From Cystobacterineae bacterium (GTDB lineage: Bacteria > Myxococcota > Myxococcia > Myxococcales > Myxococcaceae), in the NCBI GenBank assembly GCA_009782175.1, contig WRKR01000006.1, positions 1-64,000 of the forward strand: DNA of 64,000 nt, written 5' to 3'. The notes beneath the pieces were generated by a model. The model saw only the letters and a list, made by a program, of their open reading frames with translations. It searched no databases and was not told the DNA's origin. The translations under genes and the position numbers were made by a program. Shown here piece after piece: positions 1 through 64,000 of this stretch (position 1 is the stretch's first letter; each line of letters opens with the position of its first letter).

Positions 1-382
1 AGGAAGGAGCTAGGAAGCAACCGACGATGAGCCCCGCAGGGCCCTCGGAGAGTGGTTTTTTTTGGTTACTTTTTTTGTCCAGACAAAAAAAGTGACTCGC
101 CGGGAGGCGAAACCTCCCCTCGCTGAAAGCGAAAAAACCCTTCGCCGGAGGCGACACTCCCCCCCCGGAGGGAAAAAAACAAAAACCCCCCCACAAAAAA
201 ACCTTTTCCTTTGAAAATAGCCGGGCCGCAGGCCCACTCTGCAAAACAACCTCTGCCCGTGAGGGCAAAAAAAACCCTTCGCCGGAGGCGGGACGGAGCG
301 AAGCGGAGTCAGGCGAGCAAAGCGAGCCTCCACCCCCCCCCCGGAGGGGAAAATAAAAACAAAACCAAAAACAAAAAACCCC
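1..382. repeat. Non-coding array of small GC hairpins separated by A or T runs
   Basis: No convincing gene lies here. The stretch is a string of short self-complementary units. A 12-bp perfect inverted repeat lies at 68-79 and 82-93 (ACTTTTTTTGTC, its complement, 2-nt centre). The hairpin CGCC-GGA-GGCG occurs near 142 and 280, with a close variant at 99. TGCCC-GTGA-GGGCA and GGGCC-GCA-GGCCC also occur. Homopolymer A, T or C runs separate them. The tail near 290-330 (GGAGCGAAGCGGAG and GGCGAGCAAAGCGAGCC) resembles modules of the CTAG-bounded repeats elsewhere in the window. This suggests a decayed cluster of REP-like elements downstream of the M16 genes. Confidence 0.6.
68..93. repeat. Perfect 12-bp inverted repeat
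   Basis: Arms at 68-79 and 82-93 are exact reverse complements with a 2-nt centre. One mismatch further out the pairing resumes (GTTAC against GTGAC). It could act as a terminator in either direction or be a REP-type palindrome. T and A runs lie inside the arms instead of following them, so a REP-like element is preferred. Confidence 0.6.
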
Positions 383-1783
383 TTAGCTGAGCTCTGAAAG
401 CTCCATCCTGTGGATGGGGCCAAAGCGAGCCAGGCGGGGGGAGAGCAGCTCTGCATCCCCGGAAAAAACCAGCAGGCGGTGGTTGTGGGGCAAATATTCC
501 TTGGCGGCTTGGCGCGCCTGCTTCATATCCACGGCAAGCACCCTGTTGCGGTATTGCTCTATCCAATGGGCAGGCAAACCATAAAACTCTATATCCGCAA
601 GGCTTGCCAAAAAGGCCTCGTTGGTTTGTATGGCCATGGGGAAGCAGCCGCACAAATATTGTTTGACGGCGGCCAGCTCGCTGGGGGAGGGCCCTTTTTG
701 TTGAAAGCTTTCTATTTCTCGCAAAACAACTTCTGCCAAGGCTTCTGCTGTCTCCGGCTTCGTAAAGGAGCTGGCCACAAAAGCCCCGGCCACCGCCCTC
801 TGGTCCCAATAACACCCTGCGTGGTAGGACAAGCCTCGCTTGACGCGTACGGCATTCACCAACCTTGAGGTAAACATGCCGCCCAGCAATGTCCCCACCA
901 CCGCTAAAGGGAAAACCTCAGGGTGCCCTTTGGGTATTCCCCTCGCGGCAAGGCGAAATTGGACTTGTGTCTGCTCAGGCTTGTGCAACAACAAAACACC
1001 ATCACCCTCTAAGGGCCTTTCAAAGGCAGGCATGGCCTGTGGCACACGGGGGCCCTGCACCCACCGGCCCAGCGTTTTTTCGCACAGGGCCAAAACCTCG
1101 GGAATGGAAACATCTCCCGCCACATAAAGGCGAGAAATGTGGGGCCCTATATAAGCATAATAATATTCTTCCAGCTCTTTCAAACGCATGCCTTCTAAGT
1201 CTTCAAAGGAGCCCAGCGGGTTGAGGCCATAGGGGTGAGTCCCCCAAAAACCTCTGGCCAATGCCCGGGCAATGAGTGTGGCCGGCTCATCCAGGTCGTT
1301 CCGCAGGCGCGCCAAAGTGCGCTTCTTCAAACGCTCAAACTCCTCCTCTTTAAAGGCAGGCTCGCACAACATTTCTGTCAACAGCTCAAAAAATTTCTCC
1401 AAAGAGGGCGTTGGCACAGTGGCGCTGATAACAGAATAATCCGCCCGGACACTCACCTCTAACTCTGCCCCCAACATTTCCATCAACTCCATAAACTCCT
1501 GCGCGGACTTCTGCTTTGTTCCCCGCCGGAGGAGCTGAAAAGCCAGCGCCGCTATGCCTGACTTTCCCGGTGGACATACGCCACTCCCCTGGTGCACCAC
1601 CAAACGTACAGAGCTGAGAGGTACCCACCCCCGCCTCATTAGCCGAAGGGGAAGGCCATTGGCCAACTCACACTTTTCAATGGTTGGCAATTTAATGGGC
1701 AAAGGTTGTGAAGCAGGTTTTAAAGCCGTTTTTGAAGCAGGTTTTGAAGAGGTTTTTGAAGAGGTTTTTGAAGAGGTTTTCAT
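383..1783 (-). CDS. M16-family peptidase subunit, non-catalytic
   Basis: 466 aa. It has the M16 fold (peptidase_M16 N-terminal region followed by the M16_C domain), but where the family has the zinc motif HxxEH it reads ALAFQLLRRG. No zinc site is visible, so it is probably the structural partner of the active protease encoded just upstream. The start at 1783 is preferred because AGGAGG sits 4 nt before the ATG and this ATG overlaps the TGA of the upstream gene (ATGA). The N-terminus is a Lys/Ser/Thr tandem repeat (KTSS units) from a 12-bp DNA repeat and looks like a disordered leader. No classical signal peptide is seen. Such active/inactive M16 pairs are known as heterodimers in bacteria. 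Confidence 0.85.
   Translation of the reverse strand: MKTSSKTSSKTSSKPASKTALKPASQPLPIKLPTIEKCELANGLPLRLMRRGWVPLSSVRLVVHQGSGVCPPGKSGIAALAFQLLRRGTKQKSAQEFMELMEMLGAELEVSVRADYSVISATVPTPSLEKFFELLTEMLCEPAFKEEEFERLKKRTLARLRNDLDEPATLIARALARGFWGTHPYGLNPLGSFEDLEGMRLKELEEYYYAYIGPHISRLYVAGDVSIPEVLALCEKTLGRWVQGPRVPQAMPAFERPLEGDGVLLLHKPEQTQVQFRLAARGIPKGHPEVFPLAVVGTLLGGMFTSRLVNAVRVKRGLSYHAGCYWDQRAVAGAFVASSFTKPETAEALAEVVLREIESFQQKGPSPSELAAVKQYLCGCFPMAIQTNEAFLASLADIEFYGLPAHWIEQYRNRVLAVDMKQARQAAKEYLPHNHRLLVFSGDAELLSPRLARFGPIHRMELSELS
1732..1781. repeat. 12-bp tandem repeat in the 5' end of an M16 gene
   Basis: On the plus strand the unit is about GAAGAGGTTTTT. It is near perfect for three copies, and decayed copies extend to about 1690. 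On the coding strand it gives KTSS-KTSS-KTSS-KPAS. The repeat lies wholly inside the predicted N-terminal leader, so copy-number change would stay in frame. Confidence 0.75.
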
Positions 1784-3108
1784 ATGTCCTCCTGTGTTGC
1801 CGGGGTGTTTGTGGAGGGGGCCACAGCAGAGGGCATGGGGCACAAGTGTACCACATTTCGCAGCTCTGGTTTTAAATAGCGTCGGGCGCATTCTGCAACT
1901 TCATCCTGTGTTATTTGGGCATAGCGGGACAACAACTTCATCCCCTCTCTCCAGGAGCCCCAAAACATTTCATAGCAACCCAGGGACTGGGCACAACCCT
2001 GGTAGGTTGAAAAGCTCTCCAACATCTGCATGCACAGGTTGTTCACCGCTTTCTTCAGCTCCTCACTTCTCAAGCCATTTTTCAAAAGCAAGTCCAACTC
2101 TTCATAGAGCATGTGCTCGGCCTTTTTCGCGTCTATGCCGGGGCGAAGCTCCATGGTCACCACAAAACTTCCTGGGTCTATTCTCCAGGCCCAATGCACG
2201 GAAATGGAAACGGCCACCTCCTTCTCAAACACCAGGCTGTGTACGAGACGGCTGGAATGCCCCACCCCTAAAACAAATTGCAACACATCCAAAAGCAAAG
2301 TGTCCTGGTGGGTGGCGGAGGGCCCGCGCCATGCCACCATGAGGTGGGGGGCTTGTGCCGGGAAATGGATTTCAGCTCGACGCTCTCCCTTCTGTGGTGG
2401 CTCCGCGTTAACCACAGGGGGAATGGGGGGGCCAGGTGGAATTTTCCCATAATATTTTTTGAGCAGGCGCAGTGTTTTTTCCACCTCAATGTCTCCGGCT
2501 ATAAACAAGCTTGCATTGTTGGGGGCATAATAGGTGCGGAAAAACTGAAGGCAATCCTCCCGGGAAATAGAGGCAATATCCCCGGCATAACCAATAATGG
2601 GCCAACGGTAGGGGTGTGCTTTCCACACCAACGAGGACAACTCTTCATCCATCATCCCCATAATGTCATTATCCACACGCATGAGGCGCTCCTCCATCAC
2701 CACCTGCCGCTCTGTCTCCAGCGTCTTGGGCGTTATCAGCAGGGCATGCATTCTGTCGGACTCTAAATCCATGACGGTTTCCAGCGCCTCTGAGGCCGCA
2801 TTCTCATAATAAACCGTCATGTCAAACGAGGTATATGCGTTGCTGTGTCCGCCTTGTGACTCGAGTATTTTGTCAAACCGGCCGGGCTTAAACTTTTTGG
2901 AGCCATTAAACATCATATGCTCAAACAAGTGGCTGATGCCTGTTATGCCGGGGCGCTCATTGCGAGAGCCCACATTGAAAAATGTTTGGTAGCTGAACAC
3001 AGGAATGGTTGAATCCGCATAAAGCCGCACCCTCAAACCATTGGGCAAGGTTTTTTCAACAACGCGCCTGGAGAGTTTTTTGAGCGCAGAAGAAAATTGT
3101 TCCACCAT
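1780..3108 (-). CDS. M16-family zinc metallopeptidase, catalytic subunit
   Basis: 442 aa. It carries the inverted zinc motif HLFEH (about residue 62) within GISHLFEHMMF, and a downstream acidic segment (ESDRMHALLI ... VVMEER) where the third zinc ligand of the family lies. Two M16 halves are present. It is likely a processing or degrading protease acting as a heterodimer with the downstream non-catalytic M16 protein, whose ATG overlaps this stop codon. The start ATG has AAAGG 6 nt upstream and lies 11 nt after the response-regulator stop, so the three genes look like one operon. No signal peptide is seen. A cytoplasmic or periplasmic location cannot be settled from sequence. Confidence 0.9.
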   Translation of the reverse strand: MVEQFSSALKKLSRRVVEKTLPNGLRVRLYADSTIPVFSYQTFFNVGSRNERPGITGISHLFEHMMFNGSKKFKPGRFDKILESQGGHSNAYTSFDMTVYYENAASEALETVMDLESDRMHALLITPKTLETERQVVMEERLMRVDNDIMGMMDEELSSLVWKAHPYRWPIIGYAGDIASISREDCLQFFRTYYAPNNASLFIAGDIEVEKTLRLLKKYYGKIPPGPPIPPVVNAEPPQKGERRAEIHFPAQAPHLMVAWRGPSATHQDTLLLDVLQFVLGVGHSSRLVHSLVFEKEVAVSISVHWAWRIDPGSFVVTMELRPGIDAKKAEHMLYEELDLLLKNGLRSEELKKAVNNLCMQMLESFSTYQGCAQSLGCYEMFWGSWREGMKLLSRYAQITQDEVAECARRYLKPELRNVVHLCPMPSAVAPSTNTPATQEDI

Positions 3109-3119
3109 ATAAAACCTTT

Positions 3120-3791
3120 CTATAGCTGAATGGCTCCTGCTCGGAGCGCCAACACCACCGCATCCACATGAGAGTTCACTCCCATTTTTTTATAAATGTG
3201 CCCCAAATGCGTGCGCACCGTGCGAGACTGTATTTGCAAAACACCACCAATTTCCGCGTTGGATAGGCCTTTGGAAATAAGCTCCAAAACGTTGAGCTCA
3301 TCCGTGTTGAGCCCCCAGGGGTTTTGAGCCAAGTGGGCAGAAGCTTGCACCGCACTAAAATAATTCCAAAAACGGCGCGCAATCAGCGTCTCAATAACGA
3401 CGCCCCCGTTGAAAACTTCCTTCACGGCGCTCCTCACTTTTTCCAAACCCACACGCTTCACCAAATAGCCTAAGGCCCCCGCCTTTATGGCCTCAAAAAC
3501 ACGCTCCTCCTCATCAAAAGTCGTCAGCACCAAAACTTCAAGCGGAAGCCTCCTTTGTTTTAATTCCCGCGTTAAAGAGACACCATCCATCCCCGGTAAC
3601 TCCAAATCCATCAACACCACGTCTATGTCCAGCTTCAGCATTTCCTTCAATGCCGTTTCTGAGTGCATGGCACAACCCACACACCGCATCTCCGGCCAAC
3701 TGTCGAGGGCTTTGAGCAGCCCTTTGAGCAGCTGTGGAGAATCCTCCACCACATACACATTTATCTTCCGCGAAGAGGCATTTTCAGGCAT
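3120..3791 (-). CDS. NarL/FixJ-type response regulator
   Basis: 223 aa. The N-terminal receiver domain has VVEDS at the acidic pocket, the phospho-acceptor Asp in VVLMDLELPG, Thr in VLTTFDE and the conserved Lys in GYLVKR. A C-terminal LuxR/GerE helix-turn-helix follows (LNVLELISKGLSNAEIG ... VRTHLGHIYKKMGV). It should bind DNA when phosphorylated. No histidine kinase is encoded next to it, so its partner is elsewhere (orphan). It precedes the M16 pair by 11 nt and is probably co-transcribed with it, so the proteases may belong to its regulatory circuit. That link is inferred from position only. Confidence 0.9.
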   Translation of the reverse strand: MPENASSRKINVYVVEDSPQLLKGLLKALDSWPEMRCVGCAMHSETALKEMLKLDIDVVLMDLELPGMDGVSLTRELKQRRLPLEVLVLTTFDEEERVFEAIKAGALGYLVKRVGLEKVRSAVKEVFNGGVVIETLIARRFWNYFSAVQASAHLAQNPWGLNTDELNVLELISKGLSNAEIGGVLQIQSRTVRTHLGHIYKKMGVNSHVDAVVLALRAGAIQL

Positions 3792-3959
3792 TGCACACTC
3801 AAGCTTTATAAAACACTGCCGCTAAACCTGTCCTCATTTAGCCTCTCTTCGTTTAACCTGGAAACAACAAGAAACAATATGAAAAACACGACGAAAAACA
3901 CGACGAAAAACCATGCGGAAAACCATAGGGGCACAATACGCGCCATATAAAGCGGCGCT

Positions 3960-4064
3960 TTGTTGCTTTGGCGTTTGCTGCGTTGGCGTTTGCCGCTTTA
4001 GAGTTTGCTGCTTGAGGTTTTGCTGCTTTGGGTTTTGTTGCTTTGAGTTTTGCCCCTGAGGAAT
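3960..4064. repeat. 15-bp minisatellite upstream of the HAD 5'-nucleotidase gene
   Basis: Seven consecutive 15-bp units start at 3960, 3975, 3990, 4005, 4020, 4035 and 4050 (consensus TTGCTGCTTTGGGTT, the last decayed). The unit phase matches the reading frame of the gene that follows, but stop codons in units 3 and 6 prevent translation through the array. It may have been coding in the past or be a non-coding length-variable leader. A 12-bp direct repeat (AAAAACACGACG) lies nearby at about 3879-3905. Confidence 0.8.
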
Positions 4065-5627
4065 GTGCCCTTGAAACTTTTACATGGAAGTGTCAACAGT
4101 CCCATCGACCGAAGTTGCGCACAAAAAATTCAGGCGCAAGCCAGAAAGTTGTTTGCTGAAGGCATGCCGGGGGCCCATGCAGCAACCCAGGGAGCTCCGC
4201 TGCACATAGAGCGGGCGCGGCAGGTTTTCGTCAACCGCAACCTGCGCATGTCCACCATTGAGCTGGTGGGTTTTGACATGGATTATACGCTTGCCATTTA
4301 TCACCAGAGGAGAATTGAGCAGCTCTCTTTTGAGCTCACCTTGCAAAAACTGGTAAGCCACCATGGATATTCACCCGACATTTTGCACATTCCTTATGAC
4401 TTTCATTTTGCCATACGCGGGCTTTTCATCGACAAAACCAATGGCAACCTCGTGAAAATGGACCGCTTCGGCCACGTCGGCCGCGTCATGCACGGACGCA
4501 GGCCTTTGGACAGCAAGGAATATAAACGCCTCTATAGGGATGAGAGAATACGCGCTTTCGCCCCCTATGTCGCTGATGCTTGGATTGATACACTGTTTTC
4601 TCTTCCTGAAGCATGCATGTTCGCAGACATTATTGAGATGCTTGAGGTGCGAAAAAAACAATCCGTTGACTATGCCAAACTCTGTGCGGACATTCGAGAA
4701 GCCACGGACTCCATCCACCGAGACGGCCCTCTCAAGGAATGCATCCTCCACAACATGGAGCACTATATTTATAAAGACAGGGAGCTGGGACCCACACTCC
4801 ATAAACTCCGCTCTGGAGGAAAAAAACTCTTTCTGCTCACCAACTCCCCTCATGCTTATACGCAAGCTGTTATGAGTTATTTGTTGGACGAGGCCATTCC
4901 AGAATATCCTTCCTGGAAAAATTATTTTGACTTCATCATCACCGATGCCTGCAAACCCCTCTTCTTCTCGGGGAATATGCCTTTTGAAGAAATAGATGAA
5001 GCATTCCCCCAAAACCCCAGCCCGGCAATGGCCTCCTCCCTTGAGCGCGGAAAAATATATCAGCGGGGGAACCTTTCAGACTTTGAGCGGATGATGAAAA
5101 GAGGTGGGGACGCCGTGCTCTATGTCGGGGACCATATTTATGGGGATATTTTAAAATCCAAGCACGCTTCCCTCTGGAGGACATGCATGGTCGTTCAGGA
5201 GCTTGAAGACGAAATCAGCTATTTAGAATCTCGTGCCGACGAGGTGTTGACGTTGTCAGAGCTCGAGCAATTCCGAAAAAATGTGGATGAAGAAATTTCT
5301 TCCGCGCGCACAGCATCCAACCGCCTGGACAAAGAGGCCACCGCTTCCGTGGAGTCTCGCAAAGCCGCAAGGGCTTCTCTGGAAGCACTGCGGCAATGTT
5401 TTAGGGAGACGAATGACTTGACGCGACAGCTCGCTGTGGAAATAGAGAAGGGGTTTAACGCATATTGGGGGCTGGTCTTCAAAGAAGGCAGTGAAACGAG
5501 CCGCTTTGGTGAGCAAGTCGAGCAATATGCCTGCATTTATACCAGTCGCGTGTCGAATTTGTCTTTCTATTCACCCATGCAATATTTTCGCTCCGCACGC
5601 GATTTTATGGCGCATGAGCGCTATTAA
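4050..5627 (+). CDS. HAD-superfamily 5'-nucleotidase (NT5C2-like, HAD-IG)
   Basis: Up to 525 aa. HAD motif I is GFDMDYTLAIY (Asp76 and Asp78, counting from the first possible start). Motif II lies in LLTNSPHAY, and motif IV is VLYVGDHIYGDIL. The family resembles eukaryotic cytosolic purine 5'-nucleotidase and should dephosphorylate nucleoside monophosphates such as IMP or GMP; this is family knowledge and the substrate is not readable from sequence. The 5' end is uncertain. The longest frame starts with TTG at 4050 inside a minisatellite, GTG at 4065 follows GAGGAA, and the first ATG is at 4164 after GAAGG. The region before residue 60 is poorly conserved, so any of these is possible. It converges on the GGDEF gene. 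Confidence 0.85.
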   Translation: MPLRNVPLKLLHGSVNSPIDRSCAQKIQAQARKLFAEGMPGAHAATQGAPLHIERARQVFVNRNLRMSTIELVGFDMDYTLAIYHQRRIEQLSFELTLQKLVSHHGYSPDILHIPYDFHFAIRGLFIDKTNGNLVKMDRFGHVGRVMHGRRPLDSKEYKRLYRDERIRAFAPYVADAWIDTLFSLPEACMFADIIEMLEVRKKQSVDYAKLCADIREATDSIHRDGPLKECILHNMEHYIYKDRELGPTLHKLRSGGKKLFLLTNSPHAYTQAVMSYLLDEAIPEYPSWKNYFDFIITDACKPLFFSGNMPFEEIDEAFPQNPSPAMASSLERGKIYQRGNLSDFERMMKRGGDAVLYVGDHIYGDILKSKHASLWRTCMVVQELEDEISYLESRADEVLTLSELEQFRKNVDEEISSARTASNRLDKEATASVESRKAARASLEALRQCFRETNDLTRQLAVEIEKGFNAYWGLVFKEGSETSRFGEQVEQYACIYTSRVSNLSFYSPMQYFRSARDFMAHERY

Positions 5628-5637
5628 AAACCCCGAT

Positions 5638-5652
5638 GGCGTTTTCAACGCC
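5638..5652. terminator. Possible terminator hairpin between convergent genes
   Basis: A perfect 6-bp stem GGCGTT-TTC-AACGCC follows the 5'-nucleotidase stop and precedes the end of the convergent GGDEF gene. The tract after it (TCTTTG) is a weak U run, so the call is tentative. Confidence 0.35.
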
Positions 5653-5670
5653 TCTTTGCCTTCCCGCATT

Positions 5671-7485
5671 TTATGGGGCTAAAAAACGCTCTGCAGGGGT
5701 TTTGGGCAGCAAGGGAGGAGGTGGCATTTTATCAGCCACAAGGCAATTTCGCCCTTTGCGCTTGGCCATATAGAGGCGCTGATCTGCCACCTCAATGAGT
5801 GCCGCCTTGCCATCGGCACAGGCCGGAAATGTAGAAACCCCCAGCGAAACTGTGACGCGCAAAATGCCCTGCTCTGTCTGAAATAGTTCATCCATAACGG
5901 CTTCGCGAATGCGCTCCGCGATGACTTTTGCCCCTTGCAACTCCGTCTCAGGCATAATCAGCGCAAACTCCTCACCCCCATAGCGTGTGGGAATGTCAGA
6001 ATCCCTCGCCAACTTGCGAAGCAGTTTTCCTATTTTTTTTAAAACAGAATCCCCCACAGGGTGTCCATAGGTGTCGTTGACATTTTTAAAGTGGTCCACA
6101 TCAAACAAAATGAGCGAGCACTGGCGCCCATAACGTTTGGAAGTGCTCAGCAACTCATCCAGCCGCACTTGGAACGTTCGGTGGTTATAAAGGCCTGTCA
6201 ACCCATCCATTGTCGCCATCGTCTCCATCCGCTCAAACAACTGCGCTCTCAAAACAGCTTGCGCTGCCGAAATGGCCACCACCTCCAGCATGCGCAACTC
6301 ATCGGCCTCAAGGGCCAGCTTCTTTTTGCTCCCCACCACAAGCGTCCCCAGTGTGCGCTCTCCGGCCATGAGCGGAAATACTTTGATGGAGCCCATGCCC
6401 CTTAAGAGAATGTTGTCACTAAAAACCACATGCCTCTCTGAAGGGAGCGTTTCTTTTTTGGGCAAGGCGATGCCATAACGGACGACGCTGGCGACCAGCC
6501 CCACGTTGTCCTCGAAGGCCCTGTGTTTCATCGAAATTTCTCCCCCTGAAACTCGAGCAATTTTGTGAAAACGCTTTCCCTCGGAGTCATCCACCACCGT
6601 AATGGCACAAAAATCCAACGGGGCAATATGTCGAGCACTTTCTATAATGGCCGAAAAAACTTGGGCCGGAGAGCTGGAGCGGTTCAGCTCATTCACCACA
6701 CGAAAAAACCTGTCTCTCTCCAGTGTGTTCCGCCGCACATTCACCATCATGCACTCTAACTCAATGACGCGCTGCACCTCTTGCGCCAGCATGGAAAGCT
6801 GCCCCTCATCCTCCGCTTTAAACGCAACCCCTTGGGCACGCTCTGCAAGCAAAATGCCCGAAACAACACCCTCCTTGCTTTTCAAAACAGTCGCCAGCAA
6901 AGCCTGAATTCCCCCAACGCCATAGCCTAAACTTTTAAGCCCCTTTTGTGAAAAAAGACGCAAGGGTGCTTCTTTTTTGAAGACGGCACTCAGCGTTCCC
7001 TCCATGGCAGAAAAGGGCTCCCGTCGGTGTTGCTGTATATTTCCTGCGCCCAAATGCCAGCACAAACTCTGTCTGTCTTCTGAAACCAGAAAAACAGCAG
7101 CACTGTCCGCTTGCACAGCGTATTGGAGCACCTTCAATAAATTTTCTAAAGCACCATCCACCTCTCTCACAGAAGCCAAAAACCACTCCGCCTGAGTAGC
7201 AGAGGCCTCTCCCGAAAGCCTCAGCTGATGGGCCCTCTCTTCAAGCTCCTTCATTTTCGCTTCAATGGCATGGCTCTCCGCTCCCCTGGAGGAGCCTGTT
7301 TTTGAGCACCAAACCAGGTGATAAAAAACAGCGAAAAGCACCATGCACAAAAGGTGAGCTATAAGCCCTTTTCCACTTCTGCCCTCTGGAGCCAGAGCCC
7401 ACCACAAGAGAGCGATGCCAAGGCCTAAGGCCCCAAGGGCCACTGTTTTTTTTGAGCTATAAAGCCATTCCCAAAAGCGTTTCAT
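5671..7485 (-). CDS. GAF-GAF-GGDEF diguanylate cyclase, membrane anchored
   Basis: 604 aa. Two hydrophobic segments lie within residues 15-65. GAF-like sensory regions span about 110-250 and 270-410, and a C-terminal GGDEF domain about 430-590. The active site reads GGEEF, an allowed form. An RxxD inhibitory site (RDSD) lies just upstream, so the enzyme should make cyclic di-GMP from two GTP and be product-inhibited. It lies 11 nt downstream of the ftsB-like gene and may share its transcript. The GAF ligand is unknown. C-di-GMP commonly governs motility and surface matrix, but no target is encoded nearby. Confidence 0.92.
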   Translation of the reverse strand: MKRFWEWLYSSKKTVALGALGLGIALLWWALAPEGRSGKGLIAHLLCMVLFAVFYHLVWCSKTGSSRGAESHAIEAKMKELEERAHQLRLSGEASATQAEWFLASVREVDGALENLLKVLQYAVQADSAAVFLVSEDRQSLCWHLGAGNIQQHRREPFSAMEGTLSAVFKKEAPLRLFSQKGLKSLGYGVGGIQALLATVLKSKEGVVSGILLAERAQGVAFKAEDEGQLSMLAQEVQRVIELECMMVNVRRNTLERDRFFRVVNELNRSSSPAQVFSAIIESARHIAPLDFCAITVVDDSEGKRFHKIARVSGGEISMKHRAFEDNVGLVASVVRYGIALPKKETLPSERHVVFSDNILLRGMGSIKVFPLMAGERTLGTLVVGSKKKLALEADELRMLEVVAISAAQAVLRAQLFERMETMATMDGLTGLYNHRTFQVRLDELLSTSKRYGRQCSLILFDVDHFKNVNDTYGHPVGDSVLKKIGKLLRKLARDSDIPTRYGGEEFALIMPETELQGAKVIAERIREAVMDELFQTEQGILRVTVSLGVSTFPACADGKAALIEVADQRLYMAKRKGRNCLVADKMPPPPLLPKTPAERFLAP

Positions 7486-7496
7486 TTCTGCTTTCC

Positions 7497-7778
7497 CTAT
7501 GGCCCCTCAAACGAAAAAATTATCTCATCCGAGCGTATATAGCCTAACTCCTCTCGCAGGGCCCGCTCCACCACCTTGGAGTCCGCCTTGAGGGCTTCAA
7601 TTTCTGCCCTCAACTTGGCATTCTCCGCAAGCAACTCCTGGTTCTTCTGACGCAAGCTCAGCGCCCCTTGAGACAAAGAGCGATAGCGGCTTAAGTCTCC
7701 ACCAGACAAAAACACCCCCAGTGCCGTCAAAAAAACAAGCACCACAGCAACCCATAACACTTTCCTTCGGGTGAACAT
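7497..7778 (-). CDS. ftsB: FtsB/DivIC-like septum formation protein
   Basis: 93 aa. It has a short basic N-terminus, one transmembrane helix (about residues 8-24) and a coiled coil (LRQKNQELLAENAKLRAEIEAL). It ends in the conserved LREELGYIRSDEIIF block of the FtsB/DivIC family. In known systems FtsB forms a complex with FtsL and FtsQ at the division site, bridging to FtsWI. Length and layout match FtsB. Neither ftsL nor ftsQ is nearby, so the symbol rests on family resemblance. Confidence 0.8.
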   Translation of the reverse strand: MFTRRKVLWVAVVLVFLTALGVFLSGGDLSRYRSLSQGALSLRQKNQELLAENAKLRAEIEALKADSKVVERALREELGYIRSDEIIFSFEGP

Positions 7779-7919
7779 GCCTTAAGCAAAGCTAGCAGGC
7801 AGCTCCACAAGCGCAAGAAAACGTCAAAAATCCGCCGGCACCTCATGTCTCCCACCTATGGCTTAAGGCTCCTTTGGGCTGAAGCTCAGGCTCCCCAAGT
7901 GTCCCTCCTTTGCCTGCCT

Positions 7920-9323
7920 TTATGTTGAAGGCATGAGAAGCTGGAGCATTTCTTGCAGCTTTTGACGCTCTATCTTTCCCGCTGCATTTCTGGGTAATTT
8001 TTCAACTGCGAAAATAGCCTTGGGTATTTTGTAGCCGGCAAGCCGTCTTCGGCAATGTTTGAGCAAGGCTTCTTCGTCCCAGGGGCCTTTGGAAAAAACA
8101 ACCAAAGCCATGGGCTCTTCCCCCCACTCCTCGCTTGCGCGGGCGCAGACGGCTGCATCATCAACACCCGGGTATTCCATCAGCACACGCTCAATTTCTG
8201 CCGGGTATATGTTTTCACCGCCAGAAATAATGAGCTCTGTGCGGCGTGAAAGCACAACCAGGCGGCCTTGGCTGTCTATATGTCCAACATCTCCCGTCTT
8301 CAACCAACCTTCAGAAACCAGAATGGTGGGGCCGCGTATTTCAATTTCTCCCACTTCTCCTCTCTCCACCTCTTGGGAGGTTTCATCGCAAATGCGCAGC
8401 TCCACACCTGGCAGTGGAAACCCACAACTCTCGCCATCGGCCATCGCCATATGCTCTGTTGTTACTTGGGAGCAGGCCTCCGTCAATCCATAGGTGCACA
8501 GTGCGGGAATGCCCATTTCCCGCGCCTTCACAAACAAGGGCAAGGGAAGGTGTGCCCCACCCAGGAGACAAGCCTTCATCCCCGGCGGAATGGGTTTGCC
8601 TGCACGGTGCGTCAACCAGCGAGACAACAGGGTCGGCACCAAACTCAAGTGCGTCACGCGCCCGGCTTCTACCTCGGTGTCCAACAACTCCACATCAAAC
8701 TTGGATGCGAGGCTCAGCGTTGCGCCATAGAGGGCGGAGCGGCTTATATTCACAAGGCCACCTATGTGAAACAATGGCAGGCATACATACCAAACATGCT
8801 GAGCTTCTGCGCCCAGGTTAAGGGCTGAGGCCATGGCATGTGCCATGAGGTGGCGGTGCCGTAGCTCTATGCGCTTAGGGCTTCCCGTTGTCCCGGAGCT
8901 AAAGAGGGTGGCGGCCACGTTGTCTTCGGCATAGGTTGAAACAGTTGCGCCGCAAGCGGTTGGGGCAAGTGTAGGAAAAATTTCTCCCCCGGGGAATTTC
9001 TTCAAAAGCGCCTCCTCCACAAAACACAATGCCGGGGAGGACAATGGCACAAGCATAGAAAGCTCATGCGCTGTCAAGCGCGCATTCAGCAAAACCAACC
9101 GAAGGCCCAGGCGCGCGCATGCGTGAAAAAGCGCGACGGTGTCAGGTTTGTTAAAGGCCAACACGCCCACGCCCTCTCCGGCTTGCATCCTTCGGGCAGA
9201 CAACTCCAACACCCAGGCGTTCACCCAGGCGTGGAGCTCCTTCCACGTCCACGCCTGGCCCTCAAAGCTCAGGGCAATGGCATCGGGTGTTTTTTGGGCC
9301 CATCGTTCAACAAGGCATTGCAT
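7920..9323 (-). CDS. menE: o-Succinylbenzoate-CoA ligase
   Basis: 467 aa ANL-superfamily adenylating enzyme. The AMP/P-loop motif is SSGTTGSPKR, A5 is TYGLTEACSQ, A7 is GWLKTGDVGH, and the catalytic Lys lies in the C-terminal NAAGKIERQKL. It activates o-succinylbenzoate with ATP and CoA on the way to 1,4-dihydroxy-2-naphthoyl-CoA. The motifs alone fit any acyl-CoA ligase. The assignment rests on its place 6 nt after menC, last in an unbroken men gene set. The ATG at 9321-9323 has only a weak ribosome site, consistent with coupling to menC. Confidence 0.93.
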   Translation of the reverse strand: MQCLVERWAQKTPDAIALSFEGQAWTWKELHAWVNAWVLELSARRMQAGEGVGVLAFNKPDTVALFHACARLGLRLVLLNARLTAHELSMLVPLSSPALCFVEEALLKKFPGGEIFPTLAPTACGATVSTYAEDNVAATLFSSGTTGSPKRIELRHRHLMAHAMASALNLGAEAQHVWYVCLPLFHIGGLVNISRSALYGATLSLASKFDVELLDTEVEAGRVTHLSLVPTLLSRWLTHRAGKPIPPGMKACLLGGAHLPLPLFVKAREMGIPALCTYGLTEACSQVTTEHMAMADGESCGFPLPGVELRICDETSQEVERGEVGEIEIRGPTILVSEGWLKTGDVGHIDSQGRLVVLSRRTELIISGGENIYPAEIERVLMEYPGVDDAAVCARASEEWGEEPMALVVFSKGPWDEEALLKHCRRRLAGYKIPKAIFAVEKLPRNAAGKIERQKLQEMLQLLMPST

Positions 9324-9329
9324 AGGCGC

Positions 9330-10376
9330 TTATCCAATGCCCAATCCAGGTTTTTGTGGGAGCAAAATTTTGCCTTCTTTGGGAGAAAAAAAATCCCCTT
9401 CAAACCCTTCCAGCAACTCCGGAGAGCTTAGGCCATGCGCTTGCTGGGTTTCTCCCAAAGCAAAAGCCAAGTGCGCCGCCGCAGCTCGGCCGATGGGGCC
9501 GTCTAAAAGCGTTGTTATAATGGAAGAAATGTTTTTTTGCCGCGCACGCATCGCCAGTTGCATGGCCGGAATAAGCCCGCCCATGGCCGCAGGCTTTAAT
9601 ACAAGGGCGTCTATTTGTGCGCCTCCTTCCAGCAAGGCGTGTGTATTGTTTCTGTCCAGCAAAGTCTCATCCGCGGCCAGGGGAATGCCCAAATTGAGGC
9701 GGTGCAGGCGACATAAAGCATGCACGTTTTTGGCGGGGACGGGTTGCTCGCAAAGCTCCAAATGCAGCATGCTCACCCCCCGGAGGAATACCCGTGCCTC
9801 CATCTCACTCCATGCCCCATTCGCATCTATACGCATGCCAACCTCCTCCCCTACACTTCGGCGGAGCCTGCCCAGGCAATGGGCCTCCCACTCCAGAGAA
9901 GCGGCCCCCACTTTAAATTTCAACTTTGAAAACCCAGCTTGCACCGCTTTTAAAGCCGCGTGCTCCAGAGCCATAACATCTTCCCCGTTTATCAGGGCAT
10001 AGCATGCCATTTGAGAGGGCGCCTCCGGGGAAAACAGCTGCCACACGGGGCAGGCTTTTTGAAGCGCCATGAGTTCTAAAAAAGCCACCTCCACACCAAA
10101 ACGCGTGCATGGGAAGGCTTCCAGCTCCATCAACGCCTCTTCAAGCGCTTCCAATGTGCCAGGCATATGCGCCACTTTCAGCGCTAAAAGGGCCTGGGCT
10201 GCCTGGGAAAGCGTCTCTGTCCCAAACGCAGGCAGCGGGAAAATTTCTCCTCTGCCGCGGCTTCCCTCTTCGTCTTCTAAAAAAATGCGAAAGCCCTCTC
10301 GCTGCTCTATATGCCCATGTGCCGTTAAAAGCGCTCTCTTCAGCTTTAAAACGCAATGCTCAAAATAAAGCCTCAC
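9330..10376 (-). CDS. menC: o-Succinylbenzoate synthase
   Basis: 348 aa member of the enolase superfamily. It has the KxK base (KLKFKVG), metal ligands Asp in RIDANGAW, Glu in ELCEQPV and Asp in AADETLL, and the second-base Lys in LVLKPAAMGG. It dehydrates SHCHC to o-succinylbenzoate. The start is a GTG at 10374-10376, sharing bases with the menA TGA (GTGA). This follows the overlap pattern seen at other joints of the operon and removes a long spurious extension into menA. Some homologues also racemise N-acyl amino acids, but the full men context favours the menaquinone role. Confidence 0.93.
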   Translation of the reverse strand: MRLYFEHCVLKLKRALLTAHGHIEQREGFRIFLEDEEGSRGRGEIFPLPAFGTETLSQAAQALLALKVAHMPGTLEALEEALMELEAFPCTRFGVEVAFLELMALQKACPVWQLFSPEAPSQMACYALINGEDVMALEHAALKAVQAGFSKLKFKVGAASLEWEAHCLGRLRRSVGEEVGMRIDANGAWSEMEARVFLRGVSMLHLELCEQPVPAKNVHALCRLHRLNLGIPLAADETLLDRNNTHALLEGGAQIDALVLKPAAMGGLIPAMQLAMRARQKNISSIITTLLDGPIGRAAAAHLAFALGETQQAHGLSSPELLEGFEGDFFSPKEGKILLPQKPGLGIG

Positions 10377-11254
10377 AACACCACCCCCAGGGCCAGCAAA
10401 AAACCAAAACTCGCCATCAAAAATGCCGTGCGCCCTAACACGGCATTCAGTGCGCTGCCTCGCAACACAAACAAACCCCGGGCAGAAACAATGGCCAATG
10501 GAAGAGAAAAAAATACCAGCCAGGCCCAGGGGAATTTCCCCCAACATAACTTCAACGCAAGGCCATAGCTCCACACCAACATGAGGACATATTGCCACCT
10601 CCCAAAGGCTTCACCAAAGCGCACCACCAAGGTGCGCTTGTTGGCTTGGGCATCGGTTTTGGCGTCTCTCACATTGTTGACGGCCAAAAGCGCAACCCCC
10701 CATGCGCCCACCATGGAGCCCAGCCAAAACGCATCTGCACTCCAACGGAAACTTTGGACAAAATAGGTGCCGCCAACCGCCACCAGTCCAAAAAAGACGA
10801 AGACAAATATGTCTCCCAATCCGTGGTAGGCGAGGGGGAAAGGGCCACCCGTATATATATAGCCGGCCACCAGAGAAAGAAGGCCCACGCATAAAATGGG
10901 CCAGCCTGCCACCCATACCAAATAGAGGCCTGAAACAAAGGCCAATACAAAACAGAGCAGCGCGGCCGAAAGCACGGCTTTGGGGGGGAGCCAACCTTGC
11001 TGTGTTGCGCGCGCGGGCCCCAGGCGAGCTTCATTGTCCGCGCCACGCCGCCAATCAAAATAGTCGTTGCTGAGGTTGGTCCCCACCTGAATGAGCAAGG
11101 CACCCAGCAATGCCACCAACATGGTGTCTGCCCTAAAGCATGCATCCTTCCATGCCAGCGCGGAGCCTACCGCAACGGGCACCGCAGCGGCCACCAGGGT
11201 GCGCGGCCTGGAAGCCCACAACCATGCCCACAAATGGCTTTTGGGTTTTGTCAC
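10373..11254 (-). CDS. menA: 1,4-Dihydroxy-2-naphthoate polyprenyltransferase
   Basis: 293 aa integral membrane UbiA-family prenyltransferase with about eight or nine hydrophobic segments. The Mg-diphosphate motif is [12 protein letters not shown] near residue 60, and the second Asp-rich region is [16 protein letters not shown]. It joins a polyprenyl chain to DHNA to form demethylmenaquinone at the inner membrane. The start codon is GTG, overlapping the menB stop as GTGA. It is followed by menC with the same arrangement, so translation along this stretch is probably coupled. Confidence 0.94.
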
Positions 11255-12078
11255 GGCCGCCTGGGGAATTTTGAAAAATGGGGTTTGCGCTTTTCCAAAT
11301 AGGCCCGTTTCCCCTCTTGTGCTTCCTCCGTCATATAATAAAGCATTGTCGCGTTGCCGGCGAGCTCCTGTATGCCCGCCTGGCCGTCAATGGCCGCATT
11401 AAATGCGGACTTCAACATGCGCAGGGCCAATGGGCTCATCTCCAATATTTCAGCGCACCAACGCAAGGTTTCTTCTTCCAGCTTTTCAAGGGGCACCACC
11501 GCGTTGACAAGCCCCATGCGCAATGCGTCCTCTGCACCATATTGTCGGCACAAAAACCAAATTTCCCGCGCTTTCTTCTGGCCCACAATGGAGGCCAAAT
11601 AGGAAGCGCCAAAACCTCCATCAAAACTTCCTACGCGGGGGCCTGTCTGCCCAAATCGCGCATTGTCGGCGCAAATGCTTAAGTCGCAAACCACATGCAG
11701 CACATGTCCGCCCCCAATGGCATAGCCGGCCACCATGGCAATGACGGGCTTTGGCAGAGAGCGTATTTGCTTTTGCAAGTCCAAAACGTTGAGGCGGGGG
11801 ACTCCATCTTCACCCACATAGCCCTCGCTGCCGCGAATACGCTGGTCTCCCCCGGAGCAAAAGGCTTTGTCGCCGGCTCCTGTGAGGATGATGACGCCAA
11901 CGTCCATGTCCTCGCGCGCATCCTCAAATGCGGCTTGCAACTCAAACAAAGTTTGGGGGCGGAATGCATTGCGTACTTCAGGGCGGTTAATGGTTATTTT
12001 TGCAATGCCCTTCCACTTTTCATATTTCACATCGCCAAACTTTTGGGCCAACACTTCTGTCTTCCAGTCTGCCTTCAT
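11251..12078 (-). CDS. menB: 1,4-Dihydroxy-2-naphthoyl-CoA synthase
   Basis: 275 aa crotonase-fold enzyme. Signature blocks include [23 protein letters not shown] (oxyanion hole), [19 protein letters not shown] and [16 protein letters not shown], matching MenB rather than general enoyl-CoA hydratases. It cyclises o-succinylbenzoyl-CoA. The ATG at 12076-12078 has GAGGTG 5 nt upstream. An alternative ATG at 12156 overlaps the menH stop as ATGA and would add 26 unconserved residues. The shorter form matches Bacillus-type MenB length and is preferred. Confidence 0.94.
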
Positions 12079-12152
12079 TTTCACCTCGAGAAAAACGCTT
12101 CTTGTTGGACTGCTCTTGCATGCCCAAGGCTTTTCAAATGTCAGCAGCCATA

Positions 12153-12950
12153 TCATTCTTCTAAGAAGTCTTTAATGACTTCTTGCCATTCCCCGGGCAG
12201 CTCCAAATGCACAGCGTGCCCAGAGCCGGGTATGGCGGCATGGTAAGCAAAGGGCAAGGCACACGCCATTTGTTGTGCAAGGCTTGTAAATTTGATGTCC
12301 TCTTCTCCAGAAATCAGCAAAGTCGGCACACGCAGCCCGCAAAGCAAGGGCCAAAAATTGGGTTGCACGCCAAGCCCCATGCAACGCAAAGCACCCGCCA
12401 AACCAGAAGCACTGTGGGCTTTGCGCCTTTCTTCCAAAGCTTGTTTTTTTTCCAAAGGCAAACGCTCCTGCGTCGCAAACAGAGGCCGTTTTTTCCAGGC
12501 ATCCATGAAGGAGGCTACCCCCCCTTCTTCTAATAGGCTCGCGTTTGCCTCATCCTCGGCTCTGCGCTTTAAACGCCATTCTTCAGAAGAAAGCCCGGCA
12601 GTGCCTGACTCCAAAACAAGCCTACAAACGCGTTTGGGGTGCCTCAATGCCAAGGCCAAAGCCAGACGGGCTCCTTGTGAATATCCAAGCACATCCATGG
12701 GGCCTTCTGTGCATGCAGCCAAGGCGTCCACCACCTCGAAAAAACCCTCCTCCCCTCTATTGGAAGGCAAAGGAGCGCTTGCATGCCCTGGCAAATCCAC
12801 CGCCACCACTGTTGAAAACTTCGCCAACTCGGGAGCCAACGCGTCCCAGCTGCTTCTGCTTCCGGCAAAACCATGAAGCAACAACAAAGGAAAACCCCTC
12901 CCATGCGTGGACATCGGCAGCTTCAAACTCAAAGAAGCTCCTTCAGGCAT
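12153..12950 (-). CDS. menH: SHCHC synthase, alpha/beta hydrolase
   Basis: 265 aa alpha/beta-hydrolase. It has the oxyanion segment LLLHGFAGS, nucleophile Ser in [10 protein letters not shown], Asp in ISGEEDIKF and His in GSGHAVHLE, giving a complete triad. It removes pyruvate from SEPHCHC to give SHCHC. The ATG at 12950 lies 22 nt inside the end of menD and has GGAGGTG about 8 nt upstream. The hydrolase fold alone would not give the function. Its position between menD and menB does. Confidence 0.9.
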
Positions 12951-14665
12951 TTTAAAACACCTCCATAAATCTCTTTGTGCACATGCACATTCTCATGACG
13001 GTTTGTGCAAACCTCAATGAGACTCACATTCTGTTTCCATGCCTCAAGCAATGCCAAAGAGAATTCGGACAGAGTTTTGGGGTTGAAATAGCTCGCGCCT
13101 GTCACTTCGGCTATTTTCAAAAAAGAAGTCTCATGGGGCAAAGCAAAACAATCTTCAAACTCGTTTTTCTGCTCTGCAACGGGAAGAAAGTGAAAAATAC
13201 CTCCGCCCCTGTTATTCACCACAATGACGACCAAGGGCACCTCCAAGCGCTTTGTCAACATCCACCCGCTGATGTCGTGCAAAAATGCCAAATCCCCAAT
13301 AAGCAAAACCGTTGGCCTTCGCGTGGCCGTCGCAACGCCTTTCGCCGTGGAAATGAGTCCGTCAATGCCGTTGAGCCCTCGGTTGACATACACCTCAACC
13401 CCCTTGGAAGACGCAGCGGCAAATGCATCCAGCTCTCTAATGGGCATGCTGTTGGAAATACAACAATTGCTGCCAGAAGGAAGGCATTCCATCAGCTTCC
13501 TTGCAATGGCCGGCTCACACCAGGCCTCTTCCAAAAGCGCACTCAAGGCCTTTTGCGCCCGCTCCTCCATGCGCACAAATTGCTTTGCATAGGTTTTGTC
13601 TCGGCCTGAAACATTGCCTGAAACATGTGTGGCAAGAAAGCGACAAGCTTCAACAAGGTTGCATTGAATGATGGCTTCGGCGACATGTTGAAAATCCGCC
13701 TCCACCCCGTGCTCCAAAAGCATGAAAATGCGTGCGCCGGAATGGGCCAGCCACGTCTGCACATGTTTGCAAACCAGGCTTCCACCCAAACACAAAACGA
13801 CGTCCGGCCTCATCTGCTTTCTCAAGGCCTCCTCGCGAAGCAAAATGTCATAGCTTGCTATTAAGGGCACCTGGGGAGGTGCTTGGAAGCGCAGGTTGGA
13901 GGCGGCGTCTGCCAACAGCGGTGCGGAGCATTTTTCGGAAAGACAAAAAACCGCAGAAGCAAAGCGGGGGCTTGGGGGGTTATTGCCGACGATGATGAGA
14001 GGGCGACCAGAAGAATTCAGCGCTGACAACACGGTTTCCAGCCCACCTGCTTCCAAACCGCGCTCTGCATGGACAAAGCTTGGTGTTTGAGGCAATGCCA
14101 ACAACGCCTCTGTCGGTAACTTCTCCTGTGTAGAGCACAAGGGCTCACGAAATTCAAAGTTGAGGTGGGCGGGGAGGGCGTTTTGCTTGGCAGCTGCCAC
14201 AGCCTTGGCAACAACGGCGCGCATGTGCAGCAAAGCTTCTCTGCTTTCTGTGGGGGCGGGAATGTTTTCTGACGCACAGACAAAGCGGCCATAGAGTCCA
14301 AGTTGCGGCATGGTTTGTGGCGCACCAAAGCCATGCAACTCCCACGGCCTGTCCGCTGTTATGACGAAGAGGGGCGCTCTGCTGAAAAACGCTTCAACAA
14401 TGGCTGGGAAAAAATGTGTACCGGCGCTCCCGGAGGTGCACAGCAATGCGACAGGGTGCTGCGTGGCTTTGCAAAGCCCCAGTGCAAAAAAACCCGCGGC
14501 CCTTTCGTCCAGCACGACATGGCTTTGAATGTGTTTCTCTCTAAACAATGCCAAAGCCAGAGGTGTGGACCTGGAGCCTGGACAAATAACAGCATGCTCA
14601 AGCTGAGCTTTCAACAGCTCGGCAACACAGGCCTGTGCCCAAAAAAAATTGTGCTCTGCATTCAT
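12929..14665 (-). CDS. menD: SEPHCHC synthase
   Basis: 578 aa thiamine-diphosphate enzyme. The N-terminal PYR domain carries AVICPGSRSTPLAL and the catalytic-Glu block LDERAAGFFALGL. The C-terminal PP domain carries the Mg/ThDP motif GDLAFLHDISG with the trailing NNRGGGIF. It adds the succinyl semialdehyde unit from 2-oxoglutarate to isochorismate. The start at 14665 overlaps the menF stop (ATGA). A longer frame would run into menF without conserved sequence. It overlaps menH by 22 nt at its 3' end. Confidence 0.95.
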   Translation of the reverse strand: MNAEHNFFWAQACVAELLKAQLEHAVICPGSRSTPLALALFREKHIQSHVVLDERAAGFFALGLCKATQHPVALLCTSGSAGTHFFPAIVEAFFSRAPLFVITADRPWELHGFGAPQTMPQLGLYGRFVCASENIPAPTESREALLHMRAVVAKAVAAAKQNALPAHLNFEFREPLCSTQEKLPTEALLALPQTPSFVHAERGLEAGGLETVLSALNSSGRPLIIVGNNPPSPRFASAVFCLSEKCSAPLLADAASNLRFQAPPQVPLIASYDILLREEALRKQMRPDVVLCLGGSLVCKHVQTWLAHSGARIFMLLEHGVEADFQHVAEAIIQCNLVEACRFLATHVSGNVSGRDKTYAKQFVRMEERAQKALSALLEEAWCEPAIARKLMECLPSGSNCCISNSMPIRELDAFAAASSKGVEVYVNRGLNGIDGLISTAKGVATATRRPTVLLIGDLAFLHDISGWMLTKRLEVPLVVIVVNNRGGGIFHFLPVAEQKNEFEDCFALPHETSFLKIAEVTGASYFNPKTLSEFSLALLEAWKQNVSLIEVCTNRHENVHVHKEIYGGVLKCLKELL

Positions 14666-15867
14666 AAAACATCCAGGGCATGCAGCAAGGCTTGTGCCTT
14701 GCGCTCCGTCTCCAGCCACTCACTTTCCTCTAAAGAGCCTTGCACTACACCTGCTCCCACAAATATTTCCGCTACCTTTGAGCCAATTTTGGCAGAACGC
14801 AGGGTGACAAACAGGGTGAGGTCCTCTGCGTTGCCAAAACCCAATACGCCTGCATACCAGCCGCGGGGGAAGGGCTCTCTCTCCCTCAAAAATACCATCG
14901 CCTCCTCCTTGGGCGTCCCCGCAACCGCAGGGCTTGGGTGCATGGCTCGCGCCACCTCCAAGGGCAACACACCTTTGCGTAGAGAAGCGCGGATGGGTGT
15001 GCATAAATGTATTAAGTTTGGAAGCGTTCGAATTCCCACGGAAGGCGCTATCTCTATGGCTTCACTTAAAGGTTGAAGCGCTCTGTGCATTCCCTCTATT
15101 ACCCATCGGTGCTCGCGTAAGTCTTTCTCCGAGTGCAGCAGCTCAGTCTCTTCACCCACGCTGGCTGTGCCGGCAAGCGCTTCCGTTTCCAGCTGCCTTC
15201 CTTGTATTTGACACAACACCTCTGGCGTCGCCCCTATGAAAAAATGACCGCCACCGCCGCGGATGAAATATATCCAACAATCCTCAAAACGGCTTTCCAG
15301 CTTGTTTAATATGCGCGAAGGAGCCCAACCCAACTCGCTGGCCACATGAATTTGTCGGGCCAAAACCAGCTTATGGGTGTTGCCTTCGTTCACCTTTTGT
15401 AGTGCGGCTTTCACCAAGCTTTCCCAGCTCTGCCTTTCTTGACGAAGGTCCCCAAGGCGATGGGCTGAGGGCGGCAAAGCGCAGGGCACCTGAAGCCTCT
15501 GCTTCTGCTCACGCACAAGCTGGTATAAACACCTTTGTGCTTCTTCCAGGCTTTGTCCAAACCCGCACGCAAAACAGCCGCCTTCGCCTTGCCACACCAG
15601 CTGCTTGGGCAAATGCCACAGCTCCTTCTCAAAGCCTTGCCAAGGCCTCTCTTTGTCAAAAACCCAGCCGCCCCAAAAGGGGCCTGGCATCCCCTCGGGT
15701 TTCCCCGGGTGCCACTGCAGGGAAACCATGCCACAGCTTGCCTGGCCACGCGCCCAGAGTTGGAGATTTTGACTGGGCTTCGAGCAATAAAAATCCACAG
15801 TTGCTAAATCGGCAACCCATCTCTCGTCAGCGTCCAACTTCTCAAAACAACCCCAAAATAGGCTCAT
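14662..15867 (-). CDS. menF: Isochorismate synthase
   Basis: 401 aa chorismate-binding enzyme. The C-terminal catalytic region shows FIGATPEVLCQ, ETEALAGTA, the HPSPAVAGTP block and the Glu-rich VGAGVVQGSLEESEW near the end. It converts chorismate to isochorismate, the entry to menaquinone. In a bacterium using isochorismate for siderophores the same fold would be EntC or DhbC, but being first in a men operon fixes the role. ATG at 15865-15867 is chosen over a TTG two codons upstream. The promoter should lie in the 15868-16191 gap, which is largely filled by a CTAG-bounded repeat. Confidence 0.93.
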   Translation of the reverse strand: MSLFWGCFEKLDADERWVADLATVDFYCSKPSQNLQLWARGQASCGMVSLQWHPGKPEGMPGPFWGGWVFDKERPWQGFEKELWHLPKQLVWQGEGGCFACGFGQSLEEAQRCLYQLVREQKQRLQVPCALPPSAHRLGDLRQERQSWESLVKAALQKVNEGNTHKLVLARQIHVASELGWAPSRILNKLESRFEDCWIYFIRGGGGHFFIGATPEVLCQIQGRQLETEALAGTASVGEETELLHSEKDLREHRWVIEGMHRALQPLSEAIEIAPSVGIRTLPNLIHLCTPIRASLRKGVLPLEVARAMHPSPAVAGTPKEEAMVFLREREPFPRGWYAGVLGFGNAEDLTLFVTLRSAKIGSKVAEIFVGAGVVQGSLEESEWLETERKAQALLHALDVL

Positions 15868-15956
15868 GTCCAAGGCCAGCTCATTCCCTTGGAGCTTTTA
15901 ACCCACCCTCCTTGCATCTGCTAGTTCAAAACACTTTGAACTCACCCGGCAATAAG

Positions 15957-16155
15957 CTAGACCGCTTCAAAGTTAAATTGATTTTCCAGACCGGTTTCAA
16001 TTTGACATGAGGTCGAGGCGGACGAGGCTTTTGTGAGGAGCAAGCTCCGGTGGAGCTTGCTGACGGAAGGGAGGTGGTAGGGAGTGCACTTAAGTGCATG
16101 ACCCGAACAAAAACGAGTCCAACGAAGAGATCATGTCAAAGTGGAAGCGGTCTAG
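15957..16155. repeat. CTAG-bounded modular repeat, copy A (hairpin cassettes absent)
   Basis: The 199-bp element starts CTAGACCGCTTC and ends GAAGCGGTCTAG, an exact 12-bp terminal inverted repeat. The interior contains palindromes CAAGCTCCGGTGGAGCTTG and GTGCACTTAAGTGCA. Reverse-complemented, it matches long blocks of copy B (28480-28886) but lacks two hairpin cassettes that B carries. It lies between the divergent menF and menG genes, so it separates or contains their promoters. Size and ends resemble a MITE. No transposase is encoded in the window. Confidence 0.8.
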
Positions 16156-16191
16156 GCCTCAAGTGTTTTATTCATACATGAGGAGCCAGGC

Positions 16192-16890
16192 TTGAGTGAA
16201 TCTGTACGCAAAATGTTTTCGCAAATAGCCCCACGCTACGACCTCACCAATGATGTTTTGTCGCTGGGCGCTCACCGCCGTTGGCGCAAAAAAGCGGTGA
16301 AGCTCGCGCGCGCCGCACCCGGAAACAAGGTGTTGGACTGCGCCACAGGCACGGGGGATTTGGCCCTGGCCTTCAAACGCGCTGTGGGCCCGCAGGGTGA
16401 GGTTATAGGCACGGATTTTTGCGCTGACATGTTAAACCTCGCCCCTGCCAAAGCCACCAAAGCAGGCCTGGACATCCGCTTTGAGGTGGCAGATGCAACG
16501 GCTCTCCCTTATGCGGATGCTTCTTTCGATATAGTCTCCATCTCCTTCGGCATCCGAAATGTCGACAGCCCCCAACGCTGCCTCTTGGAAATGGCACGTG
16601 TACTCAAACATGGCGGCCGCGCCCTCATTTTGGAATTCGGCCAGCCCCAAGGCCTCTTCGGAAGCTTCTTTCGCCTCTATTCAAAACACCTCATCCCCTT
16701 CGTCGGCAAATGCCTGACAGGAAACCGAGCGGCTTATGAATATCTTCCCAAAACCTCCGCCGCTTTTCCCTCCGGAAATGGTTTTTTGGAACTTATGAAT
16801 GAAACCCAGGCTTTTCACAAAAGTCAGGCCCATCCCCTCACTTTTGGAATTGCCTATGCCTATGTCGCTGAGGTTTCTAAACATTTTTAA
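16192..16890 (+). CDS. menG: Demethylmenaquinone methyltransferase
   Basis: 232 aa class I SAM methyltransferase of the UbiE/MenG family. Signature 1 is YDLTNDVLSLGAHRRWR, the SAM loop is VLDCATGTGDLAL, and the later block MARVLKHGGRALILEF matches family signature 2. It performs the last menaquinone step. The start is TTG with AGGAG 6 nt upstream; an ATG slightly upstream runs into a stop at once. It is transcribed away from the men operon. UbiE homologues can also serve ubiquinone, but only the menaquinone pathway is visible here. Confidence 0.94.
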   Translation: MSESVRKMFSQIAPRYDLTNDVLSLGAHRRWRKKAVKLARAAPGNKVLDCATGTGDLALAFKRAVGPQGEVIGTDFCADMLNLAPAKATKAGLDIRFEVADATALPYADASFDIVSISFGIRNVDSPQRCLLEMARVLKHGGRALILEFGQPQGLFGSFFRLYSKHLIPFVGKCLTGNRAAYEYLPKTSAAFPSGNGFLELMNETQAFHKSQAHPLTFGIAYAYVAEVSKHF

Positions 16891-16988
16891 ACTTCTTGAA
16901 GCCTTCAAAAAAGGGATGAGGTGGGGTTTTTTCTAGCGCCATATGCGTCGGTGCCTCCCTTCGAAGATTTTCTTGGAACACCGTTGAC

Positions 16989-17378
16989 ATGCACTCAAAA
17001 CATTTTTATTCGCCTGTATATATGACCATCGACTTCACTTGTCATAAATGCGGAGGCAGCTTTGAGCTCGATATTCCAGATCTCATCGACGGAAACGAGA
17101 AAATGGAATGCCCTCATTGCGATGCAAGCCCAACCCCCACAATGGCCAATGACTTCATCGCCGCCATTTCTGACTTGCGCTCCCAAATTGCCATGCTCTC
17201 CAAAAAATTCGAGCTCTCCCTCTCTATGGCAACAGAAGAGCTGGATGAGCCCGCTGAGGATTTTGACGACGACGAGGATGAAGACGAGGAGGAGGATGAC
17301 TTTGAGGATGAGGATGAGGATGAGCTCGATGATGATTTTGAGGATGAGCTCGACGACGACGAAAACGAAGAAGACTAA
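16989..17378 (+). CDS. Small zinc-ribbon protein with acidic tail
   Basis: 129 aa. A CHKC...CPHC zinc ribbon near residues 18-45 is followed by a short helical segment (ISDLRSQIAMLSKKFELS) and then about 50 residues almost entirely Asp and Glu. The function is not recognised. The shape suggests a nucleic-acid or protein binder with a charged mimic tail. The start is uncertain: ATG 16989 or the in-frame ATG 17022, which would place the ribbon at the very N-terminus as in similar small ribbons. Neither has a strong ribosome site. A clear terminator lies 158 nt downstream. Confidence 0.75.
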   Translation: MHSKHFYSPVYMTIDFTCHKCGGSFELDIPDLIDGNEKMECPHCDASPTPTMANDFIAAISDLRSQIAMLSKKFELSLSMATEELDEPAEDFDDDEDEDEEEDDFEDEDEDELDDDFEDELDDDENEED

Positions 17379-17535
17379 AAAAACCTGCCTCCCCAAAACC
17401 AGCTTTCGCTGCATTCCCCTCTCAGGCATGGCTTCACCCTAGGGCCTCTTCAAAAAGAGAATGAGCCACCTTCAGCTTGCAGCCCTTCAGCGGGCATGGC
17501 CAGTGAAGGCCAGTGAAGCAGATATTCCTCTAAAA

Positions 17536-17561
17536 AAAAGCGCGCTCTTGGGCGCGCTTTT
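17536..17561. terminator. Bidirectional rho-independent terminator
   Basis: A perfect 10-bp stem AAAAGCGCGC / GCGCGCTTTT has a 6-nt loop TCTTGG. It is flanked by A runs on the left and T-rich sequence on the right, and lies between the convergent zinc-ribbon gene and the DUF4870 gene. It can terminate both. Confidence 0.9.
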
Positions 17562-17589
17562 CTCAGCTCATTTTTTCATTTAAACAGCT

Positions 17590-17955
17590 TCATTTAAACA
17601 GCTTCGTGGTCAAATCCGCCACATAAGGAATGGGCCAGCGAAAACCACCCAAAGCTTTGAGAATGGCCAAAATCGCAACCGCTAGGGTACCTAAGCTCAC
17701 CGCTCCCATGAGGAGTCCACCTAAAATCGGTCCAACCACAGGCAGAAAAGCCAATATCATCGCCAGTATGCCCGCCGCAATCAATGAAACCACATAAACC
17801 ATGACAAGCGTCAAGCCTTGCTTGGCATGCCACTTGACATATTCATTTTGCGTGGTGAAAAAAGGAATTAAAGAAAAAATGCCCAAATAGGACAAAATCA
17901 ACATTACTTTATCTTCACTCTGAACTGGCTCTGGGCCATCTTGTAACTCATTCAT
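17590..17955 (-). CDS. DUF4870-type membrane protein
   Basis: 121 aa with three or four hydrophobic segments (about 18-34, 48-85 and 88-105). It contains the DUF4870 features NEYVKWHAKQGLTL and a Gly/Pro-rich FLPVVGPILGGLL. The family resembles Tic20-like small membrane proteins. Its biochemical role is unknown. It is a single gene, with a bidirectional terminator just beyond its 3' end. Confidence 0.85.
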   Translation of the reverse strand: MNELQDGPEPVQSEDKVMLILSYLGIFSLIPFFTTQNEYVKWHAKQGLTLVMVYVVSLIAAGILAMILAFLPVVGPILGGLLMGAVSLGTLAVAILAILKALGGFRWPIPYVADLTTKLFK

Positions 17956-18083
17956 TCATTTCTCCAATGTGGTAGAATATCCTGCTAACTCCGACAAACC
18001 CCCAAAACCGCTCTTCCACCAGAAAACCATCCCTTGACAACGAGGACTTAATGAAAGCTGTCAAAAGTTTCAAGAGGCCTTTA

Positions 18084-19016
18084 TTATAGCTTTACACTGT
18101 CAACGGTTTTCTTCACAGAAGCAAAAGACTTAGCCAATTCTCTTTTCTCCAGGTCGTCTAATTTTATTTCCAAAACTTTTTCAATGCCCCCTGCCCCAAT
18201 CTGTGCGGGGACACCAAAGAAATAGCCGGAAATGCCATATTCGCCTTCCAATAAAACCGCACAAGGCAAAACCCGCTTGCGGTCTAACAAATAACTCTCC
18301 GCCATCGCTATGGCCGAAGCCGCCGGCCCAAAATAGGCTGAGCCCGTTTTATAGAGGCCCACCAGCTCTGCTCCACCTTCGCGCGTGCGCTTCACAATGG
18401 CATCCAACTTGTCTTGGGGAAGCAGCTCACACAAAGGTACACCGCCCACTGTGCTGTGGCGCAACAACGGAACCATGTCGTCACCGTGTCCACCCAAAAC
18501 CAGCGCGTCTATGTCGCGGATGGAGCAGCCAAGGGCCTGGGCAACAAAGCATTTAAAGCGGGAAGTATCCAAAACACCCGCCATGCCTGCCACCTGTTGC
18601 TTTTTCTGGCCCGCAATTTTGTGCAAGGCAAACACCATCGCATCCAAGGGGTTGGCAATGTTAATGACAAAGGCTTCTGGGCATTGCGTCTGAATGTTGG
18701 AAGCCACCTCCCTTATAATTTTGAGGTTAATCTCCAACAAGTCTTCCCGGCTCATGCCCGGCTTGCGCGGAACTCCCGCTGTTATAATAACCACATCCGC
18801 GCCGGCCAAATCCGCTGGGTTTGTTGAGCCCATGCAGCGGCAGTCATACCCATCCACCGCCGCCAGCTGGTTAATGTCCAAAGCCTTGCCCTTCACCACA
18901 CCCTCTGCCGCGGGAATGTCGAAAATAACCACATCGCCCAATGACTTTTGAATGGAAAGCAATGCCAAGTTGCCGCCAATTTGTCCGCCCCCAATAAGCG
19001 CAATTTTTTTCTTCAT
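18084..19016 (-). CDS. mdh: Malate dehydrogenase (LDH-like type)
   Basis: 310 aa. The Rossmann NAD motif is [11 protein letters not shown], and the mobile loop is [11 protein letters not shown], whose Arg marks malate/oxaloacetate rather than lactate specificity. It has NPLDAMV, the Arg in DTSRFK and the catalytic His in LGGHGDDMV. It interconverts malate and oxaloacetate in the TCA cycle. GAGGATG precedes the ATG. It follows the isocitrate dehydrogenase gene by 15 nt on the same strand, so two TCA enzymes are probably co-transcribed. Confidence 0.96.
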
Positions 19017-19031
19017 TTGAGCATCCTCGCT

Positions 19032-20327
19032 TTACATGTTTTTGATGATAGCCTGACCAAACTCGCTGCACTTTACTTCTACTACGGTGGACTGAGTTTC
19101 CTGTCGCATCAGCCGCGCAAAGTCATAAGTAACCGTCTTCTGAGAGATGGCTGCATCCATTCCTCGCAAAATATTATCGGCTGCCTCATTCCAACCCAAA
19201 TGCCTCAACATCATCTCCGCAGACAAAATAACGGAGCCTGGGTTGACTTTGTCCAGGTCGGCATATTTAGGGGCTGTCCCATGCGTCGCTTCAAATATGG
19301 CATGTCCTGTTTTGTAGTTAATGTTGCCCCCCGGAGCTATGCCTATGCCTCCTACCTGGGCCGCCAATGCATCCGACAAATAGTCACCATTCAAATTTAA
19401 TGTCGCAATAACATCAAACTCCTCAGGGCGCGTCAATATTTGCTGAAGCGTAATGTCCGCAATGGCATCCTTCACCAACAGCTTCCCTTGAGACAAAGCC
19501 TCCTTCTGCGCTGCATTGGCCGCAGCTTCACCCTTTTCAGCTTTTATCTTCTCCCACTCTTGCCATCCAAATGTCTTATCCGCAAATTCCTCCTCCGCCA
19601 AGGCATAGCCACAACGCATAAAGGCCCCTTCCGTAAACTTCATAATATTGCCCTTGTGCACCAAAGTAACACTTTTGCGCTTTTGCCTCAGGGCATATTC
19701 AATGGCCGCGCGAATCAGCCTCTTGGAGCCTTCTTGGGAGACAGGCTTTATGCCCAGCCCCACCTCCTGAGGGAAACGGATTTTGGAAAAGTCCGCGGGG
19801 AATTCCTTTTGCAAAAAAGAGAGCAGCTTCTGGCTCGCTTCGCTGCCGCCCTCATATTCAATCCCCGCATAAATGTCCTCCGTGTTTTCACGGAATATCA
19901 CCATGTCCACCTTCTCCGGCGCCCTGACGGGAGAGGGAACGCCTTTAAAATAGCGAACGGGCCGCAAGCACACATAGAGGTCCAACAGCTGCCTTAAGGC
20001 AACATTCAGCGAGCGGATGCCCCCACCAATGGGCGTTGTTAAGGGGCCCTTAATCCCCACCAAATATTCACGAAAGGCTTGCACCGTCTCCTCAGGAAGC
20101 CAATTGCCCACAGCCTTAAAGGCTTTTTCTCCTGCCAAAACTTCTTTCCAAACAATCTTCTTCTTCCCGTGGTATGCCCGCTCAACAGCAGCATCAATAA
20201 CGGCAACGGAGGCCCGCCAAATATCTCTACCTGTTCCATCCCCCTCAATGAAAGGTATAATAGGAAAATCCGGCACCCAAAGTTTTCCTTCTCTGAGCGT
20301 TATTTTCTCCCCATTTGTCGATGACAT
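19032..20327 (-). CDS. icd: Isocitrate dehydrogenase (NADP type)
   Basis: 431 aa. It matches E. coli Icd closely, with the substrate motif [13 protein letters not shown] (phosphorylatable Ser position), [23 protein letters not shown], the catalytic region [15 protein letters not shown] and the cofactor block THGTAPKYA. It oxidises isocitrate to 2-oxoglutarate. ATG 20327 is chosen because GGAG lies 7 nt upstream. An in-frame ATG five codons upstream lacks a ribosome site. It begins the icd-mdh pair. Confidence 0.96.
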
Positions 20328-20419
20328 GTTTGTAGACTCCATTATGAGAAAACCGTTGTTTGTTGTCTGCCCTCTATGTTGTTCCCACAACAAGAAATAA
20401 AACCCCAGCAGAAAATTCA

Positions 20420-20438
20420 GCAGTCCATAAAAGACTGC
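20420..20438 (+). promoter_or_regulatory. Small inverted repeat upstream of the FHA regulator gene
   Basis: GCAGTC-CATAAAA-GACTGC is followed by GTTTTGTTGTTT, 42 nt before the ATG of the FHA regulator. It could be an attenuator-type hairpin or an operator in the icd/FHA divergent promoter region. Only the inverted repeat is seen. Confidence 0.3.
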
Positions 20439-20480
20439 GTTTTGTTGTTTACTCTCAATTGAAAGAGCTCTTCAACTCCA

Positions 20481-21815
20481 ATGACGCAAGGCACAGAACC
20501 TATACAACATTTAGAAACACTTCTTCGTTATGATAGAACCACAGGTACCTTGCGCGAGCGGCGCTATCAAATCGCCGTCATCGCAGGGCCGGATACAGGG
20601 CGCCTCGCTTATATTGACGGCCGCCTCACGGTGGGCAGCCGCCCCGGTGTAGGACTTCGCCTGAAAGACACCACCGTCTCCAGAAACCATTTTGAGCTTC
20701 TGGCTAAACCTGAAGGCGTCCTCATTCGAGACTTGGAGTCTACCAACGGAACTTGGCTGGCGGGCACACGCATCCGTGAGGTCGTCGTCGAAGACGAAGC
20801 CGTGGTTACGGTGGGGAAAACCAGCCTGCGCATCTCCATCCAAGAGGAAAACCTTGGGCAACCTAAGGCCACTTCCTCTTTTGGAAAAATACTCGGCAGC
20901 TGCCCCGCCATGCAATCCATGTTCGGCCTCTTAGAGCGCGTCTCCAAAGCCTCTTCAACCGTTTTGCTCACCGGAGAGGCGGGTGTGGGCAAAAGCTTGC
21001 TGGCCCAATCCATCCACGAAAACAGTGCCAGGGCGAACAAACCCTTCGTCGTCTTCCATTGCGCAGGCATGCCCACCGAAGAAATAGAGGCTGAGTTGTT
21101 TGGTTGTATAGAGTCCCCCACCCAAAGCCCCAAAGCAGGCGCTTTTTTGAATGCAGCCAGTGGCACCCTCTATTTAAACAACATTGATGCTTTGCCCCAC
21201 AATACACAACAGCGGCTGCTCAACGTTTTTGAAAGCGGCAACCTCCAAAGGCTTGGCGCGGACAAACCCCAGCGCGTGGATGTTCGCATCATCGCCTCCA
21301 CCCATAAGGACTTGGAAGAAGAAGCCGCTCAAGGACGCTTCTCCCAGGAGTTGCTCTATCAGCTGGCTGTCATCCGCGTTCAAATTCCACCTCTGCGAGA
21401 GCGCCTGGAGGACATTCCTCTGCTCGCTCAAGAGTTTGTTCGCCTCATGGGGCGCGGTGACTTTGAGTTGCCTCGCGGACTCATGGCGCGCTTTGGCGCT
21501 TATGACTGGCCCGGCAACGTCCAGGAGCTGCGCAACTTGGTTGAACGTGCCTTGGCTGGCGTGGATGCGGACCCCCTGCCCGGACAGGCCGCAGCGCGAA
21601 AACTTCCGCGTACGCCTGAGGCTGAAGCCATGACGGAGCTGCCTTTCAAAGAGGCCAAGGAGCGTCTGGTGGACTCCTTTACGCGTGAATATCTCATGTC
21701 CCTCTATGAGCGTTGCGAAGGCAATATTTCACGCATGGCACGAGAGGCAGGCATCGCCCGAAATTATGTCCATAGGCTGGTCACCAAATATGGACTTAAA
21801 CCTGCACAGGAATAA
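20481..21815 (+). CDS. FHA plus degenerate AAA+ (sigma-54-activator-like) regulator with Fis HTH
   Basis: 444 aa. The FHA domain spans about 25-120 (GSRP, VSRNH, STNGTW: phosphothreonine-binding residues kept). An AAA+ domain of the NtrC type spans about 135-360, and a Fis-type HTH lies at the C-terminus (CEGNISRMAREAGIARNYVHRL). Walker A is intact (GEAGVGKS, Lys171). However, the GAFTGA loop that contacts sigma-54 is absent (ELFGC is followed by SPTQSPKAGAF), the Walker B Asp-Glu is Asn-Asn (YLNNID), and the arginine-finger segment reads FSQELLYQL where activators have FREDLYYRL. It probably cannot hydrolyse ATP or activate sigma-54 and may act as a phospho-dependent DNA-binding repressor or scaffold. 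That role is inference. Confidence 0.88.
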   Translation: MTQGTEPIQHLETLLRYDRTTGTLRERRYQIAVIAGPDTGRLAYIDGRLTVGSRPGVGLRLKDTTVSRNHFELLAKPEGVLIRDLESTNGTWLAGTRIREVVVEDEAVVTVGKTSLRISIQEENLGQPKATSSFGKILGSCPAMQSMFGLLERVSKASSTVLLTGEAGVGKSLLAQSIHENSARANKPFVVFHCAGMPTEEIEAELFGCIESPTQSPKAGAFLNAASGTLYLNNIDALPHNTQQRLLNVFESGNLQRLGADKPQRVDVRIIASTHKDLEEEAAQGRFSQELLYQLAVIRVQIPPLRERLEDIPLLAQEFVRLMGRGDFELPRGLMARFGAYDWPGNVQELRNLVERALAGVDADPLPGQAAARKLPRTPEAEAMTELPFKEAKERLVDSFTREYLMSLYERCEGNISRMAREAGIARNYVHRLVTKYGLKPAQE

Positions 21816-21836
21816 CACCTCCCCAAACCCCACGCC

Positions 21837-24392
21837 TTATTGACGTACGCCCCACCCGCCTATGCCCTGCAGCTGAAAAGAAAAACCAAAGTTGGGCATG
21901 CCCAAAGAAACCCCACCTCGGTTGTTGGGGGCTGCCGTTTGCAAGGCATATAACTCCAAGCCAAAACAGTTGCAGGCAGGTGTCCACCCCAATGCCAACA
22001 AATGTTGCGCCAGACGGAATTTCTCATACCAATGGAAAAAACTCATCTGGTAACGCAGACGAAACCCCTCTATCTTCGCCCAGGCGCCTATCCCCAAATT
22101 CGGAGTGGAATCCCCTATAACAGGAGCGCTCCCTATCAGCATATCCACACCCCGACGGCTCCATTCTTCTCCTTCAAGCTGAAATAAGTCATACCGAATG
22201 TGCCCCCCTAAGGTGTCGGCCCACCGCGTCCGCAACATCGCCCCTATGCGCGAAAGCTGCCCCTGCTTGAGGTTGAAACCCGTATATAAATCCGTCTCTA
22301 AAAAACGCCAACGCGAAGACACTTTCAATAAAGTGTCCCCCAGACGAATGCCCGGCTCATTCGCCACCCCCACGGCTTGCGCCACCTCTAAACTCAACAG
22401 CTCCTCGGCTGCCTTGTCGGCACTGCGCTGCCACAGGCTTTGTCGCAAACGCAGCCCCAACTCCAAGCCGCGGTAACCACGCGGAATGGCCAAGTCTATC
22501 TCGTCATAGCCTACGGGAACTTTTCCCCACTGCGCCGCTATCCAACGCAATTCGGCTTGAGGCGTCAATGTATGCCAAACGCCTTCCCACAACTCCTTGC
22601 TCAAGCTTCCTTCGGCCTGAAGCTTCAACAAAGGGTAGCCCCTTGAAAACCAGCGCCCGGACAATTCTCCAAGCCATATGTCCTGCCGCAACGCCAAAGA
22701 GGCCGCAATGCCTGCACCTCCTCCCAAAAAACGCTTCTGGTATTTCAGTGTAGGCAACAACCCCAGCCTGTCTCTGGCCTCCCTTTCTCCAGGTTGATAA
22801 CGGCCATCTCCTTGGAAGTTCTTCCCTTCTAAAAAAGGCATGTCTTCAGGACAAAACCCATCGCCCCAAGAGGGCGCATAGAGGCGCCTTTGCATGCATT
22901 GTATGCTGAGCCTCTCCCACCTCCCATTTATCCATATTCTGTCGTCCCCCTCGCGGGCATCCGGCCCCTCATCGCCACTCAGCCCACGCCAGGGCGCGAG
23001 CCGTACAAAGCTGCCTTGCACCAAAAATGAAAAACCTTCACCCAAAGCATGCTCGCGCAAAGTGATATTCAACGCAGGAAAACGCTGCAAAGTGTTGGGG
23101 CCCTTCAGCGGATCCACAACCTGAAGCGCCCCTGTGCCGGGCTCTATACGCGGGGGACGCAGCAGTTGAGCATTGCCCAACAAGGGGTAGCCCCATCGGA
23201 GGTTTTGCAAATAACCTACATCCAACAAAACATCCACGCGCGGCCCCTCATAGGAAAGCCCCAGCTGGGAGCGCGTGTATTCAACAGCCCTCAACAGCAG
23301 CTCTGCCTCAAAATCCCTGGGCAAATAACCATCCGAAGACAAAGCAATGTCGGCAAGCACATGCCCATATTCTCCTATGGATTGCCGGTGCTTTATGTGC
23401 GTCCCCAAACGCAGGCCCCGCTGCTTTTTGGGCTCCCCCAACTCACCCGTATAGCCGGCATCCACAGGCGAGCGGCGCTCCCTCATGTCCCATAACCACT
23501 CTAGGGCCAGGTTCCCCTCTATGTCCTCCGAAGGCCTATAGCGAAATTCCATCCCTAAACTGGGTCCCTTGGTGCCATAGGCATTCTGCGTCCCCAAAGT
23601 CCAACCCGGCGTTAAGCTCAAATCCGCCGAGCGACCCAGGGTGATGAAGAGGGGTTGCTTCATCGAAAATCCGCTGTGGGTGCTGTTGAAAAACATCGGG
23701 AAAAGCAGGCCCGTTTGGCGTGAGGACAGAGGGAGTGAAATCCACGGCACCCAAAAAATGGGCACCTCGCCGATGTAGGCAAATGTCGACAACAAATGGG
23801 CGCGTTGCCCTTCTATGTCCAAAGTGCCTCTGGAGGACTCTAAATGCCAGTTGGGCTTCGTCGTGTCACAATCACAAGGCACAAAACCAAAATTTTCCAG
23901 CTCCCAGAGGCCATCCTGCTGCCGCATGCGTGTAAGACGCAAACTCAGCCCATTCTTCCCCAGCTGGAGCGCTTCCTGCGCGGTGGACTCCAAAAGCACC
24001 TTCGCTTCTACGCCGTGCTTTTGTATCCATATACCATTCTCCAGAACAATTTCCTCCACCTCATAGGCTTGAGCCAACCGCCCCTCTGCCCCATCCGCCA
24101 AGGGAGCATCCCCTCTCGCTTTTAAACGTATATGTATTAAATCCGCCAACACCACCCACTGGGCAGCTGCATCCGCCCAGCGCATCACCACTTGGCCTTC
24201 AGCTGAAACCCACCCCGTCTTCTGTGAGGCATTCAAACGCTGAGCTGTCAGTCTCCCATGCTCAACGCGCCATTCTACATTGCCTTCTGCCCATGCCTCT
24301 TGGCTCAGCTCCTGGTATTGCAATATCTCTGCGGACACCTCCGGAGAGAAAGGTGCCGTGGCTTGCACAAGCGCAAAAAGGAAAGGCCACAT
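21837..24392 (-). CDS. lptD: LPS-assembly protein LptD
   Basis: 851 aa. A short hydrophobic N-terminus serves as signal peptide. An OstA/LptA-like N-terminal domain follows, then the LptD signature VPIFWVPWISLPLSSRQTG LLFP and a long C-terminal beta-barrel rich in alternating aromatic strands. CDCD near residue 173 gives possible disulfide cysteines. It inserts lipopolysaccharide into the outer membrane outer leaflet with LptE, so the cell is a diderm that makes LPS. It is converged on by the FHA regulator and lies 50 nt downstream of the matrixin gene. Confidence 0.92.
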   Translation of the reverse strand: MWPFLFALVQATAPFSPEVSAEILQYQELSQEAWAEGNVEWRVEHGRLTAQRLNASQKTGWVSAEGQVVMRWADAAAQWVVLADLIHIRLKARGDAPLADGAEGRLAQAYEVEEIVLENGIWIQKHGVEAKVLLESTAQEALQLGKNGLSLRLTRMRQQDGLWELENFGFVPCDCDTTKPNWHLESSRGTLDIEGQRAHLLSTFAYIGEVPIFWVPWISLPLSSRQTGLLFPMFFNSTHSGFSMKQPLFITLGRSADLSLTPGWTLGTQNAYGTKGPSLGMEFRYRPSEDIEGNLALEWLWDMRERRSPVDAGYTGELGEPKKQRGLRLGTHIKHRQSIGEYGHVLADIALSSDGYLPRDFEAELLLRAVEYTRSQLGLSYEGPRVDVLLDVGYLQNLRWGYPLLGNAQLLRPPRIEPGTGALQVVDPLKGPNTLQRFPALNITLREHALGEGFSFLVQGSFVRLAPWRGLSGDEGPDAREGDDRIWINGRWERLSIQCMQRRLYAPSWGDGFCPEDMPFLEGKNFQGDGRYQPGEREARDRLGLLPTLKYQKRFLGGGAGIAASLALRQDIWLGELSGRWFSRGYPLLKLQAEGSLSKELWEGVWHTLTPQAELRWIAAQWGKVPVGYDEIDLAIPRGYRGLELGLRLRQSLWQRSADKAAEELLSLEVAQAVGVANEPGIRLGDTLLKVSSRWRFLETDLYTGFNLKQGQLSRIGAMLRTRWADTLGGHIRYDLFQLEGEEWSRRGVDMLIGSAPVIGDSTPNLGIGAWAKIEGFRLRYQMSFFHWYEKFRLAQHLLALGWTPACNCFGLELYALQTAAPNNRGGVSLGMPNFGFSFQLQGIGGWGVRQ

Positions 24393-24442
24393 AGACAGCT
24401 GGCTTCTAGCTCAAAGCAACCCTCTGCGCATGACTAAAAAAC

Positions 24443-25309
24443 CTATCGCCTCAACCTTCGCCACAACACCAGCACTAAGCCAGATGCCAAACCCAAAGTG
24501 CCACCCGGCGCCGCAGCACAACCTGCTGATTTGCTGTCCTGAAAAAAGGAAGAAGAAGAAAGGTCGGCAGATTCACCGCACCCCTGGGCAGCACGGCCTT
24601 GGGGATAGGCCTCACAAACAAACTGTGCTGAATCCCAATCCAGAGCATGGTCTGCCACCACCCCGGAGGACAAGGTTGGGCTCATGACAGAGCCCGGTTT
24701 CGTGCTGTGGCCAAGCCCCAGCAGATGGCCAATTTCATGCACCATCACCGCCTCTAAATCCGCAAAAAAACAATTTTTGCAAGGCACATTCTCATCCACC
24801 GCATAGCTGTAGTTGCTGTTAATCTCAATGTCCGCATTCAAAATCTGCCCCGTGTCAGAACGGAAAGTCGTCAACGTAACGGCCAAGGCGGACTCGTCAT
24901 ATTGCCAACAATTATATATGTCACCACAGTCGTTGTTTTTCCAACAAGCCTCTGTCGCCGGCACTTTCTGCTGACAATCACCCCCTCGAAACAGAATGAG
25001 GTTCTCTTTCTCCCCCTTGGACAAATAATTTGTATTCGTTGAGGAAGTGGCCTCCAACTCCATAAAACGCAAACTTCCACACGCATCCATCTGCGCTTGC
25101 CAAACCCCAAAAGCACGTTGAATGCTGGACAGAGAGCCAGGCAGCGTCGCCTCTAATTGGTTGTGAGGTGTCCATTCCAGAGAAGCATTCCCCGGCCACC
25201 AGAGGCATTGCCCCGTCGAGGTGCGCATGCGAGCATAGTCCGCTGTCGCCTCGCTGCTCTCTTGAGAGAAAGCAAAGCCTGCCAACACCAACAAAACAGC
25301 AAGGCTCAT
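24443..25309 (-). CDS. Secreted matrixin-like zinc metalloprotease with MYXO-CTERM-like tail
   Basis: 288 aa. A signal peptide ([15 protein letters not shown]) precedes a catalytic region with [11 protein letters not shown], the HExxHxxGxxH metzincin motif, and the Met-turn in SVMSP, typical of M10 matrixins. The C-terminus has a Gly-Cys followed by a hydrophobic helix and WRRLRR. This layout resembles the MYXO-CTERM surface-sorting signal of myxobacteria. It probably cleaves extracellular protein while attached to the cell surface. The ATG overlaps the upstream TGA (ATGA). Confidence 0.85.
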
Positions 25310-25893
25310 GGCTTCCCTCCAACGCCCAGCTTCGCATCCACCGGCAAAAGCTTGCCTCTCACTTTTTGCCTCAATTGGCTTAAGGGCATTTCCCGGCGCA
25401 GTGGCATTACCATGCGTTGAGCATCTGAATAAATTAACTCCGCATCTATTTTTTCGGGAATGGCAACGGGCTCACTCAAATCCGCTTTCCACTCCAACCT
25501 GTATTTCCCTTGAGCCATCCCCAAAACCCTGAAGCGGTTCCTCCCTTGCGCCTTGAGAAAAACCACACACTCCTCCCCAGGCATAAATTGTGCGGAACCG
25601 GACATCCGCTGCTCCACAACACCCTCTCTCCCGCCGGCTACAAACGCTGTCAACACATCCGGACAGCTGCCCTTCCAACACTCCATCATCCTCAACTCAA
25701 CATCCGTTAAAATCCGCCCCGGGCTTCCTCGGGTCTTCGCTTCCAACGAGAGGACTTCGGCTCTCATCACCAGGTCAGCTCTCTGTGTCAATGTGTCCAA
25801 GTCCAAAGCCATCAAAACGGTTGCTTGCACACACAATGCTCCCATGGGGCTTAGCCACATTCCCCGCCTCGCGATATAAAACAGTTTCTTCAT
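25306..25893 (-). CDS. Secreted hypothetical protein, partner of the matrixin
   Basis: 195 aa with a probable N-terminal signal or anchor segment (about residues 10-30). The rest is soluble and beta-rich, with [24 protein letters not shown] and [20 protein letters not shown]. No family is named with confidence. Its stop overlaps the matrixin start by 4 nt, so it is translationally coupled to the protease and may be a partner, inhibitor or substrate; this is inferred from position alone. It is transcribed divergently from gltX, 37 bp away. Confidence 0.75.
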
Positions 25894-25930
25894 TTTAAAA
25901 AAATAGTCGCTCTGCTAGGAGCTCGCCACT

Positions 25931-27358
25931 ATGAGTATAAACACAGTACGCGTTCGCTTCGCGCCTTCGCCCACAGGCTATCTCCACATCGGTGGTGCGA
26001 GGACTGCCCTCTTCAACTGGCTTTATGCGCGGGGCCAAAATGGACTGTTTATTCTGAGGGTCGAAGACACCGACCAGAGCCGTTCCACCCCAGAATCCGT
26101 GGAAACCATTTTGGAAGGCCTGAGGTGGTTGGGCTTAAATTGGGACGAAGGCCCTGAAGTCGGCGGCAAGCATGGGCCCTATTTTCAAATGCGAAAACTC
26201 GAACGTTATAGAGAAGTCGCCGAGGCTCTCATTGCCAACGGGCACGCCTATCGCTGTTGCTGCACCAAAGAGGAGCTCGAGGAGCGTCGCCGCCTGGCTG
26301 AAAAACAAAAGCGCCCCTATAAATATGAGGGGCTCTGTCGCGACAAGGCACTCCCTGCGGATATGGCTCATGTCGTGCGCTTCAAAGTGCCTCAGGACAA
26401 AGCCGGCAGCGTCTGTTTTCAAGATCAGGTGCTCGGCCGCATCTGCAAACAGTATGCGGACATTGAAGACTTCATTCTCCTGCGTAATGACGGCATCCCC
26501 CTCTATAACTTTGGCTGCGTGGTGGACGACCATGATATGGACATTGGTCTCGTCGGCCGCGGCCAAGAGCACATCAACTCTACTTTTGGACAAATGCTGC
26601 TGTTTGAAGCCCTGGGTTGGCAGGCCCCCCAGTTTGCACACTTTCCGCTCATCCTCGGGAAGGACAGAGAAAAGCTTTCTAAACGCCTCCACCCCGAGGC
26701 CGACCTCATGCAACACCGCAAAAATGGAATCCTCCCTCAAGCCTTGCTCAACTTTATTGTTCGCCTGGGCTGGTCTCACCAAAATGACGAAACCTTCACC
26801 CTCAAGCAGATGGTGGAATATTTCGGTTTCAACCATGTCGGCAAAACTTCAGGCGTGTGGAACCCGGACAAGCTTTTGTGGCTTAACCAATATTGGATGA
26901 AAAACCTGCCACCCTCCGAGGTGGCCGCCGCCCTTGCCCCCTTCCTTCAAGAAGCTGGCGCCACCGAAACACTTGTGCCTGCCAAAGTGGAAAAAGCCGT
27001 TCTGGCTCTGCGAGAGCGCAGCAAAACCCTCGTCGAAATGGCACGCCTTGGCGTCTGCTATTTCCAAAAAGGCGTCCACATGGATGCAGCCGCCAAAGCC
27101 AAACACCTCGGCCCCGAAAGCCTCCACTTGTTGCGCGCAGCGCGCGAGCGCTTGGCTGCTTCTGACTTTTCAACAGCCCACATTGAGGCTGCCATCCGAG
27201 AAGTCGCCCAAACGTGGCAAGTGGGCCTGGGCAAAGTGGCTCAGCCCATCCGCGTCGCCGTCACCGGACAAACCATCAGCCCCGGCATTAGCGAAACCCT
27301 TGAGTTGCTGGGCCGCGAAGAAACCCTTGCACGCATGGACGCGGCACTGCAGGAATAA
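25931..27358 (+). CDS. gltX: Glutamyl-tRNA synthetase
   Basis: 475 aa class I aminoacyl-tRNA synthetase. The HIGH motif is in APSPTGYLHIGGAR and the KMSKS equivalent is KLSKRL. It charges tRNA-Glu, which also feeds haem synthesis by the C5 route (hemA and hemL lie in this window). AGGAG lies about 9 nt before the ATG. The 27238-27356 end encodes the usual anticodon-binding C-terminus (AVTGQTISPGI). Whether it is discriminating or non-discriminating for tRNA-Gln cannot be decided. Confidence 0.95.
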   Translation: MSINTVRVRFAPSPTGYLHIGGARTALFNWLYARGQNGLFILRVEDTDQSRSTPESVETILEGLRWLGLNWDEGPEVGGKHGPYFQMRKLERYREVAEALIANGHAYRCCCTKEELEERRRLAEKQKRPYKYEGLCRDKALPADMAHVVRFKVPQDKAGSVCFQDQVLGRICKQYADIEDFILLRNDGIPLYNFGCVVDDHDMDIGLVGRGQEHINSTFGQMLLFEALGWQAPQFAHFPLILGKDREKLSKRLHPEADLMQHRKNGILPQALLNFIVRLGWSHQNDETFTLKQMVEYFGFNHVGKTSGVWNPDKLLWLNQYWMKNLPPSEVAAALAPFLQEAGATETLVPAKVEKAVLALRERSKTLVEMARLGVCYFQKGVHMDAAAKAKHLGPESLHLLRAARERLAASDFSTAHIEAAIREVAQTWQVGLGKVAQPIRVAVTGQTISPGISETLELLGREETLARMDAALQE

Positions 27359-27370
27359 TAAAAAAGCACT

Positions 27371-28483
27371 ATGCAAATAAATACCGACAAACCCCACCGC
27401 ATTTTCGCCGAAGTCGCAGAGCATGAAGCCTTGAGGCAATTTGAAAGCGCTATGCAACAAGCTTTCACCGTGCGCGGCGCACTCATGCCTGATGTACACG
27501 TGGGTTATTCCTTGCCCATCGGCGCAGTGGTGGCGACGAAGGATGTGGTTGTTCCTGCTTGGGTGGGTTATGACATTGGCTGCGGCATGTGCGCCCTCCC
27601 CACCACCTATGCAGCTCCTAGGGTGCACCAAAAAGCACAGGAAATTTTCGAAAAAATTTATAAGGCTATACCCGTGGGTTTTGCTCACAACGCCCAAAAT
27701 ACGCCTTGGGAAGAAGAGCGGCATTTGGCGCGCACCCAAACACTGAAAAGCATTTTCGCCAAAGACGGATTGCGCCAGTTGGGCTCCCTCGGCAGCGGAA
27801 ACCACTTTGCCGAAATAGGTACGGATGAAAACGAAAAAGTGTGGATTGTCATCCACTCAGGCTCCCGCGGAATTGGACATGCCGTGGCAACACACTATAT
27901 GCGACTGGCCAGCGGACGAGGCAAAGCCCGTGAAGGACATTGCGGCTTTGAAGCCGACAGTGCTCTGGGAAAGGATTATTTGGTGGATTTGAATTTTTGT
28001 CTGTCCTTCGCCCTGGAAAACCGCAGGGAGATGATGCGCAGGGTTGTTAGGGTGCTGGACTCCCTGCTTGTGGGAGACGCTGACTGGGAAAAACTCATCA
28101 ACCGAAACCACAACCATGCAGACAGCAAAGATGGCCTGTGGATCCACCGCAAAGGGGCAACACACGCCGAAGAAGGGATGATGGGTGTTATTCCAGGCAA
28201 TATGCGTGACGGAAGCTTCATTGTGCGCGGAAAGGGCAACCCGGAAAGCCTGTGGTCCAGCTCCCACGGCGCCGGGCGTGTGCTTGGCAGACAAGCGGCC
28301 AAACGCTCCCTGGACATTCAACGCTTCGCCGAAACCATGAATGGCATTGTCGCCAAAATAAACAAAGGGACTTTGGATGAGTCTCCCTTTGCCTATAAAA
28401 ATATTTTCGAGGTGATGAAGCAGCAGGAAGACATGGTGGAAGTCCTCGCCCATGTGAAACCCATCCTCAACATTAAAGGCTAG
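27371..28483 (+). CDS. rtcB: RNA-splicing ligase RtcB
   Basis: 370 aa. RtcB motifs run in order: DVHVGYSLPIG, YDIGCGM (Mn ligand Cys), GSGNHF, IHSGSRGIG, NHNHAD and SSSHGAGR, whose His is the guanylylation site in characterised RtcB. It joins 2',3'-cyclic phosphate or 3'-phosphate ends to 5'-OH RNA using GTP and Mn. No rtcA, archease or RtcR is adjacent. It follows gltX by 12 nt. The TAG stop codon lies inside the CTAG that begins repeat copy B. Confidence 0.93.
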   Translation: MQINTDKPHRIFAEVAEHEALRQFESAMQQAFTVRGALMPDVHVGYSLPIGAVVATKDVVVPAWVGYDIGCGMCALPTTYAAPRVHQKAQEIFEKIYKAIPVGFAHNAQNTPWEEERHLARTQTLKSIFAKDGLRQLGSLGSGNHFAEIGTDENEKVWIVIHSGSRGIGHAVATHYMRLASGRGKAREGHCGFEADSALGKDYLVDLNFCLSFALENRREMMRRVVRVLDSLLVGDADWEKLINRNHNHADSKDGLWIHRKGATHAEEGMMGVIPGNMRDGSFIVRGKGNPESLWSSSHGAGRVLGRQAAKRSLDIQRFAETMNGIVAKINKGTLDESPFAYKNIFEVMKQQEDMVEVLAHVKPILNIKG

Positions 28484-28886
28484 AGTGCTTTCACTTTGAC
28501 ATGATCTCTTCGTGAGACTCGCTTCGCTCGTCTACTCCGCTCCAGGAATCATTTGAGAAAACAAGCTTTCTCAAATGATTCCCTCCGCTCCGTTTGGACT
28601 CGTTTTTGTTCGGGTCATGCACTTAAGTGCACTCCCTACCACCTCCCTTCCGTCAGCAAGCTCCACCATCAAGCTCCGGTGGAGCTTGATGACGGAAAGG
28701 AGGGGGGAGGGAGCTTGCTCCTCACAAAAGCCTCGTCCGCCTCGACCTCATGTCAAAGCGGAGCGGAGGGAATGAAGAAAAAGCATGCTTTTTCTTCATT
28801 CATGGAGCGGAGTGCAGGCGAGTGCAACGAGCCTCAATTGAAACCGGTCTGGATAATCAAATCAGTTCTAAGTGAAAGCGGTCTAG
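28480..28886. repeat. CTAG-bounded modular repeat, copy B (two hairpin cassettes)
   Basis: About 407 bp fill the gap between rtcB and a convergent membrane-protein gene. The left end is CTAGAGTGCTTTCACTTTG and the right end AAGTGAAAGCGGTCTAG. One cassette hairpin is 28545-28560 / 28567-28582 (perfect 16-bp arms). Another is a perfect 32-bp palindrome at 28770-28801. Between them lies a duplicated AAGCTCCACC / GGTGGAGCTT palindrome. Blocks outside the cassettes match the reverse complement of copy A almost base for base. Both terminal CTAGs contain a TAG stop of the flanking genes. Confidence 0.85.
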
Positions 28887-29392
28887 AGTGCTTTCACTTT
28901 GGCCCCTGCTGCCCTGAGGCGTGCTTCCAAAAAAACCTGTACCTCGAGCGGAATATCAGCCAAAGGGAAAACAAACACCTGGCCTTTGTTGGCCAGAAGC
29001 AAAAGCCATATTTCTCGGGTTTTCAAAAGCTCCTTCACCCAAACCCATGGAAGGGTCGAAGAGGCCATGCCGCCTTGGAAAAAAAGGGAAGCCTCCTCCA
29101 AGCGCACTTGCATGGAAAAACTGCCCTGCTCACGGGAATAACCCACCAAAGCCCGGTAACAAAGCACATAAACCAGCCTGGACAGAACAAGCCCCACAAC
29201 ACTTGCCCCCGCCATTATCCACATGTTGCGCGGCTCCTCCTGGGTTAGCCACATCAACGGAAGCGTCAGCGTCGACAAGCCCACCCAAAGCGCTGTGCCC
29301 AAAGCGGCGTGGCGACGCCAAAGCATAAACGCACTCTTCCTCAAAACCGGCTCCGTATAGTGCAGCATGGCCTCATAGGGCTTTTCAGACAT
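28883..29392 (-). CDS. YcxB-like membrane protein
   Basis: 169 aa. Two transmembrane segments (about 30-50 and 58-80) are followed by a soluble C-terminal domain (FSMQVRLEEASLFFQGG ... VWVKELLKTREIWLLLL ... FVFPLADIP) resembling YcxB/PH-like domains. The function is unknown. The last codons (AKVKAL then TAG) are encoded by sequence identical to the left end of repeat B, so the repeat supplies the C-terminus and stop. It lies just downstream of an interrupted small secreted-peptide frame. Confidence 0.75.
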   Translation of the reverse strand: MSEKPYEAMLHYTEPVLRKSAFMLWRRHAALGTALWVGLSTLTLPLMWLTQEEPRNMWIMAGASVVGLVLSRLVYVLCYRALVGYSREQGSFSMQVRLEEASLFFQGGMASSTLPWVWVKELLKTREIWLLLLANKGQVFVFPLADIPLEVQVFLEARLRAAGAKVKAL

Positions 29393-29399
29393 GCCCTCG

Positions 29400-29574
29400 C
29401 TATAGCTTGCAGGCAGGGGGGCTGCAAAGAGGCTTCATCCATGGTTGTGGAGAGGGCGGAGCAGCAGAGGAGGAAAGCGCCTTCTCCCACTTCTCCAGCG
29501 CCCCCGGCTTGTTTTCAGGCAAAAGCGGGCAGGCACAAACACAAGAGGGTGGAGAGCAGAAATGTTTTTTTCAT
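29400..29574 (-). pseudogene. Small secreted protein, frame interrupted after the signal peptide
   Basis: ATG at 29574 has GGAG 5 nt upstream and encodes a textbook signal peptide (MKKTFLLSTLLCLCLPAFA), then meets TGA immediately. The +1 frame continues with protein-like sequence (PENKPGALEKWEKALSS) to TAG at 29400, giving about 58 residues if one base is shifted. The break could be a real frameshift, a sequencing error or, less likely, programmed slippage at the seven-A run after the start. It lies between two same-strand genes, 45 nt after one and 8 nt before the other, as a real gene would. Confidence 0.45.
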
Positions 29575-29619
29575 GAGGCTCCTTTGGGGCCATGGGGAGG
29601 CTTCTTAAAAAAAACACTT

Positions 29620-30063
29620 TCAAAAACGGACTTCAAACTCCAAGGTGTTTTTGGCCGCTTCTATCTGCGCCAGCAACTCTTCCAAGGCAAGGCTCATTTC
29701 TCCTGGGCTCAGCTCTATAGCCTCCAGCTGGTTGATGGGCTCGCCGTCTTCGTCTATGCCTGGAGATACTTTCACCCTCATTTTCTGCTTAAAAATACAC
29801 TGGGGCTCCCCCTCCTCACTGGGCTCAAAAACAAGGTGGCTTATTTCATAACCCTCAGCCGCCTCCTCCACCATGGTTTCACTGCGCCAACCCCTGGCCT
29901 TCAGCTCCTCAGGTATTTGCTCGTCATCGACGAAAACAGCACCCTGCCCAACAAACAACTGCGCAACCACCTGCAAAGGAATTTCACTGTCCATGAGTTC
30001 ATCGTCCATCAGTTCATCCACCTCAATAAACGGTTTCTCTGCCTCTTCATAACTATCCCCCAA
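29620..30063 (-). CDS. Acidic hypothetical protein
   Basis: 147 aa, strongly acidic, with a duplicated DELMD near the N-terminus that comes from a 15-bp direct repeat (about 29989-30018). The C-terminal half ends in a helical segment (GEMSLALEELLAQIEAAKN). No signal peptide, membrane segment or known domain is recognised. The start is uncertain: a TTG at 30063 after a G-rich tract, or ATG codons inside the DELMD repeat. It heads a minus-strand set with the interrupted peptide and the YcxB-like gene. Confidence 0.6.
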   Translation of the reverse strand: MGDSYEEAEKPFIEVDELMDDELMDSEIPLQVVAQLFVGQGAVFVDDEQIPEELKARGWRSETMVEEAAEGYEISHLVFEPSEEGEPQCIFKQKMRVKVSPGIDEDGEPINQLEAIELSPGEMSLALEELLAQIEAAKNTLEFEVRF

Positions 30064-30431
30064 CCCCCCACAGTCTCTAAGGCTCTTTGAAGACTACCTC
30101 TAGCCTGCCCCGGAAACAAACCCTAAGCCCAGGAGCCCTGGGGTTTTTCAACAAAAAAACACCCTCATGTAAGTGGTTTCCACCCTCCCTGCTGCTGAAA
30201 CCTACGCCACACCAAAGCCCTCTTTTGAGCCCTCTTTTAAAGTATAGGCTTCTTTTTTGCATAAGCTTCCCTATTCGAGGGCCTTCTTTTTTTATGCCTT
30301 TCTCTTTTGCAGGGCCTGGGGTGGCTTTGCGGCCGTTGGGGTGGCCCGGTAGGCTTTTCCTGTGCTGAAAATATGCTGAAAAAAGTGCAAAGGGGCTAGA
30401 CGGCGTGCGCGCTTGCACCTAAATAGGGGGC
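30064..30431. other. Divergent promoter gap without supported gene
   Basis: 368 bp between divergent genes. No frame with convincing composition was found. The only internal pattern noted is a 12-bp direct repeat, AGCCCTCTTTTG at 30216 and AGCCCTCTTTTA at 30228. Promoters for both flanking genes should be here, but no clear -35/-10 pair was identified. Confidence 0.5.
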
Positions 30432-30863
30432 ATGTCCTGGCGCGTTCTACGTCTCTTTTCGGTGGCAGCCATGGTGTGGGCCTTGCCGGGTTTCGCTCAA
30501 AAACAGGAGTTGGGGGCCAAACTGCCTGAGCATGCCCTTCAGGTGGCCAAACACCGCTTCCGCGTCAACACCCCTATGGAAGCCGTTCTCAAATTTTATG
30601 CAACAACCTATCCACCTTCAAGCTATGCGCGTGTACCGCTCATCAACCAACCCCATGTGCGCGCTTTCCACATCAAAAACCCCAAAAAAGGCCCATGGGC
30701 TGGAATCAACCTCTATGAAACGCAAGGGGAAGTACGCATTTTTGTGGTCCCCGCCGACCCTTCCCCGCCTGTCGCCTCAGCTCAAAAAAACGCCGCAAAA
30801 CCTCCACCTTCCGCCTCCGCAACACAAAGCGCGCACCCTCAAAAACAGACTTCCTCTCCATAA
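30432..30863 (+). CDS. Secreted hypothetical protein with Pro/Ala/Ser tail
   Basis: 143 aa. A signal peptide (residues 1-22, cleavage after GFA) is followed by a compact region with VNTPMEAVLKFYATTYP and INLYETQGEVRIFVVP, then a low-complexity tail rich in Pro, Ala, Ser and Gln. No family is recognised. It is a lone gene 47 bp upstream of tRNA-Gln. Confidence 0.65.
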   Translation: MSWRVLRLFSVAAMVWALPGFAQKQELGAKLPEHALQVAKHRFRVNTPMEAVLKFYATTYPPSSYARVPLINQPHVRAFHIKNPKKGPWAGINLYETQGEVRIFVVPADPSPPVASAQKNAAKPPPSASATQSAHPQKQTSSP

Positions 30864-30910
30864 GCTTGTTGACAACTTATAAAAGCAACGCCAAAAAGCA
30901 TCCGCCTCTT

Positions 30911-30981
30911 TGGGGAATCGTCTAACGGTAGGACTCCAGATTCTGACTCTGGCTATCTAGGTTCGAATCCTAGTTCCCCAG
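30911..30981 (+). tRNA. tRNA-Gln (anticodon CTG)
   Basis: The acceptor stem TGGGGAA pairs with TTCCCCA. The anticodon arm CCAGA-TTCTGAC-TCTGG gives anticodon CTG, and the T arm is CTAGG-TTCGAAT-CCTAG. The discriminator base is G. The CCA end is not encoded. It reads CAG codons. No integrase or attachment-site duplication is visible beside it. Confidence 0.96.
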
Positions 30982-31164
30982 TCTGCGGGTGGGTTGCCGA
31001 GTCCAGAGACATCTCTTCCCAGCCCTGGGGAAAATGCCCATAAAGAGCGGTGGCTGAGCTGAGGGGGAGCCATGGGCGATGAAAAGGCGCTCATGGCCCT
31101 TGCTTTTTCATTCGGCTTTCTTGCGGCAACTGTTGGTGCGGCACAAGTCGTACCTCCATGTGGC

Positions 31165-32844
31165 TCAAGGCACTTTTCCATCGAAGCTGGGGGAGTCGAT
31201 GAGGAAGCCGGTGGTCTGATTTCCAGAAATAGAAGTACGCCAGGAAAAAACCACCACACTGCGCGTGGGCGAAAGAGGCAAGACACCCAGAAAACCTCCA
31301 TGGCCCGCGCTTTTCTCTGTGCCGAAGTGCTTTTTCAGCTCGTCCCCATAGAGGTGTTCTTTCCATTTGTCCCCCTGTTTGTGGGCCAGCTCCTGTAGAA
31401 TACAGCCTTGAGTCCAAGTCTCGTTCTCTCTCCCCTTCTTTTTGTCTTTCCACTCCAGTGCACACCAGTGGTGCTTCAAAGAGCCCATAAACACCCTGGC
31501 ACCTTCGGGTGTGCGCACCACCGAGCCCATGCCTTCTGTTTTGGGCAAAATTTTTGGCTCACCACAACGAAAACCCCATGGACTGGAGGCATGGGGCCTG
31601 ACAAAGCGACAAAGCTCCCAAGCATTGTCAGCGCCTTTGGAGGAGCTTCGCAGCACCACCAAGTCTTTGTCTGGGCCTGACTGCACAATTGCCGAAATGG
31701 AGGCATCACTTTGAGCGTCTATGCAAGCTTCAGACAAAGCTTCTCCGGTCTTCGCATTGAAAGCCAGAAAACCCTTATGCTCTCTATCTCTATACTTAAA
31801 GCAATTCGTCAGCACCACATCCAAGCCTCGGTGGTTGCCAAGCCGTAAACCCATGGCTGTGTCGGGCAACTTTGTGCGCCACACTTCTTCTCCTTTGGCG
31901 TTGATGGCCATCAAAAAGCTTTCCAATGCCATTCCTGTGCTGTCACTCCACCGTGTTATGGACAACAACAAACCCTCGCGTGTCACGGCAACAGAAGCCG
32001 GCCAAGGCGGCAAGGACGATAAACTCCATAACTGGCGGTTGATGCGAATGTTGAAGCTTCGCGTGTGGCTTCTGCGGTGGCCTGCTTTGTCCACAAACTT
32101 GACTGTCAAATTCAGTTTGTAGGGGCCATGCGGCAAACCCGGCAAAGCAGAAAGCGGCACTTTGAAACACTGGGAAGAGGGCTTGGCGGGAAGGCTTCGC
32201 GGGCAAGCTGTGCGCACGAGACGGTGAAACCCGCCTTCGTCGGCAAACAATTCAATCCGGTTCCAAACGGTTTCCTCGCGGCCCTCGAGTTGCACATAGA
32301 GCGCGTCGTCTCGGCCCCATTCTTCTTTGTCCTCAAGGTGCATCTGCAAGAGTTTTTTTTCATAGCTCCATGCAAAATGCTTCACCGTGCTTCCATGCTT
32401 GCCACGCGCTTCCACTTCTAAGCGATAACTTCCTTCTAGGAGGGGCCTGAGTGAACCACACTCCCCGCTGGTTGCCGGCATGCACTCCCAGCGTTGATGC
32501 AGTGTTTTTGGGGGCTCCATGTCCAAGGCCGTGCATTGCAAACTGTGCGTGTACGCATCGGGCTCAACAACCCGAAACGCTGCTCCATGCTCAGCACCAT
32601 AGACATCCACTTGGATTTTCAGTCGAGCCCGGGTTGTCTGGGCATATTCGTTCAACTCACCTTCAGACACGCGAAAATGCACTTCCGGCGCTGCTGAATT
32701 TTCAATGCCAGGTTTGGCTTTGTCTTCCTCCGCCAGCACTGCCATGGCATGAACCTCAACGCCCCTCTTCACGGCGCACCCCAAGGCCATCACCACCATG
32801 GAGATTCCAGCCATCGACAGATGCAAGCCTTGTTGTCTGCCCAT
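31165..32844 (-). CDS. Large uncharacterised lipoprotein
   Basis: 559 aa. The N-terminal signal ends in a lipobox (MALGC), so the mature protein should be lipidated and envelope-attached. The first half has beta-sandwich-like repeats with Trp/Cys pairs (RWECMPATSGECG, GSYRLEVEARG). The second half has repeated strand motifs (LLSITRWSDSTG, LAFNAKTGEAL, DLVVLRSSS) that could form a PQQ-type beta-propeller. No enzyme signature is seen. ATG 32844 follows AAAGGA and is preferred to a TTG two codons upstream. Function unknown. Confidence 0.72.
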   Translation of the reverse strand: MGRQQGLHLSMAGISMVVMALGCAVKRGVEVHAMAVLAEEDKAKPGIENSAAPEVHFRVSEGELNEYAQTTRARLKIQVDVYGAEHGAAFRVVEPDAYTHSLQCTALDMEPPKTLHQRWECMPATSGECGSLRPLLEGSYRLEVEARGKHGSTVKHFAWSYEKKLLQMHLEDKEEWGRDDALYVQLEGREETVWNRIELFADEGGFHRLVRTACPRSLPAKPSSQCFKVPLSALPGLPHGPYKLNLTVKFVDKAGHRRSHTRSFNIRINRQLWSLSSLPPWPASVAVTREGLLLSITRWSDSTGMALESFLMAINAKGEEVWRTKLPDTAMGLRLGNHRGLDVVLTNCFKYRDREHKGFLAFNAKTGEALSEACIDAQSDASISAIVQSGPDKDLVVLRSSSKGADNAWELCRFVRPHASSPWGFRCGEPKILPKTEGMGSVVRTPEGARVFMGSLKHHWCALEWKDKKKGRENETWTQGCILQELAHKQGDKWKEHLYGDELKKHFGTEKSAGHGGFLGVLPLSPTRSVVVFSWRTSISGNQTTGFLIDSPSFDGKVP

Positions 32845-33029
32845 CAACAAATCCTTTCTTCGCTGCTGCGCTCAAGGGCATTTGGAAGAGACGCTCGAAG
32901 CCCCACTTTGTTTCAAAAACAAAGCTGACACAGCATTGTTTTGAGGGATAAAATGCGCTCAGTGTATACATGGCCTGGGCTTGCGGGGGTTGAAGGAAGG
33001 ATTTGTTTTTCAGTTCAAATCCGCGTTCC

Positions 33030-36008
33030 TCACCTGGTCCGGCCGAATTCCACAGCTTCAACCACAACACCCCATTCCCCCACCGGGGAATAGGACCAGA
33101 CCAAGTCCACGCGTTGTGTAGCCGCTGCGTCAAACTCCGGGCTCTGCCCTTCCGGAATGCCGCCAATGCGGTGGGCACTTCTCAAATCCCCGACATAGGT
33201 GTCACCCTCACGCAGGGTATTGGCTACCCAAGTGCCGTTGCCCACCAGAAGAATATTAAAAACACCCGTGGGGCGCTGCTTGCCCTCGGCATCCGACAGC
33301 CTGACGCGAATGGCTTCGACGCCACTCAACTGCCCTTGGGGCGTCCAGAAGGAGGGGCCCACCACAGAGTTCGCCCCTTGAATGCTGGCCTCTATGCTCT
33401 GGGCGGGGCAGGCGGAGCCACGCGGAAGCGCGCTCAGCGTATAAGAGGAAACGGCCGGCGTATGCGCAATGGAGCTCCAGGAGGGGCAGGCGCCCGAAGC
33501 CAGGTGCTCGTCAAAAACCACGTTGGTGGCACTGAATTCCAAGGGTATATGCACCCTGTCCTCCGCCTGAGGGGAGTGGGCAGTCATGGTGATGTAGCTA
33601 TAGTCCGCAACCTGCGCATGATATCGGCATATATATTCGCCGTTGACGGCCGTCGGACGCGCCTCTGAAGTCAACGTCACCCCCGGCCCCCCCGGCAAAC
33701 ACGCCACCACCGCGTCAGAGACAGGCTGATTGTTCGCACCACGCGTCTGCAGGCTCACCTCTATGCTGGAGCCCCAAGGCGCCGGAACATAGGTATGCCT
33801 GCTCCACGCTTTAACCCCTGTCTGCTCAACACCGTCCACCTTCACTGCACCAGGCAACAACATCAACGGCACCGCTTCCGTAGAAGCAGGCCTAGAGCGC
33901 AGCGGAACAGGGTGGGTGTCCGCACCCGAGGGCACCATGGGAAGGCCGCTCAACAAATATACGGATGCGTTGTCCACAGCATTGGGCGAAACCCGACGGC
34001 CGAAAATGTCGCGAATTTCAACTCCCGTCCCCAAAGCCAAAATGGCCTCCGCACCCGCCCAGGAGACGGCAACCCTCTGCCCATCAGGCTTGGTGAAAAA
34101 AACGGTTTGTTGGTGGTTGGGGGCAACCTGCACGCGCACCGGAGTTGCCCCTTGGAGGTGTCGGGTGAGCAAAGCCAAGGACAAATAAGCCGGGTGGGGC
34201 TCAAAGTCATAGCTGGTTATCCCCCACAGCATGCGCTCATTTTCCAGTGCCTGCCGGAAGCTAAAATAGAAAACCCGCTCATATCCAGCCCCGAAACCCG
34301 CCGCATAAGTCTTCACCAAATGCGCTGCCTGCTCTATTTTTGAGCTCGCATAGGAGCCCAGAGCGTCCCTATAAATGTTTCGACCGGTTTCGGTCAGCCA
34401 GGCTGGATAGTCCTCCAGAGAAAAGGCGCTGAGCATAGGCTCCACATTCGCCAGCTGAAAGGCATGCAAGTTATAATAGGGGCGTACGGGGCCGGTGGGG
34501 AGCGTTTCTCCCGTGCCATAATAGTGCTGGTTCAGAACGTCCACATAACTCGCCGCACCGTTGCGCCATACCTCGTTGAAATAAGGTGCCGGCCGTGCCT
34601 GCTGCGGCTCAGCATTGGGGTTGCCGGCAGCCGATGACACCAATACCGCAATTTCAGCCCCCACCGCCCGCGCCCCTGCCCTTATCCCCGCATTGAAAAC
34701 TTTCAGACCGGCAGCATATTGCCAGGGATAGCCCGGGAAAAAACCAGAGGCGTTGACTTCATTGAAATATTCGACTGCTTTGGCATAAGGCCCCATATTC
34801 TCAGCATAAATTCTCGCGGACTCATAGACATTGTCCCAGTCACGAGGAATTTGCGGCGTCTCTGGCCCTTCGTCCCCGGTTCCAGGTCGCGTGCAGCGGG
34901 GAGCGCCTTCCATCACCGGAACGGCCTGCATGCCCTGCTCATGGATGGCTCGCGCTGTCCCGGCATAATAACCTCCCGAGCCCCATGGGCCGGGCGTCGT
35001 CCAGGTGTTGCAGTTTTGAATAACCTCCCAGGAAAAACGGTCCCTGACGGAGCCAATGCCCGCCTCTCTCATCATCTCCAGCGCCTCATTTAACGACTCA
35101 AAACCACCGGGTTTTGCCGTTATGGCCCAGGTGGCCACCGCATCCATGCCAAAACGCAAGTCCAGCGGAACATCCGTCGCCGGGAGCACAACAAAAGAGC
35201 TCATCCACCGAGCAGCCAAGCCAGCCGTGCTGAGGAAGCTGACAGAAACCTCATAATAGCCAACGGGAAGCGGGGCGAGCTCCACCGAAACCGGAGTGGA
35301 AGCATTTTTCTGCACCTCCTTGAGGAGCGCAAGCTCCCCATAGACATTTCTCGCCTCCACCCTCAGTTGCCCGACGGCACTTATAGGCAGCGTGGCAAAA
35401 CTCCAACGGGCCGGCGCATTCTCCTTGGCCCATTTGGCCCCTTCCGTCCGGGACAATACCACACCCGGATGGACGGTGAGTCCTCTGAGCGACCATTGTC
35501 CAGTGGCACCCGCCACTGTTGATTTGGTTATCAGTTGGATGTGGGCTGTCTGAGCCTCGGCGGGCACCGCCACAGAGAGGTCGACCGGCTCGTCCACCAG
35601 TGTATCCATCCAGCCTATAGGCGTCGGCCGCCCCAGCAGCGTCGGCGCTTCACCCACCCGCTGGCCTGAGGCGTCATAAAAACTCACCTCAATAAAGCCG
35701 CGCGCCTGAGTCATCGTCGAAGACAGACTTCCGTCCAAATATATGGCCGAAAGGCCCGCCACCGGGCAAGTCAACCCCTCCGTAGCCTGGGAAAGGGGCG
35801 TTACACTCAGCTGAGTCGGCCCCGTGCAATTCAGACCGCCATCGCCAGGCTCCGTCTCCTGCTTCTCCTCGTCCTTCTCCTTCTCCGGGATGGGCTCGCT
35901 TGGGCGCTCTACCTCACCCTCTCCACCGAGGGAGATGCCGGTGCAAGCACTGAGGGCTGTGCCCAGCATGAGAGCCAATAACGGAGGGAACAGAGAAACC
36001 CGATTCAT
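33030..36008 (-). CDS. Large glycoside-hydrolase-like lipoprotein
   Basis: 992 aa. A lipoprotein signal with lipobox LSAC (Cys22) is followed by a Glu/Lys-rich linker (31-55). Beta-rich regions occupy about 60-280. A probable (beta/alpha)8 barrel spans about 285-640, with EYFNEVN (Glu417, candidate acid/base) and AWLTETGRN (Glu540, candidate nucleophile). This arrangement is typical of clan GH-A. Further beta-sandwich regions follow at 640-992. It probably cleaves a polysaccharide at the cell surface. The exact family (GH39- or GH5-like) and substrate are not determinable here. The ATG has AGAGGA 7 nt upstream. Confidence 0.78.
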   Translation of the reverse strand: MNRVSLFPPLLALMLGTALSACTGISLGGEGEVERPSEPIPEKEKDEEKQETEPGDGGLNCTGPTQLSVTPLSQATEGLTCPVAGLSAIYLDGSLSSTMTQARGFIEVSFYDASGQRVGEAPTLLGRPTPIGWMDTLVDEPVDLSVAVPAEAQTAHIQLITKSTVAGATGQWSLRGLTVHPGVVLSRTEGAKWAKENAPARWSFATLPISAVGQLRVEARNVYGELALLKEVQKNASTPVSVELAPLPVGYYEVSVSFLSTAGLAARWMSSFVVLPATDVPLDLRFGMDAVATWAITAKPGGFESLNEALEMMREAGIGSVRDRFSWEVIQNCNTWTTPGPWGSGGYYAGTARAIHEQGMQAVPVMEGAPRCTRPGTGDEGPETPQIPRDWDNVYESARIYAENMGPYAKAVEYFNEVNASGFFPGYPWQYAAGLKVFNAGIRAGARAVGAEIAVLVSSAAGNPNAEPQQARPAPYFNEVWRNGAASYVDVLNQHYYGTGETLPTGPVRPYYNLHAFQLANVEPMLSAFSLEDYPAWLTETGRNIYRDALGSYASSKIEQAAHLVKTYAAGFGAGYERVFYFSFRQALENERMLWGITSYDFEPHPAYLSLALLTRHLQGATPVRVQVAPNHQQTVFFTKPDGQRVAVSWAGAEAILALGTGVEIRDIFGRRVSPNAVDNASVYLLSGLPMVPSGADTHPVPLRSRPASTEAVPLMLLPGAVKVDGVEQTGVKAWSRHTYVPAPWGSSIEVSLQTRGANNQPVSDAVVACLPGGPGVTLTSEARPTAVNGEYICRYHAQVADYSYITMTAHSPQAEDRVHIPLEFSATNVVFDEHLASGACPSWSSIAHTPAVSSYTLSALPRGSACPAQSIEASIQGANSVVGPSFWTPQGQLSGVEAIRVRLSDAEGKQRPTGVFNILLVGNGTWVANTLREGDTYVGDLRSAHRIGGIPEGQSPEFDAAATQRVDLVWSYSPVGEWGVVVEAVEFGRTR

Positions 36009-36320
36009 GAAAATCCTCTTATGTGGTTTAAATTAAAAGGTTTGTGTCTCCTGTGCCCCATATGTCCCCGTGGTTCAACCTCGCCGTCTCCAAGACTTTA
36101 ACACGGCTGTGGTATGAGGTATGCTAAAAACAGCCTGTGCAAAAAGCCTGTGCATGAAAATAGACGCCCTGCCGCACCCTTTAAAAGCCCCCAAAGGATG
36201 CTTCAGGCAGCGCTTTCTCTGTGAAGTTTCCAAAACCACCACAACTCTTCACTTCTGTTGTTGATCTTGCGCGCTCTTCTCCCTATAACGCCACCATCCT
36301 GTTGCCTTTCCAGAGGGAAA
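36009..36320. promoter_or_regulatory. Divergent promoter gap between the glycosidase and nuo genes
   Basis: 312 bp without a supported gene. It should hold the promoters of the nuo operon and the glycosidase lipoprotein. A 10-bp direct repeat AGCCTGTGCA at 36132 and 36145 (13-bp spacing) is a possible regulator site. No clear core promoter was recognised. Confidence 0.4.
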
Positions 36321-36854
36321 ATGAGCCAAAAAGCATTGGATAGACTGCAACGTACCCTGCCTCAGGCCCTTGTTCAACGCTATGAAGACTTGAGCGGTGC
36401 ACACTGGGCCATCATCGCCAAAGAGTCCCTCATTCCTCTCCTGCGCTATGCCAAAGAGGAATTGGGCTTTCGCCTCTTCATCTCCATGGACGCCGTGGAC
36501 AGGCTGCAGCTCCCTGTCAACAAACCTCGCTTTGAAGTGCTCTATTTCCTCTATTCCATAGAAGAAAATGAGCACCTGCGCCTCAAGGTGCTGGTGGACG
36601 AAGAGGCGCCTGTGGTGCCCAGCGCGCATGACGTTTTCCAGGGCGCCCTCTGGGCAGAGCGCAGCGTCTGGGACTTCTATGGCATCCGCTTTGAGGGGCA
36701 TCCGGATTTGCGGCGCCTGTTCCTCTATGAGGAGTTTGAAGGACACCCCCTGCGCAAAGACTATCCCTTACGCGGACGCCAACCCCTGACGCCTGAGCGC
36801 CCCCATGGAATAGAAGAAGCTTTTTGTGGACCCGGCAGCAATCGCCCCGTTTAA
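36321..36854 (+). CDS. nuoC: NADH-quinone oxidoreductase subunit C
   Basis: 177 aa. It carries the complex I 30-kDa signature ERSVWDFYGIRFEGHPDLRR followed by EGHPLRKDYPLRG. It is part of the peripheral arm connecting to NuoD. ATG 36321 has AGAGGGAAA directly before it. A longer frame begins in unconserved upstream sequence. It is first in the cluster, and nuoA and nuoB are not upstream of it, which is unusual. Confidence 0.95.
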   Translation: MSQKALDRLQRTLPQALVQRYEDLSGAHWAIIAKESLIPLLRYAKEELGFRLFISMDAVDRLQLPVNKPRFEVLYFLYSIEENEHLRLKVLVDEEAPVVPSAHDVFQGALWAERSVWDFYGIRFEGHPDLRRLFLYEEFEGHPLRKDYPLRGRQPLTPERPHGIEEAFCGPGSNRPV

Positions 36855-36875
36855 ACACCCTTCAAGGAAATGCTT

Positions 36876-38102
36876 ATGGCCCCCCATGGCTTAGAGCCTC
36901 ACGCCCACGACGAAAACCCTCTGGACACGGATTTTGGCATCCAACCCATGTTGGTCAACATGGGCCCCTCTCACCCCGCCACCCACGGCACCGTGCGCCT
37001 GAAAGTCGCCCTCCACGGAGAAAACATTCAGGACTGCGATGTCGAAATTGGTTTCCTGCACCGGGGCTTTCAAAAGTCCTGCGAGAATGTCACCTGGGCG
37101 CAGTGCCTGCCTTATACAGATCGCCTCAACTATGTCTCGCCGATGATGAATAACTTCGGCTTCCTCTCCGCCGTCGAAAAATTGGCCGGCATAGAAATTC
37201 CCGAGCGCGCTAAATATATACGCGTCATCGGCGCTGAGCTGCACCGCATTCACGACCACTTGGTCGCCACCGCCGCCACCGCCATGGAAATTGGCGGCCT
37301 CACCGTCTTCCTCTATGCCGTCGAAGCCCGCGAGCTCATTATGGAGCGCGTCACCGAGCTCACCGGCGCCCGCCTCACCACCTCCTATGGACGCATCGGC
37401 GGCCTCAACCGCGACATTCCCGATGGTTGGAAAGACAAAGTCCTTCGCACGTTGGACTGCGTTCGCTCTGCCGCCAATGAAATTGATGGCCTCCTCACGC
37501 GAAACCGCATCTTCATGGACCGCACCGTCGGCACAGGCTATTTGAGCCCCGAAGACGCCCTGGACTTTGGCTTCACAGGGCCTTGCCTTCGCGCCTGCGG
37601 CATTGGCCTCGACATACGCAAGGCTCGCCCCTATTGGGCTTATCCTGAGTTGGACTTCGAGGTTCCCATCTTCCACGCCTGTGACAACTTCGACCGCTAC
37701 CGCATCCGCATGGAGGAAATGTTTCAGTCCGACCGACTCATCCGCCAGGCCTTAGAGAAACTCCCCGGCGGCCCCGTCCTCATTGATGACTGGCGCTTTG
37801 CCCTGCCTCCCCAGGAAACGGTTTTAAGCAGCATTGAAGGCGCCATCGCCCACTTCAAACTCATTATGGAGGGCGCACAAATTCCGGCCGGAGAAGTATA
37901 CCACGCCACCGAGTCTTCCAACGGAGAGCTCGGCTGGTATTTGCGCTCGGATGGCAGCGGCCGCCCCTATAAAGTCCACATCCGCGCCCCCGGCTTCCAA
38001 ATCCTCTCGGCTTTGTCCAAAATGGTGAAGGGCAAGCTCCTGTCTGACCTTATCCCTACGTTTGATACCATCAATATGATTGGTGGTGAGGTGGAACAAT
38101 GA
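36876..38102 (+). CDS. nuoD: NADH-quinone oxidoreductase subunit D
   Basis: 408 aa. The 49-kDa subunit motifs include NMGPSHPATHG, IGFLHRGFQK, ELHRIHDH and GGLNRDIPDG, and the protein forms the quinone site with NuoB. ATG 36876 is preferred over ATG 36870, which would abut the AAGG ribosome site. NuoC and NuoD are separate proteins here, unlike the fused NuoCD of E. coli. The stop overlaps the nuoG start. Confidence 0.95.
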   Translation: MAPHGLEPHAHDENPLDTDFGIQPMLVNMGPSHPATHGTVRLKVALHGENIQDCDVEIGFLHRGFQKSCENVTWAQCLPYTDRLNYVSPMMNNFGFLSAVEKLAGIEIPERAKYIRVIGAELHRIHDHLVATAATAMEIGGLTVFLYAVEARELIMERVTELTGARLTTSYGRIGGLNRDIPDGWKDKVLRTLDCVRSAANEIDGLLTRNRIFMDRTVGTGYLSPEDALDFGFTGPCLRACGIGLDIRKARPYWAYPELDFEVPIFHACDNFDRYRIRMEEMFQSDRLIRQALEKLPGGPVLIDDWRFALPPQETVLSSIEGAIAHFKLIMEGAQIPAGEVYHATESSNGELGWYLRSDGSGRPYKVHIRAPGFQILSALSKMVKGKLLSDLIPTFDTINMIGGEVEQ

Positions 38103-39814
38103 ATGACAACGCAAACCCTAGGCCGTCGTCTGAAACCTCTCAGCCTTCGCCACCTCCTCCGCCTGCTCCTCAGACGCCACCCCCCCCAAAAAACCCGGGT
38201 ATGGTGACGCTGAGCATTGACGGCAAAGAAGTCCTCGCTAAACCCGGTACCCCCATTATTGCCGCCGCACAGCAGGCAGGCATTGAAATTCCCCACTATT
38301 GCTATCACCCCAGGCTCTCCCTCTCGGCCAACTGCCGCATGTGCATGGTTGAAGCCTCTAACGCCCCCAAGCTGGTGCCCGCTTGCCAGGTGCCCGTTGC
38401 TGAAGGGCAAACAGTTAAAACCAACACGCCCAAAGTGAAGGAGCAGCAACGCGCTGTTTTGGAGTTTCTGCTGCTCAACCACCCCATAGACTGCCCCATT
38501 TGCGATCAGTCCGGTGAGTGCAAGCTGCAGGACTATTATTTCCGCTATAACCTGAAGCCCTCCCGCCTCTGGGGGCCCAAAGTCCAAAAAAACAAACGCA
38601 AAACCCTCGGCCCCACCGTGCTCATCGACCAGGAGCGCTGTATACTCTGCACGCGCTGTGTACGCTTTATGGCCGAGGTGGCCAAGGAGCCTCAACTGGG
38701 CATTTTTGGGCGCGGCTCCCATGAGCGCGTCGACGTTTTTCCGGGTGCAAAGTTGGACTCCAACTATTCAGGCAACGTTGTGGAGCTTTGCCCTGTGGGC
38801 GCCTTGCTGAACCGGGACTTTCGCTTTAAAGCACGCGCCTGGTTCCTCTCGGCAGCTCCCTCCGTGTGCACCGCTTGCTCCCGGGGCTGCAATGTCTTCG
38901 CCGACCATATGAGACAGGAGTGCTTTCGCTTTCGCCCCAGAGAAAATGAAGCCATTAACGCCGCGTGGATGTGTGATGCAGGACGAAAAAGCTATAGGTG
39001 GATAGGCGAAAACCGCTCCCTCACCACCATCTCCCAGGGAAAGCCCGTTCCCGTTGACGAAGCCCTCAATACCGCCGCCAGCCTCTTGCAAAAAGCCCAA
39101 GGCAGCATCGGCATGCTCGTCTCCCCCGCCGCTTCCAATGAGGACTTGATGGCCGCCTTGGCCTTCGCCAGAGATGTGCTTAAAGTTAACACCGTCTTCT
39201 CCACGGGAAGGCCTCATGGAGCCGCCGACCACCTGCTCATGCTCGCCGACAAAAACCCCAACCGAAAAGCATTGGAATATGTGGCCAAAGCTTTGAGCAT
39301 TGAAATAAAACCCTTCGAGTTATTCACCCCTTCCGCATTCCAAGCGGTTTGGGTGCTCGGCGGAGAAATGCCTGAAAGCGACATTGTCATGACGGCACGC
39401 CTCAAAACAGTCCCCACCATCGCCCAAGCTCAACACCTCAGCAACTGGGCCATAGAAAGCCAGGTTTTTTTGCCTGTAGCCTCACACCTCGAAACCGAAT
39501 GCAGTATGACACAACACGAAGGCATTATTCAGCGCTGCCGCCAAGCCTTCCTGCCCAAAGGCGACAGCGCGCCTCATTGGCTATGGGTGGTGCGCCTGGC
39601 TGATTTGTTGGGCGCCAAAATGGGCTGGTGTACGGCCAGGGATGTGTTTTCTGCCATTGCCCCTAGAATTCCGGAATTCGCAAGCTTTGATTGGGATGGG
39701 CAGGCACCCTCCATACAAGAGCGGCCCGGACTTCCATTGCCCGCCGCGGCAGATGGGCGACCTCCCGCTTATAGGCAGTTTGCTTGCTCTAGCGCACAAG
39801 GATTTTCACCATGA
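38099..39814 (+). CDS. nuoG: NADH-quinone oxidoreductase subunit G
   Basis: 571 aa. After a Pro-rich leader (residues 10-35) come the [2Fe-2S] N1b cysteines (C-x10-C-x2-C-x13-C), the His-liganded N5 motif HPIDCPICDQSGEC, and the N4 cysteines (CILCTRC ... CPVG). A further C-x2-C-x3-C-x27-C set (CTACSRGC ... MCDAG) matches the extra N7 cluster known in some bacteria. The molybdopterin-like C-terminal region is short compared with the about 900-residue E. coli protein. ATGA overlaps link it to nuoD and nuoH. The usual nuoE and nuoF are absent between nuoD and nuoG. Confidence 0.93.
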   Translation: MNDNANPRPSSETSQPSPPPPPAPQTPPPPKNPGMVTLSIDGKEVLAKPGTPIIAAAQQAGIEIPHYCYHPRLSLSANCRMCMVEASNAPKLVPACQVPVAEGQTVKTNTPKVKEQQRAVLEFLLLNHPIDCPICDQSGECKLQDYYFRYNLKPSRLWGPKVQKNKRKTLGPTVLIDQERCILCTRCVRFMAEVAKEPQLGIFGRGSHERVDVFPGAKLDSNYSGNVVELCPVGALLNRDFRFKARAWFLSAAPSVCTACSRGCNVFADHMRQECFRFRPRENEAINAAWMCDAGRKSYRWIGENRSLTTISQGKPVPVDEALNTAASLLQKAQGSIGMLVSPAASNEDLMAALAFARDVLKVNTVFSTGRPHGAADHLLMLADKNPNRKALEYVAKALSIEIKPFELFTPSAFQAVWVLGGEMPESDIVMTARLKTVPTIAQAQHLSNWAIESQVFLPVASHLETECSMTQHEGIIQRCRQAFLPKGDSAPHWLWVVRLADLLGAKMGWCTARDVFSAIAPRIPEFASFDWDGQAPSIQERPGLPLPAAADGRPPAYRQFACSSAQGFSP

Positions 39815-41160
39815 GAAGACTTCGCATTACTGTGGCCTTTGCCACCATTTTCGCAAGCCTCTTTGGCGGTATGGCCGCAGCCTATGCTTTGGGAGGTTGG
39901 CTGGAGTCCACCTGGTTTAAGGGCGCCAGCGCCTTAAGCAACCTCCTCATGCTGATGCTGGTTTTTGTCATGGTGTTTGCAACCTTGCTCGTCATGGCAG
40001 AGCGCAAGTGGAGCGCGTTGATGCAAAACCGCACAGGCCCCAACCGCGCACGCATCAACCTCCCGGGCCTGCGCAGCAGAAGCTTGGCGGGCCTCCCCTA
40101 CCTCATTGCGGATACTGTCAAAATGCTCGCCAAGGAGAGCTTCACCCCAAAGGCAGCCAACCGCTTCTTCTATGCCTTGGCCCCCATCCTCGCCTTTGGC
40201 CCTGTGTTTACGCTGTTTGCCGTCATCCCCGCGGGCCCCACCATCCCCGTTTTGGGGCATGAGGTGGCCATGGTGGTCGCCAACCCCAACTTCGGCCTCC
40301 TCTATATTTTTGCGCTGGCCTCGCTGGCCGTCTTCGGCGCCGCATTGGCCGGATGGGCTTCCAATAACAAATTCTCTTTGCTGGGCGCCATACGCGCCTG
40401 TGCGCAGATGATCAGCTATGAGATTGCACTCGGACTTTCCCTCGTCGGGCTGATGATGGCCTTCGCCTCCATTCAACTGGCTGGCCCCGCAGGCATTATG
40501 GAGCAACAATCCCAATATTTGTGGAGTGCACAGCTGGGCGGCTTTGACGTGGGCATCCCCGCCTGGGGCATCCTCCTTCAACCCGTGGGCTTCCTGCTCT
40601 TCTTTGCGGCAGCTTTCGCTGAAACCAAAAGGCCTCCTTTTGATATGACAGAGTGTGAGTCCGAAATTATCGGCTATTTCGTCGAATATTCAGGCATGCG
40701 CTTTGGCATGTTTATGATTGCAGAGTTTGTAGAAATTATTGTCTTCTCCGGCATTATTACGACCCTCTTTTTGGGGGGATACCATTTGCCTTTCGGCGGT
40801 GAGTGGTTTGCAAAGCTTGCCTTCTTCAAAGAGCACCCGTGGGTTTATGGCGCTACCATGGGCATGGTTTTCTGGCTCAAAGTGGTGGTTGTTACCTATA
40901 TCCAAATGAACATCCGCTGGACTTTTGTACGCTTCCGGTATGACCAAATTCAAAAATTGGGTTGGAAAATCCTCATCCCCCTCGGAATAGTCAATATTTT
41001 TGTCACCGGCGCCCTCCTCTTGTGGGACAAAAACAGCTTGGGCCTCCTCGGGCTTATTGGCCTCTTTGAAATGGCCTTCATCCTCATCCTTATGCTCAGC
41101 TCTCCCAAGTCCTCCCTCTATAAGCCCCTCAAAGCAGAGCCGCTTCCCAGCCACCATTAA
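39811..41160 (+). CDS. nuoH: NADH-quinone oxidoreductase subunit H
   Basis: 449 aa with about eight transmembrane helices. Signatures are [18 protein letters not shown] and the cytoplasmic loop [24 protein letters not shown], which line the quinone chamber and the start of the proton path. The ATG overlaps the nuoG stop. The extra N-terminal helix and C-terminal segment make it longer than the E. coli subunit (about 325 residues). Confidence 0.95.
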
Positions 41161-41179
41161 ACTTTCAGAGCCTTTCGCC

Positions 41180-41860
41180 ATGAGCCATTCCGAAAACATG
41201 AGCCCCTCCGAATCCGAAAACAAAAAAAGCGCCTATGACTTTTGGGAGCGCCTATATGTCCCTGAGCTGGTGAAGGGCCTGGCCATTACGACAGGGCACT
41301 TCCTGCGAAACCTCTGGTCAGAGCATGACAAAAACCCCGAGGTTTTGGACCGCAAATCCAGAATGGTGACGGTTGAATACCCAGAGCAGTGCGTCCCCTA
41401 TCCCCTGGGCTATAGAGGCATACACCGTCTCGTCCCGCGCGAAGACGGCAAGCCGCGCTGCGTGGCCTGCTATATGTGCGCCACCGCCTGTCCTTCTCAA
41501 TGCATTTATATTGAGGCAGGCGAATACCCCTATGACGACGAGGAGGCAGCTTCGCGCGTCATTGAGAAATACCCTGCTGTCTTCGTTATTGACGAGTTGC
41601 GCTGCATCGTCTGCGGCCTGTGCGTCGAGGCCTGCCCCAAAGATGCCATTCGCATGGACCATGCAGAGCCCATGGGGAGCATTGCCAGGCAGCACACTCT
41701 TCCGGCATTGGAGCGCAAGCCTTTCATTTATGCCAAGGAGCGCTTGTTGGCGGGAGCGCCTGCTGTGCACGAGAGCGACCCGTGGCAGCACCGCAAAGCT
41801 TCCGAGGAGCCTGTGGGCATCCACAAAGAGGCGCATACCCGCATTGGTGAAAGCCATTAG
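41180..41860 (+). CDS. nuoI: NADH-quinone oxidoreductase subunit I
   Basis: 226 aa. Two 4Fe-4S motifs, [15 protein letters not shown] and [15 protein letters not shown], carry clusters N6a and N6b between NuoG/NuoB and the quinone. ATG 41180 is chosen as the first in-frame start after nuoH. The ribosome site is weak, consistent with coupling. The cluster ends here and the next gene is a Nudix hydrolase, so nuoJ-N must be elsewhere. Confidence 0.95.
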
Positions 41861-41903
41861 CCCTTTGCGCAGAACATGGCAACGCATGGGAGAAGGGGCT
41901 TCC

Positions 41904-42428
41904 ATGCGCATGGGCGTATTCACTTTGCGACGCCAAGAGGTGAAAACAGAGCTGCCTGGTGGTTCGCACCCTCCAGCGCATATAACCGTAACCACCATTG
42001 AGGCGCCGGACTGGGTTAATGTTTTGGCATTTAACGCAGGGGGAGCTTGCCTGCTGGTACGCCAATTCCGCTTTGGCATTTGGGCCCCCACGCTTGAAGT
42101 CCCCGGGGGCACCGTTGATTGGGGCGAAACACCCGAGGAGGCCGCCCACCGTGAGCTCCTCGAAGAAACCGGCCACCAAGCAGGGCGTATGCTTGCCCTG
42201 GGGAAAATACAACCCAACCCTGCGGTGCAAGGCAACCACCTGCACTGCTATTTGGCCTTGGGCTGTCAGCAAATACACGAGGGGAGGCCGGATCCGCTCG
42301 AAGAAGTTATGCTTGAAACCTATGCCGCCTCGGAGCTTGCCCGCCTCGTCCAGGAAGGCCACATTCAAAATGCTCTGGTGCTCGCCACCTTGCACCTGGG
42401 CAAGCTGTCCGGACACATGCCTCCATAG
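41904..42428 (+). CDS. Nudix hydrolase (ADP-ribose pyrophosphatase type)
   Basis: 174 aa. The complete Nudix box G-x5-E-x7-REU-x-EE-x-GU reads GTVDWGE ... RELLEETGH. The upstream strand region (VRQFRFGIWAPTLEVPGG) resembles ADP-ribose or NADH-type Nudix enzymes. It should cleave a nucleoside diphosphate linked to another group. ATG 41904 follows GGAGAAGGGG. A GTG at 41847 inside nuoI is possible. It follows nuoI by 43 nt, so it may be co-expressed with complex I and scavenge NAD breakdown products (inference). Confidence 0.88.
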   Translation: MRMGVFTLRRQEVKTELPGGSHPPAHITVTTIEAPDWVNVLAFNAGGACLLVRQFRFGIWAPTLEVPGGTVDWGETPEEAAHRELLEETGHQAGRMLALGKIQPNPAVQGNHLHCYLALGCQQIHEGRPDPLEEVMLETYAASELARLVQEGHIQNALVLATLHLGKLSGHMPP

Positions 42429-42531
42429 CCAGGGCCTTCCTTTTCCCCTCCGTTTTTTTGGGGGTTGTTTTTTAACGCCCGCTGCACAGGCGAAAAAACG
42501 GTTTTAACCCTTCCCTGAAGTTTCAAGCAAG

Positions 42532-42551
42532 CTTTCCGGAGTTGCGGAAAG
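42532..42551. terminator. Possible terminator hairpin between the Nudix gene and hemB
   Basis: CTTTCCG-GAGTTG-CGGAAAG forms a perfect 7-bp stem between convergent genes, followed by TTT. The surrounding 60 bp repeats CCGGA/TTCCCGG-type motifs. Termination is plausible but weak. Confidence 0.4.
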
Positions 42552-42591
42552 TTTCCCGGAGGTTTGCTTCCCGGAAGGTTGCGGGAGGGTT

Positions 42592-43569
42592 TCAGCTGTT
42601 GCCTCCCCCAAAACACCGGGCGGCATAGGAGACTATAAAATCCGCCCCGGCGCGGCGCATGGAAAGCAAAGTTTCCCTGCAAGCCGCCTCAAAATCCAAC
42701 AGGCCCGCCTCTGCGGCTGCGCGCAGCATGGCCAGCTCTCCGGACACCTGGTAGGCCACCAGGGGCAAATGGCAAGCTTCGCGCGCATCTCTCATTAAGT
42801 CCAGGTTGCTGAGCGCGGGCTTTATCAGCAATGCATCGGCACCCTCCAGCACGTCCAACTCTATTTCTCGCAAAGCCTCCCGTCGGTTGGCCACAGGCTC
42901 CTGGTAGCTGCTGCGGTCCCCAAACCCAGGTGCACTGTCCGCCGCGTCCCTGAAGGGGCTATAAAATGCCGACTGCATTTTGACGGCATAGGAGAGAATG
43001 GCTACCTCATCCAAATCGGCCCCGTCCAATGCTTCGCGCAAAGCCAATACGCGCCCATCCATCATATCACTCGGGGATACAAAATCCGCCCCGGCTTTGC
43101 CCCACCCCACAGCCATTTCCGCCAGGCACTGAAGGCTTGAGTCATTGTCAATTTTCCCGCCTTTCACCAGGCCACAATGCCCATGCGAGAGGAAAGAGCA
43201 CAGGCAGGTGTCCACAAACAGCGGCATGGTCGGCGCATGTTTTTTGCACAACTCAATGGCACGCTGCGCAGGCGCCATCTGCTCCAAGAGGCGCGAGCCG
43301 TCAGCGCATTTAAAGCTGGGTACCGCAAACAACATGAGGCCGCCAACCCCCCTCTCTTCAAGCAAGCGAAGCTCCTCCAAAAGCTGGTCTGCACTCAGTT
43401 GCCACAGGCCATAGCCCTCTTTCACCTCGCGGCGAAAGCCCTCGCCTTCCACCACAAAATAGGGTTGCACGAGGTGGCGGCTTTCCAGGCTGCACTCCTG
43501 AAATAAACGGCGTATCCCCACATGGCTTCGCAAACGGCGAAGGCGTGGCCCCAACATTTCTGGCTTCAT
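42592..43569 (-). CDS. hemB: Porphobilinogen synthase
   Basis: 325 aa. The catalytic Zn cysteines lie in DTCLCSFLSHGHC. The two active-site lysines lie in SYAVKMQSAFY and ALLIKPALS, the latter forming the Schiff base. It condenses two 5-aminolevulinates to porphobilinogen. AAGGAGA lies 8 nt before the ATG. It lies downstream of hemD on the same strand with an 88-bp gap that includes remnants resembling the dispersed repeats (GTTTTTGTTCG and CGACCTCATG). Confidence 0.96.
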   Translation of the reverse strand: MKPEMLGPRLRRLRSHVGIRRLFQECSLESRHLVQPYFVVEGEGFRREVKEGYGLWQLSADQLLEELRLLEERGVGGLMLFAVPSFKCADGSRLLEQMAPAQRAIELCKKHAPTMPLFVDTCLCSFLSHGHCGLVKGGKIDNDSSLQCLAEMAVGWGKAGADFVSPSDMMDGRVLALREALDGADLDEVAILSYAVKMQSAFYSPFRDAADSAPGFGDRSSYQEPVANRREALREIELDVLEGADALLIKPALSNLDLMRDAREACHLPLVAYQVSGELAMLRAAAEAGLLDFEAACRETLLSMRRAGADFIVSYAARCFGGGNS

Positions 43570-43657
43570 CGCTGCTGTCTCCTTGTGCCACTGTCCTGCG
43601 TCAGGCTTTGTTTTTGTTCGACCTCATGCATGGGGCACTCCTTTCGCAAAGGGAGCC

Positions 43658-44443
43658 TCAACGGGAGGCCCCAAGGGCTGTGGGGGCTAAGTGCAATGCT
43701 TCTTTCATAAATGTACCTTCCACAAAAGCGTCTATGTGCGTCCATAAGCTGGGCGAAGGCTCTCCAGCCTCTTTGTTGCCTTCCCAGGCGCGTAGTGTGG
43801 AGTTGCCCACGCAGGCCACCTCCACCACCACCGGGCTTTTTTCAAATGCAGCGCGCACCTCAAAAAAAGCTGCACAGGCCGAGGGGCTGCATAACAACAG
43901 GCAGGCCTTTTGGCCGTGCCACTGGGCCATGTGTTGCTCCAAACTCGGGGCCCTCACGGTGGAATAGGCCAGCACGCGGTGCACCTTCGTCAGCGCCCTC
44001 AGCTTTTGCATGGCCGCCGCTTGCTCCTCACCGGCGGCCCCGGCATCACTGCTGAGCCACACCAACTCGTCGCGCGGGTTTTGCGCGCTTAAGGCGTTGG
44101 CCATGTGCCTGGCCATGTGCCGGGCACCCCCTGGCACCTCCACCGCCACGGGCACCCCCTTCGCTTTCAGCCATGCTGAAGTTTTGGGCGCCAAAGCCAC
44201 CACCGAAAGCGTGGGCCAACGCTTGAGGCACTGGGGCCAAACACTTAAAAGGCACTGCGCTCCAAAAACACTCGTTATGAGAATGCTGACATGCGCCTCT
44301 GTCTCCGGCAAAACAAAGGGCAAGGCCCTGCGGGCAATGCAGGGGAAAGCCTTTGCCGTGTGCCCCAGGGCGCGCAGGCGCTGTGCAAGCGCCTGCGAAT
44401 CTTCCAAATCCCGGCCAATCAGCCATGGCAGCTCTTCAGCCAT
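43658..44443 (-). CDS. hemD: Uroporphyrinogen-III synthase
   Basis: 261 aa. HemD is poorly conserved. Support comes from the two-lobe pattern (LITSVFGAQCLL in lobe one; VACVGNSTLRAWE and LLLCSPSACAAF in lobe two) and from its place in a haem cluster that otherwise lacks this step. It closes hydroxymethylbilane with inversion of ring D. ATG 44443 is preferred to an upstream start that would run into the hemE promoter region. It is divergent from hemE across 91 bp. Confidence 0.85.
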   Translation of the reverse strand: MAEELPWLIGRDLEDSQALAQRLRALGHTAKAFPCIARRALPFVLPETEAHVSILITSVFGAQCLLSVWPQCLKRWPTLSVVALAPKTSAWLKAKGVPVAVEVPGGARHMARHMANALSAQNPRDELVWLSSDAGAAGEEQAAAMQKLRALTKVHRVLAYSTVRAPSLEQHMAQWHGQKACLLLCSPSACAAFFEVRAAFEKSPVVVEVACVGNSTLRAWEGNKEAGEPSPSLWTHIDAFVEGTFMKEALHLAPTALGASR

Positions 44444-44482
44444 GGGCAAAGTGTGCCAAAACTTTTTTCCAAAAACCTCTGC

Positions 44483-44500
44483 CTGTGACACAGCTGTGAC
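44483..44500. promoter_or_regulatory. Candidate operator between hemD and hemE
   Basis: CTGTGACACAG is a perfect palindrome around one base, followed directly by a second CTGTGAC half. It lies 35-52 bp before the hemE start in the 91-bp gap shared with divergent hemD, a suitable place for a regulator of both. The binding protein is unknown. Confidence 0.4.
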
Positions 44501-44534
44501 GAAACAGCAAGGCCCCTGGGGCAAACTGGCCCCC

Positions 44535-45575
44535 ATGAAACTGTCTTCTCGCGCCCGCCTCCTGAGCGCCCTTGAAGGGAAACCCGTCGACCGTCCCCCT
44601 GTCTGGCTTATGCGCCAAGCAGGCCGCTACCTCCCGGGTTACCAAAGCATTCGCCAAAAACACAGCTTCTGGGAGTTGTGCCACGCTCCTCAGCTGTGCA
44701 CCCAGGCGGCCATGGAGCCTATGCAACGCTTCGCCCTGGACGCTGCCATCGTCTTCAGCGACATCCTCGTCATCCCCCAGGCCCTGGGCATGCACGTCAA
44801 CTTCGACGGAAACCATGGGCCCAAAATGACAAAGCCACTGAAAGAAGCTGCGGAGCTTGCAAGCTGGAATGTAGAAAAACTTCTGGAGGCTTTGGCCTTT
44901 GTGCCGGCGGCGGTGCGCCATTTGCGAGAGGCGCTGGGGGAGGAGCGCGGCCTTTTGGGTTTTGCGGGTGCGCCGTGGACTTTGCTGGCCTATATGTTGG
45001 AGGGGCATGCCGACAAAAATTTTGCCGTTGCGCGCTCCATGCTGCATGCACAGCCCGAGTTTGCGCACAAAGCCATGGACATGCTGGCGGACATTCTCAT
45101 GGCCTATTTGGAGGCACAATGCGAGGCCGGGGCCGACGCGGTGCAACTGTTTGACAGCTGGGGTGGCCTCTTAAATGCGGAGGATTATTCGCGCTTTGCC
45201 CTGCCTCCCATTCAAAAAGTGGCCAAGGCCCTCACCCACAAAAACCGCCGCCTCATTTTGTTTGTACGCGACGGGCAACACTTGCTTCCTTTGCTTGCAG
45301 ACAGTGGCTGCCAGGGCATTTCCCTGGACTGGCGCATTCCGTTTGAGCAGGCCGCGGCGCAGCTGCCCAACCACTGCCTTCAGGGCAATGTGGACCCGGC
45401 CTTGCTTTTGGCCTCTCCCGAGGTGGTGCGCACAGAGACGCGAAAACTTTTGGCCGCCATGAAAGCGCGCGGCCACTTCCACCGCTGCATTGTCAACTTG
45501 GGCCACGGTATTTTTCCACAAACCCAACCCGAGTGCGTGCGTGCGCTCTGCGAGGAGGTTGCGCTTGCAGCCTAA
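44535..45575 (+). CDS. hemE: Uroporphyrinogen decarboxylase
   Basis: 346 aa. The N-terminal signature is RPPVWLMRQAGRYLPGY and the second GFAGAPWTLLAYMLEG. The catalytic Asp is in IVFSDILVIP. It decarboxylates four acetate side chains of uroporphyrinogen III. It starts a plus-strand run of haem genes with short overlaps. Its 3' end overlaps the hemG start by 11 nt. Confidence 0.96.
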   Translation: MKLSSRARLLSALEGKPVDRPPVWLMRQAGRYLPGYQSIRQKHSFWELCHAPQLCTQAAMEPMQRFALDAAIVFSDILVIPQALGMHVNFDGNHGPKMTKPLKEAAELASWNVEKLLEALAFVPAAVRHLREALGEERGLLGFAGAPWTLLAYMLEGHADKNFAVARSMLHAQPEFAHKAMDMLADILMAYLEAQCEAGADAVQLFDSWGGLLNAEDYSRFALPPIQKVAKALTHKNRRLILFVRDGQHLLPLLADSGCQGISLDWRIPFEQAAAQLPNHCLQGNVDPALLLASPEVVRTETRKLLAAMKARGHFHRCIVNLGHGIFPQTQPECVRALCEEVALAA

Positions 45576-46920
45576 CCCCACATTCCTCATTGTGGGTGGT
45601 GGGCTTGCAGGCATGGCCTGCAACCTGAAATTGCGTGCTGCGGGCCACAGCACTTTGCTTTTGGAGTCCCAAAAAAACTTGGGCGGGAAAGTGGGCCTCA
45701 AGGAGGAGGGTGGCCTGTCTTTTGAAACAGGCCCCACCATGTTTACGGGGAGCCGCGCGGTGGTGTGGGAGTTGCTTGAGTTGCTTAAGCTTGAGGGAGA
45801 GGCCTTCCCCATCCCCAGGGAGGTTACTCTGCGCTATGTTGTACGCAAAGGCCGTATGCGCCCCTTGCAGCCTTCGCCCTTTTTTCTGGCGCGCTGCCTG
45901 GCCCTCTCATGGAAGGAGAAATGGGAAATTGCCACAGAGGCCTTCCGCAAAGCCTCTCCACCCGGCACAGAAGAAAGCGTGGAAGCCTTTTGCCTGCGCC
46001 GCTTTGGCCCCCATGTTGCCCATGGCGTCGTCTCCACCATGTTGAGTGGCATTTTTGCTACCACCCCCGCCAAGTTGAGTGTGGAGGCCGCCCTCCCCAT
46101 TTTGCCCCAGTGGGAAAAAGAGGCCGGCAGCGTCCTCAAGGGCGTCATCCGCCAGGCCAAACAGGCACAAAACCCCCGCAATGGCCTGTGGAGTTTGCGC
46201 GGCGGCATGGCCCAACTGGGGCTTGTTGCACAACAGCAACTGCCTTGCTGGACAAACACTGAAGTTGAGGAAGTGTCCTTCCAAAACGACGGCTGCATGC
46301 TTCGCGTGCTGAGGGAGGGGCAGCCTCAAACACTGTGGGCCAAAGCCCTCTGCATTGCCACAGAGGCAGACGCCGCCGCTCAACTCGTGGAGCCTTTTTT
46401 GCCGGACGCCGCCCAAAGTTTGCGCAGCTTTTCTCATGCGCCTTTGGCCATGGTGCACTGGGCTGAAAACCGACCCAAGGAAAGCCGCCTGCCTGGAGGC
46501 ATTGGCTTTTTGGCTTCTGCGCACTCGGGTATGTTTTCTCTGGGCACACTGTTTTTGGGCAACTATTTGCAAGAGGGAAGGGGCCCACGCTTTGTCTCCT
46601 TTGTCGGCGGTACAGAGTTTCCAGAGCGCGCCGAAGCCTCAGAGGCCCAAATGCACGCGGGCTTGCAAGCGGACTTGCGCCAATTGACGGGCGGCAATAT
46701 GGGCCGCATTTGTTATATTCAACGCTGGCCCAAAGCCATCGGCATTCCAGGCATTGGGCACCTCCAAAAAATAAAAACCCTGCATGCGCAAACCGGGCCC
46801 TTCCCCTTGGTGCTTGCAGGAAGTTATTGTGGTGCTTCGGCCATGCATGACGCCATCCAAAGCGGCTTTGGGGCCGCAGAGGTTTTGCTGCAAAAACTTG
46901 CTTCGGGAGGCCTTCGTTGA
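45565..46920 (+). CDS. hemY: Protoporphyrinogen oxidase (oxygen-type, FAD)
   Basis: 451 aa flavoprotein. The FAD Rossmann motif is IVGGGLAGMACNLKL at the N-terminus, with LWSLRGGMAQLG in the middle and the C-terminal FAD-closing segment VLAGSYCGASAMHDAIQSG. It matches the HemY/PPOX family rather than the short flavodoxin-like HemG. The start is TTG with GAGGAGG 6 nt upstream, inside the end of hemE. It converts protoporphyrinogen (or coproporphyrinogen in some relatives) to the porphyrin. Which substrate applies depends on an absent HemF/HemN or HemQ. Confidence 0.9.
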   Translation: MQPNPTFLIVGGGLAGMACNLKLRAAGHSTLLLESQKNLGGKVGLKEEGGLSFETGPTMFTGSRAVVWELLELLKLEGEAFPIPREVTLRYVVRKGRMRPLQPSPFFLARCLALSWKEKWEIATEAFRKASPPGTEESVEAFCLRRFGPHVAHGVVSTMLSGIFATTPAKLSVEAALPILPQWEKEAGSVLKGVIRQAKQAQNPRNGLWSLRGGMAQLGLVAQQQLPCWTNTEVEEVSFQNDGCMLRVLREGQPQTLWAKALCIATEADAAAQLVEPFLPDAAQSLRSFSHAPLAMVHWAENRPKESRLPGGIGFLASAHSGMFSLGTLFLGNYLQEGRGPRFVSFVGGTEFPERAEASEAQMHAGLQADLRQLTGGNMGRICYIQRWPKAIGIPGIGHLQKIKTLHAQTGPFPLVLAGSYCGASAMHDAIQSGFGAAEVLLQKLASGGLR

Positions 46921-47990
46921 GTTTCCCCTTTGCCATTGTCGGCGCCAACTACCGCGAGCTTTCTTCTACACAGCGCGCCGAGTTGTTTGCGCAGTTTTCA
47001 AACCCCAAGCTTTCAGGTGCACTCAAAAGCATGCAGGCCATTTCAGGCTCTGCGGCTGTTTTTACGTGCTCTCGCGCGGAGTGGGTGGTTTCCGCCAAAC
47101 AGCCTCGGTGGACAATGGATTTGGTTTTGGGGTTTTTGCTGAAGCAGGGTTTTGCACTCAAACAACTGCACAACCACAGTGGGCTTGCGGCGGTGGACTA
47201 CCTCGTGCGCTTAAGCCTCGGTTTGGACTCTGTTGCAGAGGGGGAGCCTGCCGTCTCCCGCCAAGTTGTTAAAGCCTTCCAAACCGCCCACAAAGAGGGC
47301 ACCTGTGACGAGCCTTTGCGCCGCATATGGAAGCAACTGGAGCTGGCCATTAACCGGCGCCGCGCGCTGAAACTCGACAAGCGTGGCCAAGGCGTGCAAA
47401 CCCTCGTCATCAACAAACTCAAAGCGTTGAGTTTTGCCGACGGCCATGTGTTGGTGTGGGGCAAAGGCCAAATTGGCACAGCCGTATGCGCGGCACTGCA
47501 GGCCGCGGAGCTTTCTCATGCAAGCTTCAGACGAAAAGAGTTGGCGGCTTTTGAGGCCGCACTGCCCTCCGCCCAGGCCGTTGTTGTTTGCACCGGGGCC
47601 CCCGCCCCCTATTTTGTTTTGCCCAAAATGAATGCGGCCAAACTCTGCATTGACTTGGGCTCCCCGGAGCAGGTGCTTTCAGCCCCAGGGTGGACAAAAA
47701 TAAAACTCGATGACTTGCTGGCCTCACCCTTGCTGAACCTCTGCAACACAGACCGAAAATTGCTTGAAGACATTGCAGAACAAACACTGGAAATATTGCG
47801 TGCCCAATTTAGCAAGGAGGCACGCTCCTCCACCCTGGCCAGCATCTCTCACCTCAAAACAGACTTTATGCTCAATGAATTGCCGCCACTTTTGGAAGGC
47901 TTGCCTGCGCAGCGCTCCCTCGCTATACGCCGCGCTGTTGCTCGCCTGACGCATGACATTATTTGCATTGCGAAGGAGTCCGAAGGATGA
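46917..47990 (+). CDS. hemA: Glutamyl-tRNA reductase
   Basis: 357 aa. The catalytic Cys is in FTCSRAEW (usual form TCNR), the glutamate-binding block is GLDSVAEGEPAVSRQV, and the NADPH domain shows VLVWGKGQIGTAV. It reduces glutamyl-tRNA to glutamate-1-semialdehyde, the first C5 step. It is shorter than the usual 420 residues, with a reduced C-terminal dimerisation domain. The TTG start overlaps the hemY stop (TTGA). Confidence 0.92.
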   Translation: MSFPFAIVGANYRELSSTQRAELFAQFSNPKLSGALKSMQAISGSAAVFTCSRAEWVVSAKQPRWTMDLVLGFLLKQGFALKQLHNHSGLAAVDYLVRLSLGLDSVAEGEPAVSRQVVKAFQTAHKEGTCDEPLRRIWKQLELAINRRRALKLDKRGQGVQTLVINKLKALSFADGHVLVWGKGQIGTAVCAALQAAELSHASFRRKELAAFEAALPSAQAVVVCTGAPAPYFVLPKMNAAKLCIDLGSPEQVLSAPGWTKIKLDDLLASPLLNLCNTDRKLLEDIAEQTLEILRAQFSKEARSSTLASISHLKTDFMLNELPPLLEGLPAQRSLAIRRAVARLTHDIICIAKESEG

Positions 47991-48994
47991 AGCCCCTGAT
48001 TGCCGGAACTCGAAAAAGTGACTTGGCCATGTGGCAAACCCAATGGGCAAGCAAGCTTCTGCAAGAGGCCATTTTGCGCAAAGAAGGCAAACCGGTGGAG
48101 GTGGCGCTTTGCCCCATGGTTACGCGCGGCGACAAGGACTTGTCCGCGCGCCTTGCGGGAAAACTTGAGAAAGGGTTTTTTACGCAGGAGTTGGAGGCCG
48201 CCTTGCGCAGCGGCGACATTGACTTTGCTGTGCACTCCCTCAAAGACTTGCCTACGCGCTCCCCGGAGGACTTGTGCGTGGGCGCCGTTTTGCCGCGCGC
48301 CCCCGTCTGTGACTGGCTGATTGCAAAACCCTCCGCCCTCGACAAGGCCGCCTCCCCCGAGCGGCTTCCCCTGCTGCCCCAAAGCCGCGTGGGCTCCTCC
48401 TCTGTACGCAGGGAAGCCCTGCTTCTCCACTTTGGAAATGCCCTGCAGGTGCTCCCCCTGCGTGGCAATGTGCCTACGCGGTTAGAAAAACTTTGCAGCC
48501 CACACTATGAAGCCATTGTGGTGGCCGCCGCAGGCCTCCTTCGCCTGGAAGCCACGCTTTCTTCCTTCACCGTGTTTGAGTTAAACCCCAGGCGCTGGAC
48601 ACCCGCCCCCGGACAGGGCGCCGTCGCCATCCAATGCCGCACCAAAGACGCCGCCTTGAGAGAGCGCCTCCAATATATTTCCGAGGTGGCCACGCAGGAG
48701 GCGGTGGAGTTGGAGCGCGCCTATTTGCGCGCATTGGAGGGGGGCTGCACCACCCCCTTTGGCTGTTGGTATGACGGTAGCCATGCACACCTCGGGCTGC
48801 AAGTGCACAAGCAATGGCATGGCGCCCACTTTCGGCCCCCTCGCTTGGGCAGCGGCGAAGACGGTGGCCCATGGGACAGCACGGCCCTCCTCCAACAATT
48901 GGAGGAGTTGAATATGCCCTCTTCTGCTTCCACACCGCCTTCCACACCTAGGGAGTATAATGATGAGCTCAAATGGTTATATAGAGAAGCCTGA
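47987..48994 (+). CDS. hemC: Hydroxymethylbilane synthase
   Basis: 335 aa. Motifs are GTRKSDLAMWQT, MVTRGDKD, HSLKDLP (catalytic Asp neighbourhood in GDIDFAVHSLKD) and the dipyrromethane-cofactor Cys in LEGGCTTPFG. It polymerises four porphobilinogens. The ATG overlaps the hemA TGA and has GAAGGAG upstream. A Ser/Pro/Thr-rich C-terminal tail is unconserved. It overlaps hemL by 35 nt. Confidence 0.96.
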   Translation: MKPLIAGTRKSDLAMWQTQWASKLLQEAILRKEGKPVEVALCPMVTRGDKDLSARLAGKLEKGFFTQELEAALRSGDIDFAVHSLKDLPTRSPEDLCVGAVLPRAPVCDWLIAKPSALDKAASPERLPLLPQSRVGSSSVRREALLLHFGNALQVLPLRGNVPTRLEKLCSPHYEAIVVAAAGLLRLEATLSSFTVFELNPRRWTPAPGQGAVAIQCRTKDAALRERLQYISEVATQEAVELERAYLRALEGGCTTPFGCWYDGSHAHLGLQVHKQWHGAHFRPPRLGSGEDGGPWDSTALLQQLEELNMPSSASTPPSTPREYNDELKWLYREA

Positions 48995-50285
48995 ATGCGC
49001 ACAGCGCTCTTTGGAGTTGCACCAAAGGGCCAAGCAACTCATGCCCGACGGCGTGAGCAGCCCCGTGCGCGCCTTTCGGCATGTGGGGGGCCGCCCCATT
49101 TATGTTTCTCGCGGAGAGGGCTCTGCCTTCATCGACGAGGACGGGCGGCATTTTGTGGATTATTGCATGGGGTGGGGGGCGCTTATTGTGGGCCACGCCT
49201 ACCCCACGGTGGTGGAGGCGGTACAAAAAACCGCACGCGACGGCCTGTGCTTTGGCACCTGCCACCGCAATGAAATTGCACTCGCAGAGCTGATAACAGA
49301 AGCCTTCACCCCCTTGGATATGGTGCGCTTTGTCTGCTCCGGCACCGAGGCTGTGGCCACGGCTTTGCGCCTTGCCCGCGCGGCTACGGGGCGCCCCTTG
49401 TTGGTTAAATTTTCAGGCTGCTACCACGGGCATGCCGACGCCATGCTGGTAAAGGCTGGCAGCGGCGCTGCGGAGCAGCAGCTGGCGGAAAGCGAGGGCG
49501 TCACCGCCTCCACCATTGCCGACACCCTTGTTTTGCCTCTGGGCTCTCCCCAACGCCTCGAGGATGCCTTTGCCAAACATGGCGACCACATTGCCGCGGT
49601 TATTGTGGAGCCTTTGCCTGCCAACAACGGCCTTTTGCCGCAACCTCCCGCATGGCTTAGGCAAGTGCGCGCACTCACGCAGCAGCATGGCGCTTTGCTT
49701 ATTTTCGACGAGGTTATTAGTGGCTTTCGCTTCGGCTTTGGTGGCTATGGACGCCTTGTTGCCGACATAGAGGCGGACATGGTGACGCTTGGAAAAATTG
49801 TCAGCGGAGGGCTTGCCGTGGGCGCTGTGGTGGGCACAAGCAAACTCATGCAAAAGCTGGCACCCTCAGGCGGCGTCTACCAGGCCGGCACCCAGGCCGG
49901 CAACCCCGTGGGGCTTGCCGCTGGCATTGCCTGCCTCAAAACCCTCAAAGAGGCCTGGCCCTATGAGAAACTCCACACCCTGGGCAACCAGCTGGAGGCC
50001 GCCATGCAAAAGGGGGGGGCCGCCGCCTATTTTCGGCGCCAGGGGAGTTTGTTTTGGCTTTGTCTAGACGGCCAGGGAAAACTTCCGGACAATGCCGAGC
50101 AGTTCCCAAGCAACATGGGGAAAAAATTCCACCCCGCCTATGCCACCTGGCTTTCTAAGGGCATTTATATGCCTCCCTCTTCCTATGAGGTGGGGTTTTT
50201 GAGTGCCGTCCACAAGAGTGCAGAAGTGGAAGCCTTGGCGCGCGCGCTGACAGAGGCCGTCCATGAAACTCAAAAAATGGGTTAG
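48960..50285 (+). CDS. hemL: Glutamate-1-semialdehyde 2,1-aminomutase
   Basis: 441 aa class III PLP aminotransferase fold. The PLP Lys lies in TLGKIVSGGLA, preceded by IFDEVISGFRF, with the substrate region SGCYHGHADAMLVKAGSG. It converts glutamate-1-semialdehyde to 5-aminolevulinate. ATG 48960 follows AGGGAG. Its end overlaps the histidine kinase start by 23 nt, tying the kinase to the haem operon. Confidence 0.96.
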   Translation: MMSSNGYIEKPECAQRSLELHQRAKQLMPDGVSSPVRAFRHVGGRPIYVSRGEGSAFIDEDGRHFVDYCMGWGALIVGHAYPTVVEAVQKTARDGLCFGTCHRNEIALAELITEAFTPLDMVRFVCSGTEAVATALRLARAATGRPLLVKFSGCYHGHADAMLVKAGSGAAEQQLAESEGVTASTIADTLVLPLGSPQRLEDAFAKHGDHIAAVIVEPLPANNGLLPQPPAWLRQVRALTQQHGALLIFDEVISGFRFGFGGYGRLVADIEADMVTLGKIVSGGLAVGAVVGTSKLMQKLAPSGGVYQAGTQAGNPVGLAAGIACLKTLKEAWPYEKLHTLGNQLEAAMQKGGAAAYFRRQGSLFWLCLDGQGKLPDNAEQFPSNMGKKFHPAYATWLSKGIYMPPSSYEVGFLSAVHKSAEVEALARALTEAVHETQKMG

Positions 50286-51285
50286 GCAAAACGTAGAGGT
50301 CCTCATCCTCACACTGCTGCTTTTGGCAACGGCGCCACTCATGGCGTGGTGGGCCATCCTCATGCACAGCAACTTTGTGGACATGCATGAGATGCAGGCG
50401 CAGCTTTTGCTCGAAACACGCTCCGCGGGCGCAGAGCTCAACCGCCAATTGGCAGAGCTGGACACTTTTACGAAGCGCAAATTGTTTATGGTGTGGGGAG
50501 AGGCCAGCCTTGCCTGCCTCTTGTTCCTCACCTCCGCTGTGGTTTTGTTTGCACTCGCCCGGCGGCGCGGCGTTGAATATAGGCGCATGCAAAGCCTTTT
50601 GCAGCTTACCACGCATGAGTTAAAAACACCTCTGGCGGCTATACGCGCACTCTTGCAAAGCCTGCAGCTGGGCAGCATTCCCGCAGAGCGCCGCATGGAA
50701 ATGTTGCGCCAGGGCCTTCATGAGTGCAACCGCTTGGAGCATTTGGCCGAAACCACCCTCGCATACCAGCGCTCTGTGGCCAAAGCCACCAACCGCAGCG
50801 AAGTTTTGGAAACCTCCGCCTTCCTCAAAGCCCTTCTCTTGCACCGCAGCCAAACCTTCCCTGATGTTTTCCACCAGTGGACTCCCCCCGCGCACACCAC
50901 CTATGTTAAGGCGGATGCCGACAGCCTTCGCGTCATCCTCGAAAACCTCCTGGACAATGCGCGCAAATATGGTGGTGGGGAAATATGCCTCGAGGAAAAA
51001 AAGGTGGGGGCCCTGTGGAAAATTTCCATTCGCGACAAAGGCCAGGGCTTTGAGCCGCAATATGCCGAAGCCCTCTTTGAGCCTTTTGTGAGGCTTCCGG
51101 GAAAACACTCACACTTCCACGGGAATGGCCTTGGCCTCTACCTCTCCAGGCGCCTGGCCCAGGGCATGGGCGGAAAACTCTATGCCAGAAGCGAGGGCCT
51201 GGGCAAAGGCAGCTGCTTTGTGCTGGAAATTCCGCTGGCCACAGAGCAGGAAATGCCCAAAGCCCAAGCGGTGAATAGGGAATAG
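50263..51285 (+). CDS. Sensor histidine kinase embedded in the haem operon
   Basis: 340 aa. Two transmembrane helices (about 12-34 and 78-98) flank a short periplasmic loop of about 40 residues, too small for a large ligand domain. HisKA has the phospho-acceptor His in TTHELKTPLAAI. The ATPase domain has the N box ILENLLDNARKYGGG, G1 RDKGQGFEPQ and G2 GNGLGLYLSRR. Its likely partner is the OmpR-type regulator 1.4 kb downstream. The overlap with hemL suggests the pair senses haem, redox or envelope state linked to haem synthesis; this is an inference from position. Confidence 0.92.
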   Translation: MKLKKWVRQNVEVLILTLLLLATAPLMAWWAILMHSNFVDMHEMQAQLLLETRSAGAELNRQLAELDTFTKRKLFMVWGEASLACLLFLTSAVVLFALARRRGVEYRRMQSLLQLTTHELKTPLAAIRALLQSLQLGSIPAERRMEMLRQGLHECNRLEHLAETTLAYQRSVAKATNRSEVLETSAFLKALLLHRSQTFPDVFHQWTPPAHTTYVKADADSLRVILENLLDNARKYGGGEICLEEKKVGALWKISIRDKGQGFEPQYAEALFEPFVRLPGKHSHFHGNGLGLYLSRRLAQGMGGKLYARSEGLGKGSCFVLEIPLATEQEMPKAQAVNRE

Positions 51286-51393
51286 GTAACCGTGCTTTAA
51301 GTGTGCTGTTGGGGCGTAGCCTTTATGCTGAGGACTGAGGTTGTCGGCTCTCTAAACCCGAAAACACGCTGGAGCCGGTGGCTTCTGCATGAG

Positions 51394-52566
51394 ATGCTAG
51401 AGAATATGCATATGCAAATTATCCACGTAGGTATTCTCCTGCTGTTGGTAGTGGCCATAATAGCATGGGGACGTTGGCTGCTTTTTAGAAAAAAACATTC
51501 CTCAACACCTGAAGCTTGCCCAGTGAGCCATGAAAGCGATGCAGAGAGCGCAGAGAGCGCAGAGGGCACAGAGAGCGCAGAAGGTGCAGAGAGTGAAGGG
51601 GAGGCAGCCCAAATAGAAGCCTTGCATCGCCAAGCTGAGCAAGGAGATGCCGACGCGCAATTCAGCCTTGGGCAGATGTATTATGGAGGCGAGGGAGTTG
51701 AGCAGAGTTTTGAGAAGGCGGCAATGTGGTACCAGAAAGTGGCAGAGCAGGGGAATGCGAATGCTCAGCACAACCTTGGCGTCATGTATGAGCAGGGCGT
51801 GGGTGTTTCCCAGGACGGCGAAGCCGCTGCCCAGTGGTATACCCGGGCCGCAGAGCAGGGCAACAGCTTCTCCCAAACCTGCCTTGGCGTCATGTATGTC
51901 GAAGGTAATGGGGTGCCTCAAAGCGATAAAAAAGCGGCTGAGTGGTTTTCCAAAGCGGCCGCTCAAGGGCGTAGCCAAGCACAATATAGCCTGCTTCGCC
52001 TTCTCAAAACGTCTTTGGATGAGGCTTTGCCTCAAGAGGACAAAAGCATTATTGCGGAGCTGACCAAAGCCGCCGAACAAGGGGATGCGCAAGCTCAATA
52101 CCAACTTGGCGAAACCTATTGCTTTGGCGGCAAAATGACAGCGCTTATTCTCTTCGCTGACCTTGCATTGTATTTTTCTGAAGAGCAAAACTACGAAAAG
52201 GCGGCTTATTGGTATGCCCAAGCCGCCCACCAGGGACATGCAAAAGCGCAAAATAGCCTTGGCGTCATGTATTATTTTGGACTGGGTGTGCCTCAAGACA
52301 CGACAACCGCTGCGCACTGGTATACCCAAGCGGCCCAGCAGGGGCATGTGAGAGCTCAAACCTGCCTTGGCCTGATGTATTGCGATGGGGATGGGGTGCC
52401 CATGGACCCTCAAAAAGCCGTGGAGTGGTTTCGCCAAGCCGCCGAGCAGGGCTATGCGAAAGCGCAACGCAACTTGGGCGAAATGTACCTTAAGGGACAA
52501 GGCGTCGCGCGCGACGAGCACAAAGGCCATGCGTGGTTGCAGAAAGCCTACCAGCAGAAGACTTAA
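51394..52566 (+). CDS. Membrane-anchored Sel1-repeat protein
   Basis: 390 aa. An N-terminal transmembrane helix (IIHVGILLLLVVAIIAWG) is followed by an Ala/Glu/Ser linker from a 9-bp tandem repeat. About eight Sel1-like repeats (pattern AxxxLGxMYxxGxGVxxDxxxAxxWxxxAAxQG) follow; the fourth is degenerate and the fifth carries an insertion. Such repeats form helical solenoids that bind partner proteins. It lies between the kinase and the response regulator, so it may modulate the signalling pair. The start is uncertain (51325, 51394, 51406 or 51412), since none has a strong ribosome site. Confidence 0.82.
   Translation: MLENMHMQIIHVGILLLLVVAIIAWGRWLLFRKKHSSTPEACPVSHESDAESAESAEGTESAEGAESEGEAAQIEALHRQAEQGDADAQFSLGQMYYGGEGVEQSFEKAAMWYQKVAEQGNANAQHNLGVMYEQGVGVSQDGEAAAQWYTRAAEQGNSFSQTCLGVMYVEGNGVPQSDKKAAEWFSKAAAQGRSQAQYSLLRLLKTSLDEALPQEDKSIIAELTKAAEQGDAQAQYQLGETYCFGGKMTALILFADLALYFSEEQNYEKAAYWYAQAAHQGHAKAQNSLGVMYYFGLGVPQDTTTAAHWYTQAAQQGHVRAQTCLGLMYCDGDGVPMDPQKAVEWFRQAAEQGYAKAQRNLGEMYLKGQGVARDEHKGHAWLQKAYQQKT
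51541..51600. repeat. 9-bp tandem repeat in the Sel1 gene
   Basis: Consecutive 9-bp units near GCAGAGAGC encode Ala-Glu-Ser/Gly triplets joining the membrane helix to the Sel1 array. Copy-number change would lengthen or shorten the linker in frame. Confidence 0.7.
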
Positions 52567-52693
52567 AATAGTGCACTTTAAGTGCAGGACTTGAGCCAAA
52601 ATGAAGTATGAAGCACTCCGGGAGGGCTCTCTCTTGCCGCCATAGGGCGCCAGACGACACAAGGAAGGCCCTGCCCCCGAAGAGAGGAGGCCC

Positions 52694-53386
52694 ATGCCTG
52701 AGCAAATTCTCGTTGTGGAAGATGAAGCCCTGGTGAGGGATTTAATTGTGTTAAACCTCGAGCACATGGGTTTTTCCGTTATGGCCACCGACAACTTTGT
52801 GGCGGGTTACCGCGCATTGCTTTTGGAGTCCCCCTCGCTGGCCATTATTGACATTATGCTGCCTGACGGTGACGGCTTTGCGCTGACGCGCAAGGCGCGC
52901 GACAACGGCGTTTTGTGCCCCATCCTCATGCTGACGGCGCGCTCAGACGCGGCCGACAAAGTGCGCGGACTGGACTGCGGCGCGGATGACTACCTCACCA
53001 AACCCTTCGACGTGCCCGAGCTTTTGGCGCGCGTGCGCGCCTTGCTGCGCCGCCAGGCAGGCCAAAAAACACCTCCCGTGCGCTATGAGTTGGGCCGCTT
53101 TTGGGTGCGCCTCGATACGGGCCAGGCCCAAACCAACGAGGGGGAGCTGGTGCTCAGCGACAAGGAGTTGCGGCTTTTTACGCTGTTTGCCAAACACGAG
53201 GACAGGGTGCTTTCTCGCGCTGACATTCTCGAGGAGGTGTGGGGCATGGATGCTTTCCCCACAGACCGCACGGTTGACAATTTTGTGCTGCGCCTGCGCA
53301 AGCTGTTTGAAGAAGACTCGGACAACCCCAGGCACTTTGTGACGCTGCGCGGACGCGGCTATAGCTTTAGGAAAACACCCTCTTAG
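52694..53386 (+). CDS. OmpR/PhoB-type response regulator in the haem operon
   Basis: 230 aa. The receiver domain has VVEDEA, phospho-acceptor Asp in IIDIMLPDGDG, Thr in LTARSD and Lys in LTKPFD. The C-terminal winged helix has DKELRLFTLFAKH and VDNFVLRLRKLFE ... LRGRGYSF. GAGAGGAGG precedes the ATG. It ends 6 nt before hemH. Together with the kinase upstream it forms a likely two-component pair within the haem genes. Confidence 0.94.
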   Translation: MPEQILVVEDEALVRDLIVLNLEHMGFSVMATDNFVAGYRALLLESPSLAIIDIMLPDGDGFALTRKARDNGVLCPILMLTARSDAADKVRGLDCGADDYLTKPFDVPELLARVRALLRRQAGQKTPPVRYELGRFWVRLDTGQAQTNEGELVLSDKELRLFTLFAKHEDRVLSRADILEEVWGMDAFPTDRTVDNFVLRLRKLFEEDSDNPRHFVTLRGRGYSFRKTPS

Positions 53387-53392
53387 CCTGCC

Positions 53393-54664
53393 ATGCCTCC
53401 TCCTCAAAACATTGCTGTTGTGCTGCTGAATGTGGGCACCCCCCAAAGCCCCAGCCCCTGGCATGTGGCTGGCTATTTGGCAGAATTCCTCACGGACAAA
53501 CGCGTCCTCCCCTTGCCCTGGCTGCTCCGCCAACTCCTGGTACGTGGCTTTATTGTGCCCTCGCGCACCCCCCAAAGCGCTGCCAAATACCAGCGCATTT
53601 GGACAAGCAAGGGCTCCCCCCTCCTGCTGCACTCCCAAAACCTTCAGCAGGGCCTCCAACAGCGCCTGCCCCACATGCGCGTGCTTCTGGCCATGCGCTA
53701 TGGAAAACCTTCCATTGCCGAGGCCGTGGCCTCCCTCATGCAAATGCCCCCCTCACAGCTGCTGGCGGTGCCTATGTTTCCACACTATAGCTCCGCCACC
53801 ACCGGCACAGCCCTGGAGGCGCTGATGCGCTGCATGGCCCGCTATGCCTTTATGCCCAGCCTGCAGGTGGTGGAGCCCTTAAGTGCGCTGCCCGCCTTCA
53901 ACCCATGCCTCGGCGCCATGCTCCGCCGCCACGCCCAAAGCTTTGAGCCGGAGCACTTGCTTTTCAGCTACCACGGCCTGCCCCTGGCCCACGTCCACGC
54001 CGCCTGCAACCCCCATTGCCAACACGCATGCCTACACCTGGGTGGCGAGGCTGCGGTGGCTGCCGGCCCCGAGGGTACAAACACCACCGCCCCTGCCGAC
54101 ACGGCCACCCACACCGCTGCGGTGGCTGAGGCCGGCCCCACCATGCCCCCCTTGGCCTCTGGCTGTTATATTTACCAGTGCCATGCTACCACGGAGGCCC
54201 TGGCCTCCCATGTGGAAGGCCTGCCCTTCTCCACCGCTTTCCAAAGCCGTATGCGCTCCAGTACCTGGACAGGCCCCTGCACCCTTGAGGTGGCCCAGGC
54301 CTTGGCCAAGAAGGGCATCAGCCGCCTCATGGTGGCCTGCCCCTCCTTCACCTGTGACTGTCTCGAAACCCTCGAGGAGGTGGGCATGGGCATAAAGGAA
54401 GCCTTTTTGAGCGCCGGTGGCAAAGCCTTTGCGTTGCTGCCCTGCCTCAATGACGAGGCCCCATGGCTTGACGGGCTTGCGCAGAGTTTGCAAGCCAAAG
54501 TGCAACACCCGGAAGGAGCCAAGGGGGCACCGGCGGGGGAGGGCACTTCTTTGCCCATGGACATAGGCCGTCTGTTGGCTGAGGCGCGGCTGTTGGCCGA
54601 GGCACAGGTGTTGGCCGATGCGGCAGGGCCTATGCCTCGGGGGGTTGACACAGAGCAGGAATAG
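53393..54664 (+). CDS. hemH: Ferrochelatase with cysteine-bearing insertion
   Basis: 423 aa. Core motifs are LLNVGTPQSP, the catalytic His in FSYHGLP (His194) and ACPSFTCDCLETLEEVGMG with the conserved Glu. It inserts Fe(II) into the porphyrin. A segment at about 204-264 carries CNPHCQHAC and CYIYQC around a low-complexity Ala/Thr/Pro loop of about 40 residues. Several bacterial ferrochelatases bind a [2Fe-2S] cluster through internal cysteines, so this may be one. The C-terminal 50 residues are repetitive (LLAEA units). It starts 6 nt after the response regulator. Confidence 0.92.
   Translation: MPPPQNIAVVLLNVGTPQSPSPWHVAGYLAEFLTDKRVLPLPWLLRQLLVRGFIVPSRTPQSAAKYQRIWTSKGSPLLLHSQNLQQGLQQRLPHMRVLLAMRYGKPSIAEAVASLMQMPPSQLLAVPMFPHYSSATTGTALEALMRCMARYAFMPSLQVVEPLSALPAFNPCLGAMLRRHAQSFEPEHLLFSYHGLPLAHVHAACNPHCQHACLHLGGEAAVAAGPEGTNTTAPADTATHTAAVAEAGPTMPPLASGCYIYQCHATTEALASHVEGLPFSTAFQSRMRSSTWTGPCTLEVAQALAKKGISRLMVACPSFTCDCLETLEEVGMGIKEAFLSAGGKAFALLPCLNDEAPWLDGLAQSLQAKVQHPEGAKGAPAGEGTSLPMDIGRLLAEARLLAEAQVLADAAGPMPRGVDTEQE
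54559..54618. repeat. 18-bp repeat near the 3' end of hemH
   Basis: Three imperfect units encode RLLAEA / RLLAEA / QVLADA beyond the conserved ferrochelatase core. They extend a dispensable-looking C-terminal tail. Confidence 0.55.
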
Positions 54665-54801
54665 GCCTGAGCTTGGGTCTGCATAGCCCGGAGGGGTGGA
54701 GGGGGGGCAGTTTCGCACAAAAGCGGCTGGAGGGCATGGGCGACAAACTCTGAAAACAAAACTCGTCAACACGGTGGCTTTTCAATAAAGAGGGGCAAGC
54801 C

Positions 54802-55596
54802 ATGCCAAACAAGTCCATTTTTATTTCAGCCGTTGTGCCCATTGCTTTGTTTGTGGGCGCCATTCTCGTATATGCTTCTGCCTCCGTTGTCCAACCCGGC
54901 AACCGGGGGGTGCAGGTTACTTTTGGAGAAGTCAACGCCAACACCCTGGAGGAGGGGCTGCATTTCATCAACCCCGTCTCCGTTGTCAAACAGGTGTCCA
55001 TTCGCCAGAAGACGGACGTCATCCGTGCAAGCTCTTTCAGCTCTGACTTGCAAAACATCAATGTCACCGTCAAAATTTTGCACAAAATTCCAGAAAGCTC
55101 TGTGGTGAGAATATTTACCAACTATGCGGGAGACCCTTTTGAGAGCCTCATTGCCCCACGTGTACAAGAGGCCGTCAAAGAAAGCACCGCCATGCTGTCG
55201 GCAGAGCAAATTGCAAAATCCCGCGAAGAGGTGAAGCAGAGGTCGCTGGAGTTGTCGCGCAAAAAAATTGGGGAGCTTTTGATGGTTGAGGACTTGGTTA
55301 TTGAAGACATTGTGTTAACCCCTGAGTTGCAAAAAGCCATTGAGGCCAAAATGGTGCAGGAGCAGGAAGCCGGGCGCGCGCACTTTTTCCAGCGCCAGGC
55401 GGAGACAGAGGCCCAAACCGCCGTCATCCGCGCCAAGGGTGATGCGGACGCTTTGAAAATCCGCGGTGATGCACTCAAGCAAAACCCACAGGTGCTGCAA
55501 ATGAACCTCATTGAAAAGTGGAATGGGGTTTCTCCCTTGGTGATAGGCGCCGGCTCCCAGGGCGCTTCTTTCATTTTGCCGCTGGACAAAAACTAG
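54802..55596 (+). CDS. Prohibitin-family (SPFH/band 7) membrane protein
   Basis: 264 aa. An N-terminal membrane helix (about 6-28) is followed by the SPFH domain (VVQPGNRGVQVTFGEV ... LEEGLHFINP), then a long coiled-coil segment (LSRKKIGELL ... QEAGRAHFFQRQAETEAQ). The layout matches prohibitins, which form ring assemblies that hold membrane proteases or organise membranes. AGAGGGG precedes the ATG. The TAG stop lies in the CTAG that begins repeat copy C. Confidence 0.92.
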   Translation: MPNKSIFISAVVPIALFVGAILVYASASVVQPGNRGVQVTFGEVNANTLEEGLHFINPVSVVKQVSIRQKTDVIRASSFSSDLQNINVTVKILHKIPESSVVRIFTNYAGDPFESLIAPRVQEAVKESTAMLSAEQIAKSREEVKQRSLELSRKKIGELLMVEDLVIEDIVLTPELQKAIEAKMVQEQEAGRAHFFQRQAETEAQTAVIRAKGDADALKIRGDALKQNPQVLQMNLIEKWNGVSPLVIGAGSQGASFILPLDKN

Positions 55597-55702
55597 GCCG
55601 CTTCCCCTTGGACAGGAGCTCTTCGTGAGACGAGCTTTCGCTTGCCTCATCTGCTCGAAAGCTGTGAGGCTCGCTAGGCTCAATTCAACCTGAAACCGCT
55701 TT
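55593..55702. repeat. CTAG-bounded modular repeat, copy C (truncated)
   Basis: It begins CTAGGCCGCTTCCCC on the prohibitin stop codon, continues with CTCTTCGTGAGACGAGC as in copies B and D, and ends with CTCAATTCAACCTGAAACCGC, a degraded version of the right-end block of copy B. The right CTAG is not preserved. Confidence 0.65.
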
Positions 55703-55716
55703 ATGGGAGTGGCATC

Positions 55717-56832
55717 TCATGCGTGTTGACGCAAAATGCCCAGCATGCGCCGCAGGGGCTCCGCCGCTCCCCACAGCAGTTGGTCGCCGCAGGTGAAGGC
55801 CGACACATAGAGGTTGCCCATGTTGAGTTTGCGCAAGCGCCCTATGGGCACTGTCAGCGTGCCGCTGATCGCTGCGGGTGTCAGCTGGTGCAGGGTTTCT
55901 TCTTTGTGGTTGGGCACCACCTGCACCCAGGCGTTATCGGCTGCGAGCAGGGCCTCCATTTCGCTTAAGGGTATATCGCGTTTGAGTTTGAGCATAAGCC
56001 CCTGGGAGTGGCAGCGCATGGCGCCCACGCGTATACACAAACCGTCAACGGGCACGGGGTTTTTTTCAAGGCCGAGGATTTTGTTGGTTTCGGCTTGTCC
56101 CTTCCACTCTTCGCGGCTTTGGCCGTTTTCCAACTCTTTGTCAATCCAGGGGATGAGGCTTCCGGCCAGGGGCACGCCGAAATGGGCTTTGGGCAGGGTG
56201 TTGCCGCGCAGTGTTTGGGTTATTTTGCTGTCCATGTCAAGTATGGCCGAAGCCGGGTTTTCCAGCTCTGTGGCCACAGCCTGGTGCAGCACGCCCATTT
56301 GTGAGAGCAACTCGCGCATGTGTTGTGCGCCGGCGCCCGAGGCGGCCTGATAAGTCATCGTGCTTATCCACTCCACAAGCCCATGGCGGAGCAACCCACC
56401 CAGTGCCATCAGCATGAGGCTTACGGTGCAGTTGCCGCCAATATAGTCCTTCATTCCTTTGTGCAAGGCCGCGTCAATGAGGTTGCGGTTGACAGGGTCC
56501 AACACAATAATGCTGTCATTTTTCATGCGCAGCGCTGAGGCCGCGTCCACCCAATAACCTTTCCAACCAGCCGCGCGCAGTTGTGGGTATACCTCAAGGC
56601 TATAGTCCCCGCCTTGGCAACTGAGCAGCACCTCCATTTCTGAGAGTGCCGCCACATCAAAAGCATTTTTCAACGGCGGCGCCGCCACGCCCACATCCGG
56701 CGGGGCTCCCCCCACATTGGAGGTACTAAAAAACACCGGCTCCAAACCGGCAAAGTCATTCTCTTCCCGCATTCGGTCCATCAACACGGAGCCCACCATC
56801 CCCCTCCAGCCTATAAATCCAATGCGTTTCAT
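55717..56832 (-). CDS. asd: Aspartate-semialdehyde dehydrogenase
   Basis: 371 aa. The NADP motif is [13 protein letters not shown], and the catalytic Cys lies in [13 protein letters not shown]. The substrate Arg is in [11 protein letters not shown] with the catalytic His, as in the E. coli-type enzyme. It makes aspartate semialdehyde for lysine, diaminopimelate, threonine and methionine. ATG 56832 has AAGGAAG 6 nt upstream. A longer frame would translate an upstream minisatellite and is rejected. Confidence 0.95.
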
Positions 56833-57247
56833 GGTTTCTTCCTTTGTTGTTTTCTCCCTATCGCATTTCTTGTGCTCCCTCACCCTTTTCCGCTGTTTAC
56901 ATGGTTTTTTTATGCATGGCCTTTTGAGCATTGCGTTTTTGAGCATTGCCTTTTTGAGCATGACGTTTTTGAGCATTGCTGTGGGGTTTCAACGAGGGTT
57001 TATGCCTGGGGCTGATGCAGGGCCTTTTTCTGCGCTCTGAACATTTTTCTTTGGGCAAGCTTTTGGTGTGCGCCGTTGTATGCGTTTTCTGCGCCTGTTT
57101 TCTGCGCCTAAACCCGGCATGGAATTTGCGAATCCACAGGGTGCACACAAGGTGCAGCAAAACATGAAGTGTGGCTTATGGGTGACATGTATTGCTCCAA
57201 GAAAAATTCCAAGGTCGTTTTTTTTCAAAAAGCAAGGGAGAGGCGCA
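56833..57247. promoter_or_regulatory. Divergent asd/recA control region
   Basis: 415 bp without a gene, between asd and recA, which both read outward. It holds four 15-bp repeats (56918-56977), a 13-bp direct repeat pair TTTTCTGCGCCTG / TTTTCTGCGCCTA (57085-57110), and an A/T-rich stretch just before recA. The pair could be a damage-response operator. No standard LexA box (CTGT-N8-ACAG) was recognised. Confidence 0.5.
56918..56977. repeat. 15-bp minisatellite upstream of asd
   Basis: Four units start at 56918, 56933, 56948 and 56963 (consensus GCGTTTTTGAGCATT). On the minus strand they would read MLKNA repeats, in frame with asd but upstream of its preferred start. The 15-bp period equals that of two other arrays in the window with unrelated sequence. 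Confidence 0.8.
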
Positions 57248-58219
57248 ATGAGTGCTTGGTCAGAGAAGTTAAACCGGTTGACAGAGGTTTTGCGTGGGGT
57301 TGAAAAACAGTTTGGGAGAGGGACGGCCGTCCAGTTGAGTGGACAGTCCATGTCGGATGTTACAGGAGGCATCCCCACAGGCTCTCTGGGGTTGGACCAT
57401 GCTTTGGGTTGTGGAGGCTATCCACGTGGTCGCATCATCGAGTTGTTTGGGCATGAAGGTTCAGGGAAGAGCAGTTTGGCCTTGCAAAGCATTGCTGCCG
57501 CGCAGGCGCAAGGCGGTGTAGCGGCTTTTGTAGATGCGGAGCATTCTTTTAGTGTGGGCTATGCGCAGAAGCTGGGCATAGAGACGGACAAGTTGGTTTT
57601 GGTAAGGGCTTCGACGGCGGAGCAAAGCTGGGAAGTCATAGAGCGTCTCATCCAAGGGGGTGTGGATTTGATTGTGGTGGACTCCATCGCCGCATTGCTT
57701 CCGAAGGCGGAGCTGGAGGCGGAGCAACCTGTGCAAGCCACTTTGCATGCGCAAATGCTCAGCCATGCCATACGCAAGCTGGCGGGCCCTCTTTTCAACT
57801 CTTCCTGCGCGCTGTTGTTGCTGAACCAGTTGCGTTATACCACCTCGCCAACGGGCACAGGTTTGCAGGCCAGCACCCCTGGTGGGGTTGCTTTAAAATT
57901 TTTCTCTTCAATACGTTGCCACGTGGAAAATCTGCAGGTGTTGAAATCTGCCTCCAAGGCCACAGGCATGTTGGCGCGCGTCAGCATTGTAAAAAACAAG
58001 TGTGCGCCACCGGCAGAGCCCATAGAGTTTGAACTGTATTTTGAGGGTGGCATTTGCAGGGCGACGGAAGCTCTGAAAATGGGGCTGTCTGCCCACAGGG
58101 TGAAGCATGAAGAAGCGGGGTTGTTTTGCGAGGGCGTTTGCCTGGGGAGAAGCGTTGAAGAGGCCATTGCCTTTTTGAAGGCCCACCCAGAAGAGCTTCC
58201 CGCCCTCATTTCCCCCTAG
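57248..58219 (+). CDS. recA: Divergent RecA recombinase
   Basis: 323 aa. Walker A is GHEGSGKS (usual GPESSGKT), the catalytic Glu is in FVDAEHS, Walker B is LIVVDSIAAL, and the filament core LHAQMLSHAIRKLAG and LLNQLR are present. The DNA-binding loops differ: L1 reads EAEQPVQATL in place of the usual EGEIGDSHMG, and L2 has TTSPTGTGLQASTPGG. The usual acidic C-terminal tail is missing. GGGAGAGG precedes the ATG. It could be a functional RecA or a second, specialised paralogue. Its TAG stop lies in the CTAG beginning repeat copy D. Confidence 0.88.
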   Translation: MSAWSEKLNRLTEVLRGVEKQFGRGTAVQLSGQSMSDVTGGIPTGSLGLDHALGCGGYPRGRIIELFGHEGSGKSSLALQSIAAAQAQGGVAAFVDAEHSFSVGYAQKLGIETDKLVLVRASTAEQSWEVIERLIQGGVDLIVVDSIAALLPKAELEAEQPVQATLHAQMLSHAIRKLAGPLFNSSCALLLLNQLRYTTSPTGTGLQASTPGGVALKFFSSIRCHVENLQVLKSASKATGMLARVSIVKNKCAPPAEPIEFELYFEGGICRATEALKMGLSAHRVKHEEAGLFCEGVCLGRSVEEAIAFLKAHPEELPALISP

Positions 58220-58428
58220 CCCGCTTCCACTTGAGGCGAGCTAAAGCTCGCCTGCACTACGCTCCAGGAAGAATGCGAAAGCTTCGCTCTCGCATTCTTC
58301 CCTCCGCTCCGCTTTGACATAATCTCTTCGTGAGACTCGCTTCGTTCGTCTATTCCGCTCCAGGAATTATTTGAGAAAGCACGCTTTTTCTGCATTCCCT
58401 CCGCTCCGTTTGGAACATGAGGCGAGCG
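58216..58428. repeat. CTAG-bounded modular repeat, copy D
   Basis: It begins CTAGCCCGCTTCCACTT on the recA stop. It has two cassettes: a perfect 12-bp stem GGAAGAATGCGA / TCGCATTCTTCC, and an imperfect one whose left arm (GGAATTATTTGAGAAA) resembles the first hairpin of copy B and whose right arm (GCTTTTTCTGCATTCC) resembles the second. The CTCTTCGTGAGACTCGCTTC spacer is shared with B. No clear right-end CTAG. Confidence 0.75.
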
Positions 58429-58461
58429 GCGGGCGAGGCCCAAGTCCCCAGGGGTGGTGCG

Positions 58462-59106
58462 TTATTCTTCACATATGGGGGCCCAGCGTTGTTGGGCGGG
58501 CACTTGGAGCAGCCTATGTTCTGGAAGCAGGCAAGCGCTGAGGCTACCGCCATAGACGCAACCGGTGTCCAGGCCTGTGGCCCAGGGGAGGGTTTGGAGT
58601 TTGCGTCTGGCGTCATGTCCAAAAAAAACGTGGGGGGGGCCATGCCAGAGTGTGGCCCAGGGTATACCTTCCCATGAGGGGCTGGCTTTTCCGCTGCTGT
58701 CCATGGAGCGCATGGTGAGGAGGTGTTCGGGGTTTTGTTTTTCTAAGGGGAGTCCAGGGAGGAGTCCTGCGTGCACGGCCAGGTGTTTGTCGTCAATGTG
58801 CAGCCACAGGGGCAAGTTTTCGAGGAGTTGCCAATCTTCCTCGCAAAGGGTTTGGGCCAGGGGTTGGAGTTTGGGCAGTCCTTTGGGGTTTCGCCTATAG
58901 CGCAGCAGGTGCTCCTCGTGGTTACCGCGCACGGCTTTGGCATTCCACTCTCGCATGCGGCGGAGCAGGCCTGCGCTGTTGGGGCCTTTGGCCACCATAT
59001 CCCCCAGCAGCACCAGTTGCTCGCCGCGGCGCAGGCCTGAGAGGCGCAGCAAGGCGTCAAACTCTTGAAGGCAGCCGTGCACATCTCCCACCACGAGGGT
59101 ACGCAT
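58462..59106 (-). CDS. ApaH/PP1-like metallophosphoesterase
   Basis: 214 aa. All metal motifs are seen: GDVHGC, GDMVAKGP, GNHE, a His in AVHAGLLPG and GHDARRKL. It is of the bacterial serine/threonine phosphatase or diadenosine tetraphosphatase type, and sequence alone does not say which. ATG 59106 starts directly at the first strand of the domain. It lies 53 nt downstream of the small helical protein gene and last in a four-gene minus-strand set. Confidence 0.87.
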   Translation of the reverse strand: MRTLVVGDVHGCLQEFDALLRLSGLRRGEQLVLLGDMVAKGPNSAGLLRRMREWNAKAVRGNHEEHLLRYRRNPKGLPKLQPLAQTLCEEDWQLLENLPLWLHIDDKHLAVHAGLLPGLPLEKQNPEHLLTMRSMDSSGKASPSWEGIPWATLWHGPPHVFFGHDARRKLQTLPWATGLDTGCVYGGSLSACLLPEHRLLQVPAQQRWAPICEE

Positions 59107-59159
59107 GGGCAAGCAAGCTAACCGGCCTGGGGGAGGGCTTCCAGGTTTTTTTGAAGGCT

Positions 59160-59429
59160 TCAGCTGGCGTCCTTGGGGCGCGAGGAGAGGGCTGTGGCAA
59201 TGGCCAGGCCTGTTTCGGACAATATCCACGGCACCTCTTCGAGTGCTGAGGCGATGCCTTCCAAAATGGAGAGGGCGTTGGGGGGCATTTGGCTGAAGTC
59301 GCCGCCGTTTTGGGCAATTTCCTGCAGAAGGGAGAGGTTGTCCTTCAGCACATCCAAAATATCATCCATGGGGTCGACAATTTTTTTCAATGCATTTTCC
59401 AAGGCATTGAGCGTCTCATTGTGTGGCAT
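59160..59429 (-). CDS. Small helical hypothetical protein
   Basis: 89 aa, mostly predicted amphipathic helix (LNALENALKKIVDPMDDILDVLKDNLSLLQEIAQNGG and ALEEVPWILSETGLAIATALS). ATG 59429 has a strong AAGGAGG 5 nt upstream, which sets the start. No signal peptide or known domain. It lies between the LarA-like and phosphoesterase genes. Function unknown. Confidence 0.75.
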   Translation of the reverse strand: MPHNETLNALENALKKIVDPMDDILDVLKDNLSLLQEIAQNGGDFSQMPPNALSILEGIASALEEVPWILSETGLAIATALSSRPKDAS

Positions 59430-59506
59430 AGAGGCCTCCTTGGGGCTTTGCAGGCAGGGCCGGTGGGCCGATGCAATGTATATGGCTTTCTTCAAAAATA
59501 GAGGCT

Positions 59507-61120
59507 TTAGAGCTTGACGTCCAGTTGAAGTGCGGGAGGGAGGTGGACGAGGCTGATGCTGGCGCTTCTTCCGAGGCTACCCAGGGCTTCTTCAATGGCT
59601 TCGGCGAGGGTATCCGTCCTGTCCCAGCCGAGTATTTTAGGCACATGGTTGTTTTCGGTGCCGGCGCAAATGACGCGGCTCATATGAGCGCGGCCATTTT
59701 CTCCCCAATACCACATATAGAAGGGGTGCACCCCGTGGTAGGCATTGCCTTTGCGATAGAGGTGTACATAGCTTGGGTTTTGGGCGAAGGCTTTTTCATA
59801 TTTATGGGAGAGGATGTGGGCGTCGCGGGTTTCGGGCAGCAGGCGGTGAAAAAACTCGATGTAGCTGGGGTGTTGTATGGGGTCAAACTCATCAAACAGG
59901 GGATGCGTAATAATGAGGATGCCCCCTTTTTTCAGGAGGGGGATGCCGCGGTTTAAGTTGAAGAGATAACCTTGAGCCATCACCTGGACGAGGATGGGGT
60001 TTAAAATGGAGTTAACGCTATAGGGGCAAACAAAGGGGATGCCCATAATAACAATATCGGACTGTCCTTTAACGGGGACGGCATATTGTTTATGGCAGAG
60101 CTCTAAAATCCGCTCATGGGTGGGCTCTGTTTTGCCGGCGAAGACGCCGATGACTTCATAGGGGGAGGGGATGGCCTGGAAGATTTTGCGCTTTAAGGGC
60201 TTAGGGGAGCGTTTGAGGAGGGCCTGCATGGCTTTAAATTTCAGTCTGTCAAACTCTTCCCAATATTCTTCTTTTTTGGTGAGGAAGCCGAGTTGGTTGT
60301 CGAACATGCGGTTATTGAGGGCGGACTCAATGTGGAAGACTTTGAGTTTTTGGTCGATGAAGCGGCCGATGCGGTTGATGGTGCTATGGAGGGCAGAGCG
60401 AGAGGGCTCCATATAGCTTTCGGTGGCGCGCAGCGTTTGTGGGTTATGGTGGTGTTGAATGCTCTGATAGCCTGCAAGTCCCGTGGCGACGGATTTATGT
60501 CCGCCATTCATGGGGACGAAGTTGACATTGACATAGATGAGCAAGTCACTTTCGGCGGCGCGGCGGTTGATGATGACGCGCTCGCCGAGCTCCGTTTCGC
60601 CGATGTCGAGCATGCCCTCTTTGTCTTCGGCGTCGTGGTTATAATAGCGCTCTGGGAAGAAGGCGTTAAAAATTTTCTTGCCCACCATGCGTTTCATTTC
60701 GGCATCCGTCATGCGGCGGTGCAAGGCGTTGGCGATGACGAGGTGGATGTCGTCGACGCCGGAGTCCGCGAGCAGCTCGAGCACCACCTCGAGGATGCTT
60801 TGCCTGACATCCGGTGTTTTCATGGGTGGCAGGGGCATGGAGAGGTCGTCAATGGCGACAGTTACTTTCATACCTGGGCGCAGGAGGGCATGCAGGGGTT
60901 CCATCTCCAGGGGGTTGTTAAGGGCCCAGCGGATGGCGGCTTTGAGGTTGGGCACGCCCTCGAGGGGGGGCCGCGGAAAAATAATACGCGTACCGACGGG
61001 CAAGTCTTCGAGGAGCAAATCCTCCCCTGAGAAGAGGAAGCGCGGTGGGGAGCCTTTCTCTTGGAAGACGACGTGGGAGTCTTTGTCATAAAGCTGTTTG
61101 AGGGTTTTGAAGGGAGTCAT
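59507..61120 (-). CDS. LarA-like (DUF2088) protein
   Basis: 537 aa. The N-terminal two-thirds follows the lactate racemase LarA pattern: GTRIIFPRPPLEG, NALHRRMTDAEM (His matching LarA His108), NHDAEDKEGMLDIG and GGHKSVATGLAG (Lys matching Lys184). The segment that holds the second catalytic His in LarA (EPHFFAG) is shortened to VPMN, so racemase activity is doubtful. Neither the nickel-pincer cofactor genes larB, larC and larE nor a lactate gene is nearby. It is coupled by position with a HAD enzyme and a phosphoesterase. Function unknown. Confidence 0.78.
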   Translation of the reverse strand: MTPFKTLKQLYDKDSHVVFQEKGSPPRFLFSGEDLLLEDLPVGTRIIFPRPPLEGVPNLKAAIRWALNNPLEMEPLHALLRPGMKVTVAIDDLSMPLPPMKTPDVRQSILEVVLELLADSGVDDIHLVIANALHRRMTDAEMKRMVGKKIFNAFFPERYYNHDAEDKEGMLDIGETELGERVIINRRAAESDLLIYVNVNFVPMNGGHKSVATGLAGYQSIQHHHNPQTLRATESYMEPSRSALHSTINRIGRFIDQKLKVFHIESALNNRMFDNQLGFLTKKEEYWEEFDRLKFKAMQALLKRSPKPLKRKIFQAIPSPYEVIGVFAGKTEPTHERILELCHKQYAVPVKGQSDIVIMGIPFVCPYSVNSILNPILVQVMAQGYLFNLNRGIPLLKKGGILIITHPLFDEFDPIQHPSYIEFFHRLLPETRDAHILSHKYEKAFAQNPSYVHLYRKGNAYHGVHPFYMWYWGENGRAHMSRVICAGTENNHVPKILGWDRTDTLAEAIEEALGSLGRSASISLVHLPPALQLDVKL

Positions 61121-61156
61121 GTTTTCACGCGTGAGGGAGAGTCCGGTTTTAAGGTT

Positions 61157-62092
61157 TTATTTAAGGAAGAGGATAGGCCAGTTATAGGCATTGGCCAAAG
61201 CGCGGAGGCGAAGGTCCGGGTTAACAACCGTAGGCCTGCCGACGGCGGCGAGCATGGCATAGTCTGAAGCGCTGTCTGAATAGGCGTGGCTTTGGTTGAG
61301 GGCGAGGTGGTGTTTTTCGCAATAGTCCCGGATGGCATCGGCCTTGTTAGCACCTTCAATGAGGGGGGGGATGACTTTGCCCGTAGCGACGCCTCCCACA
61401 AATTGCATTTTGTTGGCAATGAGGTCGTCCGCGCCGAAATAGCGGACCAGAGGCATGACCGAAAAATCCAAGGCCCCCGTAATAAAAACAATTCTGCACC
61501 CCACCCGCCTGGCCTCTTCCACCAGGTCGACGGCCTGCGGATAAATGGCCTTTTCAAGGACGTCTTCAAACAAGTCCTCCGCCAAAACCTGCAAGCGGTC
61601 CTCGGACAAGCCTTTATAATAGCGATAGAAAAACTCATTAAAGGTTTTTCGATCCACGAGGTCGAGGGCGCCGAAAACAGGGAGGCTGAGCAGGGCGGAG
61701 AGGGAGCGGCGGAGGATACCGCGCAGGCTCCCCTCATTGCCTGCATAATAGGCATAGGTGTGGACGACATTCGTAGAAACCAAGGTGCCGTCCACATCAT
61801 AGAAGGCAGCTTTCCCTGGGGCGGAGCTGTTTTCAGAGGGCTTTAAGTCCATGGCGTGTGAGTCTATAGCATGTGAGCCTGTAGCATTTAAGTCCGTGGC
61901 ATTGAAGTCCGTGGCATGGGCGTCTATAGCGGAGGGGTTTAAGCCCCTGAGAGAAGGGCAGGAGCCGCTGGTGGAGGGGCTGCTTTGGGGAAGGCTGGTT
62001 GGGGCGTCTGCCGTGGAAGGCGGCGAGGAAGTGGCCTGAGGGGGCTTTTTCCCTGTAGGGAGGTTTTGTTTGAGGGGCTCATTCACGTCCAA
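61157..62092 (-). CDS. HAD-IB (SerB-like) phosphatase with repetitive N-terminus
   Basis: 311 aa. The first 95 residues are low complexity, including six 5-residue repeats (HATDF-NATDL-NATGS type). The HAD domain follows: motif I DVDGTLV, motif II FITGALDF, motif III Lys in GANKADAIRDYC, motif IV AYSDSASDYAML. It resembles phosphoserine-phosphatase-like HAD-IB enzymes, with the substrate unknown. The start is TTG 62092 after AGGAG, or GTG 62086. It begins the minus-strand set ending with the phosphoesterase. Confidence 0.85.
   Translation of the reverse strand: MDVNEPLKQNLPTGKKPPQATSSPPSTADAPTSLPQSSPSTSGSCPSLRGLNPSAIDAHATDFNATDLNATGSHAIDSHAMDLKPSENSSAPGKAAFYDVDGTLVSTNVVHTYAYYAGNEGSLRGILRRSLSALLSLPVFGALDLVDRKTFNEFFYRYYKGLSEDRLQVLAEDLFEDVLEKAIYPQAVDLVEEARRVGCRIVFITGALDFSVMPLVRYFGADDLIANKMQFVGGVATGKVIPPLIEGANKADAIRDYCEKHHLALNQSHAYSDSASDYAMLAAVGRPTVVNPDLRLRALANAYNWPILFLK
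61846..61935. repeat. 15-bp in-frame minisatellite in the HAD gene
   Basis: Six units start at 61846, 61861, 61876, 61891, 61906 and 61921 (consensus AGTCCGTGGCATTGA). They encode 5-residue repeats rich in Asp, Ala, His and Asn on the minus strand, between a Pro/Ser-rich leader and the catalytic domain. Confidence 0.85.
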
Positions 62093-62294
62093 GGGCTCCT
62101 AAGGGGGATAATGGGCTAGAAAGCATATATCCAGAAGACATTTTAGAGTGAAAACAATTATTGAGGGGGCACATGGAAGAATTTGTTGACTCCGAGGGGC
62201 GAAGAAGGCTCTGTTTCGACAAGTTCTATAGCTTTGTCAATTTCAACGCGCCTGCTGGAAACTCCACAGGCCACAACAGGAGAAGAAAAAGAAG

Positions 62295-62690
62295 ATGGCC
62301 GCTAAAAAGCCCGCTGCAAAAAAACCCGCTGCAAAGAAGAGTGCTGCAAAAAAACCCGCTGCCAAAAAAACAGCCGTGAAGAAAGCTGCTGCTAAAAAGC
62401 CCGCTGCTAAAAAACCGGCTGCAAAACAAGCGAAAGCCAGAACGAATTCAGCGTTTATGGTTCCGCTCCAACCTTCCGCTGAGTTGGCCGAGGTGGTGGG
62501 AAGCAAGCCACTGCCTCGCACCAAGGTGATTAGTCTGATATGGGACTATATAAAGGAGCAGGGACTGCAAGACACGAAGGACAAGCGCCTCATTAACCTG
62601 GATGACACGTTGAAGGCGATTTATGGGAACAAGAAACAAATACACATGACGGGAGTCTCTCAGGCCTTTGAACACCTGAGTAAAATTTAG
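62295..62690 (+). CDS. SWIB/MDM2-domain protein with histone-H1-like tail
   Basis: 131 aa. The N-terminal 45 residues are KKPAA-type repeats (15-bp DNA unit), as in histone H1-like bacterial DNA compactors. They are followed by a complete SWIB domain (SAELAEVVGSKPLPRTKVI ... INLDDTLKAIYG ... MTGVSQAFEHLSKI). It probably binds DNA through the basic tail. The SWIB domain's bacterial partner is unknown. AGGAGAAG precedes the ATG. Confidence 0.9.
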   Translation: MAAKKPAAKKPAAKKSAAKKPAAKKTAVKKAAAKKPAAKKPAAKQAKARTNSAFMVPLQPSAELAEVVGSKPLPRTKVISLIWDYIKEQGLQDTKDKRLINLDDTLKAIYGNKKQIHMTGVSQAFEHLSKI

Positions 62691-62805
62691 TTGGAGAAGG
62701 CGTTTTTTAAAGGGCTGGGGCTTTGTCCCATGAAGTCCTGGCCCCTCACCGCAGTCAGCAATTTGCAGTTACAAGCAAGCAGTCAGCGTTTGTTTGGAAA
62801 AGCTC

Positions 62806-64000
62806 ATGTCCGAAAAGAAACCTCGTCCGGACGTAGAAGTTTGGCGGGGAGTCAGCTATCCTCTGGGAGCCACTTATGATGGTGGAGGTGTCAACTTCGC
62901 CGTTTGGTCCGAAGGTGCAACCGGAATTGACGTATGCCTTTTTGATGCTGAAAACCCCCAGAAAGAGCTTTATTCCCTGCCGCTGGTTGACGTCACTCAC
63001 CACGTGTGGCATGGCCGCGTGGCCGGGCTGAAACCAGGAGCGCTTTATGCTTTTAGAGCGCGAGGCCCCTGGCAGCCCGATAACGGTTTGCGCTTTAACC
63101 CTCACAAGCTTTTGATGGACCCCTATGCGAAGGTTTTGGTTGGAGACATTAACCACGCGGGGCCGCTGTGTGATGCGAACAGCGCAACAGGCCATGAGTT
63201 GCAGATGAATATAGAAGACAGCGCGGACTTTGTGCCGCGCTGCATGGTTGAAGACAGCCTTTATGACTGGGGAAGAGAAGTGAGCCCCAACATTATTTGG
63301 CGTCGCACCATCCTCTATGAGTTGCACCTGAAGGGGTTTACGGCGCGCCACCCGGGAGTGCCCCCTGAGTTGCGCGGGACTTATTTGGGTTTGGCACACC
63401 CTGCGGCCATTCGCCATTTGTTGGAGCTGGGCGTCACCTCCATACAACTCCAGCCCATACATGCGGGGTGCGCCGAAGGTTTTTTGAGTGCGAAGGGGCT
63501 GACCAATTATTGGAATTATAACACGCTCTCTTTCTTCTCTCCGGATGAGCGTTTTGCTTCTTCCAGGGAGCCGGGCAAAGCGGTTGTTGAGTTTAAGGAC
63601 ATGGTGAAGGCCCTGCATGAGGCAGGGCTCGAAGTTATTTTGGATGTGGTTTATAACCACAGCTGCGAAGGAAACCACCTGGGGCCCTCCCTCTCTTTTA
63701 AGGGGTTGGACAACCAAAACTATTATTGGTTGGAGCCTGGAAACCGAGCGCGCTACCGCAACTATACGGGGTGCGGGAACACACTCAAACTCAGCCACCC
63801 TCAGGTGTTGAAACTGGTGTTGGACTCGTTGCGTTATTGGGTAACCGACATGCATGTGGACGGGTTCCGCTTTGACTTGTGCTCTGTTATGGGGCGCACA
63901 GGGGATGGCGGGTTTGACTTGAATGCGGCTTTTTTTCAAGCCGTCTACCAGGACCCTGTTTTGTCCCGTGTGAAGTTGATTGCAGAGCCTTGGGATATTG
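62806..64000 (+). CDS. glgX: Glycogen debranching enzyme / isoamylase (partial)
   Basis: 398 codons are visible and the gene runs off the window. The N-terminal CBM48-like domain (GVSYPLGATYDGGGVNFAVWS) precedes the GH13 barrel with ILYELHLKGFT, DVVYNHSCEGN, the nucleophile Asp in DGFRFDLCSVMGR and the acid Glu in LIAEPWDI. It hydrolyses alpha-1,6 branches of glycogen. ATG 62806 is the first start in frame, with a weak GGAAAAG upstream. Confidence 0.92.
   Translation, partial: MSEKKPRPDVEVWRGVSYPLGATYDGGGVNFAVWSEGATGIDVCLFDAENPQKELYSLPLVDVTHHVWHGRVAGLKPGALYAFRARGPWQPDNGLRFNPHKLLMDPYAKVLVGDINHAGPLCDANSATGHELQMNIEDSADFVPRCMVEDSLYDWGREVSPNIIWRRTILYELHLKGFTARHPGVPPELRGTYLGLAHPAAIRHLLELGVTSIQLQPIHAGCAEGFLSAKGLTNYWNYNTLSFFSPDERFASSREPGKAVVEFKDMVKALHEAGLEVILDVVYNHSCEGNHLGPSLSFKGLDNQNYYWLEPGNRARYRNYTGCGNTLKLSHPQVLKLVLDSLRYWVTDMHVDGFRFDLCSVMGRTGDGGFDLNAAFFQAVYQDPVLSRVKLIAEPWDI

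Follow-up and report, generated by a model that had tools for sequence, protein, structure and literature searches.

FHA-type sigma-54 enhancer-binding proteins (EBPs) form a class in myxobacteria and are reportedly the subject of a study by Jelsbak et al. that appeared in PNAS in 2005. No paper came up in a literature search on GAFTGA-bearing FHA EBPs of Myxococcus, and among the matches listed for related searches none concerned an FHA-EBP with a dead motor, as far as titles and the opening parts of abstracts tell. Relatives lacking the GAFTGA loop have been described, however. According to passages of two papers, the NtrC of Caulobacter, which is without GAFTGA, serves as both activator and repressor at sigma-70 promoters and needs its Walker A and Walker B residues for growth on ammonium, while the NtrC of R. 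capsulatus, likewise GAFTGA-less and active at sigma-70 promoters, requires ATP binding and not hydrolysis (PMC10274813; PMC12421884). VpsR of Vibrio cholerae, a bEBP relative that also lacks GAFTGA, operates at sigma-70 promoters and does not require ATP, as stated in passages of PMC10274813; titles in the reference list of the same paper indicate that it works with c-di-GMP.

The window analyzed here, a stretch of 64,000 nucleotides from a Cystobacterineae bacterium of the Myxococcaceae, belongs to a 2.7-Mb draft genome that is 99.95% complete (G000). It carries an ATG-initiated gene with the following layout, in which position 193 bears our own assignment.

20481..21815, plus strand: FHA / degenerate AAA+ / Fis-HTH regulator of 444 aa (ORF and Pfam; frame intact in three species of the genus)
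20577..20837, plus strand: FHA domain, residues 33-119 (Pfam PF16697 / PF00498; phosphothreonine-pocket-type residues S67, R68, H70 and N89 kept)
20973..20996, plus strand: Walker A GEAGVGKS, residues 165-172, kept
21057..21059, plus strand: position 193, presumed switch Asn/Asp residue, with His here in place of the family's Asp (alignment)
21105..21137, plus strand: L1 loop, residues 209-219, with CIESPTQSPKA replacing the GAFTGA region (alignment; three residues shorter than in orthologues)
21177..21182, plus strand: Walker B, Asp-Glu changed to Asn-Asn (N233, N234; alignment)
21342..21362, plus strand: arginine fingers lost, R288 to S and R294 to Q
21393..21566, plus strand: AAA+ lid subdomain, residues 305-362, strongly conserved (96.6-98.3% identity within the genus)
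21522..21524, plus strand: sensor II, Arg changed to Gln (Q348)
21639..21800, plus strand: C-terminal Fis-type HTH, residues 387-440, identical in three same-genus proteins

Profile searches place the protein among relatives of sigma-54 activators. The Pfam model Sigma54_activat matches it with 155 bits (cut-off, 20.2), and Pfam also assigns the AAA lid and an FHA domain, the latter above its cut-off. HTH_8 (Fis) remains below threshold, at 14.3 bits against 22; the C-terminal HTH region is colinear with the HTH of intact orthologues at 74-85% identity, so the Fis-HTH is clear by homology. The features that define a sigma-54-dependent EBP of the NtrC family are thus divided: the Sigma54_activat profile, Walker A and the Fis-type HTH are present, and the GAFTGA loop, the Walker B Asp-Glu, the arginine fingers and the sensor II Arg are absent. 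The N-terminal FHA domain has the phosphothreonine-pocket residues of an FHA-type myxobacterial EBP, with binding predicted from sequence, and the missing GAFTGA is a trait shared with the GAFTGA-less bEBPs of sigma-70 promoters.

The losses were assessed against 38 homologue loci from other genera, drawn from the best among the matches listed, with some genomes contributing two or three loci; 17 of the 38 are orthologues divergently linked to icd. Motif names other than that of position 193 are used as we take them to apply, from recall or from passages of PMC7175178. The Walker A Lys (K171) is shared by 38/38 homologues and by 3/3 proteins of the genus, and T274, in the sensor I region, is likewise kept. 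Walker B reads LYLNNI here, with Asp and Glu each occurring in 38/38 other-genus homologues; across the genus the pair is NN (window), NA (LYLNAI) or NE (LYLNEI), the last keeping its Glu. After ELFG, the protein continues with CIESPTQSPK, whereas orthologues have, for example, HVRGAFTGAISDR, which is three residues longer, and a loop of the form G[AS]F[TS][GN]A occurs in all 38 homologues (GAFTNA in L113). The arginine-finger segment, FRRDLYYRL in most orthologues, has become FSQELLYQL: R288 and R294, each found in 38/38 homologues, are Ser and Gln in all three same-genus proteins. Two further losses were not listed in the sequence-only reading. At sensor II, GNVRELRN is replaced by GNVQELRN (R348 in 38/38 homologues, Gln in 3/3 of the genus), and at position 193 an Asp that is invariant in 37 homologues is His, Arg and His across the genus. 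We take position 193 to be the switch Asn/Asp residue, the "switch asparagine" having been placed by the order of motifs in a figure legend of PMC7175178.

The sequence-only reading had described an AAA+ domain built like that of a sigma-54 activator, with Walker A retained and the Walker B Asp-Glu, the GAFTGA loop and the arginine-finger pattern gone, and had called for a family alignment and a structure prediction as checks. All of these observations held up. Misalignment was rejected as an explanation: the same columns are intact in 38/38 homologues, and the lost residues do not reappear in adjacent columns. The joint loss of the Walker B Asp, the L1 loop, the arginine fingers and the sensor II Arg is found in 3/3 genomes of the genus, as opposed to 0/38 other-genus homologues and 0/15 other EBPs of the genus itself. 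In the structure prediction, the AAA+ core was modeled as an EBP fold with block pLDDT values of 74-96; the model is good for the AAA+ region and fair for the HTH, where helices are predicted. The FHA part falls below a pLDDT of 40, we suppose since the majority of alignment rows leave it uncovered. The nearest solved fold identified by Foldseek, and also the best sequence match, is NtrX of Brucella abortus (PDB 5m7n). Both proteins are GAFTGA-less in the alignment, but NtrX, unlike the 444-aa protein, keeps its Walker B (LYLDEV) and its arginine fingers (FREDLFHRL).

Could other residues have replaced the lost ones, leaving an ATPase or a sigma-54 activator? Walker A and T274 are kept, and one orthologue in the genus has the Walker B Glu. 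Moreover, passages of PMC12421884 report that some sigma-54-dependent genes went up in Caulobacter when its GAFTGA-less NtrC carried DNA-binding mutations, which speaks against a simple GAFTGA rule. Nevertheless, six coupling elements are lost, the sigma-54-contacting loop among them, and we regard continued motor function as very unlikely.

Comparison with the described systems underlines how far the change has gone. The protein shares its domain order with the FHA-type myxobacterial EBPs, and other genera of the family have the same icd-linked locus; identity to these orthologues is 55-60% overall, among the matches listed, and they retain, intact, what the genus has lost: the Walker B motif, a GAFTGA-type loop, the arginine fingers and the sensor II Arg. 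As in the NtrC proteins of R. capsulatus and Caulobacter, insofar as the cited passages describe them, GAFTGA was deleted from the L1 loop in a lineage-specific manner while the rest of the regulator was kept. Those proteins are NtrC response regulators without an FHA domain, however, and the 444-aa protein goes beyond what the passages describe for both in the coupling residues lost, since its Walker B Asp, arginine fingers and sensor II Arg are gone as well. VpsR is similar in being an EBP relative without GAFTGA, but it is not known to have an FHA domain. The 444-aa protein can be placed among the "unconventional" bEBPs, and the evolutionary contrast that it offers is unusually clean.

That contrast is seen in a tree of 39 sequences, from which the five other EBPs of the window's own genome, L092 and the truncated L101 were left out. 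The genus lies inside an 18-member orthologue clade with a support of 100, and the remaining 15 members group together with a support of 89. On the stem branch of the genus, the core accumulated 1.30 substitutions per site, compared with 0.36 for the FHA domain, 0.10 for the lid and 0.13 for the HTH; expressed relative to the rest of the orthologue subtree, the stem amounts to 0.96, 0.15, 0.07 and 0.18, respectively. Core and lid are almost equally conserved among 16 other-genus orthologue loci (mean identities of 86.4% and 86.6%), yet genus-to-orthologue identity is 45.0% for the core and 77.0% for the lid. The HTH of the genus shares a mean of 82.6% identity with that of 16 intact orthologues. 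Positions that are invariant in 37 homologues and changed in all three proteins of the genus number 15/45 in the core and 1/15 in the lid (sensor II), as against 0/10 in the FHA domain and 0/7 in the HTH. The same FHA residues S67, H70 and N89 are invariant in 38/38 other-genus homologues and 3/3 proteins of the genus, and R68 is replaced by Gly in 1/38. Ser occupies the site that we equate with the Arg of the G-R pair canonical for FHA domains; across the family this site is Ser, Thr or Lys. No comparable acceleration affected the neighboring icd, for which genus-to-orthologue identity is 77.9% and identity among the 16 orthologue loci 81.6%.

Because the divergence lies in the core alone, replacement of this segment by recombination, or an assembly artefact, had to be considered. 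Some of the best outside matches of the core are indeed not linked to icd (L036/L099, ranked second at 50.6%, and L102 at 48.9%). The top outside match and most of those that follow, however, are icd-linked orthologues at 46-49%, on which ground core replacement was rejected, and three separate genomes agree; we consider a swapped or artefactual core extremely improbable. As judged from the alignment and tree, the best explanation is that the motor was inactivated in the ancestor of a small-genome genus, in a protein that would descend from an ordinary FHA-type sigma-54 activator.

Selection within the genus provides a second view of the same gene. The HTH is 100% identical in the three species at a dS of 0.67-0.82. 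Pairwise dN/dS values, which are rough as dS is near or above 1 in some domains, are 0-0.011 for the HTH, 0.007-0.016 for the lid, 0.043-0.070 for the FHA domain, 0.13-0.27 for the linker and 0.108-0.200 for the core, where the bootstrap upper bound is 0.31. Six pairs with intact motors (five of orthologues and one of other homologues) served as controls. The core exceeds the FHA domain in 3/3 same-genus pairs and falls below it in 5/6 control pairs, two of the six having core values as high as the genus (0.20 and 0.23). What is unusual, then, is that the core evolves faster than the FHA domain within the genus; a core dN/dS of 0.11-0.20 is not extreme by itself. Since the core is still constrained, and two controls are equally high, it may have some other, unnamed role.

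These values also bear on whether the gene is a pseudogene in slow decay, its motor gone and the rest to follow. The loss does fall where genomes are small, at 2.1-2.7 Mb across the genus. A pseudogene was nevertheless rejected, as the frame is open in 3/3 species and dN/dS is 0-0.20 by domain: the HTH is unchanged over the synonymous distance given above, the lid stands at about 0.01, and even the bootstrap bound of the core leaves it far below 1. We deem slow decay highly unlikely. The domain-wise dN/dS values therefore indicate a gene that is maintained; its core would be under relaxed constraint or have a changed purpose, rather than being in free decay.

The genomic background in which this happened is a reduced one. 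Genomes of the genus measure 2.1-2.7 Mb, compared with 3.9-13.8 Mb in the family's other 55 genomes; a literature search on termite-gut Myxococcota and genome reduction yielded nothing on the genus among the matches listed. Each of the three genomes has six strong Sigma54_activat genes (above 140 bits, the rest being below 33 bits), namely the motor-degenerate FHA protein and five EBPs with intact motifs. All 15 of these other EBPs are intact, with loops of GAFTGA, GSFTGA, GAYTGA or GAFTDA; motif strings were extracted by pattern, and one Walker B that the pattern missed was read by eye. Sigma54_activat matches, weak ones included, number 13-15 per genome in the genus, against at least 18-50 in 33 other genomes of the family, where at most about 49 candidates were scored in most genomes, so that the upper figures are minimum values. 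Activators are thus much scarcer in the genus than in its relatives, and even so the motor-degenerate one occurs in all three species. RpoN is full length in G000 and G002, with an RpoN box and a region I, as we identify them, in both. A search of G001, a draft of 94% completeness, with two Pfam domains found no rpoN, and five intact EBPs are present there all the same; the likely reason is incomplete assembly, but that genome may lack sigma-54 itself.

One of the intact EBPs, present in all three genomes (L003, L125 and L126, the last running off a contig end), carries two FHA stretches by Pfam, and it offers a conceivable partner. The degenerate protein might act as a non-catalytic or poisoning subunit in the rings of another EBP, such as this FHA-type L003, and so tune it through mixed oligomers. 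The retention of the lid and of the predicted AAA+ fold, together with the availability of such an FHA-type EBP in every genome, agrees with this, and according to a title in the reference list of PMC12288465, EBPs of myxobacteria work as hetero-oligomers. Changes affect a large part of the core and the two arginine fingers, however, and the best-kept part is the HTH, which favors independent DNA binding; mixed oligomers are in our estimation unlikely, though less so than continued motor function or decay. No specific support emerged for the oligomerisation scaffold put forward in the sequence-only reading, and the loss of the arginine fingers speaks against ordinary ring assembly.

A candidate target is suggested by the neighborhood of the gene.

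20328..20480, no strand: icd / FHA divergent intergenic region, a candidate regulatory site (reading and scan; no sigma-54 consensus)
19032..20327, minus strand: icd (isocitrate dehydrogenase), the divergent neighbor (Pfam Iso_dh; likely ATG at 20327, with a longer TTG-start ORF to 20393)
18084..19016, minus strand: mdh (malate dehydrogenase-like), following icd (Pfam Ldh_1_N/C)

The naming of 18084..19016 as a malate rather than a lactate dehydrogenase is our own choice. Two other genes of the window are recorded here in passing. At 24443-25309 (minus strand), a metalloprotease is encoded that matches the myxosortase-dependent MXAN_2677/MXAN_2678 family with 302 bits (cut-off, 250) and has an anchor-like tail at its C-terminus. 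The small product of 16989-17378 (plus strand) combines an FmdB-like zinc ribbon (20.6 bits, under the cut-off of 31.3) with a long, near-pure Asp/Glu tail.

Divergent icd accompanies the FHA gene in 17/17 other-genus orthologue loci (16 genomes) and in 3/3 loci of the genus, although in L092 it lies about 1.2 kb away. It is adjacent in 0/21 other homologue loci, several of which are on short contigs; L118 has a weak match (33%) at a distance of about 7 kb. One genome (G036) has two intact FHA-EBP copies (L086 and L095), each divergent from an icd of its own; the two icd copies differ, with 76% and 68% identity to that of the window, a pattern suggestive of joint movement of the pair. Linkage and the two-copy genome therefore suggest co-inheritance and make icd a candidate target.

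How the protein would act there is another matter. A scan of the icd/FHA region in 19 of the 20 loci (L092, with its 1.2-kb gap, was left out) found no sigma-54 promoter: each locus peaked at 7 or 8 of 12, a value that shuffles of the same region reach in at least 55% of trials. A sigma-54 role at icd is thus not supported, even for the intact orthologues. A dyad search in the same region of 13 representatives across lineages revealed no convincing shared operator; at most 3/13 have a 4-bp dyad in common, with a shuffled mean of 1.86 and 4% of shuffles reaching 3, and the window is not among these three loci. The dyad TCTCA-N2-TGAGA is present in L080 and L081, from two species of the same genus, and in L086; it occurs exactly at one place in the window's own genome, on another contig, and the copy in the window is imperfect. 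In addition, L080 and L081 share a short tandem duplication, AAATCTTCAACTCCAAT in L080 and a version with a single mismatch in L081, that lies immediately before the start of the FHA gene; the window lacks it. For the window's FHA protein, a role at the icd-mdh promoter that is independent of the motor is possible.

Taken as a whole, the observations are probably best explained by a motor-dead, FHA-gated DNA-binding regulator that would act without ATP hydrolysis. We hold its core element, a retained DNA binder with a dead motor uncoupled from sigma-54, to be very probable. As the sequence shows, the protein lacks the residues for coupling ATP hydrolysis to sigma-54, while the AAA+ fold is predicted to persist; in this scheme it would neither hydrolyze ATP nor contact sigma-54, and would still bind the DNA sites of its orthologues through the Fis HTH. 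The FHA domain would continue to read Ser/Thr phosphorylation, and phosphorylation may in turn alter the DNA-bound oligomer. Signals of this kind are probably available, as the 2.7-Mb genome (G000) has 27 kinase-domain matches above the Pfam cut-off, at least some of which are pieces of one protein. The regulator would then act as a repressor or in a sigma-70-type mode, to which we assign an even chance, possibly at the divergent icd-mdh promoter.

The proposals of the sequence-only reading can be judged in this light. Its expectation that the protein does not remodel sigma-54 holoenzyme finds good support in the sequence, as the six coupling elements were lost together and specifically in the genus while the FHA domain, lid and HTH stayed strongly constrained. 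Binding of phospho-partners is predicted in part, its support being the conserved FHA residues S67, R68, H70 and N89, with Ser in place of the G-R pair Arg. Binding of ATP, for which the retained Walker A Lys argues, becomes doubtful with the sensor II Arg lost. The suggested phospho-switched repressor is a plausible candidate role.

A more speculative possibility, which we rate as rather unlikely, is that the ancestor had two jobs, serving as a motor for sigma-54 promoters elsewhere and exerting motor-independent control over the co-inherited icd-mdh promoter, and that the genus kept only the second. If this model is true, the protein would be a regulator that works independently of ATP, is gated by phosphothreonine and links the TCA cycle to signaling by Ser/Thr kinases.

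The case also carries a warning for surveys, since profile-based counts of sigma-54 activators may include proteins unable to activate sigma-54 that nonetheless score far above the cut-off, as here. More broadly, it amounts to a natural separation-of-function experiment: the icd-linked orthologues keep the sigma-54 motor, and the genus dropped it with the DNA-binding end fixed. The action of an EBP without its motor thereby becomes testable, as does the possibility that certain EBPs of myxobacteria have, in addition, a mode of action for which the motor is not needed.
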